Source of the DNA: Hyposmocoma kahamanoa
Taxonomy: Eukaryota; Arthropoda; Insecta; Lepidoptera; Cosmopterigidae
Assembly (NCBI RefSeq): GCF_003589595.1
Contig: NW_020655550.1
Coordinates: forward strand, 526,889-590,888
DNA: 64,000 bases
Reading direction: 5' to 3'
Shown: positions 1 through 64,000 of the stretch, in pieces
How positions within the stretch are numbered: position 1 is the first letter of the stretch
How the letters are laid out: every line of letters begins with the position of its first letter
The notes under the pieces: model-generated
What the model was told of the DNA's origin: nothing
The model's database searches: none
The model's input: the letters and a program-made list of their open reading frames with translations, nothing else
Translations under genes and position numbers: made by a program

Positions 1-367
1 CAGTAAAAATGTGAGAATGTTCAAAGTGAACATTTAGAATCTCTGATATTTTCACGACACAAATACCTAGTAAAATATTCTTTTTCAAACAATAGCGCAG
101 GGAGAGCATATGTTTTTACACCTGTTCACGTTTCTAACGTTTATTTCGCAATTGTTTATACCAAAGGAGGGCAACTTCAAACATAGACGTTTTCAGCTAC
201 GAAATCCAAGATGCAAACAACTGTGCTAACATGTATCGAGGTTATTGATACTTGAAGAATGATATTCAGATTTCTAAAATATTAATATTTTCTAATTGTT
301 TTTAACGTCCGAGTAGATACTACGTCTTCTCTTTATAGTTAATGTTTACCATAACTGTGAGTTAATG

Positions 368-424
368 TAACATAAGAGACACAATATAACATAAGAGACA
401 CAATATAACATAAGAGACACTATA
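368..424. repeat. 19-bp tandem repeat, three units
   Basis: Three successive copies of a 19-bp unit (TAACATAAGAGACACAATA) lie head to tail at 368-386, 387-405 and 406-424; the last copy diverges at its end. The array abuts the inverted-repeat element that follows. Bases 1-367 hold nothing I can identify. Confidence 0.85.
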
Positions 425-541
425 ACAGGCCAACCGGTTAGCTGTCAAGTGAAAGACAACCCGGTGGCGATGACATTCTGCCTTTCCAGTCACGCTATCA
501 GGTTGTCTTTCGCCTTACACTGTTAACCGGCTGAAGTGTCC
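425..541. mobile_element. Short palindromic MITE-like element
   Basis: An imperfect inverted repeat pairs about 434-461 with 501-530; the shared core is CCGGTTA followed by GAAAGACAACC. The whole unit is about 110 bp and has no coding capacity. The superfamily and duplication are not clear. Bases 542-980 contain only a 63-codon open frame without recognisable features. Confidence 0.55.
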
Positions 542-1481
542 TTCAGTTAATATTTAATATTTTTTCAATTCACATCAGTGGTTAATAGCGGCGTAATTTA
601 TCTTAATCAAAAGCAGTTATTTCCCCATGGCTACAAATTACACCCGTGTGGGGGATCAAGAGCTTTAGCCCTTTTAGATCTTCATTTAGATAATCGACCA
701 CCAGCTAAGTTTTCAAGGCGGGTTCAAGGGTTTAATTTAATCCCGATCCATGAACTCTACGAAGCATAAAATACAGTTCATTTTGTTTTAAATTGCTACT
801 TTATAACTAAAATAGGGTGCAGTGACAAAACTCGAAAGCAAAAGGGAAATAGCTAACGTAAAATGTTTATGAGTAATTATAAAGAGTGTAACAAAAAGGT
901 GCGACCATACTGCAGCTATAGTACCAAACAACTTTAGCAAGAAAATATATTTACATATCGAGTTCTTAGGTTTTCGCGATTGTTACACATAGGAAATGAA
1001 ACTATTTTTCCGGATTTAATTCGCATATATTTTGTTTTTTCAAACGTTTCGGGCCCTTTACAGGTCTCATGGTCACGGTTGACTGAGGTGGTAGTCTTCA
1101 ACCAGTTATGTCTAATATTAATGCAAACCACTCTCTTTTTTCACTATAGTTACAATAATTATTAAAAAAACCTTATTTTTAATTTTACAAAGAACATTCC
1201 AATTTACGCTACATTAAGTTTTATAAATTATTTTATTATTAATTAATAATAGAAATTAGAATAAACTAGACATATTTATTAGTACTGCAGTTTTATGTAT
1301 GTTTGAGATTTTTCATCAGAAGAAATACTGGATCACAAACTACGTGGTACGGAGAAACCATCTTCCCTGTTGAAATTAGGATGTTTTTTAATTTCAATGG
1401 CCTCTCGCAGCATCCTGGGTAGATAACGGACTTCTTTTGCAAGGACAGGTCCTTGCAAGGACAAGAAGGGCTTGTCAAACT

Positions 1482-1805
1482 TCATTGATATATAGTATAT
1501 GTAGGTTTATCCATAACATGCTCGCAGACTGCAGACTTGTTTACGCGACGGTGTTTGACATCAGCTATACGAGTATGTTCTTTGACGCGAGTACAAATAC
1601 TTCGCTTCGTTTGTCCAATATAAGAGAAACCGCACTCACAGTCAAGCTTGTAAACTCCTGCATCCTGTAAGGGGATGTTACATTTCACGGGTCTCAGGAA
1701 CTGAGAAATCCTCCTCAGGGGCTTGAAATAGGTCTTGATAGAAGCACGCCTGAGGACTCTTCCACGGTACGTTGATGATACTTTCACAATATTACCAAAG
1801 ATAGC
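1482..1805 (-). pseudogene. Penelope-like element, GIY-YIG endonuclease end (inverted copy)
   Basis: The minus-strand frame encodes the C-terminal part of a Penelope-like polyprotein. It contains the linker with RRASIKTYFKPLRRI, then the cysteine-containing stretch KLDCECG followed directly by SYIGQTKRSICTRVKEH, which is the GIY-YIG nuclease core with a Tyr-Ile-Gly reading. A downstream RVNKSAVCEHVMD segment is also typical. The same residues occur in the plus-strand copy near 3750-4000. There is no reverse transcriptase on this arm, so it is a partial inverted copy. Homology to the element ends near 1805, where the plus-strand copy starts. Confidence 0.8.
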
Positions 1806-1810
1806 AGACC

Positions 1811-1895
1811 TTTTTTCTTGGATCATCTTAATTCTTTTAGTACTAAGATCCAATTTACTATGGAACAAGAGAATTGTGGTACTTTAGCTTTCTTA
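1811..1895 (+). pseudogene. Penelope-like reverse transcriptase fragment, part 1
   Basis: This plus-strand stretch reads FLDHLNSFSTKIQFTMEQ and ends ...AFL, matching the region just after the catalytic motif of Penelope-type reverse transcriptases, where a 'HLN...I.FT.E' then 'LPFLDVL' pattern is usual. The frame is cut at 1895 by the Harbinger element. It resumes exactly at 3411 with DVLIKRN once the insertion and one TTA are ignored. The catalytic YVDD block is not present, so the copy is 5'-truncated. Confidence 0.75.
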
Positions 1896-2152
1896 GGGCG
1901 CGTTCCTATTATGTCGTCACGTTTTATTATCGTTAGACGACTGTCGTGTCAAACCTGTTCTCATATCACGACAATCTGTCGTGGACGATTTTTTATCGTT
2001 AAAAGACTGTCGTGACTAGCTGTTCCCACTAGATCGTGATGACAATTTATCGTTTCACGACAGCCTCCTTGTCGTTTGCACGACAGAATCGTTTGATGCA
2101 CTGCAGTCGCTTATATGTAGTATGTATGTATGTTCTTTTGGAAGCCGGTAGA

Positions 2153-2428
2153 ATGTGTTCGCTCGAAATGGATGAAGACGAAATTTTAATAATGTATTAC
2201 TTTTTAAAAATGCGGAAGAGGAAGCAAACAAAGAAAAGAAAGTTTTGGGTACATCCAAAGCTATTAAAAAGAATTCCATTAGGGTTATGTCAAACGGTAT
2301 ACGAAGTTGCTTTCTTTTCGGTATTGTCAAAACCTGGGGGTCTACTCTCGATCTCCGTCTGTTATCCATCTGAAACAATTACTGCCAAATTAGCAATACT
2401 TGACCAAATGAAAAGACGCGTGATGTGA
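2153..2428 (+). pseudogene. Harbinger transposase N-terminal remnant
   Basis: The first ATG at 2153 (or 2168, MDEDE) opens a frame with KQTKKRKFWVHPKLLKR around residues 20-40. A basic run followed by WVHP is the hallmark of the N-terminus of PIF/Harbinger transposases and of HARBI1. After about 50 residues the family resemblance stops, at the left arm of an inverted duplication, and the frame ends at 2428. The DDE catalytic domain is absent. The position just inside a TTA-flanked element fits an internally deleted, non-autonomous copy. Confidence 0.7.
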
Positions 2429-2533
2429 ATGAAGCTTCATACTTGATACTTGTCTTTTAATTTTGTCGAATATTACTTATTTGACAGTAATTGTTTCGGA
2501 CTGATGTCGGACGGAGATCGAGAGTAGACCCCC
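2336..2533. repeat. Inverted duplication inside the Harbinger element
   Basis: Bases 2336-2384 and 2485-2533 form imperfect inverted arms of about 49 bp around a 100-bp loop. The right arm ends next to the duplicated hAT target site, so it predates or borders that insertion. Confidence 0.8.
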
Positions 2534-2542
2534 TGCTACGAC

Positions 2543-3115
2543 CAAAGATGGGCAGTGGGTTAAAACCCAACCAACCCGCCCGTGTTTTCACCAGGGTTTT
2601 ACCCGAAGCGCCGAGTTTTAACCCATTTCTGCCCAAAATCGTGATCAGAAACGAAAAGTACAGAATTTGGTATAATTCCAACAGGAACAACATAATATAC
2701 AATAACTTGTATTGTAATAAATTTTTATATTTTTATTACATGAAGAAGAGGCATCTCCACATAATACCCACCACCTGTCAATCCTGTGGATTCTCAATGA
2801 AGATCGTTTCAAGTGCATACGATCTAACGATTTTTTAAATCAACTTATTGATGAACTTTTCAAGCGAATCTATTCAATAGAAAGGTAAATCGAAATGTCC
2901 TGATAATAAAAAACATATATTTTGTAATAATAAGTATGTATAATTAAATTTCAACAAAACTCAATTCAAAACAAAAAAAAACCCGAAATCGAGGGTAAAA
3001 ACTATTTACGTCTAAATACGTAAATAGTTTTTGACCTCTATTTCGGGTTTTAATCCGATTTAAACCCGGCTTTAACAAAGCGCCGAGTTAAAACCCAGGC
3101 GCTTGCCCATCTCTG
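2543..3115. mobile_element. hAT-type MITE nested in the Harbinger element
   Basis: The element begins CAAAGATGGGCAG and ends in the complement of CAGAGATGGGCA, a common hAT terminus. An 8-bp duplication, GCTACGAC, is perfect on both sides (2535-2542 and 3116-3123). It is 573 bp and noncoding. A strong hairpin lies at about 2979-3050, built from CCCGAAAT...ATTTCGGG with an ACTATTTACGT stem. Runs of AAAACCC/GGGTTTT recur near both ends. A related end is seen at 53187. Confidence 0.88.
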
Positions 3116-3407
3116 GCTACGACCCAACGTTACTGCAAAGCGAGCAGAGGGCGGGGGATACAAGAGGGGAGTGCAGGGAGCACAATACGTGCGGACAGGA
3201 GCTGCGACAATCTGTCGTCACGTTTTTATCGTGACGTTTTTTTATCGTCTGACGACTGTGACGACAGTTTGTCGTTGTAACGATAAAAAATCGTGAACGA
3301 CAGTTAATCGTGTCGTGCTATATGTGATCAACTTCATTTAAATATACAAGCCACGACACTGGAAACTGCACGACAATGTGTCGTCACGACATAGTGGGAA
3401 CGCGCCC

Positions 3408-4045
3408 TTAGATGTTTTAATTAAAAGAAATCCTAATAACACCTTAAGCCATACTGTATTTCTAAAGAAAACCCGTACAGATAGGTACCTCAATGGTAAT
3501 TCCCATCACCATCCTAGTCAGTTAGCTACCGTAAGCAAATCTTCGTTTCAGAGAGCACATGGTGTCTGCGACAGTAATCATCTGGCAGGGGAACTTCAGC
3601 ATATAAAACAAGTCCTACATGCGAATAAGTTGCAGATTCCACGCCAATGTCGCAGGCCCCGTGTGAAACCACCAACAGTTGAGCGAAGGCCTGCCATTTT
3701 ATCTTACGTGAGAGGTGTCACAGACAAGATCGGAAGAGTCCTCAGGCGTCCATCTATCAAGACCTATTTCAACCCCCTGAGGAAGATTTTTCAGTTCCTG
3801 AGACCCGTGAAATGTAACATCGTGAAATGTAACATCCCCTTACAGGATGCAGGAGTTTACAAGCTTGACTGTGAGTGCGGTCTCTCTTAGATAGGACAAA
3901 CGAAGCGAAAGATTTTTACCCGCGTCAAAGAACATATAGCTGATGTCAAACACCGTCGCGTAAACAAGTCTGCAGTCTGCGAGCATGTCATGGATAAACC
4001 TACACATTCAATGAAGTTTGTCAAACCCTAGGTCCTTGCTAAAGA
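3408..4045 (+). pseudogene. Penelope-like polyprotein C-terminal part, part 2
   Basis: After the TTA duplication the frame continues with LDVLIKRNPNN, then a TDRYLNGNSHHHPSQL block, which is the thumb-region signature of Penelope-like reverse transcriptases. The linker with RRPSIKTYFNPLRKI follows, then the cysteine stretch KLDCECG of the GIY-YIG domain. A short duplication repeats the residues VKCNI. A TAG at about 3888 interrupts the nuclease domain; IGQTKRK and VKEH follow with further breaks. The noncoding tail continues to about 4460. This copy is inactive. Confidence 0.78.
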
Positions 4046-4470
4046 AGTTCGTTATCTACCCAGGATGCTGCGAGAGGCCATTGAAATTAAAAAATATCCT
4101 AATTTCAACAGGGAAGATGTTTCTCCGTACCACCAGTTTGGGTACAGTGTGACACAGTGTGGGTTTGGTATTCTAATTTCTATTATTAATTAATAACAAA
4201 ATAATTTACAAAACTTAATGTAGCGTAAATTGGAATGTTCTTTGTAAAATTAAAAATAAGGTACTTAATTAATAACTATTGTAACTATAGTGAAAAAATA
4301 GGGTGGTTTGCATTAATATTAGACATAACTGGTTGAAGACTGTACCACCTCAGTCAACCGTGACCATGGGACCTGTAGAGGGCCCGAAACGTCGGTTTGT
4401 TTAAAAAAACAAATATACGCGATTTAAATCCGGAAAAATAGTTCCATTTACTAAATACGAGTATATTTAC

Positions 4471-7400
4471 ATTCGAAAAAAAACATTGCGGTCCACACAC
4501 CTCAATTCTTTCCTTAAAGCCCGCATTAGACCTTAGCGAGTATAATAATATTTTGGCCTAAAAAAGGCATTAGATTATTGAAGATGCATTACATTCCTAA
4601 TTACCTACGGTCCTATTAAATTTTTCTAAGTCACGACTGTCTATTATAACTGGGAAACACGACGTCTTTTTATTTTTGTTATGTAATGACACATAATGAT
4701 TACCTTCGCTCGCCTTAATCTCCTGCGTTCTTTTGTTTTCCGTGTACTGGAAATATATCGGTCTATTCTACTTTATTCTTATATTGACAAATTGCAATTC
4801 AGACTATAATAGGAAATCTTACATGATAATATACTTTTTTTTAAATCGCCTTTCACCTGCAATAATTTTTTTTTTATTTGTTGACGTATCAACAAAAACT
4901 TTATTGATAAAACTCGAAGCCTCGAAATATTTAGCGCTACGGTAAAACCCGTAGTTTGATAATGCAAAGTACATTTAAATGTATTACCTCCCCTTTCCTG
5001 GTCGCACTCGTTAGGCGTGAAGTAGAGTTCGTAATAGCAGGTTGTCGTGTACAACAATACTTGATGATTTTGATTAAAAATTGAGCCATTATTGTCATTA
5101 GGCGAGATACGCCTCTCTGTCCGGTTCAGTTTACGTCCTGCTACTAATGTAAGAAGTAAACAAATTATTTGGTATTAGTATACGATGTTAGTACGAGACG
5201 AGTTCTGCACATCGTTCTAAACAACTCTTTCTATGGCGATTGTAGCGATTACAAATGAAGGGTACGTTTGGCTTGATGTTAACATTTCACACAAAGACAT
5301 AAATAATCAGAAATTAACAAAAGTAATGCAACTCCACGTCATTTTAACAATAGTATCTAATAAGTAACATAACGAAAGTTATTGGCGTGTGTCGAAATAA
5401 ATATAGTTCCCAGCACTTCAATATAAATTGACACTCGGACAGGCTTACCGATGGTCATTATTTCTCCTATTTATACAAACCTAACGACCGAACATTCCAC
5501 TTTCGCCGTCATGGCCTGCTCCCTGGTGCTTTCTTCTGTCAATCTTCATGGTTACGTTTAATTGGTACAATATTGTAACACAGCAATGTTGCCTTACCGA
5601 ACATTCCTTGTACTTATTGTTTGTCGGATTTATGTTCCCCGTATCTTTTTCGAGAGCAGAAAATTTTCACGAGCTCTATAAATCACATACAGACGTACTG
5701 CAAAGATTATCGTCTAATAGCAATAACACACGCTGAACACTAAGTTAAGGGTATAATGCTTATACAACATGATGATCTTCTAACATAAACATTTCCATGG
5801 TAGTGACATTTGTTTATCAAACACTCAAGTACGAGAGATTTGAAATACTTACACTTGAGAGCAAAAGTATCGCGCCACCGCCACTGATTTATATGCTTAA
5901 TGCTTTATGTTTCTGACATTACGGTTTTTACTAACTTGCAATACGTCATTGTTTATGACATTTCTTATGAAGGTAACATTGAGTTTTCGTATTGTAATTG
6001 TAATGTTTTACATCTTATCAAATATAATAAACAAGGGTCATTATACACGATAAAAGTATTAACGGATTATTTGTGACTTTAAGAGTGTTACTTTGTTGTG
6101 AAACTATACAAGTTGTAGCTTTCCTATGAAATCTTAAGTTCTGGTAGTATAACAATATCATGGTAGTAAAACGTGCTATTCAATGAACTTAATATTAACT
6201 CTCATTTAATTAATGAAAATGCTATTACTAAAACTTACAATCATTTAAAAGACAAATAAATAAAGTAAACAATGCTACCATGCTGCAAGTTATTAATTAC
6301 TAATACCGCAATAATAGAAATAGCATCAAACGTGTAAATCCACCGTGTCTCGGTATTTTCGCTCCCAAATGTAGTTTCTACGTTGCCAACGTTGAAACAA
6401 AGCTCGAGCAAACAATAATGTAAATGTAAACATTGCGACCACCTGAACGTTTACGACAGTTTTAAAGTAAGTGCTATTTTGTAAACACAAAATTCTGGAT
6501 GAAAGACTCCCGCTGAGCGCTGTCAAGCAGAAAACTACTCTTTAAGTAAACCAAACCCAAAGTATGAGGGCTCCTGCCTCAGTACATTTATAGGAATGTT
6601 CTATTAATTTCATAGACCAGGTTAACCTGGTCACAAAGCTTTCATCTCGTAGTTCGTGGGAATTGTGGTGTGACACTTGATTACTCGGTGGGGGAAACAA
6701 ATCTTTACGTTTTTGACTTGACTGATTTTGTTAATGCGAATAAAACTCGTGGATTAACAATTCGTTAAATTACGTAAGCTTTCCAAATTTATTGCGCTAA
6801 AAACACTTAATCCGTGTATCCGCAAAGATAATTCTCATAAAATGGTGAGTGAATAGAAACATAAACATGTTGAAAGCATTTATTTCAATTACGTACCGTC
6901 ATGACGTAAATCAAACATACAAGGACAAAGTTTATTATTTTGTAATGCGTTAGGACAGAAGGTTGTTAAGGTCTTTACTTTATACAGTAGTCATGTATTT
7001 TCGGCACATTGCCCAAAAGTGTTTATCAATTACAAGACAGTACTGACAGGCAGTTAGCGACCTAGAGTTAGTTACTTTCAAATGAAGTAAACCTAATAGT
7101 ACAAAAGATTTAATACAAAGGAATTCTAAAGCGGACAAAACTGGTTCGAAACAAGTAAATATTCTACAATCGTTCGAAAACCGAAATGTTTAGTGAAAGT
7201 GGTTACCATGACAACTGCACATTGTACCGACTGGAAGGAATCTAGGGTGGAGCACGTGCGGATTCGCACGATTGCCGGTAGACTATCATTAGATTGATTG
7301 ACCCTTTGTATCCTTGGCCTTGGCATACGTCTATAGCCAGATGTTTTCATAAATTACATCACCTGTCAACTCTCACTCTCACTTCACTTGCATACTAAAC

Positions 7401-7734
7401 TAATTCAAATTAGAACCAAAATATTTTAAAGCGTTCTTATAAGTGTGAGTGTGCTATATGAACAAAAGCTCAAAAGCGCATTAAATCAACAATCGTGTTT
7501 TATGTAACACGTATAAGGCATGTAAGTCGACATCTCTCAATCTGCACACGTGATCAGTACGACCTGCATAGGTGCAGCCGTCCGACCATTTAAAGGAACA
7601 GCATAGAAAGCCGGAAAGTCGTGAGAGATGTCAGATTGCGACTGCGACATCAAAATGTAGCATCGTATGTGCAAAGGGTGGTTGGAGCCGACAAGATGAC
7701 GTCAGAAATTGGCCAAAACCATTCTTTTTATATT
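4471..7734. other. No gene recognised
   Basis: This AT-rich stretch holds only short open frames (under 95 codons) with no recognisable domain. The one structured item I noted is a perfect 18-bp palindrome, GACCAGGTTAACCTGGTC, at 6615-6632. Confidence 0.6.
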
Positions 7735-8985
7735 ATGTAGGCAACAAACAAACATACGGCCCGCCTGATAGAAAGCGGTTACCGTCGCCTATGTACGCCT
7801 GCAACACTAGGGGCGTCACGAGCGTGTTGCCGACCCATTAGAACCCTTCTCAAACCCTTTTTGAAGGACTCCATGCTGTATTCCTGCGGGAAACCCCCGG
7901 CAAGGAGTTAATTCCACAACCTTTATTAAATGTGGGAGAAAGCTCCTCTGAAACCGTACAGTACGAGATCGACTCGGTTCCAGAGTGTGAGGATGGACTC
8001 CCTGCCGGTGGCGAGCGGTGCGATGATAAAATGTTGCTGTTGGCATCATGTCAAACAGTTCTTCAGAACATTGGCCATTGTACAAGCGATAGAACAGGCA
8101 TAGGGAGGCAAAGTCTCTCCTTCAAGACAGTGGTTCAAAATCGTTTGTAAGCACAGGATCGTCAACAATTCTCATAGCACATCTTTGAACCGCGTCAAAG
8201 AGCCCAAGCGGACATCCAGGTGCTCTCGCCCAAAGATGGCAGCAGTATTCCATGTGGGGGCGGACTTGTGACTTATAAAGTAGCAGTCTCTGCTCCGAAG
8301 TGAAATACTACTTAGCCCTGTTCAGCACACTAAGCTTTTTGGACGCTAGCTTAACTTTGCCAGCTAAGTGACTACGGAACTGAACGTCTCAAGAGATGTC
8401 GACACCAAGGATCCCGATACTCTCCGAGATATTTAATAGCTTGCTCTAGAACTGAAGGTCTGCAGCATATGGAGTCTTTTTAGCGGTGAACGTGCAAACT
8501 TGTGTCTTGGTGGGGTTAAATTGGACTAAGTTTAGTCGTCCCCAATCAGAAACCTTCTCCAGGGTTTTTTCTGTTTGTGACACAAGTTTTATTGCGGCTC
8601 TCCTCTACGAAAGACCAAGGGGACTTAGCATGGCCAGTGTAATAGATGTCCACCGTGCTGTCATCCGCGTAACAGTGAATGCCGTCAGTAGACAGCATAT
8701 CATTGACATGCATCAAAAATAGCGTTGGGGACAGCACAGAACCTTGCGGGACACCAGCGTTAATGTACAAACCGTCAGACCAACTACGGTCGCCGACGGC
8801 TGTTATGCTTCTGCTGGACAGAAAGCTGTCAACCCATTTGCATAGCCCTCGGGTAGCCCGTATGATGGTCACTTCGAAAGAAGACTTTGGTGCCAGATCC
8901 GGTCAAACGTCTTCGCCATATCTAGCTGACAGCCAAACCTTTCCGGTTGATACGATATGAAATTCAATAATAACTACGATCATCT
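7735..8985 (-). pseudogene. Jockey/CR1-type LINE relic (reverse transcriptase)
   Basis: Read on the minus strand, 8872-8546 contains NAGVPQGSVLSPTLFLMHVN and then HCYADDST, the reverse transcriptase palm motifs with the catalytic Y-A-D-D. Farther along, 8085-7816 contains CSEELFDMM, FYHRTARHRQGVHPH and TVRFQRSFLP, the conserved C-terminal end of lepidopteran Jockey/CR1-like polymerases. The intervening frame is broken several times. The 3' untranslated tail (near 7735-7850) includes GTTGCCGACCC-type sequence often seen at the end of this family. It is 5'-truncated, lacks the endonuclease and is dead. Confidence 0.85.
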
Positions 8986-8994
8986 CGAAAATAC

Positions 8995-9165
8995 ACTTGT
9001 GAAATTACAGGCACATGGGACTTGTCAACTTATGTCTCAGGATGACGTCCCCTCAGATCTTAGCGATTTAAAGCTCTGAATGGCACTGCAACTGTTATTG
9101 ACAAGCGTGTAGCTTACCATCAGGCGCACGACTTGTCCGTCCCGTCACTTGATATATGTATAAAA
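8995..9165 (+). repeat. Dispersed short repeat (copy 1 of 3)
   Basis: This block shares GAAATTACAGGCACATGGGA, then CAACTTATGTCTCA and CGTCCCGTCACTTGAT, with 55681-55865 and a shorter copy at 63722-63832. Each copy ends in an A-run. It resembles a non-autonomous retroelement or LINE 3' tail; no internal promoter boxes were clear. Confidence 0.7.
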
Positions 9166-9198
9166 AAATGCTTGTTCAAAAGAAATACTAAGCATATA

Positions 9199-9218
9199 GT
9201 AATAATAATAATAATAAT
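9199..9218. repeat. (TAA)n microsatellite
   Basis: Six to seven TAA units directly follow an ATATAG. The following stretch up to 11946 has no recognisable gene. Confidence 0.8.
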
Positions 9219-11946
9219 TTATTTCAAACAAAAACAATTATCTATAGGTTGTTAGTAAAGAACTTAGGAATAAGATAAGTATGATACAATTCAAATATTA
9301 AAAATATAATAAGATTACATTTTCTATTCAAATGCGTCAAGGCAAGTGATTCAAAATAAATTAAAATTCAAAATCATTCATTCATTCGTCATTGTATAAT
9401 ATGATCGACACGATATAATTTAAAACAATAAGCTAAGTGGTTAAACGATTTTATTTGAATTCATGCGCTAAACAGCCATTGTTTCTTGCTCCGCTATAAA
9501 ATAATAATAGGGTACAAAAGTGAATAGCAGTAAACTTGTACACCTTACGAGTATTTAAAAAGTGTCTATATTATGATTATGTTTGTTATTGTTAACGCGG
9601 AAACGTTAACGTGGAAAATACGGTGCCCAAAAGGGCATGACACTGTGGCCGCCCCTAATGAAATGCGGCGCCCCTCCCCGTTAAGAGATTACCCATACCT
9701 TACAGTCACAAAAATATTTACGGCTAATAAACATGCGAAGGGCTACTCTAACTCTCACTGGGTATTGTTACAGAAATCATAGCATAGGATAATTAAAATA
9801 ATTGTTAATATATTTCTCACCTCCGTAAATAAAGATAATCCAATGCGTACAAAGGAAACCGCAACCGTCGGCTGAGTATACACAGTTACATTATAGCTAC
9901 GTAAAAACCCCCAATTTACATTATTTGATTTGCAACGCTACATGCAAAAGTGTTTAAAACGTACAATACCAATTTTGATTCTATGAGCACATACTTGAAG
10001 TTTCTAACTGTTACAATGCCTGAGATTTTTTCCCAAACAGAAACTTCGACCTGTAGTGATCTCCAATGATATGGGCAAGTCTTGAACATCAACCCTAGTA
10101 CTCACTACCCCGTCCCTCTATACTCATACAGGGTGAACGAGATTAATATTTAAAGAGGCAAACGAGTAACTGACACCTAACAACCAAAATGTAAAAAGAA
10201 TCGCCCTTAAATACAAGAATAAACATTTTACAAATACTAACACACTCCTTCTTTAGGCTATTCTATGAAACAGAACAGCTGACCGGTAGGAAAATGAACT
10301 GCCGCGTGTCAAGCCTTCCTACTTAATTAATTCAAGTAAAAATAATTCAATTTTCCCTTCATTCAAATCGTGCGTAAGAGTAACCATACACGAATCCTAA
10401 AAATTTTCACGATAGCAAAAAACACAAATTTACCTCGAAAATTCCCAAGGCAACCGCTGTATTCAATAGGTACTCTACATATACCAATGATTTTATTTTA
10501 TATCAACTGAATTAAAATAGAACACTTATGCTATAGGTACGATACACATTTTTCAAATGGCTTTAATTTCGTTTGTAAAAAAATAAAATGTGAAATAAAG
10601 CCGCTCCCTGCCTCTAGACCTAAGCAAAACGAACCGTATTAGAACTAGAGCTCAGGTTGTATCGATTCTTAGCAAAAGATGCCGCGGGAAACACTATTTA
10701 AAACGTCTAGTCCTTGACTGATGCAACAATGACACGTACGAATACGCATAATCGGCAACATCTTCAGACCCCCGCATGACATTGTTAGCTTACGCCTCTT
10801 CGGCGCTGCGGCTGCCCTTTGTAGGCACGCTGTGAGTCAATATGTATTGATTGCGCCTGCGCACCATTCTTTGTTGTAATTACGAGTTATTCTCTTTGCG
10901 TTTGTAATAATATAAATGCTTCATTTGAATGTAAAAACCCTCGTCTTTACAAGTAAACTTACTTGAGATATAAAGTGTTAAACTTGTAATATTTACCCTT
11001 CGACATACCTTTTGAAAAATAATCATTACTTCGCGCGCACCTACATTTTGGCAGTGGTTGGCTCGAATTTTGCACACGTTGGTTTTGATGATTTGATATG
11101 GATATGAGACGGCATGTGCGTTTACTGTGTTACGCATAAACTTATGTTCTGTTGGTTCCCGGTGCTACAACACGTGTCGTTAAATGCTTTTCTGTGCTTG
11201 ACTGTGACGAGATGAAAGCTCGCAAGTTGGTTACGATTTCTTGCAGGGAATGGAAAATAGCGTAAATGTCTCTGAATCGCGATAATAACACGGAAATACG
11301 TTGACAATGTGATGTACTAAACAAGAGCTGGAAAAGACTCGGTAATTAAACTTAGAAAGTGGTGTAGACTGGTACTGCACGAGATCGGATAATTTCTAAA
11401 TTGACCGTTACAAATGCGGAAGGTCGCCAACCTTATGGTTAATTGCTCACTAACCACTTGGAATGCGATCTGTGAATATGACATTATGATTATTTACATG
11501 CTGAATTGAACAACAGCCAATTATCAAAATACAGGTTGCAAGAAGGTGACAAGATCTTCCTGGCCAGCTTTTTAGATTTTTATCTTGTCTGCCTTAAGAT
11601 AATCAATGTCCTAAATAAAATTGTAAAGAAGCCAAATTTCAACATGGGCTCTGTCAATATTTCCTTTTCCGCCTTTTATAGCGGCGTACGGCGTGATGGT
11701 AACTTTTATATCTTTATAATGTTTGTTAACAGGATGACGACGCATGTTTGTGCTAAATAATATACTTATGGTGTAACGTCCTCCTCTTCTTCACGTAAGT
11801 CGACTGTCCTAAATAACTCGGCGTAATGCGAGTCCGTAGAGATTTTATCAGCGGTTGATAACGATAACAGCATTGTAAAAGTAAACTGTTAACACGGTAA
11901 ATAAGTATTACAAAGTAAGAAGCAACAAAAAAAATAACGTAAATCA
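9219..11946. other. No gene recognised
   Basis: Only short open frames without domain signatures are present. No convincing repeats or RNA genes were seen. Confidence 0.55.
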
Positions 11947-12100
11947 GCCCCCGTAGCATGGCTACTCATGACAGTCGCGACACGCGCGATAAAATTTCCA
12001 TTTTATGCGTATTTAATCTGATTAAGACAGCTAATAGCGCGCGCTTATTCCAAATTGACGCGCGTGTCGCGACTATCATGCGTAGCCATGCTACGGGGGC
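11947..12100. mobile_element. 154-bp MITE with long TIRs
   Basis: Arms of about 45 bp pair 11947-11991 with 12057-12100; they start GCCCCCGTAGCATGGCTAC and include GTCGCGACACGCGCG. The centre is AT-rich. No clear duplication flanks it, so the superfamily is open. Confidence 0.8.
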
Positions 12101-12496
12101 GAATCTAAATTTCGTGTCAACTTCTAAGCATTTCGCAAAATACCCACGTTATACGCATTTACAAATTATTTTTTTTTATATCGTAATTTTTTATGTGATC
12201 CCTTTTTAGGAGGCCTTTAATTGATCTTAATGTTGATCAGTGTTTTCATTTTTTTTACTTGGTAAATCTGATCTACTTGATATTTCTAAACTCAATTTAT
12301 GTTGTACATACACCAATGTAGAAAGATACACCTGTCCCATATTGAGTAGGTAGTTTAAATGTCTAACATGCACATTAAATGTTCTGTTACGTTTGAATCC
12401 CGAAATTATATTAAAATGTAATAGTGTAGACAACATTAAAAAATTTTGATGTTAAAACTTAATATTATAAACAGCAACAGCCCGAAAGGTATACTT

Positions 12497-13036
12497 CGTT
12501 TCAATTAATTTTGAACAAAAAGTAAACAAACAAGTCGCTGACCCGACCAAAGACGGTTTAGTGATGGACTATTGTAACGCCAACTACACATCGATTAAGT
12601 AATTGAATGAATCGATTTGTTCAATTGAGTCATACTAGCGGTTTTCCTTACATAACCTATATAAGCATATTTAAAATTTCAAATTAAATCCACCTTCAAA
12701 TCCTTACACTTAGATACTCGTTCGATTGCGATTGAAATGTTCGATGTAATAATTGATTACTAAACTTTAATTGATTGAACCGAATGTTTTTTTTTTTTCG
12801 AACAGCACTATGCTACCATAGGCAAGTCATAGAAGTATAGATGAATAACCTCACTTTTGGAATACCATTTTTCAAATACGATTTTACGATGCTATTCAAA
12901 TTAATATTGTTGGAATAAGTGATGATATATCAAGTCGAAATATTCGTGAAAGTGTTATATATTCGATTTATTGAGTGATTGCTTTAGAATTCTAACAAAA
13001 CAGGTTTGTTTACTTTTTGTTCAAAATGGATTGGAA
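12497..13036. repeat. Widely spaced inverted repeat (possible MITE or foldback)
   Basis: GTTTACTTTTTGTTCAAAAT on the plus strand near 13007 matches the complement of 12497-12533 over about 37 bp. The arms are about 470 bp apart and the interior is noncoding and AT-rich. Ends and duplication are undefined. Bases 12101-12496 and 13037-14549 show nothing further that I can name with confidence. Confidence 0.5.
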
Positions 13037-14549
13037 CAATTAAACAACCTGTTAATCTGTACCAAGGCAAACAACCTTTTTCAGAAAACTTGGTACTGGA
13101 TTATTGATAATTTATAAGTGAAAACACGGCGTTTCTGTACTTACCTACCACTTGCTTTATATTTCTTTCCTTACTTTTTATTGAATATTCTAGAAGGTAG
13201 GTACGTAAATAAATGTTTCAAATACCTACATATTACGCACGTTAAGTACGGCGTGTTCAATCATTGTACTTAAGTTTACAATTACATCGATTTCAATCAT
13301 CCATAAAACAACGCTGCAACGTAGAGAGGCAGTTTCCGTAGTCCAGGGCAGTTTTCCAAGTATAGCACTTCAATCAGGTGTTACGCTGAGGCTACATAAT
13401 TTTACGACGCCATTTTACTTTTATTGTCGTCTTCCGGAGTCGCTCGTATGGATAGACGAAGTATGCACGTGTAAAGTGCTTCATCAAAGCAAACGACGAT
13501 CGAGTCGGTACCTGGTATACGGGAAAACGGTAACATCTAAATTAAGCTTTATTTTCGCGAACTCTACTTATAGATCACGAAGTGGCATGAGTATTGACAT
13601 TTGATAGTAATGTTTATTGTCAGCATAGATAAAATTAGTTCATTAGTTGTTAGGATAATAATTCGAAATCAAAAACCAACTTGTCTGGCATTAGTAGGTT
13701 TATTTGATATATTATAAGTATTTTCTTTCCTCATGCAAATATAACATTCACGCATAATATTCGAAAATAAAGTACAGGAGTCCAATAAATGCGGGCTCTA
13801 TAACACATAATTAACATTTTAAAAGATACAAAACAGTGTAATGTTAAGTATAAAAAGTCATCACTTGTAAGCTAATAAATCGCCGTAACCAATTTAATGA
13901 GATCGAACACTGGTAATCTGTCCTGGTTGCAGCATCCAATCAAGTTGACTATAGGTATTATTGTAATGTTATTCGATATCCACAGTACTCGTATAAGTCG
14001 ATCGGACAAGTGGAATAAATACTCACGTCAGGAAATCGTCATGTATCCATGATATCCTTCGTCCTTATAATCGGACTGGCCCCGACTAAATTTTTTATAA
14101 TACTACCGATTCGCGTCTATACATGGAGCATTTGTTTCTAATTTTGATATATTATAGCGCAATCTTATCATAAAATTTTTATTTTAACTTTGTAATCAAT
14201 TCCATAGCATTGACGATTATGTTCTAATTTGACAAACATTGTTTGTTTCCTAATGAAACTCTTTAGAACCTTTAAAGTCATGTACATACATTATAATCAT
14301 TTTTTTATTTTATTGACGCGCTTTCTTACAAAATCACTCTGTTTATGACACACAGTGCACATAAGAATGAAAGTTCTCTGTATCTATAGGGCTAAAATTA
14401 CAGCTGTTTTTGAACATTTACTTTTATGTAGGTAGTTACATTATGGCGATTAGAGATTGGTTTGAGAATAATTTACATAAATCTGAGTTACCTAAAAAAC
14501 AATTTTGGATCGCTGTAATTGGACCATTCTGTGTGTGTATGCTAATGCA

Positions 14550-14583
14550 TGTATAGACATTAAATAATTTTAATGTCTATACA
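14550..14583. repeat. Perfect 15-bp hairpin
   Basis: TGTATAGACATTAAA and its exact complement are separated by a TAAT loop. No T-run or gene end is next to it, so I do not call it a terminator. Confidence 0.85.
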
Positions 14584-15084
14584 AAAGTATAAATTATTCG
14601 ATCCTCCTATTACCCATGCATATTTACATAATTTAAGGAGTCTCATTTCGATATAAACTGGCACCACTTACGAATTTATGTCGAGGTTTTGTGTTCCGAG
14701 TGAATCTCAAAAAATATCGTGTCAATTTAAAAATTAACAGTTAAATTAACAATAAATCTCTGTGAACAGATATTCAATGATTTTTTTTTTGTTTTGGGGA
14801 CAACTTTTACAATGTTACGACGGCATTTTTAAACATAAAATCACTCGGGACGTGCAAACAGTGCGACGCTAAGCTTAGTACTGACGCGAGTTTGTATTCG
14901 CTTTTGAATTTGTATTTGCTTTGGTGGCGTCACTTTAGTGTTCGGCGCGTTCCATCTGCCTAAGTTTTGTAATCTGAGCGCTCCGCCATCTCTTTCGTTC
15001 TTACCACCACCTCGCAAAAGACGGAAAATTATTTCCACGCCTTGTCGCTGTTGAACATAGCCTTGTGTACGGCTGGCAGTGACA

Positions 15085-15372
15085 GATCACTCCCAACCAC
15101 GGAGATCATGCTGGATCTTAATGAGTGAACTTCCTGCGCTAACTGGAAAAAAAGCTGACGACCTTTAAACAGCTCAACAGATGTTAATCAAATATAGCTA
15201 AGAACCATCCAAATTAATAAGTCCAATAAGTAGTCTTCAAATAGGTAAGGTGGCAGTACTACCCTGGACGAACTCTCACAAGTAGCTCCACTGCTGCTAG
15301 ACTCTACTGAGGAGCTACGATGCCACAAACATACATACAGACAGACAGACACACAGACAATAACTCCCCTAT
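15085..15372 (+). repeat. Dispersed moth repeat (copy A)
   Basis: A core reading AGCTGACGACCTTTAAACAG with a nearby TAGCTAAGAACCAT recurs in diverged form at about 53980-54060. The block ends in GAGCTACGATGCC and a run of ACAGACAGACA. I regard it as a noncoding dispersed repeat. Bases 14584-15084 and 15373-16029 contain nothing recognisable. Confidence 0.55.
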
Positions 15373-16032
15373 ATTTGCGTCGACGCGTCGGAGGTTAATA
15401 ATTGAATATGTTTCGAGTTTTGTTATGATATGATCATCTTCCACTTTTAAAAGATGCAGCAAATTTGTACCTTAACTGAACTATACACAAATTACATGTA
15501 ATTGTGCAGTCCAACGGGATAGTTAAGGGATTATCGGTCGATGAACTTTATGAATTTTACACGCGACAGGATTGTGGAAACTTTAAAAGCGGGTACGGCT
15601 GTTTGCACCATTCCTTGATAGTACGATAACGAACGCCTACTTACCTATTCTGTTAATGTGCACTTATTAGTACAGTACAAGAATAGGAGACGTACTTTTT
15701 TAATTTATTTATTCCTAACTTCAACGACATGAATCACAACATTAAGGCGAACTTACAACTTCAACAGCTTTTAAACAAAAAAGCAATACACACAAGTAAC
15801 CAACTAAGTGGATATAAGAGATTGATAAAATCCTAAAGTACAGAAACACTGTAGCTTCAACATTATTTTAATAAAATTCTTGTGAGATACAGATATGCAG
15901 CAGACTAGACAAAACTACATTCAAGACTGAAAATGATCAAAGGGTTTAATAGTTTTTTTGTGGGATGACAGTTTCAAATTGGTTTCTGTTGTCAAATTAT
16001 AGACGATTACGATGTGTAACAATGAAGTTTAA

Positions 16033-16204
16033 GGGTCGTATTCCAGAACTCTTCTCAATGGTCAAGTCAGGACTTGAGCAGACTTGAGTATGATTTCAAG
16101 CACTGGAAATACGATTCTAATGGCAAGGACTTGAGTATGATTTTCAGTGCTCACTGCAATACTCAAGTCCTGACTTCAGTATTGAGTAGTTCTGAATACG
16201 ACCC
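16033..16204. mobile_element. GGGTCGTATTC MITE, tandem copy 1
   Basis: The element starts GGGTCGTATTCCAGAACTC and ends in the complement, GAATACGACCC. It is nearly palindromic throughout, with internal CAAGTCAGGACTTGAG. TAA lies on both sides (16030-16032 and 16205-16207), as for PIF/Harbinger-type MITEs. Confidence 0.85.
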
Positions 16205-16207
16205 TAA

Positions 16208-16374
16208 GTGTCGTATTCTAGAACTCTACTCAATTCTCAAGTCAGGACTGCACTGGAAACACAAGCACTGAAAATACGACCCTAATGGCACAAGGGCTTG
16301 AGTATGATTTCTAGTGCTTTGAATCATACTCAAGTCCTGACTTGAGCATTGAGTAGAGTTCTAGAATACGACCC
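16208..16374. mobile_element. GGGTCGTATTC MITE, tandem copy 2
   Basis: A second copy starts GTGTCGTATTCTAGAACTC immediately after the shared TAA at 16205-16207 and ends GAATACGACCC before TTA at 16375-16377. The two copies therefore abut, sharing one 3-bp site. Confidence 0.82.
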
Positions 16375-16377
16375 TTA

Positions 16378-17555
16378 GTCTTGTGAGAAATAGATAAACA
16401 CAAATGGGTACAGAAACATATTCTGATTAGATACAATACGTACTTGCATTTTTGTGTTTTTGTAATAATTATTTATTTATTTGGTACATAATACAAAGAA
16501 ATAACTGATAAACAACAAGAGATATTTGAGCCAAAGTGGGTGGGACATTTTAACTCCTTTTTTCTTGAGCTTTAAGTAATTACTCCTTAACCGTTGGTTA
16601 ATTAGACAAAATGAAAATATCATGAAGCCAGATATGCAGCTGCGATTATTTAATTACATAAATTATGACATTATTTATACTCAACACTTTTAATTTTCTA
16701 AGTGTGACGGGTGGGACACTCACGATACCCGCCTGTTTGAGTTGATGGCTTCATTGCCAAGGTCAAGACAAAATATTAATATTTTGTTCAGCAAGTTTTT
16801 CACATGTGATAACTTAAATGTTAGAGTTCTATTTTATATATACACTTTATTAATAACTTTCATAAATTTTAAGGAAATTAATATGTTCAGTTGTGACGGG
16901 TGGGACTTACAATTAGTATTTATTAAAACTTTAATAACTCCCCACCATATATACATTCATGCAATCACTGTTTTAAAATTCGTAAATTGTATTTTCTTCG
17001 ACAATCCTTAATAACTTTTTAGAAAGACGCACCAATAGCCGCGAAAATTGTTGCTAACACTACAGGAAGGAATTTTTCTAATACAATTTTACTCTTAACT
17101 TTATTCTAACTTTTAAGCAAATACGTTCACTTCAAGATTTTATTTCATTTCTAATCAATTAATTGGACATTACTTACATCAAGAAATTTTTACCTCTCAC
17201 ATCAAATTTAAATAATCTTAAATGAATCCAAAATTTCTTGGGTGTATTTTAAGAAAATATATTCTTAAACAAAAAAGAAGTATTTTGTTATTCTGATTAA
17301 TATTCTAAATTCTAGAGTATACTTTTTTAAGTAACATTTCGTTGCGTTTTCATAGTCAATGTTGTTGTGACATGTCGGCGAAGGCGCACGCGGTAACGAT
17401 TACGTTTACTTGTGCTTGTAATCATAAAAATCATAAACAGTCATTTTTCCAAAGAAACAATACGTAGTATCTTTTTGTAGTTTGTTAGTGTTTTCTTTGT
17501 AGTCATAATTTAAGAAATTTGGTTTCAGCTTGAACTCAAACTACACTTTTAACAA
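16378..17555. other. No gene recognised
   Basis: AT-rich sequence. The short phrase GTGACGGGTGGGAC occurs twice (about 16703 and 16893), which may indicate a small diverged duplication. Confidence 0.5.
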
Positions 17556-17763
17556 GCACAACTTTAACATGCAATTAGTTCCATCGCGCTACTGCTAGAT
17601 GGTATTAGTTGTGCTCTGAAACGCGCTATAGTAAACGCGCTATAGTAAACGCGAAAGTCCTCTCAAATGTTTTGAATTTTCAATGCTTTTTTACCGCTGT
17701 AGCATTAATATGGCACTGAATACTGACGATTCCGTCTTATTTCTGCTACTTTTAGGTATAGTA
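17556..17763 (+). repeat. Dispersed repeat shared with 51310-51535
   Basis: CACAACTTTAACA, TTAGTTCCATCGCG, AAACGCGCTAT and later TATGGCACTGAA occur in the same order here and at 51310-51535. A short tandem, AACGCGCTATAGT, is duplicated at about 17631-17655. The right edge meets the Tc1 element. Confidence 0.65.
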
Positions 17764-19123
17764 TAAGGCAAAAATAACAGTTGTGACGCGTCAACTAGGC
17801 GAATAATTGTTAATTTACATTTAGATCAAAAATGGACGAACAGAAGAATAGCTGAGCGTTTAAATTGTTCTGTGAAGAAAGTTTGTAATGCAATTGATCA
17901 CTATAAAACACATGGAACTGTTGAAAAGGCTCGGCCAAAAAAAACTTCTCCCAGAAAAGATAAGCTAATCGTTCGTGTTGCTAAAAAATACCCATTTAAA
18001 GGCTCAAACCATATTAAAAATGAAGTTTTTTCGCCTGATGACCCCAGGAACGTCTCATCAAGACTGATACGTCGAAGATTAGTGGAAGCTAAATTGTTTG
18101 GAAGAACCTCTCGAAAGGTACCGCTTCTTACCAAGCAACATCGAGAGAAGCGATTATTATTCGCAAAAAAATATGTTAATTGGACGGTACGAGACTGGAA
18201 AAAAGTTTTATTTTCAGATGAAACGAAAATAAACATCGTAAATTCAGATGGAAAGCGCTATGTTAGACGTCCTGTAAACAGTGCTTTTAATTATAGATAC
18301 ACAAGGAGCATAGTCAAGCATGATGGCGGAAACATTAAAGTTTGGGGGTGTTTTTCCGGATGTGGAGTTGGTCCCGTTCGGAAGATTGAAGGTACAATGG
18401 AACAATGGCAGTACAAAAATATCTTAGAGGACACAATGATACCCTACTCGGACAATCATTTGCCTGTAACCTGGATCTTTCAGCATGACAATGATCCTAA
18501 ACACACGGTCAATAGCGTCAAATGTTTCCTTAGCGAACAGCGTATATCCGTTTTAGACTGGCCAGCAAATAGTCCGGATTTAAACCCGATAGAAAATTTG
18601 TGGAATATTGTTAAGAAGAAAGTCTCAAACAAACGTCACACCAGTCAAAACGAATTATATGAAGCATTTGTTGAAGCATGGAATTCAAACCCCCTAGAAA
18701 AATGTATGACATTGATTGAATCAATGTCACGTCGTTGCAGAGCTGTTATTGAAAATAAGGGATACGCCACTAAATATTAAATATAAATATTGGTAGGCTG
18801 TGGATAGTACCTATTTCGTAAATAAAAATACTAATTGCTAATAATTAAAAAAATGTTGTTTTTTTACACTTTTTTGTTGTTGTTTCTAATTAGTTGTCCA
18901 TTATTGTTTATACCTTAAAACTGATTTAAGTGTTTGTCCGTACTGTAATATTGAAACTGCACTTGTGTAGTGGGATTTATATTGTTTTTCTAATAAATAA
19001 TAAATCGTTGAACCTATTGTTGTCCTACTTATTGTTTAATTTTAAATAAAAACGATTGCGGTGAAGTTTCTTACATAATGTCAAGGACCGATTGTAGTGT
19101 TTCTAATTATACGACCACCACTG
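17764..19123 (+). mobile_element. Tc1-family transposon, left end missing
   Basis: The right end is well defined: the complement of CAGTGGTGGTCGTATAATTA stops at 19123 and is followed by TA. The motif TGTTTCTAATTA occurs both at the end (about 19098) and about 215 bp inward (about 18882), suggesting paired subterminal binding sites. No matching left inverted repeat was found upstream of the transposase, where a different dispersed repeat begins. Confidence 0.75.
17767..18780 (+). pseudogene. Tc1-type DD34E transposase lacking an ATG
   Basis: The frame runs without a stop from just after a TAA at 17764 to a stop at 18778-18780, about 337 codons. It begins with a helix-turn-helix region (DQKWTNRRIAERLNC), then a second basic domain (TRPKK-like, here ARPKKTSPRKD). 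The catalytic domain has D in LFSDETKIN, D in IFQHDNDPKH and E in SPDLNPIENLW, with exactly 34 residues between the second D and the E. The triad and length are as expected for Tc1 (about 340 aa). However, no ATG precedes the first domain; the codon before the expected start is TAA. All catalytic residues are intact, so loss is probably recent. Confidence 0.88.
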
Positions 19124-19125
19124 TA

Positions 19126-20215
19126 TATGGCAGCCATATTTAAAAATGGTGAAAATAAATTTTTGACCCCAAATTATGATTAGGGACTCCTAAAGACCCT
19201 CGCATGCCAATTTTCAGCCGGATCGAAGCAAGTTTTTCTTCGACCGCCATTTTGAAATCGCTATCTTGAATTTTTTAACCCAGGCAGTTGACCAGTGTTA
19301 CCCTCTATGACATTCCTTCGAGCACCTCCTACCTATCTCTAATAGTTTCCGTGATAGGAGGCTTTGAAATGTATATGGCGGCCATCTTGTTTATTTGAAT
19401 TTCGGACATTTTTTACTTCCCGCGAAAATTGACCAGGAAGTATCTCATAAAAATGCACAAAAATACCCCCCATGTATTATAGTTTTTGCAGGCCGTTGAT
19501 CACTCGTTTACATTTTCCACATTCAGGTCGTCTCATATTTGATTCTTTGCCTTGGAGCCTATCCGCGTACAACGGTATAAATATCTATTTTCCACCATAT
19601 CGGGAAGTATGCGTTATATTTTGCTAAGTGAGTCTAAACTTGTAGCTTTATATATGTATAATGGGGTGGCCAGTTTCACATGCAGTCGGTCACCAACGTA
19701 ACTTTTCTCAAACGGACCAGGAAACGGCTTGCATAGGTCTATAGCAAATTATAAGTTGGTATACGTTGGTATTACAAAATTTTTAAAAAAGGGTTTTGTC
19801 CCAAGAGAACAATTATAATTGTGAGGCGTCTAACTTCACATAATATGCTGCGATACGGTTTTATGTCGACAAATAACATTGCCCTGTTGCTTTTTTGGGC
19901 ATTTATTTGGCAATTCTAATAAATTTAAGCCCGGAAACACGTGAATTTCATTAATAACTTGCACTAGGTGGTTGAACGATTCTAGGTGCGTTATTAGAAA
20001 CCAAATGTCGTCGTTGATGTCTTCTTTGAATATAGCAAAAATCGATCAATGAAGTTTGCATTAGACAAAAGCATAATTGCTTAGCAACCCGATGTTTTTG
20101 TGTGTCTATGATAAGTCAAGATTCACGCGCCAAATGACATGGTCGTCCACCTAATGTAAAAATATGAAATAGAGGTACCTCCACCAAGATCAGCGCGCCA
20201 ATGATGCTTCAAAAA
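19126..20215. other. No gene; dispersed-repeat-like sequence
   Basis: The phrase TATATGGC(A/G)GCCAT occurs at about 19123 and 19371, and the block looks like decayed noncoding repeat sequence. No coding signal was found. Confidence 0.45.
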
Positions 20216-20219
20216 CAAA

Positions 20220-20700
20220 ATTGACATAGCCACCTGCCCCTCTGTCGACTCTGCTTTTTCTTATTTCTATAATTCTCTAGATTATCTTCAATAGAATCAA
20301 TGGTATACTCATCAACAACTTCCGGTAGGACTTTAAACGTAATTTATTTAAAAGGTAACCAAGCTCTAGACATCGAAAGAGCGACTTTCTCAAAAATTGA
20401 CACGTCCGACCCTCTTTTTTCTTATTTCTGTATAGAGTACACCATCTTACACATCAGGAACATCAATAGAATCGTTAGTATACTAATCAACAACTTCCAG
20501 TTGGAGTTTGAAAATCAATCATTATATAGGTAATAAAAAATGGAACAATCCACAACTATGAACTTATGATAGTTTTTTTTTTTTCAAAAACTGGCTCGGC
20601 CACCCTGCTTTTTTATCTCTACGGTAAGTACTCTGTTGCGCACCAGTTAATATCTATGGAATTGGTATACTCATAAACAACTTTCGGTGGGTTGATAAAA
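20220..20700 (+). repeat. Decayed tandem array, three units
   Basis: Three diverged units of roughly 180 bp each contain a T-rich 'CTTATTTCT' or 'TTTTATCTCT' block, then AATAGAATC or AATATCTATGGAAT, then GTATACT(C/A)AT(C/A)AACAACTT. They begin at about 20245, 20410 and 20600. No protein family is evident in the open frame across part of it (20300-20533). Confidence 0.6.
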
Positions 20701-20760
20701 TACCTAATATCACGATAACGACCCAATAAATGATGGTCGTTGTAACCATTACTAAATCTA

Positions 20761-20877
20761 TGGTTTTCACTATACGAGTACGCTCGGACCGAGTCCAATA
20801 GGACGACTACTCGAACGCTACTCGTAACGTATTGATGGGATGCCGAGGTCTGAGGACGCTCGGTTCACGTGATTATA
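20761..20877. repeat. Half copy of the adjacent AGCCGG MITE
   Basis: GGTTTTCACTATACGAGTAC and then CTACTCGTAACGTATTGATG match the left half of the element that follows. No right end is present before it. Confidence 0.7.
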
Positions 20878-21056
20878 AGCCGGTGTTTCACTATACGAGT
20901 ACACTCGAACCAAGTTCACTCGGATGACTACTTACACGCCACTCGTAACGTAGTGATTGGATGCCGATGTCCAAGTACGCTCGGATCACGTGTTTACACG
21001 TTACGAGTTGCGTCCTAGTAGTCATCCGAGTGTACCCGTATAGTGAAAACCCGGCT
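20878..21056. mobile_element. AGCCGG MITE (179 bp)
   Basis: The ends are AGCCGGTGTTTCACTATACG and the complement of AGCCGGGTTTTCACTATACG. The homologous arms run about 75 bp each, with CACTCGTAACG inside. TA lies at both edges (20876-20877 and 21057-21058), suggesting a Tc1/mariner-type target. Confidence 0.8.
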
Positions 21057-21058
21057 TA

Positions 21059-23515
21059 AAGTGCCCAAATTTCTATACGACTACCCCAAAAAATATATCG
21101 AATTCCATTTTCGAATTGTAAATGAGAATGTTTTGAAATATGAAACCTTAAAAATTCTTTAAAATGTAGTGTTTGGGCGAATTTATACAAACTGTATATA
21201 ACGAATGCAATCCAAAATGTTTAAGCATGCTTGTATTGGAAGTAAAGAAATGTTTACAAATAATAAAGTTGAAAGCGACGCGGAAGTAGTAAAGACAACT
21301 TAAATAATATATACAGCGGTACTGGAAGAGTCAAAACTTGTTACTTGATTTTCAGTTAACTATAATATTTTTGACCTTATGGTTAGATATAAAAAAATTC
21401 AACATTGTAGACACAATTGCATTTGTAAACATTTGTAATAAATCTAAATGTGAAATACCAAAGGGCAAAAAGATGTCGAAACAACTCACCTATGATATAA
21501 ACACACACCATTTTTTTTTTAATGTAGAAAGTTTGAGACATTTACTCCAAATGGGTTTATTGTAACTATTACCACTGTGTGATTGATGACTTAAATGACA
21601 TTATGCTTCGATGAATTATCACCAACACTATTAGGGCTATTTACAAACTAGGCACAAGAAATTCTGGTCTCTCAGACACAACTTTACAGATCGATACCTC
21701 AAACGAACACTACGCCAAATTAATTTTTGAACCTGTTCTATGTTTTAATGTTATTTTTGTCTTTAATTTTTTTTCACAAAATTACTTTTTTAATTTTGTT
21801 TTTTGTTTCTTTATATTTTTTTTTCACAAAATTTAGGGAGGATAATATTAGTAAATAAATATTACTGTTTACTAAATTACAGAAAATTACAAAAAATAAA
21901 GTTGGCATAGTGTTCATTGGAAGTATCAAACATTCTTACACTGCAATTTATGTTAACAAAAATTGTAATTTTGGTAAATAATAATAGACATAATATTAAT
22001 CAGTTGACAAAAACGAACAGATTATTCTTGACATTATAATTTAAGCACTCACATAGAATCATTATAGACACACAGTTTAATAATGATTTTGCTATTGCAA
22101 AGCTCTTTCATCACATAGTATCTCTAAAGCCCAGCTGAGTTTTCATCTAAGTACCGTTAAAAAAAATTAATTTTTTTTTAAAAGTAAATAATTTTGTATA
22201 CACACATATCAGCAGGATGCATAACGGAATAAGGACCATCTATAATAAAATTTCAGCTGACATTCAAATTTGCCATTGATGAATATTAACAAAAACTGTA
22301 TATATACAACATACTAGTTGCTTGTGTGTTTGAATGCCAAAAATCCATGATCTGCTTAGCTCCTTTCCTTCTTTTCTTTGTCTACTTATGACTATATTTA
22401 ATAGATATTGTGAATGGTATATAGACATAAATAAATATCTATTTATGCACTTTTCTCCAGACAATCTACCTTACAAATCAGTAGTGGTGTTAAAACAATT
22501 TGACAATTTTAAATCTAAAATCTAAATTTAAAGGACATCATGGCTACACCATAGAAAACAACAAATTCACTGTTATACTATGATAAACTTTCAAATTGGA
22601 TCGTAGTGAATTCATTTGGGTTAAAATTACCGAGTGTGTGACATGAGTTAATAAGAGACGCGGTAAAATGTGCATTGACTCATAATCGATATAACCAAGG
22701 ACATTTAATGCAGTTGCAATTCGGGGGCTAGCGATGCAACGTATGTGAGTAAACTATTTTAGAACACATCAAAATACAAATCTTTTAGGTAAATTTGACA
22801 ATCTAAAATTACAAGAAGTAAAAATATTGTCTATAAAATCTGCTTTTTTGCTGTAAAAACATTTTTCAGCTATTAAAGCACATAAACAACTTTACGTACC
22901 CGGCGACGACAGGTTGATGCGTTGCAGTTGAAACTTCGACAACGTTCACAGAAACTCTTGAAACACTACACTGATTTGCGCAAAACACAAAATATACATT
23001 CAAACAACTTTCATTCTATAGTTCTATGTCAAATGTCGCTTATGTACTCTCATTTAATGAAATTGAATTATAGTGCGGTGTACGGTCCTTCCGACGGGGA
23101 CTCGCAAGTAATGTTAAAGTGACTTTTACACGACACGACACTATAATACAACGACACGAATCTAGACGACGAGTTTAGTTTTATGGTGACAATGACGAAG
23201 ATTTTCAAACGAATTCATACAATACTATTAACTGATACAGAAAAATAAATATTTGGGACTTATGTCTAAGCATGTTGTAAAAATAAATTGGTTAATACTC
23301 TCAATAAAATGTACTAATCACGAAAGTACGAAAGCCTAGTGCAATGCAATCGCTAGATAGCGCAAGCCCGCGAGCAGCAACGGTAACTACATTGCAACGA
23401 ATAACATTAATTGTAATGAATCCAGACGTATTTTGCTATGAATTGGAATTCAGGATAAAAAATATAAACCAATAATTATCGCTGACAGTTTGGACCTTAC
23501 ACAGTTTTTTCCGGT
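21059..23515. other. No gene recognised
   Basis: AT-rich sequence with several T- and A-runs. Open frames are short and featureless. Confidence 0.5.
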
Positions 23516-24138
23516 TTATTTATTGACAGGTCTTCTCTTGACATTACGATTAATAGTTATATATAAGGAAAAAATGTTCCTGTGGGTAATACAACATAAA
23601 TAACTTCGTTCGAATGTGGAGGTGAAACGCTTCATGGGAATCATGGGAATGTCCACAACATAGGGGTACCCCAGCCTACGTCTAGTCCCCCGATGATGGA
23701 AAAGCGAAGACAGAATAAAAGCATCTAATTCCATCGCACGCTCTCCGTGATATATCCAGTAGAATACCGACAAGCGGGCAACTTTACGACGATGTTTCAA
23801 GGCTTCGTGTTGCTTCGCCTCTACTAAATCCGAATCACCTATAAGTCTCTTGACACGTTTTTCAACTGAATCCAAGGTGGCCAGTTGGTATTTAGCAGAG
23901 CCATCCCATAAGGAAGATGCCACACGGGCGTTGCGTCGTCGCAACTGCGTTATACTACATATAAATCAGAACGACATGCCACAACACGGTGCGTTGAAAC
24001 AGCGTGCGTCGACGGAACAGCTCGTGCAGCATTGAGATCAACGCAGTTGCGACGACGCAAAGCCGACGCAACACCCGTGTGGCATCTCCCTAATTGGGAA
24101 CAGGCAGTACTCCATAAATGACTTTGCATACACTCCAT
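23516..24138 (-). pseudogene. LINE reverse transcriptase C-terminal relic, split by a MITE
   Basis: On the minus strand, 23908-23600 reads DGSAKYQLATLDSVEKRVKR, then LEHRRKV-like residues (KHRRKVARLSVFYWIYHGE) and a basic TRRRLGYP segment. This is the conserved end of CR1/Jockey-like polymerases. On the other side of a 179-bp MITE, 24138-24094 supplies HLWSTACSQL in the same frame, so SQL joins WDG when the MITE and one TAA are set aside. An MEYC segment in another frame shows one older frameshift. There is no palm domain, so this is a short 3' fragment. Confidence 0.8.
23912..24090. mobile_element. TAA-flanked MITE inside the LINE
   Basis: The ends pair GGAAGATGCCACACGGGCG with the complement of GGGAGATGCCACACGGGTG. 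The inner arms include GCGTCGTCGCAACTGCG. TAA is duplicated at 23909-23911 and 24091-24093, as for PIF/Harbinger. Confidence 0.87.
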
Positions 24139-24988
24139 GCACGATTTTTGACATAAAAATATTCCGTCACCGAAAAACGTTCACGTGTATTGCGACGTCA
24201 CGTCAGCCAAGTATTCGCTAAACAAGAAACTCCAGTAAGGTCTATTGTGTGAGTTTTCATCAGCGTTATATCTAGGTACGGTTAAACTGAAAACGAACAA
24301 GACCTCTACGCCCCACACAAGAAAATTCTTTCTAAATTACAGTGGTATTTAAAACAAAAATTAATTTTTAATCTTTCGTCGATTAATTAGCAAACAACAC
24401 CGCTCAAATCATGTCGTGTATTTTAAAAGGAGGGTGAAAAAAAATCGATATTTTTAAGCTTTTGCTAATAATATGTTCAATGTGCGTTGATTACGTACGT
24501 CATTTTTATTGAGGTTTCCGTTTTATTTGAGTAACGTTGAAAAGTAAAAAATCGCCAATTTATTCCATTTAGCAATATGACAAAATAAAATTTCCCATGG
24601 CTCTGATCGGGACGTTGTCGTCGCGTCTAAAAAGCCTTGTTTTTTGTCCCAATGTTTCCCTTCTGCTGCCACCTGTCGGCTTAAAAATTCACTACTACGA
24701 CATTGACAGCGAGCGTTTTGTTTCTGCTACTATCCGTATACAATATATCAGCTTAGCGCATGGAAAATCAGGGTCAATTGTTGTTGCTGCAGGGTGTTTT
24801 TTACACATCAGCGGATTTAAAAAAAGAACGCGAAAAATGTATGTACATTGTACATGCATCTATCTAAATGAAAAAGCTTTCTATTTTCTTTGGTGTTGTA
24901 ATAAAATATTTTTAATACATTTGCGAAAAAACTACATTGAAAGTAAAATAAATAAGTATTTAAAAACAAAACTCATTTTATTTGTGTG
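24139..24988. other. No gene recognised; one 131-codon frame
   Basis: An ATG-started plus-strand frame runs 24597-24992 with a good start context (CCCATGG). Its second half is low-complexity and it ends in the next MITE's TTA, so I do not treat it as a gene. No family is recognised. Confidence 0.3.
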
Positions 24989-24991
24989 TTA

Positions 24992-25281
24992 GGGTCGTAT
25001 TCTAGAACTCTACTCAATGCTCAAGTCAGGACTTGAGTATGATTTCAAGCACTGGAAATACGACCCTAAAAGCAAGGGCTTGAGTAAAACTACCTAGGTC
25101 TCTAAAGGATCGTATTCCACAACTCTACTCATTGCTCAAGTCGTGACATGAGTATGATTTAAAGCACTAGAAATCATAATCAAGTCCTTGCCATTAGGGT
25201 CGTATTTCCAGTGCTTGAAATCATACTGAAGTCTGCTCAAATCCTGACTTGAGCATTAAGTAGAGTTCTAGAATACGACCC
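24992..25281. mobile_element. GGGTCGTATTC MITE, composite copy
   Basis: TTA lies on both sides (24989-24991 and 25282-25284). The outer ends are GGGTCGTATTCTAGAACTC and its complement. A second start, GGATCGTATTCCACAACTC, lies at about 25109, so two copies appear fused or one is inserted in the other. Confidence 0.82.
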
Positions 25282-25284
25282 TTA

Positions 25285-26247
25285 CACAATGGCAACTGTT
25301 GCCAGTATTCAACTACATTAAAATTACTATTTTAGTAGCAAGTCGTGCAGCGAACTCGCGTAATACTCACCTCCGGTCATTGTTAATACTCAATCAGCCA
25401 CCTTTATGGAAAATATTTTGGTATTTTTAAATGTAACCCGTTGGTTTACGTTTTACATCTATGCAATTTAAACAAATAAGATGTTTGTAAGTGTTAAAAT
25501 AAGTTTTAATGACGAATGACTTACGTCACAAAGCACATTAATATTAAATAAATATACAACCCTTTTCAGTTCTATGTTTAAGACATGAAACAACAGTAAA
25601 TTAAAAAAAAATTGAAAAGTAAAAAGCACTAGTGCAAAAAATCCAACTTTCAGCACGATTTGTGGTACGAAAATAACACATTTTAAGCAACTGTATTAAA
25701 AAAATATTATATCAATAATTTTGTGACATTTATTAACGAAAGAATCAATCTGCATGAAAACAATTTAAAAAAAGAGTTCAGCTGCTTTTTCGCCTAAGTC
25801 TGTTTAAGTCATGTCTCGACTCGACCATCCGTAATGAGTATCAGCATTGATGAATGCGGATGCTGATTTTCGCAACTATCGTAGTAGTAGTTTAGGTTGT
25901 TGAATTCCCCAGTAAAATCATGTTATTTCATAAACAGACGCCTGTCTGTTCATGAAATAACGTCAATATTCAATGATATTAATAATATGATCACTGGCAT
26001 TGTCTATGAAAGGGCAGAGCTATTTATCGACGTTATGTTTTGTTGTTTCCGATCTCCATGTGACTACAGGTTGTTAGACTACTTGTTTATTTAACACAAC
26101 CACAATCTATACTTTTCACTTGCCAAGTTGCCACACTCCAATCTACTGAGAGAAAAATTTTGTTGAAAATCTTTAATAGCTAAATAAATGATTACATTGT
26201 ATCACTTATCTAAGTTAAGAATTCACTAATGCTAACAATGATGAAAC
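25285..26247. other. 3' flank of mRpL19; no other gene
   Basis: AT-rich. On the minus strand, about 75 bp past the mRpL19 stop, an ATTAAA (about 26170-26176) could serve as its polyadenylation signal. Nothing else is recognised. Confidence 0.4.
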
Positions 26248-29200
26248 TCAGCCCAACTGAGTTTTTGGTGGAGTAAAGGTACGTTTTCGTGACATCTTCT
26301 TGCGCGCAAGTTGGAGTTGATGCAACTGATTGTAGACCTCGCCCCATATCTCGCTTTGATCTTCCTCAGGAATAGTTTTCCTAAAGTGTTTTAGTACATT
26401 ATTGGTCATACAGAACGAAATACACTTGTGCTCAACATAAATTTAAATAAAAAGCTTATAACAAAAATGCAGCCTCTAAAATAGGATTGTAAAGCTGGGA
26501 CTACACATGCATTTATGTGGCAATTTTTTGTAGACATCCTAAGAGAAATTGAACATATAATATTATAGTTCTAGTGACTAACATATCCTTAAATAAATAC
26601 CTGTATTGCTTCATCAAATCATATCTCTCCCAAGGAGTCTTCCTAAGCTCCCTCCTAACTCTGTCCTTCTCTTTAAGATATTCTTCAATATTGGAGACAC
26701 CTTTTAAGTCTTGTCTCTCCCACCGCTCCAACCAAGGTCTTGGTTTCAACTTCACCTGGAACAATAAGGGAGGCTTATAGAAAATATTTTTTTATTAATC
26801 AAGACATGCACTTATGCAGTCAATACAACTCTGCAATCTTGCAGGAAAATCACTTGAAAACGTCATTTTTTAAGCTACTTTTTAAGCAACTGCTTGTTCA
26901 CTACGCTGACCTCCCTGAAAAGAACGAGCAAGAAACTCTAGGGATTGCTCTTTTCAAATAAATTTAAATGCTATGGAATACCCTTTGAATCATAATTGTG
27001 TAGAAGCTAGACTCTTGTTGTCTTTCCATACTGCTTTATCTAAAATATACTCTTCAATTTGGTAATATGACTTTTCAATTAAAATACTTTTATGTTAGTT
27101 TTAAACTTCGGAAACAAACAGGTTAAACGTAGTGACATGTAAAGGAATATGAAAAAGCTAAAACGTTGAATTTAAATTGTAATGTCATCGCAGTACTGTC
27201 TAATTCTGCTTGCTTCGCTGTCAGTCGAACATACGAAGACTAAAGCGTGAATGACGCTCTGTATACGATTTTAACGCCCTATAAGTTCGAACACTTTTTA
27301 GCGCGGACCCGACGTCCATATAATTGTAAGTCAATGTTTATAACTTTACTATTATATTCTTTATTGTACAAAGAAAAGACATATAAAACACATATTACAA
27401 TGGACATATACAACTTTGTAGAAGAACAGAATGTATTGAATCATAAAGTATTGAAACTCATTTTCTGCTACTTTAAGGACCTAAACCGTATTGCTTGTAG
27501 ATAATTATAGAAATTGCAGAAAAATGGTAGTCAGAAGGCGGCAGCTCAGTTCAATATGGGGAGTGGTAAAGACCTACAATCTAAAACCCATGTAAGGTGG
27601 TGACAGTTTGCTTGGCACCATGAGCTCTGGTGTTATTGTATCTAAGTAGAGATGAAGAAGACCAGGTAGACTAGCCGTGGCTCTTTTCTCTAAGAGTTAT
27701 GCAATCATTGCTTGTATTTCTTAATAAATAGCAAGTAGCCATCATGGTTGTAATAGTAGTCACTTAAATAGTTCATTGTTTCATACAAAATTCCATACTT
27801 CTCAACCAAAACTTCTAATACGGCTCTCAGACTAAAGACACTTTATTTCATATCAATGTGGCCAGAACATTAGCATGGCAATGTCATATTTTAACTCTTA
27901 TTATATTTCTTTTATGCTTTCTGTAATGCATAAAAAATGCCTGCAGATTCATTAACTATCACAGTGCATTATCATGATATAGTATAGTGGATAATGACGT
28001 TTCATTAATCACACTTCCACAATAAAATTTATCATGCTAGCGACGAATGTGACCGCTCAGTTGGGTCGGTGGGAGTGAAATATCTTCTTATCGACCCCAT
28101 TTTTGTGTTTATTATTGGCAACATGATATGCAGCAGTGTACAGAAAAATCTTTAATAGGTTTATACAACACCGTTTTATGTATTTTCAACTTATTATAAG
28201 CTATGGATGTTATAAATTAAAAAAATTAATAAAAGATTAGATAAGTAGGAAATTTCACCTGAACAGGATTTATTGGTACTGGTGTTCCGTCAGGCAATAT
28301 CTCAGGGTCCATGTCAAATGGGAAAGTGCTGTACTCTGGCAATGCATCACGCAGGTAGAAGAGTTTCTCATCTAAACGTTTCTCTAGACGTAGCACTTGT
28401 ATCTTTTGGACTGTGGGATCATACAATTGATACCGAATCTGAAAACATACAATATCAACATTTTTATTTCATACTAGTGTCACATGAATCATGCAATTTT
28501 TTTATCTGCCAACTTTAGAGAATGGTATTTCTTTTCATATTCTCAACAAAAATTTCAATAAAAGTTTAAATAAAATTTATGCAGTTTGAGGCAAATCAAA
28601 AGGTGTGAATATTTCCTCACCTCCACTCCTTGATGGTCAACTACATTCCTCAATGTAAACTCAGCACTTAGACCACAACCTTTGCGCTCAATGCAAATGC
28701 CTACAAAACGGTTGGTCTTGCCTTGCGCATGTGGATCTGATATAGTCACTGCTAAAATAGAACCTGAAAATGTTATATTATAACTTAAATAAATTGGGCC
28801 ATTTATTATATAATGAAGAACCAAGAAGCAAAATCTTTAAGCAGAGATATCCTAAATTATATTATTATTAAGAAAATTTGAGAACCTGAACACACCAAAT
28901 GGAATGTAATAAATATATGTGTGTATATCTCAAATTATTTGCTAAAGCGAGAAACAGATTCACAAAATTACACTCCATTACCAGCTTCTGACATTTCCAT
29001 TGTAAGTGCAGAAAATGAGCACACTACTACTTCTATAGCTATAAAATAACAAATTATGGAAAACGATTTATTTCACAATAACGTCATGTTGTTTGCGTGT
29101 ATGTAATCAATAGGTTCCACACAGAAACTTACCAACATAAAATTCTGGAATATCAATCTGATTCCTCCTTTTAAGCATGTCAGCCCGTTCCAACTTCTCA

Positions 29201-29508
29201 CGAAGACTGTTTCTCCATTTTGGATTAGGGTCAGGAAGAAACTCCGGATAAATGTGACGGAATTCTAACCCTGGGTTGCTCGGTCTACGACCTAATGGCT
29301 TCTTCCTCTCTACCCCATCTTGTGGTGTCTCAGCTTTGTCGGGCAGTATAGAAAATGCTCTATAATCTTAAATAAGTTTAATAAGTTATAAGAACCTACT
29401 TTGCACGAATAAACAGTAAAAAATATTAATTCTAAACTAACCTCTTCTGAGGAACCATTTTGCTGCTGAAAGAACATCTGAGATCGTTTTCCGTACTGCT
29501 AAAGCCAT
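26248..29508 (-). CDS. mRpL19: Mitochondrial ribosomal protein bL19m, six exons
   Basis: The product is a protein of the large mitochondrial ribosomal subunit, encoded in the nucleus. Exons, in transcript order, are 29508-29442, 29366-29133, 28763-28621, 28438-28259, 26755-26601 and 26380-26248; all junctions are GT-AG and all join in frame, giving about 303 aa. The N-terminus (MALAVRKTISDVLSAAKWF) is basic and amphipathic, fitting a mitochondrial presequence. Family residues include RHIYPEFLPDPNPKWRN, IDIPEFYVG, SILAVTISDPHA, FVGICIERKGCGL, TLRNVVDHQGVE, LYDPTVQKIQVLRLEKRLD, LRDALPEYSTF and a KPRPWLERWERQDLKGV tail. Length matches animal L19m proteins (about 290-310 aa). Intron 4 (1.5 kb) carries a 104-bp dispersed element. 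No defects were seen; the gene looks functional. Confidence 0.95.
27235..27338 (+). mobile_element. Copy of the 112-bp mini-element in mRpL19 intron 4
   Basis: This block begins GAAGACTAAAGCG and ends TAATTGTAAGTCAATG. It matches 49788-49891 almost base for base, including CTTTTTAGCGCGGACCCGAC. At the other site the block is bounded by a duplication, which identifies it as mobile. Confidence 0.65.
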
Positions 29509-29669
29509 TGCAAATTGTCTAGAAATATTATAAAAACCAAGGAACAAATTGGTCCTATTTAAAAAAATAAAATTTGTCACTAATTCCAAAGATTATAGGC
29601 AAAAAACTTCGACTCCCAAAAACCATCGGCATCACCATTCTTCACTCTGCCATTTCATTTGACAGATAA

Positions 29670-30110
29670 TTAGAGATGGGAAAAACTGCTTATTTTTTAA
29701 ACGTTTAAACGTTATGCTTTTTTAAGAAACGCGTGCTTTTTTAAACGCTTTTTAAAACTAACACAATCGTTTAGATAACGTTTAAACGCTTTTATGTTAA
29801 AAAAAGCTTGCAACATTGTGTTGATAGCGAAACGCAAGAGTAGGCCACTAAAGGTTTTATGATAAGTAAGTTTTATTGTAAAAAAAAAGTTATGTTTTTA
29901 TTTATGACATAATATTATTATATTAACATTTTGTTCATTGGCGTTTATAAGCGTTCAAAAACATATGTTGTTTAACTTTCGTAGTTGTTAACAGTTGAAA
30001 TGGGAAAAACTGCTTATTTATTTAACGTTAAAACGTACGTTTCAAAAGCGTGCTTGTAAAAGCGCTTTTCACCTAGACCGTAGAGGGAGAATTAGAGGGT
30101 GAGGAAGGGA
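29670..30110. repeat. Dispersed repeat rich in TTTAAACGCTT motifs
   Basis: Two related halves start with (A)GATGGGAAAAACTGCTTATT near 29674 and 30000. TTTAAACG, GCGTGCTT and AAAAAGCTTGCAAC recur, and a related block is at 50281-50530. The GATGGGAAAAA start is hAT-like. Bases 29510-29669 form the 5' flank of mRpL19. Confidence 0.55.
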
Positions 30111-30155
30111 GAATAGAAGAATTTTCGTTTTTTTTTATTTTCCTTCTACGACTTA

Positions 30156-30325
30156 GGGTCGTATTCCAGAACTCTACTCAATACTCAAGTCAGGACTTGA
30201 GTATTGCAGTGAGCACTGAAAATCATATTCAAGATCTTGCCATTAGGGTCGTATTTCCAGTGCTTGAAAACATACTCAAGTCTGATACAGTCCTGACTTG
30301 AGCATTGAGTTCTAGAATACGACCC
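30156..30325. mobile_element. GGGTCGTATTC MITE, single complete copy
   Basis: This 170-bp element has ends GGGTCGTATTCCAGAACTC and its complement, and perfect TTA duplications at 30153-30155 and 30326-30328. It is the cleanest copy of the family in the window. Confidence 0.9.
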
Positions 30326-30812
30326 TTAAACGTTCTTTTGTGAAGGGGAAGCCAAAGTGTTTACAATAATTTTCATTAGAGAGCTGTTGTATCTCATTTA
30401 TCAGAAAATAATTTGCGTTACCGCAAACTCATTCATGTGACCTATTTTAGGGCTATTTTAATTCCGTTTGTGAAATAAAAGCGTGTTCGAGTTTTACATT
30501 TATTTATATAATTTCAAATCGTGCACATTTTGCAATAAATATTTATATTGGCAAAACTAAATTTAGAGTTGCCGATTAAATGGCGTTTAGAGAAAATCAT
30601 GCATATATTTTTTGCAGAATATTGAAGCAGACGCACAGTGGGGCAGGATGCATTAAAACTTGGTATTAATTATTAATTGCTTTGAATCATACGTTACAAA
30701 TTATAAATATGGTTTGTATAGTAACATATACATAAATAAAACACATAAAGCATTGTTTTAATTTTTAATCGTGATAATATTACAAAAATGTTATCGTAAA
30801 TTAATACATATT

Positions 30813-32691
30813 TTAATCATGATCAGATTCTTCGTTTTCGTCGTCATTGTCAGTGTTTTGATATTCAGTGACGATCGGAGCCACTAATAGGTCTATAGCC
30901 TCCTTTGGTAAGTTTTTAATTTTTTGTTTTGTTTCTTTCCATTCACTAGTCAGTATAGGATCTGAACTTAGAAGAAGATAGTTAAAAATATCTTCATTCG
31001 TTTTTTCTCGACTGCATTTTCTAGCATAGTGTTCACGGTAACTCTTAAAATCTTTGTTGCGCGCCTCTTGCGCCTCTTCAGTCAATTGACCAATGGGCAA
31101 CAATGCATTGGATTCTAATTCTGCTCCGTGTATAAGAAATTTGTGTATTGTGGGAGGCATACAATACCAACCATACAAATTAACAAAATGCCGAGCAGTA
31201 TTATGTGTATATTCGCGGAATCGATCTATGCCGATAGAGTGTCCACATGATGCTACTATCAGTATAGTGTGCATTTTTTAATCAATTGTACGTCTAATTT
31301 AATTATTTCTGCAGACAATTCAGGGTTAGAAAAAACGCCTTGCTGTGTTGCCGTCATTCGAGTTTACGAAACCGGGTTTCGGGAAGTCCACGAGCAATCC
31401 AGTTTTTTCTTTAAATTTAGTTTGAATACTTTTTTTTTCTTTCTGCAACTATTCTTTTGTCATTACCTCTAGCTTGCCACTTTAGAATTGGCAGTTTGTA
31501 GGATAGGTGGAGAAGACATTAAAAAAACCGTATGCACCCATGTAGGACTGATATCCCAAATTGTAAATTCTGCGTTGTTATTTTTCTATTAATCATTTTG
31601 TTAATATCATTAAATTCACTCGATGTGGCACCGCAAATGTAACATTTCCGTGTAGATGTTGTTTCTGTGAGAGCATTGCAAATCTTCCCATCGACCATCG
31701 CAAAAATCATTATGTGATTGACTGAAACAGCTCTACCGTGTAAATTCAATTTTGTGTTTTCCGACTGACATATTTCAGCGTCCATCCGATTTTTTTCTGC
31801 TACAGAAACTGCAGTTGATTCCTTTGTGAAAGCAATTTTCACACGTCTGCAACACCTCGTAGAAGACGGACGAGGATTCTGCCAAATTATTTTCGAGTTC
31901 TTGTCCTTTGAATTACATACTAAACGAAGTGGTACGAGAGACATTATAAATACAGATGAATCACTCGCTTGGCATCCATGGAACGCTTGTTTATAGGAAC
32001 TGTGACCTGAGCTGCCGTCGTAGCCCCACTTTGTCATTAGTTGTAGTTTCCCCAATTCTTCATTGCTTAGTGATGATAAAACATTTTCCTGAACAGTTAG
32101 CAGACGTTCCAAGGTATGATTCAGAAGGGCTTGCAAGGGGACTTCCACCGATATCTCACTTACTGTAATATTATTTGGGTAGCATTCTTTTTTCTCATTT
32201 TGTAATATTTTGTATGAAGGAAATCTGTCCGGATTGCTTTGTCTTATTAAACTATATTGATATCTCGACAACTTAGCGTCTATCAGTAAAGCTAGAGCAT
32301 CTTTACCAGACATCATGCAAGGCTTTTTCTCAAGTGAATTTTTGTAGGCTTTTCTATATTTGCTTGCCCGTTTCGGAGAGGTTGTAATGATTTCCTTTAA
32401 CAATTTTGAAGCATCCTTATTTCCTGATGCCCTCAGACATATTTGTGTGGCAAAATTTAATTCCGCAATAGATCTAGACTTCCGTAAGTCTTCCGTTTTT
32501 TTGCGTTTAGTTCGTTCGGTGCTCTCCTCAAATGAAATCGTTGGACGTCCACTCTTCCTTAAATTAGACGGCTTGTAGTGGGTAAAAACAATCATCTTAG
32601 CAAGCCAACCATTATATTTCTCGAAAAACCTCTTCTCCGATCTTCCTACATTGAACCATCTTATTTTAAATTGAGACTTGAAATGATACAT
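30813..32691 (-). pseudogene. Transib transposase, broken
   Basis: The ATG at 32691 opens 390 codons: a basic N-terminus, then KWGYDGSSGHSSYKQ, whose D fits the first catalytic residue, and later CYICGATSSEF, a zinc-binding pair. A TAA at about 31516 interrupts SVLHGCIRFF; similar sequence (LSYKLPILKWQARG, then VDFPKPGF in another frame) continues beyond it. The last part, 31274-30813, holds CGHSIGIDRFREY, HFVNLYGWYCMPPTIHKFLI and LTEEAQEARNKDF, where the E corresponds to the third catalytic residue of the RAG1/Transib fold. At least one nonsense change and two frameshifts are visible, so the element cannot make its own transposase. Confidence 0.85.
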
Positions 32692-32712
32692 TTTTCTCTT
32701 TAAATTACTAGG

Positions 32713-32828
32713 TGAAATAAACTAATATTAACATAATCCAAGCATTTTTATTATTTGCAGATGACATTTTACAGTGTCAATTTTAACCATAGATCTACCA
32801 ACCATAGTGTATATATATATATATAACA
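32713..32828 (-). repeat. 3' LTR of the gypsy-type element
   Basis: 116 bp, matching the other LTR except for one A/T difference near 32762 and a shorter TA run. Confidence 0.88.
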
Positions 32829-32846
32829 TTCGTCCATCCCTACAAT

Positions 32847-34757
32847 TTACAACATCTCCTCGATAAGCCGCCGAGGTCGCCTGATGGTGCGCTCATGGCG
32901 CTTTGATGCTCGCTTTAGGGACGCCGTGGTAGGTGGCGAATGCGTAGTAGCAGCGCATGGCCGCATTGGGGTGGTAGCTGAGTTCTGCGTTCCTGACGAA
33001 CTTGCAAGGGGTTCCACCTCACTGGTGTTTATATGATGCGGGTCGTGTGTGTCCTGAGAGCCATCAGTAGAAACTGGACTGACATGGTCGGCTAAGCGGG
33101 AACGCACTTGATCAGCATGATATCTCCTTTCTACCCCATTGGCTGTGTCTACGGTATACGAGTATCTATGCGTACGTCTGGATATGGTAGCAGGTTCCCA
33201 TCGTGACCCATCCCGGGCTCGGACAAACACGCTGTCCCCCGATCTAAAACATGGTGTTAAATTTTCTGAATTTATATTAGCCTGTATCTGCCTATGCTGC
33301 AGGGCCTTTTTAGAGTTAGGGCGTGCGTTATCCAAAATACAATGCAGCTGACGTCCGAACATAAGTTGTCCTGGGCTCTTACCGGTGGTGGAATGAGGTG
33401 TTATGCGGTAGGAAAAAAGGAAATTTTCTAGTCGTCCTTTCAAGGTGAGATGGTCACTGGCACTTGATGATAGCCTGGATTTGAAAGTGCGAACCAGACG
33501 TTCAGCCAAACCGTTAGTCCGGGGATGGTACGGGGATGATTTTATGTGTAGAATACCCTTGTCTCTACAATAGTCTTGAAATTCCTGAGAAGTAAACTGT
33601 GGTCCATTGTCAGAAACCAAGAATTGAGGGAAGCCGAAGGTGGTGAAAATGGAATCTAACTCTTCACACAGTTTAGAAGTGGTTATCTGGTTCATGGGTT
33701 TAATTTCGACCACCACCACCACCACCACCACCACTACCACTCTGTGTACTGTCAATTCTGCATTAGACGGTTTATCTTCTGGATTGGGCATCCTTGAAAG
33801 AAAACCAGCCATAAAATTTAGATGCCCTTTTGTAAAAACTATATCGTAGTCATACCCTCCAATGATTAAAGCCCAGCGCACTAGACGGTTATTGACAATC
33901 TTCGGCAAGTTACGTTGTGGCCCCAAAACGTGAATCAATGGCTTATGATCAGTGCTAAGTATGAATTTGGTACCACGTAAATATTGATCAAACTTTTGGA
34001 TTCCAAAAAATATTGCTAAAGCTTCTCGGTCAATAACTGAATATTTAGTTTCCGCTGGTCTTAGTTTCCTTGAAGCAAAAACGATAGGTTGAATTTTGTC
34101 TGCCGATTTATGATATAGGACGGCACCCACACCTTTTTCCGAGGCATCGCAGGCTAAATACAATGGGCGCTTTTCGTCAAAAGCAACAAGCGGTTTCGAT
34201 TTACTAATAAGATCTTTTGCGTTCTTAAAACTCGTATTTTCTTTGACGGTCCATTGCCACTTCCGGCGACCACCAGTCAATGCATGCAGATCTGCGCAGA
34301 CACTATGTAGGTGAGGAATAAATTTCTCGTAAAAATTTATAAGACCTAAGAATGACCGCAGTTCTTGGGCGTTAGTGGGCGGTGTCGCTTTCATTATTGC
34401 ATCAATTTTCGATTTCGTCGGCCTAATTCCGTCTTTAGTAATTGTGTGCCCTAGGTATTCAATCTCTGTCTGGAAAAATGAACATTTCTTTAAATTGACT
34501 TTTAAGCCCGCCTTATCTAGTTTGCTAAATACGGTCGATAGCGTTTGGAGGTGTTCAATGTCATTTTTCCCTGTTAAGGCAATGTCGTCAAAATACACTG
34601 CGATATTTGGTACACCGTCCAAAAGTTCATGCAAGTAATGTTGGAAAATTGAAGGAGCTGTTGAGATTCTAAATGGCATCCTATTGTATTGATAATATCC
34701 TTTGTGCGTAGAGATTGTCAGGTACTGTTTCGACTCTGGAGCTATTTCAAATTGCAA
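32847..34757 (-). pseudogene. Gypsy-type pol: reverse transcriptase, RNase H and partial integrase
   Basis: The frame begins inside the reverse transcriptase (QFEIAPESKQYLTI) and has the active site VYFDDIALTG. GLINFYEKFIPHL marks the connection, and RNase H follows with LACDASEKGVGAVL and STDHKPLIHVLG. The frame then passes through a run of eleven valines coded by a GTG microsatellite (near 33712-33745). It goes straight into the integrase at NQITTSKLCEEL, with VSDNGPQFTS holding a catalytic Asp and a later TNGLAERLVRTFK the Glu. The zinc-binding HHCC region and the first catalytic Asp are missing, so integrase is not functional. The C-terminal tail is basic. The reverse transcriptase front lies in another frame at 34775-35434. 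Confidence 0.88.
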
Positions 34758-34774
34758 GTACGCATCCCTTAAAT

Positions 34775-35434
34775 CTATTTTCGAAAATTTGGCTCCATTT
34801 GCCAGATTTTGTCGTAGCTGGTCAAAGAGTGGGACCGGGTGAGAATGAGTGACAATAACACGATAATAGTGCTACGAAAATCACCGCAAATTCCGATTTG
34901 GCCATTTGTTTTTACGACATTCACTGTGGGTGTAGCCCATTCTAATGGCGTGACATTTGGATCAACTTTAGTCACGATTCCTTCGTCAACTAAACGTTGA
35001 AGTTCAATTTCTATGTTTTTACGCATGTAAAACTTAACTGGTCGAGCAGGGACATGTTTAGGTACTGCCCCAGGTTTTATATGAATGTTGACTTCATAAT
35101 TTTTAACTTTTCCTAGTTTATTATCAAAAAGGGATGAAAAGGTTGAAAGTACCTGTTTAAGCGTAGTGGTGTGTTGAACGGGTTTAACCGAATAGACTGG
35201 CTCTGGGAATGTCATTTTATACATCTCGCTCCACTGGAGGCCAAAAAGCATTGGATTGGCGTCTTCCATAACCACAACAGGTAATATTTTCCGCTCTCCC
35301 ATGATTTCAACGGTTACGTCTGTGAGACCTTTTGGTTTGAGCTTAAGGTTCCCATAAGCTCGTAGCTTCGGTGCCTTGGTTAGAGAGGGTTCTCCGATCC
35401 GCTTCCAGAAATTTGTGCTAATAATGGAGTACAC
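34775..35434 (-). pseudogene. Gypsy-type pol: protease to reverse transcriptase start
   Basis: This frame holds the end of the retropepsin and the start of the reverse transcriptase (KFYMRKNIEIELQRLVDEGI, ATPTVNVVK and ICGDFRSTI). The protease active-site segment lies at its upstream edge (35405-35475) and reads FDWDPGSVYS, with Pro where the usual D-T/S-G has Thr or Ser. Near 34860 a frameshift separates it from the downstream pol frame; the residues LFDQL and FSKIDLRDAYLQ can be followed only by changing frame. Confidence 0.8.
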
Positions 35435-35478
35435 GGATCCTGGGTCCCAATCGAATGTGCAACTGACTCCGTTGACGG

Positions 35479-35740
35479 TTACATCAATTCTCTTGCTGTC
35501 CTTGTTTCCTTGCGTTCAACCTTGAAGACATCATCACTTTCATCAGAACTCGTGTCAAAAGACTGTGACGAACTTCCATCATTGTGTGCATTGTTCTTAA
35601 TTTTATGCAGTTTGTTACTATAATTGGTTGGTTGTTTCTTTTCTGTCGCGGTGCTCGCTAAATACCAGACTTTATACAGCAACTTTCAAAATGACCTTGT
35701 ATGTGGCATTCATCGCATGTATGGTCTTTTGCCTTGCAAA
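35479..35740 (-). pseudogene. Gypsy-type gag/pol linker with CCHC knuckle
   Basis: Just after gag, in a shifted frame, the minus strand encodes CDECHIQGHFESCC (about 35735-35690), a CCHC zinc knuckle as in nucleocapsids. A stop near 35680 follows, then a serine-rich acidic linker (DTSSDESDDVFKV). The break between gag and this segment may be a programmed shift or decay. Confidence 0.6.
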
Positions 35741-35748
35741 CGTTTAGC

Positions 35749-36567
35749 CTATATCTCTCTTGTGCACATTACGTACGTACATTGTTTATAGTGACGTCCT
35801 GTACTTGTTCTTGCTTTTACTTTATTAGCGGTAGCGGGCATGCTACTATCAGCATCACCTTCTGCTAACTCTCTGGACTGAGCTACTGCAAAGAATTGAT
35901 CGAAAGTAACCTCTATAAGTTTTCCGTCGTAAGTCTCTTGAAGGTCTGGCCATTTCTGTTTTAGGTCCACTTCTAGTTGAGGGTGATTTAAGCCGATAGC
36001 AAATCGATCGCGCAATTGACATTGAAACATTGTGTCCTTGTAGCCACAATCGCTGGCGAGTTTCTTTAGCCTGTTAGCATACTGTTCCATAGTCTCGTTG
36101 TGGGCTCGTACGCAACTCCAAAATTCAGTTAGTGCTTTATACCTCGTAACTTTAGTTCGATGTAAATCGAGTAGTTTAGACTTAATGTCATTGTAGGAAC
36201 TGTTTCCAAAGTTAGGAACGAGTGCTATTTTTAGGTCGTGAAATATCTCAGGAGACATACATGAAAATAACAATTCTTTCCTTGTGTCATTATCACTTAC
36301 AGCCCATATGTTACATTTGACTTCGAAAAAATCTAAAAATTTTTCTACCGATACAGTCGCAGGGTTAAAAGTGTCGCATTTGAAACTTTTAATAATTGTG
36401 TACTTGTTGCTGCTTGCCGAGCTGGTAGGTTCCGTGCCAGGTGTTGCTGGCGTGGGGAGCTCCACTGCTGGTCGTTGTTGCAACACAAGTTGTTGCAAAA
36501 TGTCCGAAATCTGTTGTTGCTGATTTTTTTGTAATTGTAGAAATTCTTGGAATTGTTCCTTATTCAT
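35749..36567 (-). CDS. Gypsy-type gag-like protein
   Basis: A 272-codon frame starts with ATG at 36567, 27 bp inside the 5' LTR. It opens with a glutamine-rich coiled segment (QLQKNQQQQISDILQQLVLQ), followed by a proline/threonine spacer. The capsid-like core contains VEKFLDFFEVKCNIW and FWSCVRAHNETMEQYANRLK, the helical pattern of the Ty3/gypsy retrotransposon gag family. The zinc knuckle follows in another frame. The frame itself is intact; whether it is expressed is unknown. Confidence 0.8.
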   Translation of the reverse strand: MNKEQFQEFLQLQKNQQQQISDILQQLVLQQRPAVELPTPATPGTEPTSSASSNKYTIIKSFKCDTFNPATVSVEKFLDFFEVKCNIWAVSDNDTRKELLFSCMSPEIFHDLKIALVPNFGNSSYNDIKSKLLDLHRTKVTRYKALTEFWSCVRAHNETMEQYANRLKKLASDCGYKDTMFQCQLRDRFAIGLNHPQLEVDLKQKWPDLQETYDGKLIEVTFDQFFAVAQSRELAEGDADSSMPATANKVKARTSTGRHYKQCTYVMCTREI

Positions 36568-36593
36568 TTTGTTTGGTTACTCCTCGTCGCCAA

Positions 36594-36687
36594 TGAAATA
36601 AACTAATATTAACATAATCCAAGCATTTTTATTATTTGCAGAAGACATTTTACAGTGTCAATTTTAACCATAGATCTACCAACCATA

Positions 36688-36725
<38 letters not shown>
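36594..36725 (-). repeat. 5' LTR of the gypsy-type element
   Basis: 132 bp. It contains a longer (TA)n run than the partner LTR and ends TATCA before the CTAGG duplication. Confidence 0.88.
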
Positions 36726-36726
<1 letters not shown>

Positions 36727-37480
36727 TAGGAAATGGAATTGTTTCTCAATTTTAATCTCACCTTAATTTATTAAGATGTCGTATAGTTCTTTTCTTGATA
36801 ATGATACAGTGCTACAACTAGGTCCTGGAACCAAGAGAAGTCGTACGTTATTAAAATTCATATAAATAAGAAAACATTAATTTATTAGGTAAATATCAAA
36901 AACTCTTTTTCTTGCCGAAATCGCAAAATATCGCAAAAAAATCCCACGTGCTAAAGTTGCCCAATAATAAAACTATTTAATCATGCAAACAAAAGTACTT
37001 GATATGCCTGGATACTCATCTAAAATTTCACACTTTTCTGAGAAATGCAAAAATTTCACGAAAGATTACAATGTTCATTTCTTAGCATTATGATTCATCG
37101 TATGTACTCAATTTTATTATATAATAATTATAAAAATATAGCACGTACCTGCAGCTGTCGTCTTCATGTAAAAAAAAGTCAAATTTGAAAATATTTCAAC
37201 CAGTCACAATATTTTTAAGATTAATAAAAAAGATCGAATCAACGTGCGACAGACGTGCTCTCTCCGCGATGCTTTTTTTGCGACTGAGGGGAGAGAGACG
37301 GGGGATGTTATCGGCCACGTGACTTACGGTACCTGACGGGTGGGTACAATGATGTTATTAAACAATGCTCACTGGGTGGGTATGTTGGTAACATAACTGC
37401 CAATATAACGATGGTAATCATGGCGTTTGGATTTTTGAATTAATACCAACTTTTAAGGTATCCTGCCCCACTGTGAGACG

Positions 37481-38041
37481 CACCGTAATATGATTTAAAT
37501 GGAAACATTGTACATACTTTAAGCGCCTTCTACATTATGATCACAAAATCCTACGGTGACGGTGACCTCCACCTGTGTTTGGACTTTTTTTTCCATCCTC
37601 TAAGGTAAAACCCGAGGAGTTAGCGTGATTGATCGAAGCGAAGTTTTTTTATCTAGAAATGTCAGAAGGCACAAAAAATAGTCAGTACTGAAACTCGGAA
37701 GTAAATAATTAGTAATTTTATTTATAAGTAAGTATTTGGGATGTAATAATAGTACACTGATGGATCGATGATCATTAAGTAAGGAAATGTTATGCCTAAA
37801 CTCAGATTCAGTTACGTCTCTCATTACTTTATTTTCATTTTCTACAAGATTTGTTAAATTTTTGATCAGAAATGCACGATATTGAAAAATTACACTTGTA
37901 GCCCAGTCCTTTTCGCCATGTGTCAATGTCAAAATTGTCAATTAAAATCTGCAGAGATCGATTACTGAGCTTGCCCTATTTTTATTTATAATTCAAATTT
38001 CTCGGCTGTATATCTAGCAAATCATTCATTTGCACAGCTTT
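37481..38041. other. 5' flank of the SCOC gene
   Basis: No coding exon was recognised. The motif CCATCCTCTAAG appears at about 37593, one of several copies in the 37-50 kb region. Confidence 0.4.
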
Positions 38042-39758
38042 ATGTTTGTCATGTCTTCTATAATGCAGAAATGTAACGACGACAATATTCCTTTGGCAGA
38101 TGACGACCCGCAGGTTATAATTACTGATGATGTGGAAAATAATCGTTTGGATCACGGTCGTTCCATGGACTCATTGCCGAGTTCGTATACTGGGGGATCA
38201 TCGAGTCCTGGACTAAATGGGCCGCCTAGCTTTGAACCTGACTCGGGTATCGACGAGCAGGAAGAAAAGGCACGCCTCATATCACAAGTACTAGAATTAC
38301 AGAACACTCTAGATGGTAAGTTGAATGTTTTCATGGAATTTCGCAACGCCCTATTGCCTATGGCGAAGTTTCTTTCTTGTTTACAGCGAATTAATGTTTT
38401 TGTCCATTGTGCAGAAATGTCAATTTATACCATCAGCTTAATCTCCAGTAGAGTTCATAGCACCTACAAAATGCTCGCGTGCAATCTTTTGTTAATTATA
38501 TTCTATAATATGTTTCTTTGTGTATGATTAATTCATTATTAATCTTGCTATAAAGTTGCAATTGCAAATGATTGGAGGCCTTAGTACTATTAGAAGAAAA
38601 GTCCCAGGCCATAATTTCTTGTGTATGTCAAGTTTAGGAATGTAATTGTTTTTGAATTATTTTATTTATGAGAGTCAGAACTCACAAAGCATTTATTGTC
38701 CACTTGTTGAAAACTGTCAGAAAAGAAAGTTATCAAATGTTCTTGTCTAGTGCGCTGTGTAAAATGCATTTTTTAAATGATCCTTATATGTAATGCAGCG
38801 AAGTGGTGGTCCTTAATCTGAATATCGAAACAGAAAAATGTTTTGTCTTGCTTTTTATCATTATAGAATTGTCAAAGTCAAATCATTTTATTTGCTTTAA
38901 ATATAATTACATGCAAATTTGTATAGTTGTACAGACGGCAGCACATCAAGCCACACCTTGGTGGATCTTGTTCCATTGTACTGGAGGTCTCTGCATATCC
39001 TTTTTATTTTTTCTCACATTGCTTTTGTTGTCTAACATTGTCTGTTGTCATTGCAAACAATACATACTCTTGGTATTATAATATGTCAAAAGTGGTTTTA
39101 TCCCATGAAAGTCATAAAAATATTCAAACAAAAGTGTTTTGCTTGATGTGCTGTTGACTGTACATTTTACAAACTTTATTTGATTGTCACCTGCAGTTTT
39201 ACATGTAGAGGCATTATTTACCAAATAGAAGAATTCCTCTATTTTCTTCATGTTCACAGCAAAGTGCATTCTACTAGTAAATAATTATTAGTATTTAGCA
39301 TTTTTTATTTCATCTTCTTTTTATTTGGAAATATATATTCTCAATGTCAAGAGACATTTGTTACGAAGTATTGGGTAGTTTCTTGACTTTGTTATTTTCT
39401 TTTGTGTCTGAAAATGCTCATTTTACTTGGGGAACAACTATACTTAAAAGAAACATACCTGAATTTCCCGTCATTTAAAGAAAGCAAACTAAAAAATATA
39501 TAAGTATAAAATAATAACAAACTACATTGTTGCAACACTTTCATAACCTACAGAATTTAAAACATACAATGTTTCATACAAAGATACTATTATAAATCTT
39601 TTTAACTGATTGTTACAGATTTGTCCCAAAGAGTTGACTCAGTTAAGGAAGAAAACTTAAAGTTACGTTCAGAAAATCAAGTGCTTGGTCAGTACATTGA
39701 CAACCTCATGTCAGCATCTTCAGTGTTCCAGTCTACCTCTCCTAATGCTAAGAAGTAG
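38042..39758 (+). CDS. SCOC: Short coiled-coil protein (SCOC homologue), two exons
   Basis: SCOC is a small Golgi-associated coiled-coil protein; in mammals it binds Arl1-type GTPases and takes part in autophagy regulation. Exon 1 (38042-38315) ends in a GTAAGT donor and exon 2 (39619-39758) begins after TTGTTACAG; they join in frame, giving about 137 aa. The conserved C-terminal coiled coil is unmistakable: [17 protein letters not shown] in exon 1, then [20 protein letters not shown] and [14 protein letters not shown] in exon 2. The N-terminus is acidic and low-complexity, ending in [20 protein letters not shown]. The first in-frame ATG is 38042; 38051 (MSSIMQK) is an equally good start. A candidate AATAAA lies at 39921. 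An upstream noncoding exon could exist. It looks functional. Confidence 0.92.
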
Positions 39759-41376
39759 ATTAAGTACAAGCACTGTTTGTCTTGAATACTTTAAGTTTTA
39801 ATGTTGACATTTATCTTGACAATTGGTGTAAATTTTGTCAGACATATATCAGTTTCAATGATAGAACAAGTAAAGTTAGACTATAAATATATATAAACCA
39901 ATTTTTCCATCCTCTAAGCAAATAAATTACATGCACTGACAAAGATGTTGACAGCTCAGTGATAGATTCAGTAAGTTATTTAGGTATGATCACAACAGCA
40001 GTTTGACGAAGGGGTTCTTAAATAAATAAATATGTAGCTGCTGCCTAAACATGGGCATTCTCAGTCAGTATTAACTGACAACATACATTGAAACTGACGA
40101 TGGCCCAAGCCTAGTGGCCGCCATTAACGAAATAATGACAATAAGATTCAGACAAACTTATACAATTAAATTGTAATTTCACAAAACAATTTTTTTTAAC
40201 TTAGTGTAGAACTAATCAAAATGGAAGCTCGGAATGTTTGTTGTCGTTATTGTGCTAGTTTTTATCATGTGAAAAAAATATTGTTTATTAATTTATAACT
40301 ATGTGATCAACATTGAAACTTAAAGTACCTACACTATGCAGGTTGTTAGCTGTAATGCGAGATGTATGCAGTGAAGACAAATTATTTAAATCCATAGAGA
40401 TTACATCTCTGAAATCAAATGCTATGGTATGGTATGCTCTTATGATAGTCTGGATTAAAATTGTCTGTCTTAACTGAAGTGTCACACATCTTAATTCAGC
40501 ATTTATAAATCCTGATTAGATACATCTAATTTCCTGCCAACCAACCTGCACATTAACAACATCATGCTAAATATTTAAGAGGCTTTAACTACTTCAAAGC
40601 AATGCATTTGTAATTAATTTTAAAGTCCTGTATTTGTACCTAAAAATAAAATTAATAAAAGTATTAGCTATGTGAACTGTACATTTTACATTTATAATGA
40701 AAAGAAAATTATGTTTTGGTGAAAATTATATTTAATTAACATGCAAGTTGTATTAAGGTATGAATGATCCTGAGAATGGAATTTATTGTGTAACCTTGTG
40801 ATACTTTACAGGGGTGTATAATACTAGAACATTCCCTGTACAAGTGTTATAGCTGCACATCTTCGTAAACATGACATGAAACTTCTTCCTTCCTCACTAA
40901 CCTTAGAACAGCAGCTGTACTTTTTTTACCTAAGGATTTAACAAGGAAATATAATTTTTAAAATTTTTTTAGCAGAAACTGCATCTATTTGCTGGTTCCA
41001 GTTGTCAAAGGAGAATAAAATGTGTTTTGTACGGATTTATGAATTAGTTGACATAGGGAACTAATTTTATTTTGTCTGTTGTAAATCTAAATGTATAAAT
41101 GAAAACAAGCAATACACAATTCACATTCCATTAATGACCAATTTCATGCTCTCTTAATAATCTCAAATATCTCATTTTCATTACATGCTTCTCTTAATAA
41201 AGTTTTAATGCATTTTTTGTTTCATTTAAAGTTTAAACAACAGTTTGTGACCTATATTTCGTGTGATCGTAGCTTGTATAGTTAATTAATTTTAAAATTT
41301 CGCGGTTGTAACTGCCTAATTCACGTCTTTTTCTGGGGCAATCAGATCTAAGCTAGATGCTGTGGATCTCGAGGCT
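39759..41376. other. SCOC 3' region and intergenic sequence
   Basis: AATAAA at 39921-39926 is the best polyadenylation signal for SCOC. Beyond about 40000 no gene or named repeat was recognised. Confidence 0.45.
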
Positions 41377-41716
41377 GAGAAATGGTGCCGCTGGAATAAG
41401 CTTATTCCAGTGTGGACAGTAAAACACCTTTATAACTTTTGAACGGCGGACCGACTAAATCTAGTTGTTTGCGAGTAGAACCGACTAAATTGCAACTTTT
41501 TATCTAGCTAGTCAAATTTCAAATCTCGACAATGGTCACATTGGAATAAGGCACACGTAAATGTCGCTGAAACTGGAAGTTTACAAGCAGCTAAAACTAT
41601 TTACATTCCATATGAAAATCCGATTTATCATCAGATAACTCTTCCATCCTTTAAGGATAACTTGTTATATGACTTTATTAGACTTCCTTTATTTTTTTCC
41701 ATCCTCTAAGTTCTAG
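41377..41716. repeat. Dispersed repeat, copy A (inverted relative to 49690-50270)
   Basis: A perfect 20-bp palindrome, CTGGAATAAGCTTATTCCAG, lies at 41391-41410. ACTTTTGAACGGCGGACCG and ACTTTATTAGACTTCCTTTA are found in the complementary orientation near 50200 and 49960. The block ends with CCATCCTCTAAGTTCTAGGG. No coding capacity is seen. Confidence 0.7.
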
Positions 41717-42507
41717 GGTCCACTTCATTGGCAATAATTTATGATCAGAGAAAAGAAGACAAAACGCTGAGATAAAATCACATTTGTCGTTAAATAAAAA
41801 TAAAGATCTAGAGAGAAACTTGCTAAGTTGGCAACTCTGCCTAAATCTTTTATAAACTAAACAAGTTATGGAAATCACTTGACGTTGAACACACATTTGA
41901 TTGCTATCGGTTCTCGAGGAAGTCACGCATCCAACCTTCGGAAAACACGTGGTTAAAGCGTGACGGGTGAAAGCTAAGTCCTGTACAAGATGAGCTGATA
42001 GGAATAAAATATCATGCCATTAAAGCGTGCACGTATTATGGAGACTAATGTTTCTGTCCCTCTATTCCCACCTGTTCTGTCGGCAGAACTATTGGGATTT
42101 TTTTTACCATTAGTTCTGTTCACAGAACAAATGGGAACCTCTATTCCCACCTGTTCTGTCGGCAGAACTATTGGGATATTTTTTTACCATTACTTCTGTG
42201 ATTTATAAGACTATGCTTTACACCCTGGTTCATACTCAGATATTCCCAATTGTTGTTACGTAGTTCTGTCACAAATATGCAGTTTGTCTTATAAATAACA
42301 AAGATATCGTAAAGGATTAAAAAATATATTAACGTAGTTTCTCTAAAAACAAAGGTATCTCCTTAGAATAATAACGCATAGAAACCTAGCCCGCACACGC
42401 TAAAGTGAGGCAAGTTAGAGGGTTCCAAACGCGTCCCAGGAGCGCGCGGGCTGTTAGTGCTCAAGGTCATATTGCACCGCGAACAGCTCCAAAATTTTTT
42501 GCAAAAA

Positions 42508-42582
42508 ATGACGAAATGTGCGGTAAATGGGTGTAAAAATACAACAGACAAACAAAATAGACACTAACATCGCATTCCACAA
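42508..42582 (+). pseudogene. THAP zinc-finger first exon
   Basis: ATG at 42508 opens MTKCAVNGCKNTTDKQNRH, with C-x4-C spacing as in the start of a THAP domain (C2CH). A TAA follows at 42565. In a shifted frame the residues IAFH continue the domain up to a GTAAGT splice donor at 42583. The THAP domain's usual second half (W..., then C-x2-H) is not present downstream in this element. I infer a broken first exon of a P-type transposase; a captured host THAP exon is the alternative. Confidence 0.65.
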
Positions 42583-43146
42583 GTAAGTAATGCGTTTCAA
42601 CTCATATTTTTATGTAAATATTCACTAAAACAGAAAAATAATTTCGCGGCAACAAGATACGAAAGTGTTGCAAAGTAACGAATTTTTTTTCTCCCCATTT
42701 TGCTATTCTGTATCAAAATAATTATATTACGTAAATTTTAGTGGTGCCTGTAATTTCGATTTATTTGCGCATTTTGAACTAATATTTACTCGAATAAACA
42801 TTAAATGTTTTCGTTAACTCCTGTAAGTGATTGGGACACTTAATTATTTTATAATACTTTTAACGGCTCTGCGTTCATGCTTTATTGAATAATTATTTAT
42901 ATTAATTTTATTTGAATTGGAGCACATATTGCAACAAATTTACAGTATATATTTGTTTCTACTATAGTGTTGGCACCACCAGTACAACTTTGATAGCTTA
43001 TATGTCTTTCTTTTCGTAACTCAAGCGAAATATTTTATATTAAAATATTTTATTTTCTTAAAAGGGGAGCATTCTTAAGCGATTTTTTTAATCTATTTTA
43101 ACAGTTATTTTCTTTAATGTTTGCTTATGGCATTTTCGGTTTTAGG

Positions 43147-43612
43147 TTTCGAATATGGCACTTATTTCTAAATCCAAGATGGCGGGCGCGATTTTTCGAA
43201 TAATGGCAAGTTGGGTATCGTTTTCGAGATGTTTGGGAATGTTCAATACAAATATGGGACTCATTTCTAAATCCAAGATGGCAAACACGACAGTTCAAAT
43301 AAAAGCAATATTCGTAATGAGCACCCCCAAATACCTCGAAAACGATACCCAACTTGCCATTATTTGAAAAATTGTGCCCGCCATCTTGGATTTACAAATA
43401 GTGCCATATTCGCATTGAGCATCCCCAAATACCTCGAAAATGATACCCACGTAGCATTTTTTTGAAAAAATCGTGCCCGCCATCTTGGATTTACAAATGA
43501 GTGCCATATTCGTAATGAGCATCCCCAAATACCTCGAAAAGGATACCCATATAGCATATTTTGAAAAATCGTGTCCGCCATCTTGGATTTACAAATAAGT
43601 GCTATATTCGTT
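43147..43612. repeat. Minisatellite with an inverted centre
   Basis: A unit of about 115-120 bp (GCCCGCCATCTTGGATTTAC, then ATTCGTAATGAGCA, then CCCCAAATACCTCGAAAA) is repeated about three times on the plus strand from about 43310 to 43612. It occurs at least once in inverted orientation from 43147 to about 43290. It lies entirely inside the P-like element. Confidence 0.85.
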
Positions 43613-45679
43613 TTTCATCGACAAAACCGAGCACATCTGTAGGCACCTGATCGACAATGTCGGGCAAATCTGTAGGCACCTTTAACTTAATGATGAGTTA
43701 AGCAAGATACAATTTCCCCACTTTTGAGGGAAATGTTATTCCATGGCATCATTTTTTGTATATTTGTGTGCGTGCCGACGAGCGTAGTTACAAGTTGCTT
43801 ACGCCTACATGAATTTGGTTTTTGCCTCACTTGTGACAGTTCGTTTGATATGAAACTATCATTCTATGCGTTATTATTCTAAGGGTATCTCTATGTCACC
43901 GTCAAGTAATTGCATTTGGTACACTTTGATCATCTCGTCGTTTTGGACCTGCTGATTTGTCCTTCGTTTGGATGTTTTCTTGACATTTGCCATTTGGATG
44001 GCTTTAACAGAAAAAAAGATGCATCTTCTTCTATGTTTTTCAGGAATTGAAAAACAGTCGCTGGCCTGGTTTTGAACGTGCCGTTAATGGCACGATGCCA
44101 GCCCTCAACAACATTAGTTGTGCGACGGCGCCGACCAAACGCAGTCCATGATTTGATGCGCCTAGGTTTCATCCAGAAATTCATGTATTTCATAAACTTA
44201 TCCAAGTCGGACCTGTCACTAAAATCGAGCACTTGGGATTTTACATATTCCCATCCTTCCATAACACGTTCTTCGGGCAATAGTGGAAGAACGCTGCACA
44301 AACTTACGATTCTCATTTGGGAAAACATCAGCAATGGCTTGAATGGCGGCTTCCTCGAAATCAGTAATGAAAGTGGGAGGTTTCCAATCTGGAATCTGAG
44401 TTTTTATTAGACTGAAAAGTGTGGTATAGGCTGTCTTGGTTTTGTGACTAAGAAGTGCATATATTAGAGACATCACAGTAGTAGATAGACACACTTCAGA
44501 GCTTTCAAGATCTGCATGAATAGTGTAAACCTCTGTGAAAGGTCCCGGGCAAATTTTAATTGTGCCGTCTGCAAAAAAAAAATATTTTTTTCTCGTAAAA
44601 GAGTCCTTGCTTCCTTAGTGGCAAAAATTATAATACGGACGCCCTCGTCCTCGTCGTTGTAATCTGCCAACATAAACTTAGAAAACGGCATAGGTATTTC
44701 TACTGCATTTACAATGTCATTTAGGTAGTTCATTTTCTGAACTTCGTTTAATTTATTTCTCCTTCTGTAAATCGACGACTTAATTTGGTTGAAGCTGGGT
44801 ACCTCTTTAATGAGATCTATTCCCGTGTTTTTTAAAGCAGCTACTGTTTTCTTGTACACTGCCGGTACGGTTTCACTGCCTATCATCATTTCATCAACAC
44901 TTTTGTGGATTATAACGGACATGGCTTCTTTGTTTGTGTCAGGAATGCAGGCATTGTCATGGTCAACATGTTTAACTATTTCCTTTTCATCCTAGAATAA
45001 AAAATAAAAATACAGTAAATATAAAACAAATCCTTGTGTGTAAACTTAGGTTCATACCACAACTTATTTAAACAGTAATTACTTCGGAAGTGGTAACCGT
45101 TCCACTGCATTTTCTTGTACATGGCACATCTCCATAACGTTTGTAAATTTGGATATTGAGAGAGCCGGTAATATTCGTAGCCATTTTCGAGCAACACGCG
45201 GCCGCGGCCGCGTTTTATTATGTTAAACTCACTCATTGAACAAACAACAACCCTTTTCAATATATAAGATTAATATTATTGCCCTTTTAAAACCCTTCAA
45301 ACATGAATTTCATGACGTTGTCATCAGGATACAAATAAATAATAGATACTTACCTCAAGTGGCCAGTACTTGATAATTGATAGCAAACTGCATAGAGAAG
45401 TAGTTTGTTCGTGAACAGAACTAATGGTATAATATTTAAAAAATCACAATAGTTCTGCCGACAGAACTATTCAACGGAACCGGTGGGAATTATTTTGTGA
45501 ACAGAACTAATGGTAAAATAAATCCCAATAGTTCTGCCGACAGAACTACTCAACAGAACAGGTGGGAATATCTGAGATTGAAGCAGGGTGTAAAGCATAG
45601 TCTTATAAATCACAGAACTAACGGTAAAAAAATCCCAATAGTTCTGCCGACAGAACAAGTGGGAATAGAGGTTTCTGTC

Positions 45680-46768
45680 GATACCCTACCATAGATATCT
45701 ATTGAAAAAAGATTGCTAATGAATCTCTTTGATATGGTTTTGTGTTATTATGGACACATGGAAAACTATAATAGGATGTCAAAGTGTACAATAAAAACAA
45801 GTCAATTGCTTAAAAACATGAATTTTTTATTTGTTATTAATTTTTCTTGCTACTATATCATCATCACATCAGCCGGAAGACGTACACTAGATACATGAAA
45901 AATCCCTACCGAAACGCAGCAGTTTTACATAATTGTCTTTTTCACTGTGCTGCACATTTGTGCACGTAAACCTTTTATCTCAACTCACAAATCGAAATCA
46001 AAATTAGAACTTCGTTATAAACTGCACAGTTATTATGTGGTATTTTTTATTGCTAGTCTCAAATTTTATGCAAATCGGTTTCGGTTGAGGTACGGCCGAG
46101 TATTTTGTACGAAAATTCTGCAATTACAATGAATGCCAACAAAGCTTCTCTCGCTGCGCTAACCCAAGGCTAACCCTACAATACTTACTTTACTCCAATG
46201 ATTACGATCATTTTTATACTCTTTGTTTATTGGGGGAAGAGACGTTGGTATAATAGGTACATCTTTAACGTGCTCTAAATAACGATAATTTTATTTAAGT
46301 ACGTATATACATGTCTGCATACTTAAATTACTTCACATAAATTAAATCACTAATATACTTTCGTTCTCAATACAATCAATTAAATATTAGATCTTGTTGG
46401 TCTGTGGATAGAGATTCCGGAACCGGACATGTTTTTAAGAATCGGGAATTCGGGACTAGTCTTCAACTTTCAAATGCGGTTCCGCATTTCTCGGTTCTTT
46501 TGGTACTGTCGGTACTATACTTTTTAGATTTTTGTAATATGTTGATACCATAGATTTAGTATATAGGTACCCATAGATTGGCAATGCAAGTGAAAGAGCG
46601 TTAGTATACACGTATGTTAGAGCGAGATGGGTAGACGAGACCACTTCATTATACGATATGAGCCTGTATAAACCTAGGGTCAGCTGACAACGAAACAAAT
46701 TTCTTTTATTTTTAAAAAAATAATTGGTTTTAAAATGTGAAATAGTGTTAAACGGACGTTTATTAGTC
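45680..46768. other. No gene recognised
   Basis: Noncoding AT-rich sequence. Some phrases around 46550-46650 (CATAGATTTAGTATATAGG and CCATAGATTGG) also appear in inverse form near 49140-49170, suggesting a diverged dispersed repeat. Confidence 0.45.
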
Positions 46769-47441
46769 ATGGCAACGTGTTCAGTGCCCGGATTTAACTC
46801 ATCTAAAAAGGAAAACTCGATGAATTGTACATTTCACATGTTAGTACTATTTAAATTTTTAGCTGTCTAAAAGCACTACCACAAAAGTTTTTTACATAAA
46901 TATATCCGTAAAATTATACCATTCAAGTGCATTAATAACCCAAATTTATATGAATTCAATTAAAAAATATATCAAATACGTGAATTTCTGAGATTCATAA
47001 CACAACTTTCATAGAGATTGACGATCGATAATATGTTATTGAGATGTCATTAACTGAAAAAAAGAAAGGCAAAGGCGTGGCTTGCATACAGCCGAAATCA
47101 TCTTCATACTTAATATTATTGAATAAGAAATTTCTGGTTTTAGTACTTTATATTTAATTAATATAACATTAGTGCATTATTTTTTGTCTACATTAAAACG
47201 AAAATTTCTTTTAATAGCGTAGTTGAGGCACCAATTTTTTTATGTTAATTATTGTTTATGATTCAGTATTCCTCAAAACATTGAAGTACGACAGAAATGG
47301 CTTATAATGCTAAAGAGAGAAGACTGGGTTCCCAAAAAGTTTTCAAAAATATGCAGCAAACACTTTGAGGAAAAATGATTTTCCGTTAGAGGCATGGCTA
47401 GAGTAAAGCTACGTTCTGGTTCTGTACCCACATTATTCATG
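46769..47441 (+). pseudogene. Two-exon THAP-domain relic
   Basis: Exon 1 (46769-46839) encodes MATCSVPGFNSSKKENSMNC and ends FH before a GTTAGT donor. Exon 2 starts at 47267 after ATGATTCAG; the junction is in frame and gives IIPQNIEVRQKWLIMLKRED, then ICSKHFEEK. This is the THAP pattern C-x4-C ... W ... C-x2-H-F. Two defects are visible: the second Cys is replaced by Phe (GFN), and a TGA at 47376-47378 ends the frame. The expected tail (MARVKLRSGSVPTLF) still follows it in the same frame. It could be a host THAP gene fragment or another P-type relic; no flanking inverted repeats were found. Confidence 0.7.
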
Positions 47442-47499
47442 TCTTACAATTAATTGATTTTTGTTTTTTTTTATTGTTCCAAAATACGATACTCATATA

Positions 47500-47940
47500 G
47501 GATCACTTGTGTGTCCATCTGTCCGTCTGTCACAGTCAATTTACTCCAAACCTACTGGGCTGATTATTTTGAAATTTGGTACACATATGCCTTTGTGTGA
47601 CCAAAACGTGTAACGTAAATAAATTAATTCTGAATTTGAAGTCACTATTGGGAGGGAAAGTTCTCAAGTATATATTTTTTGTAATTTTGAAATATAAATA
47701 TTTTTAAGTTGTTTAAGAAAATAGACTAAAATTGATCATTCTCCCCTTTATCTTCGAAACTACTGAGCCTAAAGTTTTGAAAAAAATACAGAAATTGTCT
47801 TTAAATCTCTCATTTTAGTGCGAATAAACCTATATTTGCTGTTGGAATCTATTGGAGAACATATTCTTCAACTACAATATTGAGTTTGTACGGAAACCTC
47901 TCCGCGCGAGTTCAACTCGCACTTGGCCGGTTTTTTGGTT
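47500..47940 (+). repeat. Lepidopteran dispersed repeat ending GACTCGCACTTGGCCGG-like
   Basis: The block contains CCATCTGTCCGTCTGTCACAG and GAAATTTGGTACACATATG, and ends CTCGCACTTGGCCGGTTTTTT at about 47918-47938. I recognise this combination from moth and butterfly genomes as a high-copy noncoding element. Confidence 0.65.
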
Positions 47941-48217
47941 CTATTACTTATCTGCAAATTCACTGCTGTGATGCACTTCTATGTCATCATATCATGCAAT
48001 AATTATAATAGTTATATTTGTTTGTAGGTTGCGGTCGTCAGCTTGGTTCGTGGAGACCATACTATCGCACCGTAACTGATCATGGGTCATATCACCGTTT
48101 TGTAGAGCCATAGTGTTATATTGGGTGAAAGTCCCCATTGTTTACCTACCATCTTATGGCACTGCCAGAAGGTGATAGTAGCTTTATTAATTTTGTATTG
48201 AACCATTAATTAATTAG

Positions 48218-48965
48218 TTGATAAACGTCTCGGCGTTTTGCGATAAGACATTTGGAAGTGCTGCATACGCACTGAGGAAACTGCGTCCTCTTGTCTCCAA
48301 TGTGGTAATGAGGCAGACGTATTATGCGTATTTTCATTCGTTGATGTCTTATGGCATCACACTGTGGGGTAATTCAACTGAGTCGATTAGGGTATTTATT
48401 CTTCAAAAACGTGCACTAAGAACAATAGTAGGCATAAAAAAGGGTCAGACCTGCAGAAACCTTTTTAAGAAATACAATATAATGACCATGTACTCACAAT
48501 ATATTTATGATATAATAGTTTATGCGCGTCAAAACTTGGCTACTTATGAGCGACGTACGGGCGGAGGCCGAGCGTTACGAAACACGGGAACACTAAAATC
48601 CGTTGCCCACCGTACCGAACTTGCAACTAGAAATCCGCGGGTAATAGGTCCCCGATTCTACGAACATCTACCCACAGACCTGAAAAGTGTTAGAAACGAT
48701 GCAACGTTTTGTACCCGACTAAAAAACCTTTTATTGGATATTGAATTGTACAGTGTCGATGAGTTTCTTTTGAAACAATTTTAATTTTATTTTATTCGAC
48801 AAGCAGTAGTTATACTACTTTATTTTATATTCATTATTATTATTATAATTTTATTACTGACGATCATAGTTATCCCTTGACATTGTATTTCCAATTGTAA
48901 TATTGTGACATTGATAACATGAAATAAACGATTCTATTCTATTCTATTCTATTCTATTCTATTCA
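48218..48965 (+). mobile_element. LINE 3' end, Jockey-like, with TTCTA tail
   Basis: The 188-codon frame ending at 48784 lacks an ATG at its start and encodes the C-terminal end of a non-LTR polymerase. Recognisable stretches are LRPLVSNVVMRQTYYAYFHS, SYGITLWGNST, FILQKRALRTIVG, TCRNLFKKYNIMT, ARQNLATY and an FYEHLPTDLK end. The catalytic domain is absent, so the copy is strongly 5'-truncated. A 3' untranslated region of 150 bp with an AATAAA-like ending (GAAATAAACGATTC) runs into (TTCTA)5-6, a simple-repeat tail used instead of poly-A. The open frame is undamaged, suggesting a young insertion. Confidence 0.85.
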
Positions 48966-49299
48966 TTTTGAAGAATACGACATGAAAATGAATACGAAGT
49001 GAAATGCCGGTGTAATATTGTTAATCGATATTAAAGTAAAATCATTGGATGGCGCAACACTGTTTATCTTGCACACATGCACATTATACACACACAGATG
49101 TATTTTTGTTTTGGTCTCGTCTCCAATACTTCAGGGCCAATCTATGGATATACTAAATCTATGGTTGATACAATCAATAAAGTAGCAAGCAATATACCTA
49201 CTGCTAACCAGTAAAAATCTTAGAGGATGGAAAAAAATAAAAAAACAAAATCTGAGATTTAAAAAAATATAAAACCTTCCTAATTTATGATACATTATG

Positions 49300-49555
49300 A
49301 TGGTTGGGTTTTTTTAACCGACTTCAAAAAAAGGAGGAGTTTCTCAATTCGCCTGTATGTTTTTTTGTATGTATTTTACGCGATAACTCCGCCATTTGTG
49401 CACCGATTTTGATGATTCTTTTTTTTTTTGTTGGAAAGAAGGTACCTCAGATGAGGGCCCATTTAAATTTCAAGAAAATATTCCACCTATAAGGGTGGCA
49501 AACTAGGGGACGAATGACTTTTGAGGTCGGTTTTTTTAACCGGAGGTTAGGTTAT
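49300..49555 (+). repeat. AACCGACTTCAAAAA repeat, plus copy
   Basis: The block starts TTTTTTTAACCGACTTCAAAA, includes CGATAACTCCGCCATTTGTG and GAAGGTACCTCAGATGAG, and ends GTCGGTTTTTTTAACCG. The diverged reverse copy lies at 56005-56212. It is a high-copy lepidopteran noncoding element. Confidence 0.75.
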
Positions 49556-49689
49556 TAAATCTCAGTCAGGCACAAATTTCACTATTCAGTTAAATTTGCT
49601 CGCAACTCTGTTACGCAGCTCTGAAAAGCAGTTTCTATTACCTTTATATAATAGAAACTGCGTGACTTGATATAGTTAGTTATACCAGC

Positions 49690-50270
49690 GTGATCGTGAT
49701 CGAGTTTTTGACTAGCCAGATAAAAAAATCTCCCTTTATTTGGTTCTAGTCGCAAAAAAACTAGATTTAGTCGGTCCGTAGAACAAATGAAGACTAAAGC
49801 GGAGTTTGGCGCTCTGTATACGATTTTAGCGCCTTACAAGTGCGGACACTTTTTAGCGCGGACCCGACGTCCATATAATTGTAAGTCAATGGTCCGCCGT
49901 TCAAAAGTTATAAGGGGGTTTTACTTGAAATGTACCCTAGAACTTAGAGGATGGAAAAAATAAAGGAAGTCTAATAAAGCCTTATAATGAGTTATCATTA
50001 TAGGATGGAAAAGTCATCTTACGATAAGAGTCGGATTTTCCTATGGAACGGAAATACAGTTTTAGCTACTTGTACACTTCCTGTTTTAGCGACATGTACG
50101 CGTGCCTTATTCCAGCGTGACCATGGTCGAGTTTTTGAAATTTGACTAACCAGATAAAAGTCGGTATTTAGTCAGTTCTAGTCGCAAAAAACTAGATTTA
50201 GTCGGTCCGCCGTTCAAAAGCTATAATGGTGTTTTACTGCCCACCCTGGAATAAGCTGATTTCAGCGCTT
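49690..50270. repeat. Dispersed repeat, copy B
   Basis: Two parallel half-units (about 49690-49930 and 50110-50270) share GATCGAGTTTTTGA or GGTCGAGTTTTTGA, ACTAGATTTAGTCGGTCCG and CGTTCAAAAG(T/C)TATAA. The middle contains CTTAGAGGATGGAAAAAATA. It is the complement of 41377-41716. The first half-unit is interrupted by the 112-bp insertion. Confidence 0.7.
49779..49890 (+). mobile_element. 112-bp mini-insertion with GGTCCG duplication
   Basis: GGTCCG flanks it at 49773-49778 and 49891-49896, while the parallel half-unit at about 50197 has one uninterrupted GGTCCGCCGTTC. The insert begins TAGAACAAATGAAGACTAAA and ends TAAGTCAAT. A near-identical block lies in mRpL19 intron 4. It has no coding capacity and no obvious TIRs. 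Confidence 0.65.
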
Positions 50271-50280
50271 TTAGTTTGAC

Positions 50281-50530
50281 GCTTAAAAAGTCGTTTAGAA
50301 AAACGTTTAAGCACATAGACTTTATGTTTAAAAAAGCTTGCAACGTTATGTTGAATTAATTTGTTTAGAAAACATGGATGACGCTACTTGAAACTTATGC
50401 ACGTTGTAAAAAATGAAATTGTTGAGCACCTATAGAACTGACCATTGATCAATGCTTACGTTTAAAATGTAACGGGTGCTTGTGCGCTTATTTTAAAAAG
50501 CAGACTTTTAAGTGCTTTTCGTTTAAACGC
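50281..50530. repeat. TTTAAACG-type dispersed repeat
   Basis: AAAAAAGCTTGCAACGTTATG and TTCGTTTAAACGC recall the block at 29670-30110. The copy is more diverged. Bases 50531-51309 contain nothing recognised. Confidence 0.45.
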
Positions 50531-51309
50531 CCACTTCTAGCGGCTCATAAGTGAATTTCACTTACATAAAGGGCACGCGAAGTACGTACACTTGCGGCCA
50601 GCCCCATGCAACTTGTATTTAGTTTGTGCTTGCGGCGTCTATCTAGATATGTATGTCTGTGATTCCGTATCTTTCCGGGTTTTATTCCATAGACAACAGT
50701 AATAAACTGGCATAGAGGTGATCATTATTACAAGAACAGATAATGTAATACATTTTTCTTACGTAATGTTTAACTCACATTATCGAACAAATGCCTGAAC
50801 TGCTGTTGTGGTATTGCTATTCTGCCGTTGCAATTGCGTGATTGGAAGATGTACATTGCATGCTATAATTTGCGTTTCTTACGCGTATAATCTTTCAGTG
50901 TACAATATAAAGTTCTTTTTCTCATTTTACATTTTATTGTATCTATTGTCTTACTGTTATTAAGTTACATGTTTAAAATTACTTTTTTGTGCTTTATACA
51001 ATGCGACTAATGTCGATTTTAATATTGAATATCTGGCAGTTAATATCAATCAATTTAAATAAAACTGGTGCCGAAAACAGCAATTTGTTTTGGTTTATTG
51101 GTTAATGGCTACCATAGCTGTATAACAGTAGCAGATTTGATTTCATTGCGTGATCGAGGATATCGCGTCCACTATCCGCGAGTGAATCGAAAATAACAGA
51201 TTCCACGACAGCGTAGCCGTGGTCTTGCAAGGGCCCCTGAATCTTGAAAATTACATTTCGTCACCTGAAAAGTTACATTTTTGTTTGCAAAATTTACATT
51301 TTACTTGTG

Positions 51310-51535
51310 TAACCCACCACAACTTTAACACGCCAATAGTTCCATCGCGGCACAACTCTAAAACGCGCTATCGTTTTGTTAACTCCAATAGTATAAGTCA
51401 TCTCATACGTTTTGTATTGTTGATGCTTACCATAAATGCTTTCTACTAATATAGCAATTGTATGGCACTGAACGTCACTCAAGTTAATGAGACGTTCCGG
51501 TCCTTACTTTGCTATCATACTTAAGGTTCGGCACT
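51310..51535 (+). repeat. Dispersed repeat shared with 17556-17763
   Basis: CACAACTTTAACACGCCAAT, TAGTTCCATCGCGG and TATGGCACTGAACGTCACT align in order with the other copy. Bases 51536-52269 form the 5' flank of the next gene, with no recognised element. Confidence 0.62.
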
Positions 51536-52269
51536 TAACTTGCGCTTTCACACACGCGAGACGCATTGTTGGGTCCCTGGCCGCATAGCTTTTTGTTTTG
51601 TCTTGTATCTAAATACACACTTTGCGCACTTTCCGTCTGCGTCTCACTTTTCTACCCACCCCCTCTGCTCACCAGCGCTACACATGTTCTTTTTTTAATT
51701 GAAAATTCTAACTGTAAAATATTATATTATACACACTTTGATCCGTAAAATAAAAAAGTAAATACCCACTAGAAAAATCAGGCTATTATTGATTGATTTC
51801 ACATTGTTTGCACTTTAACTAAATTACTTTTTGTCTAATTTGAGTACGTTCGTAAGCCAATTTTAATTTACAATAACATTTATGGTAGCATTCCCTCAAA
51901 AGTTGCTAAAATTACTAATATAACAAAAAATTCTTACGCATTACGCGAGAAGATCAAAAGTTATTAAAAATGTAACCATCTGGCAACACTACTCAATGTT
52001 TATTCGATAACATTGTATGCAAAACTTCAAAACTGCGTGGAATAACAGGTTTTCTGAAAATAACAGCTTACAATAGCAGTTATTGAAAAATCGCCAGGAA
52101 ATTTATTATTGATAAACAGCCGTTTTTGCCATGTCTATTGCTGTAGTACATACCTATCTATTTTAGTCCCTAGATGGGAGTAGAGTAGACTATTTTATTT
52201 AGTCTGTTTTTGACAGTCGAGGAAGTTATAAGTGTGTATAGATCGGTAGTGCAAAATTATTTTGAAAAA

Positions 52270-55200
52270 ATGCCGAAGAAGCTAAAAGTTGTAGTTAAAT
52301 CTCTGTATTCTCACGAGATCCGAAAGGACGTGAGCTTGAAAGACCTGAAATCTCTTAAACTGGAAGAAGCATGGCCTTTCATCCGAGATGAAATAGAAAT
52401 CGAGATAGGTAGCAGCCAGTTAGTTTGCATCCCTCACATAACAGAAGCAGAGTTGTACAAAGTTACGTCTCTTTTCGTTCAAAACGAAAAGCAGAAGGAC
52501 GGTAAAATGTTCACTCCCTTGGGTGAATTACGAAAGAATATTATTAAGGAAAAATCTAACCCCGCTATTGTGAAATGGCTGGAGGAGAGTAATTTTATAG
52601 ACCCGGATTTTAAGTTTCCTCATGAAAGCGTCAAGGTAAATATTTCTTTCAATTGTTGCTGATTATATTTTGTGTTGTCAAAAATGTTGCACCCTGGATT
52701 CATGTTGGATGTCGTCGCCATGGAACTAATGACCTTGACCTGTCCCTTAAAAAGGCAGAAAGGTGGCTGAACGGGATTCTTTTATTTTAAACGAACATAT
52801 AAAATCGTTAAAATATTCATTGGCAATGGTATGTTGCGTAGCTCCGGTATAAGCAACAAGGTACCTTGTAAATGCATTTTGTCAGCTATGATCTCTTTCT
52901 TATTTAATATAACTTTCTTATCACTAACTTCTGCCATATTAAAGTACCCTGTCGTCGGGGATAGTGCAATTCCGTGTAACTATATTGAAACTATATTTAT
53001 ACGGCATTTCCGTGAAATTATAACATTGGAGAATTCCGCGTATCTGACACATGTAGCCAATTTGAGTTTTGCATGCCAGTGCATGTAGATAAATGAATGG
53101 GACACGCCTTTTTAACGCCAGTTGCTATGGACTAACAGAAGACCAGAAATCGGTGAATAACATTTCCACGTATCTGTCGTCAGGTGCAGAGATGGGCAGT
53201 GGATTAAAACCCAATCTGTCCGCCTGGGTTTTAACCACGGTTTTATCGAATGCGCCCGGTTTTAACCCATTTCTGCCCAAAATTATGTGGAAACCATAAT
53301 ATGCTGTAAATAACAATTAATTAATTTCTGTATTTTTTATTAACACAATGTAAAGTAGTTTCTATTTAATTTTCGAGTTCTAGTAATAAATAATAATACT
53401 GTCTTAATTACACTACAATTGGTAATTGTTTTATTAGGATTTAATTTACACATTAAAAATAAAATTTAACATTAAAAAAATCCGCAATATCAAACACTGT
53501 ACGTAAGTACTGTATGTAAGTAGTTTTTTCTTTATTTATTTAGGGGCTTTGTTCAACATGTCAGCCCCATTACAAAAACAATACCTCAAGAAAATACTTG
53601 AGAAGTTGGGTAGTCTGCAGACAGAAATATAGGTAGAATATATGCAGGTTTTACATAGAAAATCTTCCCATTAAAAGTTTTGATAACTAAGTTAAAATTA
53701 AAAATATACCTGATATAAAAGATATAGTCCAAAAATCGCCATCTGTACCTCTATAATATTCATAGAGACCAATTTAATGAGCTCACACCTTCAAACCCGA
53801 TAATTCTGCTGTAGGTAGATGAGGAGTTAGGCAATCTCCTAGTTGCAGCGTCAATACAATGTAAGTTACCATATTATTGTAATTATTTCAAATTATCATA
53901 GTATACCAATATCAAGTTGGTCGATCAAGTGGAAGTAAAATAAATATTCATTTTATGACTGAGATCCCTAGAGTAACTTGGAAAACAGCTGACAATCTTT
54001 AAACAACTGAACTGGGGTCATGAAACATAGTTAGAACCATTTCATTTAAATTAGTCTTGAAATTAAAAAGAAAACTGCTATGAGATCAGGCAATTTAGGA
54101 GCTACAATTCTACAAACAATACACAGACAAAAGGTTCAAACTTAAATCCACTTGTTTTACATTGGGGGTTAAAACACATTTTGTCACCTTTACTCTTAAT
54201 ATTGTAATTACTAGCGGATATTTTTTTTTTCTTAGGAAGTAATGATTGAAACTACAGTAAGCAAGCCACACGTCACTTTTCCTAAATTTGTAGATAAAAA
54301 AATTATATGTATATTTCTCCATACAAAAAAAAAATATGTTTTATTTCCGAAACACTAGAACGAAAGGTGTTCAGAATGTCATCATAATGTCAGCAGTTTG
54401 TTTTATTCATACGGAGAAATATAAACTGTATTTTTTATCTTTCAAGATGTAGGAAAAGTGATGTGTGTGTCTTGCTTACAGTATAGTTCCAATGAATTTC
54501 TACCAAAATATCCATCTGCAGGTTCATGTGGCTTTATAAGTTCTTATAGGCAAAATTTCGGTATGTTTTATGTATCTATTGAAATAAAAAACATTTGTTT
54601 CTACTGAACTAACAAGTAATAGTTGTTACACTGTCTAAATTACTCAAATTTAAATTGTTTGATTATAAATTTGCTTATTTCGTAAAAAAAAAATATAAAA
54701 ATAACAGAAATTTTGCTGCCTCTTTACTCGCATTATTTTTCCTTTTGATGACTAAAACATTTATCTTGTATTATTGTATGCCTTTGATTTCAATACCGCG
54801 TAACGTACGTTTTAGTTTCGTTTTCGGTGAGTTCGTGCCCAAATCAAATCCGCGTAAGGCTCATCTCACATTGGCGAAGCGTCGCGTTGCGTCCTGTTTT
54901 TTAACTACAACGCCTGGCGACGCGCGACGACGACGCTCGCATTAGGCTCAACTCACACTGGCGCAAAATCTGGCGCGACGCGACGCTTCGACTCTGCGCC
55001 AGTGTAAGTTGAGCCAAAGTGTCGTGGCCACCAAATTAGCATGACTTACGGGAATCTATTGTTAGCAGTCTTTAAAAGACATAAATGAATACCTACTGTG
55101 CAGAAATCAAAGTCGCAGCCATTGAAATAACAAAATAATTACGTTAAAACACTCTCCTGTAAAATTTGGTTTTGCACTTTCCTATTCTATTGATCTTTCG

Positions 55201-58200
55201 ACGTTGTCAGCAAATTTATTAGTAAATATATGAAGATTTTTGTGAAATGATGATTTAGTTACTCAATGGTTTAGACATCCAATCGCACCACAATGACTTT
55301 CTGTACCATTTTGGTGTGATTGAGTAACAAACAGGTTAGGTATTTGGTGAATGGTTGAATACCAGAAGAAAATATATACTTGGTACTTGGTGTAACGGGC
55401 TGGTGTCCGCAACTCGACGTCAAGGCGCAAGAAAATATATAATTTACACAATGCCCTCTTCTGTTTCGGTGTTTAGAGACAATAAAATATTTTACTTTTA
55501 ATTTTTCATAGGCAATGAACGGAAAATAACAGCAATTAATACACTTGTAGAAAATTATCCTTGTTATGTCTGTAAAATTGACTTTCTTTTTAGTACACAA
55601 TGTGCTCTAAGTGCACAACTGCCTGTAGACGCGATGCAATTGCGCTTCTAAAAGTCTACGTGTGTAACTGCTCTAAGGGTGCTGGTGAAATTACGGGCAC
55701 ATGGGACTTGTCAACTTATGTCTCAAGGTGACTGGTGCAGTGGCAGTGCCCTTCAGATCATTGTAATTTAAAGAACTGAGTGGTACTGAAACTGTTATGG
55801 ACAGGCATGTCACTTGCTGCGAGGTGGGCGACTAGTTCGTCCCGTCACTTGATCTCATAAAAAAAAATCGCCTGCCTCTACTGTTCTAGGGATTTATGTT
55901 AAGAAGAATGGTAACTTTTTTATGAAAAATAGTGACAGACATAATATAACTTACTGGAAATAATAATATCAGTATAGACTACTAAAACAACCTACAAAGT
56001 CAAAAGTCATTCATCCCCTAGTTTGCCACCCTTAGACGTGAAATATTTTCTTCAAATTTAAATGATACCACTAATGAGGTACCTTCTTTCCAAGAAAAAA
56101 AGAATCATTAAAATCGGTTTACAAATGACGGAATTATCACGTAACATACATAAAACAAAAAAACATATAGTCGAATTGAGAACCTCCTCCTCTTTTTGAA
56201 GTCGGTTAAAAATAGACTAACTGATTCTGGCAGTCGTTTTCACAAACTCACATATTCATTTAAGGGACAATGTATACGCTTCTACGTATATTAAGATTTC
56301 GGTTGATATTTAAAACTTGTCATTCACGAGGTTTATAACTACAGTCAAATAAAAACTTTACACGTAAGGTTATTATAGAGTTCCTGCGTACTTGGATGGC
56401 ATAAATTCGTGCTAGTGCTCCTTTAGCTCTTGCAGGTTTTCTCTTTCTAAATGATAAATGTGTACAAATGTTTATTTACAAAGAGCAACTCGTATAGTTA
56501 CTAGGTCATTCTTCTCAGGGACTCTGCATTACGAAAGGCGATTTCAAGTGTAATATGCATATAGAATATAGTGTAATATGAAATATAGATAATTTGAGTC
56601 ACTTGCCTGGATTGTACAATTATAAAGAATCTGTCATGGTTCCTTACGCAAAGTTATTTCTGTCTTGATTCGAAAGTTTCAGACATTGTTAACACACTCG
56701 TTTGGTTGCAGATCACACTGCAAGACGAAGCGATCAAGAATAAAGTGCGTGTGATTATGGTAAATTTCTCAGGCACCATTGTTCCCAAAGATAAAGAATT
56801 ACTCAACAACATCTACTTGGATGTTAAGAATATCAAAGGTAAATGATTAAATATTACTTCCAGTTTTGTAAAGTGTCGTTAAGTGACAAACAATAAAACT
56901 GCATAAAATATGTCGTTTTGCCATATCAATATTTTTGAGATAGATTAGTTCCCTCTTCTCACAGCGTCACGAGTACCTACATCGTTGGGCGCACTATAAG
57001 TTTCCGGAATGAATAAGAAAAAATATTATAAATGGTCAGAAATGAATTTATTGTTTCGCAAAATATTCTCCGTTAGCGTTAATGCACTTTTTCATACGAT
57101 TGAACCAATTTTGAAAACATTTATGTCACTCTTGCCATTTATTACAATCTCTGAAACATATTTTTCATACTCTTCGACAGCCTCTTCAGGTGATGAAAAT
57201 CGTTGACCACGTAATTGATTCTTAATTTTTGGAAATAAATATAAGTCACAAGGTGCCAGGTCGAAACTGTACGCGGGAAGGCTCATAAGTTCAACGTTGT
57301 CCACTTTCAAAAATTCATTTGTCTGCCTGGCCTTGTGAGAACTGGCATTCACGTGGTGCAAGATGATACGGCGTTTACGATAATTTTTGCGGAGTCTGTC
57401 AATAACTTCCGGCAAACAAATGGTCGTGTACCAATCACTATTCACGGTACAACGAATCTCCAAGACAACAGTGGCCACGTGTCCAGTTTTATTTAAAAAA
57501 GAAGCAATCATCCACTTAGAGGCACTTTGCATGCGCGCCACTTTGGTTGGTTTCAGCTCATCTGGAAAGACCCACACGCTCGATTGCTGCTTTGTTTTGG
57601 GATCGTAACTATAAATCCATGTTTCGTCACCTGTTACTATGTCCCACATCAACATTTGACCCCCCTTCGTTGAATCTGGTAAGCATGGTATTGCACCAAG
57701 TGACGCGATCCGTTTTTTGAGCCTCAGTCGAATTGTGTGGGATCCACCGAGAGCACAGCTTTTTCACACCTAAATGTTTGTATAGTATTGATTGTATTTG
57801 ACTCAAGCCTATGCCTAAAGTTCTCATGGTACGTCACATGTCTGTCTGTTTTGATCATACGGCACACGGCATCGATGTTTTTGTTGTTCACAGCAGTGTA
57901 CGGGCGACCTTCACGAAATTCGTCACTGAGATTCACACGACCGCGTTTGAATTCTGCAAACCAGTTGTAAATAGTCGTCTTGCATGGTGCTTCATCGCCA
58001 AAAGCAATTTGAACTGAGCGAAGCTCCGCTGAGCTGTTAAATTACACTTAAAGTCGTAGAAAATCATACTACGAAAATTTTCACGATTTAAATCCATGAT
58101 GATGTAGACAATCAATTTCTAAAATGACGCCACAAACAAATACAAAACAAGTGACAGTCAGATTAAACAAACTGTATTCCACAGCCAAAGAGTTCCATTT

Positions 58201-61200
58201 TCAAATGTTGTAATAACTTTTGTTTGTGTAAGTGGCCAGTTCCGGAAACTTATGGTGCGCCCTATGCATAATAATCGCTGCAAATTCAAACATCTCTATT
58301 TCACTCAAACAAATAAACACCTTGCGTAATTAATTACATATGAAAAAGAGATCTTTGAACTTAAATGAGACTACACCAGACACTCAAGACTACGCTAAAT
58401 GTGAATTAAATTTCAGCTCTTCAAGGTAAGAAGTCCGTGTACATGATTACCAACGTGCTCATGGCCAAGACCATTGAGTTCCGCGTGACGCGCGGCACGT
58501 CTTCAAGGATCTTCCATCTCGGTAACGCTTCGCCTCTCGTCTTCGGTTTGGAAGAGTACCTTATCGGCAACGATGGCAAACTCATTGCTAAGGTAAATAT
58601 TATGTATTGTATTACTCGTATCTATATTAGTTGTGAAAATAGCATATATCTTCAACTTGGATTTCATAACCTTCATTCAAACTGAAATTGGGGTGATCTT
58701 ATTTTTTTTTTTACATAAATATGTTGTCAGCTGCAGCAATTACTTACATGTAAAATGCCGTAGCGTGGCGAACGTCCAAACCTAATTGTAACATGTATCG
58801 ATTGTAACGATCTCTAACCAAATGAAAATAACCAAATTGTAACGATCTCCAACAACGAAAATACCAAGCAGCGCATGATATCATTATTAGTCTTTAAAAG
58901 TAATAAAAAAATTTATTATACTAAAAATGGTCACTGCCCACTATAATGCCTGCTCAAAAATAGTCTGTGTGGTAATAGCGAGTGTAGCGAGACCGAACAG
59001 TTTCGCTTCTCAACAATAATACTGGAATAGTTTGCGTCTGATAAGCCGAACAAGGATAGCGGTGAAGTTAAATAAGACCCCTTCACAAGTTCCAATTTTG
59101 CAGAGATTTCTGTCTTGGCTGCACTAGGCAGCAGGCCCTAGTGACACCTATACGTTAGTTCTTATATAAAAATTATCGTGTGTGATGGTAATGAATGGTA
59201 ATTGCTTGTAAGTCATAATATAACAAAGGAGAATGGTATATTCCCTGTCAATGTTTGTTGAAATCTTAAAATAAATATTTCAAGTTCAAGGACAAACCTT
59301 TCTGTTTTTTAATCTTTACGGTTTTCCTTACTACTGTGTAGTATGTCGTTTCCATTCAATGCAAATTCGTCATGTGTCGTTTCCTTATTATATGCAATTA
59401 TTCATTATCGAATGATAAAAGATTGTCTATACTAGTGAGACATAACAATAGCACCAGTACCTACAGTCAAGAGTGCATTCATCTTCATACTTTCAGCTAC
59501 CATCCTTATCACAAGAGGCGTAGAGTAGCATTTGAGGTGTATAGCTGAGCGTGCCGTTTACTGTACACTACAAGCTTGAAAGGATTTAAGACAGTTTTGA
59601 AAGATTTAAGGCATTGTTTTTGTAACCAGAAGAGAGTGGAACGTGTCTTCGCAGCTCGCTTCTAATCGTATTAGTCACATCACGTTTTAGCGCTTTGTTC
59701 GTGTCCATGGCTATACACAGCGTCACATTGCGCAACAATGCGTTAAAATTCTTTACTCAAAGGCTGAGATAAAGCGGATAATTTTTTACTTCTTTTCTGA
59801 TAAATTTCCATTGATCCCTTTTGAAGAAAATTTGAAAACGCTTATTATGTAACTATAATTTTATTGTATTAAGGATATCTCTCAATTCGTGTAGTTAAAT
59901 AACTACTATTATATACTATTAGCTAAATACTAATATGATAAACAATCCATGTTCTAACTTACTTTATTGTAAATAGAATGGAATCTGCGCTTGGAAAGAT
60001 TTTGCTATAACAAGATTAACTATATTATATTTATAGTACATATTAAGTATCATGCACTCGTTAATACTTTAGTATTCAGGAGTATTCTTAAGTAATATGA
60101 CAAAATGACCTGATGCAAATTTTAATTTGTTTTTCCTTACTTTTCATTACAATCAAAAAGATACGGACCGGTATCCAAATTGTAAACAATAACCAATTGA
60201 CTGATAATTTAGTATAAAGTTTTGTTTAGTACTAAATTCGATTGCAACACGTCACTAATTAATTGTATTTATTTGAGATTATATTGGCATTATCGTATAA
60301 GTCAGATTTGCTTTCTGGCAAGGTTCCCATACATACACTAAATTCTTCAGTCGGTATAATAAATATTTCTAGTAATTCGTCGATGACGTGACTTATGTAT
60401 GTGTCACGTCTTAAGTCTTGTGATAGTGATAGTCGGTCTCGGTGGCGCAACTACTAGTGCTGGATAAGGATGTCCGGTTTCGATTCCCAACCAAGCTAAT
60501 GCTCCGAAGTAATTCCGTTACTCTGGTATTTAGTATCATGTAATTGTTGTGATTTTCTAAAACATTATTATTATTAAGTTCGCTAGCTGTAATGCAATAT
60601 AATATTCTATTATACGGACTTTGCCTAAGCCCACAAAGCGGGTTGGGCAGTTGACGCACATTGTCATTAATTAAACATTTCTTACTAAATAAAAGTACAT
60701 GTCAAATGTTTAATACAAAATGAGGTGAGCTCGGTATTTATAGCAGAATAAAACAATTGAAGACCAGCAGCTTATTGAATATTGCGTTTTGATTTTGTAT
60801 TATCTGTTTTGATATTGAATTATATCTATTGACCTTGGTTATTATCTTTTTATAACAAGAATCAACTTATACATCTTTATGTTTATGATTTTCACTACCG
60901 CTGTATCCTGTTTACCATAATATTATAAATTTTAAAGCGTGTGTATTTGGGTGTGGCAGAAGGAGCTGCCAAACGCCAAATTACTGTATTTTGTATTACA
61001 CTACACTTTTTGGTCAATGCAGCGAGAAGTTTGTATGGTCTGTATGGCTAAATACTGTCTATAGATTAGAAATACGGACGGGGGTGTGTATCAAACAATA
61101 ACATTGGCATAATGCCATACGCGCATTAATTAGTTCAAAGCTTGGCTGACTCGTTCGATCGAAACCTAAAATAGCGATCATTATGGCAACGTTCGAAGAA

Positions 61201-62844
61201 TCGAAGCGATACGCGGAACTGTATCCACGGTGCGATTTCTTTCGTGTTAGACTTCTTTCTTCGAAAGCTATCGTTTCTTTGAATTCATAATTAACAGTAG
61301 TAGGGAAAATCGTCCTTATTGCTTCAGGGCGTTGAGCACAATGTTTGTAACAGACAAACAAAGATACTGTACGAGTATAATATTTTATATTAACATCAAA
61401 ATATTTCCCAATACTGCTTTCCATACATTACAATAAACCACCACACTCGGCGAGGTTTCACGTCTGAAAGCACCTTCGGTTCGACGTTTCGGTATGCCTA
61501 AAATATATTGTTTTAAATAAAATGTCGTCTATCAGGTAAACATTATGTGACTTTCATTGTGTAAATCCACATTCAGTAGGTACATCTGCTGATCCAATTT
61601 TAACTCCATCCAATTTGCGTTAAACGGTCAAAAATGTTTCCCAATACTGCTTTCCATACATTTCAATAGACCACCACCCTCGCCGAAGGTTTTACGTCTG
61701 AAAGTACCTTCGGTCCGACGTTGCGATATGCCTAAAATATATTGTTTTAAATAAAATATCGTCTATTACACATTAAAAGCATTATGTGAGTTTCACTACA
61801 GTCAATCCATCTGCTGATCTGATTTTAACTCCATCCCATTTGCATTAAACGGTCGAAAATGTTAAGCCCAGGGTGGTGTTCATTGTACCTATCAATGTCA
61901 TTTATACATATATGAGTATCCCATTTTTATTATTAAGGAATAAATATAAACATACTGTCATGCATTGGGCAGATTTAAATTAACTTAATCAGTATTTCAA
62001 ATTCGCCTATGTGAAACCTAATTTATGATTTACCCACCAAAATAATTTGTTTTTTTAAAACTCTTTATATTCAACTTCGTGTATTGGTCATAAGGTCTTT
62101 TAGAGTTGTGAATGTCATTATTAATAAATATTTCAAATATATTTCATTTCATATTTCAATTCAAAGCTTTGTAAGATCTCCTCTGAATCGAAAATCACCG
62201 GTCGAATTTCAAGTAATAAACGCGTGACTTCATAATCTTGACGTTTGGCGGAACCATCAATTGGGTCGATGCAGCTCCAACACTATAAAAAAAGAAGAGG
62301 AAGCTGCACAAACTTGTCTTTACTTTGTCTCTTCACATTGATATAATTATGATAAGCATGCTCCATCTTCGATCACATGTACCGAGCATAAGCGACGAAC
62401 TTACAGTCAGGTATAAAAAATAAATTGAAGAAAATAAAATGTATTGCTTTTTGTTTATTATTATGTATCGGATTTTAGTGAAATCCCTGGGTCCCAACTT
62501 CGGACTGGTATCGATCGAAAGCACTTCGGAGTGAGAACCGCCCAATACGAAGCTAAAACATATATCGATGTGACATGTTACTTCGTGGTAGATGTCCTGG
62601 TTCTGTTATCGCAAACGATATCGAAGATTTAAAGACTGATATAATTTAAAGTCGTAGACCAAAACTACATGTTGTTTGATAGCCGTACTTGTACTTAGGT
62701 GTGCTATTAATATAATTTAATTACTCGTATTATTCTTTACAGGAACCAGTAAGCATCAGGTCTAAAACATTGATGTGGCAGAAGGTTGATCCTTCAGATC
62801 ATCTCTACGTTCCTGAGCCTAAGGAAGGTGCTTGCAAAGTTTAG
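52270..62844 (+). CDS. Unrecognised four-exon protein, 256 aa
   Basis: Exons are 52270-52635, 56712-56838, 58417-58592 and 62743-62844, all bounded by GT-AG and joined in frame. The start is ATG at 52270 (context AAAAAAATG, MPKKLKVVVKSLYSHEIRKD). There is no signal peptide or membrane segment. The protein is charged (many Lys, Glu and Asp). The second half alternates hydrophobic residues in a beta-strand pattern: VRVIMVNFSGTIV, KKSVYMITNVLMAKTIEFRV, then SPLVFGLEEYLI. The C-terminus is KEGACKV. I do not recognise the family. Exon 3 is markedly G+C-richer at third positions than its surroundings, consistent with a selected host exon. Introns of 4.1, 1.6 and 4.2 kb carry repeats and a mariner. 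It appears intact; the exon model rests on splice sites and frame only. Confidence 0.82.
53187..53285 (+). repeat. hAT-type terminal fragment in intron 1
   Basis: CAGAGATGGGCAGTGGATTA opens a block that closely follows the left end of the hAT element at 2543, including TTTAACCCATTTCTGCCCAA. No opposite end was found within the next kilobase, so it is a partial copy. The rest of intron 1 near it, 53300-53750, is plain AT-rich sequence. Confidence 0.75.
53757..54120 (+). repeat. Dispersed moth repeat (copy B)
   Basis: AAACAGCTGACAATCTTTAA and ACATAGTTAGAACCAT correspond to copy A at 15085-15372. Similar phrases (ACCAATTTAATGAG) also occur at 13888. The copies are old and diverged. Confidence 0.5.
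54858..55015. mobile_element. GGCTCAACTCACACTGGCG MITE with half copy
   Basis: A short complete unit (54945-55015) begins GGCTCAACTCACACTGGCGC and ends in its complement. A diverged left half (GGCTCATCTCACATTGGCG) precedes it at 54858. TTA or TAA precedes each left end; the right flank is AAA. The interior is rich in GCGACGCG. Confidence 0.7.
55681..55865 (+). repeat. Dispersed short repeat (copy 2 of 3)
   Basis: Same family as 8995-9165: GGTGCTGGTGAAATTACGGG at the start, CGTCCCGTCACTTGAT near the end, and an A8 run. Confidence 0.7.
56005..56212 (-). repeat. AACCGACTTCAAAAA repeat, minus copy
   Basis: This is the reverse complement of the family at 49300-49555, with CATTCATCCCCTAGTTTGCC at one end and GAAGTCGGTTAAAAA at the other. 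Confidence 0.75.
56987..58262 (-). mobile_element. Mariner transposon in intron 2
   Basis: Inverted repeats of about 28 bp start GGGCGCAC(C/T)ATAAGTTTCCG at both ends. The right edge is followed by TA; the left shows TT, one change from TA. At 1276 bp the length is that of a complete mariner. The transposase on the minus strand is broken. Confidence 0.85.
57040..58098 (-). pseudogene. Mariner DD34D-type transposase, broken
   Basis: The minus-strand reading starts MDLNRENFRSMIFYDFKCNL at 58098, shifts frame into NLSDEFREGRP, then LGIGLSQIQSIL, and KKLCSRWIPH. The catalytic part has GDETWIYSYDPKTKQQS with the first Asp. ILHHVNASSH has Val where the second catalytic Asp should be, and SFDLAPCDLYLFP carries the third Asp, 34 residues later. 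The changed catalytic residue and at least three frame breaks make it inactive. The family is the mariner group common in insects. It has no role in the host gene other than intron filling. Confidence 0.85.
58600..60425. other. Intron 3 sequence, no gene
   Basis: A tandemly repeated phrase (AACGATCTC-CAACC/A-type, about 58795-58860) is the only small repeat seen. No exon with a good frame was found between 58592 and 62743. Confidence 0.45.
60432..60660 (+). repeat. Possible tRNA-derived SINE
   Basis: GGTCTCGGTGGCGCAACTAC resembles a polymerase III A box and GGTTTCGATTCCC a B box, about 40 bp apart as in tRNA genes. No cloverleaf could be completed by eye, and the unit extends into non-tRNA sequence, so I call it a decayed SINE rather than a tRNA. 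Confidence 0.45.
61404..61869 (+). repeat. 233-bp tandem duplication
   Basis: TTTCCCAATACTGCTTTCCA starts at 61404 and again at 61637, and the units align throughout (AAATATATTGTTTTAAATAA and TCTGCTGATC(C/T) in each). They differ by scattered substitutions and small indels, so the event is not very recent. It lies in intron 3. Confidence 0.85.
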
Positions 62845-63721
62845 ATTGAAATTATTGTTTGCTGTAGCACGCTTGTGTGGTCCATTCTACTTAAACTTAT
62901 CATCTTATTTAGCTCTTATAAATCTTTGTGCACTTTGCAATTTTTAACACGTTTATATATATTGTATCCATAGAACTCAATGTGTATAATATATGGATAG
63001 CAATAGCATCAACAAGACATAAATATAACTAAAAAAAATATAGCTAAGTAAAGTAGCTCTTAAATACTATATCCACCACACTACCAGTGGTTTGCTTAGT
63101 GGTACGATGGGTCCCGCGAGCATTAGTTAACCACCTTGTGACTAGTACATACATAGGTATAGTAACTTATTATATATTTATATATGAATGAGTAGATTTG
63201 GAATTTATTATCCTCCCTAACCTCAGCAAAAAAGCAGAAACCATAACAGCCAACAAAAACATTTTGGATAAAAAACTCTTAATGCAATGTTATTTCCGTA
63301 GCGAGTACTAGAAGTCCAAATGGCGTTTTGTAAAACTTTTTTGTAGTAGCGTGTGTGCCGACTACCGATAGGTAGTGCTTAAAATACTTTGCACGTTTGC
63401 AATGATTAGCCCGTGGCATAGCCATGACTAACTTAAACTTAAGTTCTTAGACTGTTTCTCTCAAGGGAGATAAAAATGTTTGTATTATATGGTATTATTA
63501 AACGGTTTCTTTGTATTAGTATTTAAACATCACGTATTTTAAATGGTATTATTTACTTGTAGCGTATCTATTTATAAAACTTTAGTAACGTCCTAGTTAA
63601 AGTACGTTTAGTAGCAGTAGATCTTCTTGTGAAAGAGTTCGTCCAGGGAAGTACTGCCACCTTACCTGTTTCTGTCGCCAAGTAGTAATGTGGGCATTAC
63701 TGCGTTCCGGTTTTTAAGGGT
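62845..63721 (+). other. 3' flank of the unrecognised gene
   Basis: No further exon or named repeat was seen. No strong AATAAA directly follows the stop, so the transcript end is undefined. Confidence 0.35.
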
Positions 63722-63832
63722 AAGGGTGCTGGTGAAATTACAGGCCCATGGGACTTTTCAACTTATGTCTCATGGACAGGCGTGTCGTTTACCATCAGGC
63801 ACACGTCCCATCACTTAGTATCATAAAAAAAA
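63722..63832 (+). repeat. Dispersed short repeat (copy 3 of 3, shorter)
   Basis: GGGTGCTGGTGAAATTACAG through CCCATCACTTAGTATCATAA and an A-run; about 70 bp of the middle present in the other copies is missing. Confidence 0.7.
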
Positions 63833-64000
63833 ACGTGTCAAGTAATTTTAGGTTGAAAAGGTTCATTAAGATTGAATGCGAATTTAACCATTCTTTATAC
63901 CCAGCACCATATATGACCTGTACTATCGGAAAATTTTGTGTGGCAACTATCAAAGAGCAATTACGTCATCAAGTTGCGCAAATGGAGCGAAGTAATGCGC

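Follow-up and report, generated by a model that had tools for sequence, protein, structure and literature searches.

A transposon family with CTTAG ends and a THAP exon in Hyposmocoma kahamanoa, probably a non-autonomous family of the P superfamily

The terminal inverted repeats (TIRs) of the Drosophila P element start with CATG, and its coding frame opens at an ATG near nucleotide 153, compared with position 146 in the consensus of the family described here. The P element makes 8-bp target site duplications (TSDs), as this family does, and its N-terminal THAP domain and its THAP sites close to the ends, at 41-51 and 53-63 (PMC7776569, PMC3688188), have candidate counterparts here; it differs by its 31-bp TIR and by encoding its own transposase (PMC7776569). 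PMC3688188 puts the 41-51 site at the 3' end of P, whereas in the review PMC7776569, contrary to this, the short spacer of 9 bp belongs to the 5' end. Zebrafish Pdre2/THAP9 is similar in its 8-bp TSD, its THAP domain and the presence, alongside it in the genome, of copies with internal deletions, and dissimilar in having a 13-bp TIR, CATACCTGTCAAC, that starts with CATAC (PMC10983969), and subterminal repeats that lie some 400 bp from the ends (PMC7776569). The TIR-end string of the present family is CTTAGAATAATAACGC, and we refer to it as the CTTAG family.

The copy with which we began lies in a 64,000-nucleotide stretch of H. kahamanoa contig NW_020655550.1 (the window). A first-pass annotation of this DNA had reported 22-bp TIRs that match perfectly and an 8-bp duplication free of mismatches, and both were recovered at the positions given in Table 1. 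Between them lies an internal foldback whose single-strand DNA fold has a z of -15.5 relative to shuffles and whose unit number seemingly varies among the copies of the family. A bacterial-type promoter and terminator scan found promoters to be no commoner than chance.

Table 1 Positions in the window of the CTTAG element, its parts and its insertion host
Feature	Position	Strand	Description
Insertion host	42059..45671	-	Decayed MULE, itself bearing inverted subterminal repeats
CTTAG element	42362..43883	+	Complete element (1522 bp); the THAP end is the left one
Left TIR	42362..42383	+	Exactly 22 bp, perfect, CTTAGAATAATAACGCATAGAA
Right TIR	43862..43883	-	22 bp, perfect match to left
Left TSD	42354..42361	.	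8 bp, GGTATCTC
Right TSD	43884..43891	.	8 bp, GGTATCTC, exact copy of left
Leader	42384..42507	+	Upstream of THAP ATG; GC 0.52 vs window average 0.36
Left 11-mer	42403..42413	+	AAGTGAGGCAA, 11-bp subterminal inverted repeat, candidate THAP-binding site
Right 11-mer	43822..43832	-	AAGTGAGGCAA copy, 52-62 bp from right end
10-bp repeat, left arm	42502..42511	+	CAAAAAATGA, exact inverted repeat, A-rich, weak
10-bp repeat, right arm	43749..43758	-	126-135 bp from right end
THAP exon 1	42508..42582	+	Frame broken in window copy by 2-bp deletion
Donor-like GTAAGT	42583-42588		After THAP exon 1
Internal foldback	43147..43616	.	Repeats of ~99 bp, two one way and three the other way

The element was said to be inserted at the end of a MULE transposase gene, and this proved correct. 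The MULE has inverted ends at 42059-42270 and 45404-45671, between which the CTTAG element is nested, subterminal repeats at 42136-42270 and 45539-45673 (a 137-column match at 90%) and an apparent 8-bp TSD of its own, TTTCTGTC, identified by eye at 42051-42058 and 45672-45679. Its frames are broken, and the one at 44219-44614 contains the MULE domain PF10551 (Pfam, E=2.1e-7). Apart from the insertion, the MULE frame was already frameshifted close to its end. Once the insert is removed together with one TSD copy, one MULE frame can be followed along the right flank, across the junction to the left flank and on to a TAA, placing the insertion point in the last codons of the MULE, in its minus-strand tail. 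An uninterrupted MULE protein from the database (P0001) ends ...VYQMQLINGNIDIPLFLEKLR, and the window flanks joined through one TSD copy read ...VYQMQLLDGDIEIPLFLEKLR followed by a stop. The flanks with one TSD copy were identical to P0001 at 32 of 48 positions and reached residue 100; with both TSD copies the match was broken, with 26 of 44 positions identical and the match ending at residue 96. Thus, an independent sequence backs the insertion, the 8-bp duplication and the reading of the site before insertion. The MULE ends (42059-42199 and 45404-45671) also contain palindromic GTTCTGTCGGCAGAAC-type repeats, which on the left side follow one another at intervals of about 40 bp.

Other mobile elements occupy the same window. 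A 337-residue Tc1/mariner-like transposase frame lies on the plus strand at 17767-18780 (DDE_3, E=1.7e-15), and minus-strand transposase frames, which we take to be Transib-like, lie at 30813-32721, the 400-residue frame at 31519-32721 matching PDB 6pqn over residues 136-397 (E=3e-43). Long gag/pol-like frames on the minus strand at 32847-36576 presumably belong to a Gypsy-type retrotransposon. A plus-strand frame at 38018-38527 is perhaps a host exon; it has a weak match, below cut-off, to DUF2205, a short coiled-coil protein (E=0.026).

In the 728-Mb host genome (727,957,541 bases in 2,727 contigs) the 16-bp core of the TIR gave 6,914 exact matches, of which 3,513 were forward and 3,401 reverse, and the reversed 16-mer used as a control gave none. 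All 34 adjacent facing TIR pairs among the first 100 of the 6,914 match places were taken as a two-ended set, in which 18 copies are 375-386 bp long, 11 are 1.5-1.9 kb long and the other five measure 710, 968, 2159, 2372 and 3051 bp. One of them, L019, is 97.8% identical to the window copy over its full length. The 18 short copies are on average 5.2% off their consensus, a figure that probably includes one wrongly turned copy, and have a mean pairwise identity of 0.903, which is probably too low, with a minimum of 0.496; the identity value of L007 is meaningless since that copy was misplaced by the turning rule. A further 26 pieces of 10 kb (L041-L066), covering 27 of the 32 ends that had no partner within the 100 places, were tested for paired ends, and the eight pairs taken from them were chosen by TSD match and stand outside the TSD count given next.

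The 8-bp TSD is exact in 25 of the 34 two-ended copies and has at most one mismatch in 30. Taken by itself, the window copy would fit a 6-bp TSD and a 23-bp TIR (CCTTAG) nearly as well, and we dropped that alternative because the other copies favor 8 bp. The target sites have a preference, nnTAnAnn: 20 of 26 have T at position 3, for which a binomial test with the background taken as 0.32 gives 3e-6; we know of no P motif of this form. One two-ended copy stands apart: L016 (G000:C8:5474189-5475018, 710 bp) shares the TIRs of the family and has an exact TSD, but its subterminal sequence differs and contains neither the 11-mer described below nor a THAP start, and it is perhaps a second sub-type. 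Searches elsewhere gave little. Viral contigs had three matches to the TIR 16-mer, all in one context with only 19 bp in common, three to an 18-mer of the internal repeat, where the surrounding alignment never exceeded 22 bases, and none to the THAP-exon pattern. The 22-mer TIR had no match in prokaryote genomes, and in a literature text search for the TIR letters the 15-mer was absent among the matches listed.

Just inside the TIRs the window copy has the exact 11-mer AAGTGAGGCAA facing inward at both ends; even when one mismatch is allowed, the window contains no other copy of it. Of 37 copies (the window copy, L007-L040, L057 and L059), 30 left ends and 33 right ends entered the end consensuses, seven left and four right ends having been dropped as unrecognized by a simple rule; TIR agreement in these consensuses is inflated because the copies were chosen by the exact 16-mer. 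The 11-mer lies at 41-51 from the THAP end (it begins at 42 in the window copy) and at 52-62 from the other end. Agreement at the left end drops after the 11-mer from 0.970 to 0.800 and recovers deeper in (0.872, 0.930), and at the right end it goes from 0.948 to 0.623 past position 82, where short and long copies part. The right 11-mer is found at 52 in 28 of the 34 copies. In the window copy an 11-mer pair anywhere within 23-200 bp was reached by 44 of 2000 shuffles, and one within 35-70 bp of both ends by 2 of 5000, a bin set post hoc with P in mind. Paired sites are present just inside the TIRs, unequally spaced and at distances like those of the P THAP sites, with the shorter spacing on the THAP end. 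The presence of AAGTGAGGCAA at 41-51 and 52-62 of the consensus ends is new here. A 10-bp repeat pair 126-150 bp in (reached by 12 of 5000 shuffles) was considered as the counterpart of P's 11-bp subterminal repeat and rejected: it is A-rich and its left arm differs in most aligned copies, which have T at the second base.

The THAP first exon, said to lie 147 bp from the left end, does begin there: the ATG at 42508 is element position 147. The window copy reads MTKCAVNGCKNTTDKQNRH, then an in-frame stop, then HRIPQ, and the 2-bp deletion responsible is common to this copy and L007. Its match to Pfam THAP (E=0.027) spans positions 1-26 of the 87 in the model and falls short of the curated cut-off. 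Counted by simple match, the THAP start is present in at least 27 of 35 copies (the window copy and the 34), a lower bound because L007 and L026 show the start in the copy alignment and the turning rule misplaced L007 and probably others. The exon is open to ...FHK in 22 of those 27. The C-x4-C pair is kept in 20 of the 27; the second zinc cysteine is absent in the other seven, one of which (L015) lacks the first as well. GTAAGT follows the exon in only six of the 27 (the window copy, L010, L011, L013, L017 and L019), the others having mostly GGAAGT. The intact exon of L013 had human THAP1 as its top PDB match (residues 4-24, with the same FHK end, E=0.097) and gave E=0.033 against Pfam THAP, below the Pfam cut-off; two of the three intact exon variants had no Pfam THAP match, and protein searches with the exon returned no candidates. 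Only exon 1 was seen in the copies, and not the second half of THAP.

The first-pass annotation had proposed that absence of the THAP exon from all other copies would mark it as a capture. Its recurrence across copies argues that the window copy did not itself capture it. There remains an earlier event, in which an element of some other or unnamed superfamily captured a host THAP exon and was then amplified; we consider this very improbable. Such an event would account for a single THAP exon, for a center that is an unrelated repeat array and for the erosion of the donor site and zinc cysteines in some copies. However, a GC-rich leader (0.52 in the window copy) precedes the exon, which lies 146 bp from the end, where a transposase gene would start, which a random capture need not do, and its placement is the same in several subfamilies, long and short.

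No transposase was found between CTTAG ends when frames of at least 75 residues were inspected by eye in L007-L026, which make up 20 of the 34 two-ended copies, and in the long copy L057; the 14 two-ended copies outside this survey are about 378 bp each. L057 (5549 bp, exact TSD) was considered as an autonomous copy and rejected, being filled by LINE-like frames. These lie at L057:4847-8360 on the minus strand and were labeled by eye as endonuclease and reverse transcriptase frames nested in the CTTAG element. P-type transposases have an RNase H domain with a GTP-binding insertion. In the host genome there are 131 matches to PF21787, which we take to be the P-type RNase H domain (best 2.2e-46), and none in 14 control genomes. 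As 23 of the 131 are in stop-free frames of 711-874 residues, P-type transposase genes are likely to be present in this genome. These frames include ones of 874 residues on C1659, C528, C537, C551, C647 and C826, of 830 on C1063, of 807 on C768 and C826 and of 762 on C733.

We propose that the CTTAG element belongs to a non-autonomous family of P-superfamily DNA transposons, with a probability of about 0.84. This best reading of the sequences rests on end geometry and P-type matches, since a THAP domain plus an 8-bp TSD are by themselves no proof of P: PRKRIR/THAP0, which is hAT-derived, and Kolobok also carry THAP. The P assignment of the first-pass annotation is partly supported, by the 11-bp repeats at P-like distances and by the P-type matches in the genome. 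Its description of the ends as unusual is borne out: the window copy starts with CTTAG, missing CA and missing, at positions 2 and 3, the YARNG given as the P terminal consensus (PMC2820524). On this motif the other copies are uninformative because they were selected by it. The non-CA ends and the nnTAnAnn preference are the unusual points of the family. We count against P the lack of a transposase joined to CTTAG ends, the lack of YARNG or CA, the weak THAP profile matches and the eroded cysteines and donor, together with L016, which has TIRs and an exact TSD without 11-mer or THAP start, and the finding that both 11-mers are exact at 41 and 52 in only 20 of the 34 copies.

A hAT-superfamily derivative whose transposase carried an N-terminal THAP domain is the strongest rival, though an unlikely one. 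hATs also produce 8-bp TSDs such as those observed, and the T at position 3 of nnTAnAnn speaks for a hAT as well. The terminal motif of hATs is YARNG-like, which CTTAG fails at positions 2 and 3, and hAT ends usually have several short subterminal motifs, whereas each end of the CTTAG family has a single paired site, at a P-like distance. A THAP N terminus is listed for the hAT-derived gene PRKRIR/THAP0 (PMC3257199 table); against this, P-type transposase matches are plentiful here, a one-sided comparison in that the genome was searched for P-type only. A Kolobok-type element can be dismissed almost outright, since Kolobok transposases usually carry THAP but their copies are flanked by TTAA (PMC6004289), not by varied 8-bp TSDs.

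If the family is of P type, it would descend from an autonomous parent whose ends and first (THAP) exon it has kept, the exon deriving from the parent's transposase gene, and the remainder would have been lost or replaced. CTTAG copies may be recognized and moved in trans by a P-type transposase encoded at another place in the genome. The THAP domain of this transposase would most likely bind AAGTGAGGCAA near each end, the enzyme would pair both ends through the sites at 41-51 and 52-62 and cut at the TIRs, and insertion would follow with an 8-bp stagger. One such insertion presumably struck a MULE that was by then decaying, within its last codons. We lean toward a P lineage in which the terminal CA has become CT and the target preference nnTAnAnn, with THAP-site geometry as in P, thousands of ends in one genome and the THAP exon kept in most copies read. 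If this is so, site geometry rather than the terminal CA would be the conserved part of P-type ends, and the thousands of CTTAG ends together with long open P-type frames would make this genome a testbed for end choice by THAP transposases. It also suggests a sequence rule for finding P-derived MITEs without any transposase.

Two other related systems are non-autonomous. The P-MITEs of Anopheles gambiae likewise combine P ends with an unrelated center, have 8-bp TSDs and span 205-2450 bp, but their master P elements are known and they number 5-310 copies per family (PMC1562414); no mention of a THAP exon in these MITEs was found in the accessible part of PMC1562414. Izanagi, a non-autonomous P element of medaka, resembles the CTTAG family in being short (1316 bp) and multi-copy with an 8-bp TSD, and in having degenerate THAP exons and no transposase (PMC2820524). 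It differs in its 27-bp TIR starting with CAATG, its three THAP exons and its 13 genomic copies (PMC2820524 Table 1). As Izanagi already exemplifies P elements with THAP remnants, the CTTAG family would be a known kind of element with odd ends.
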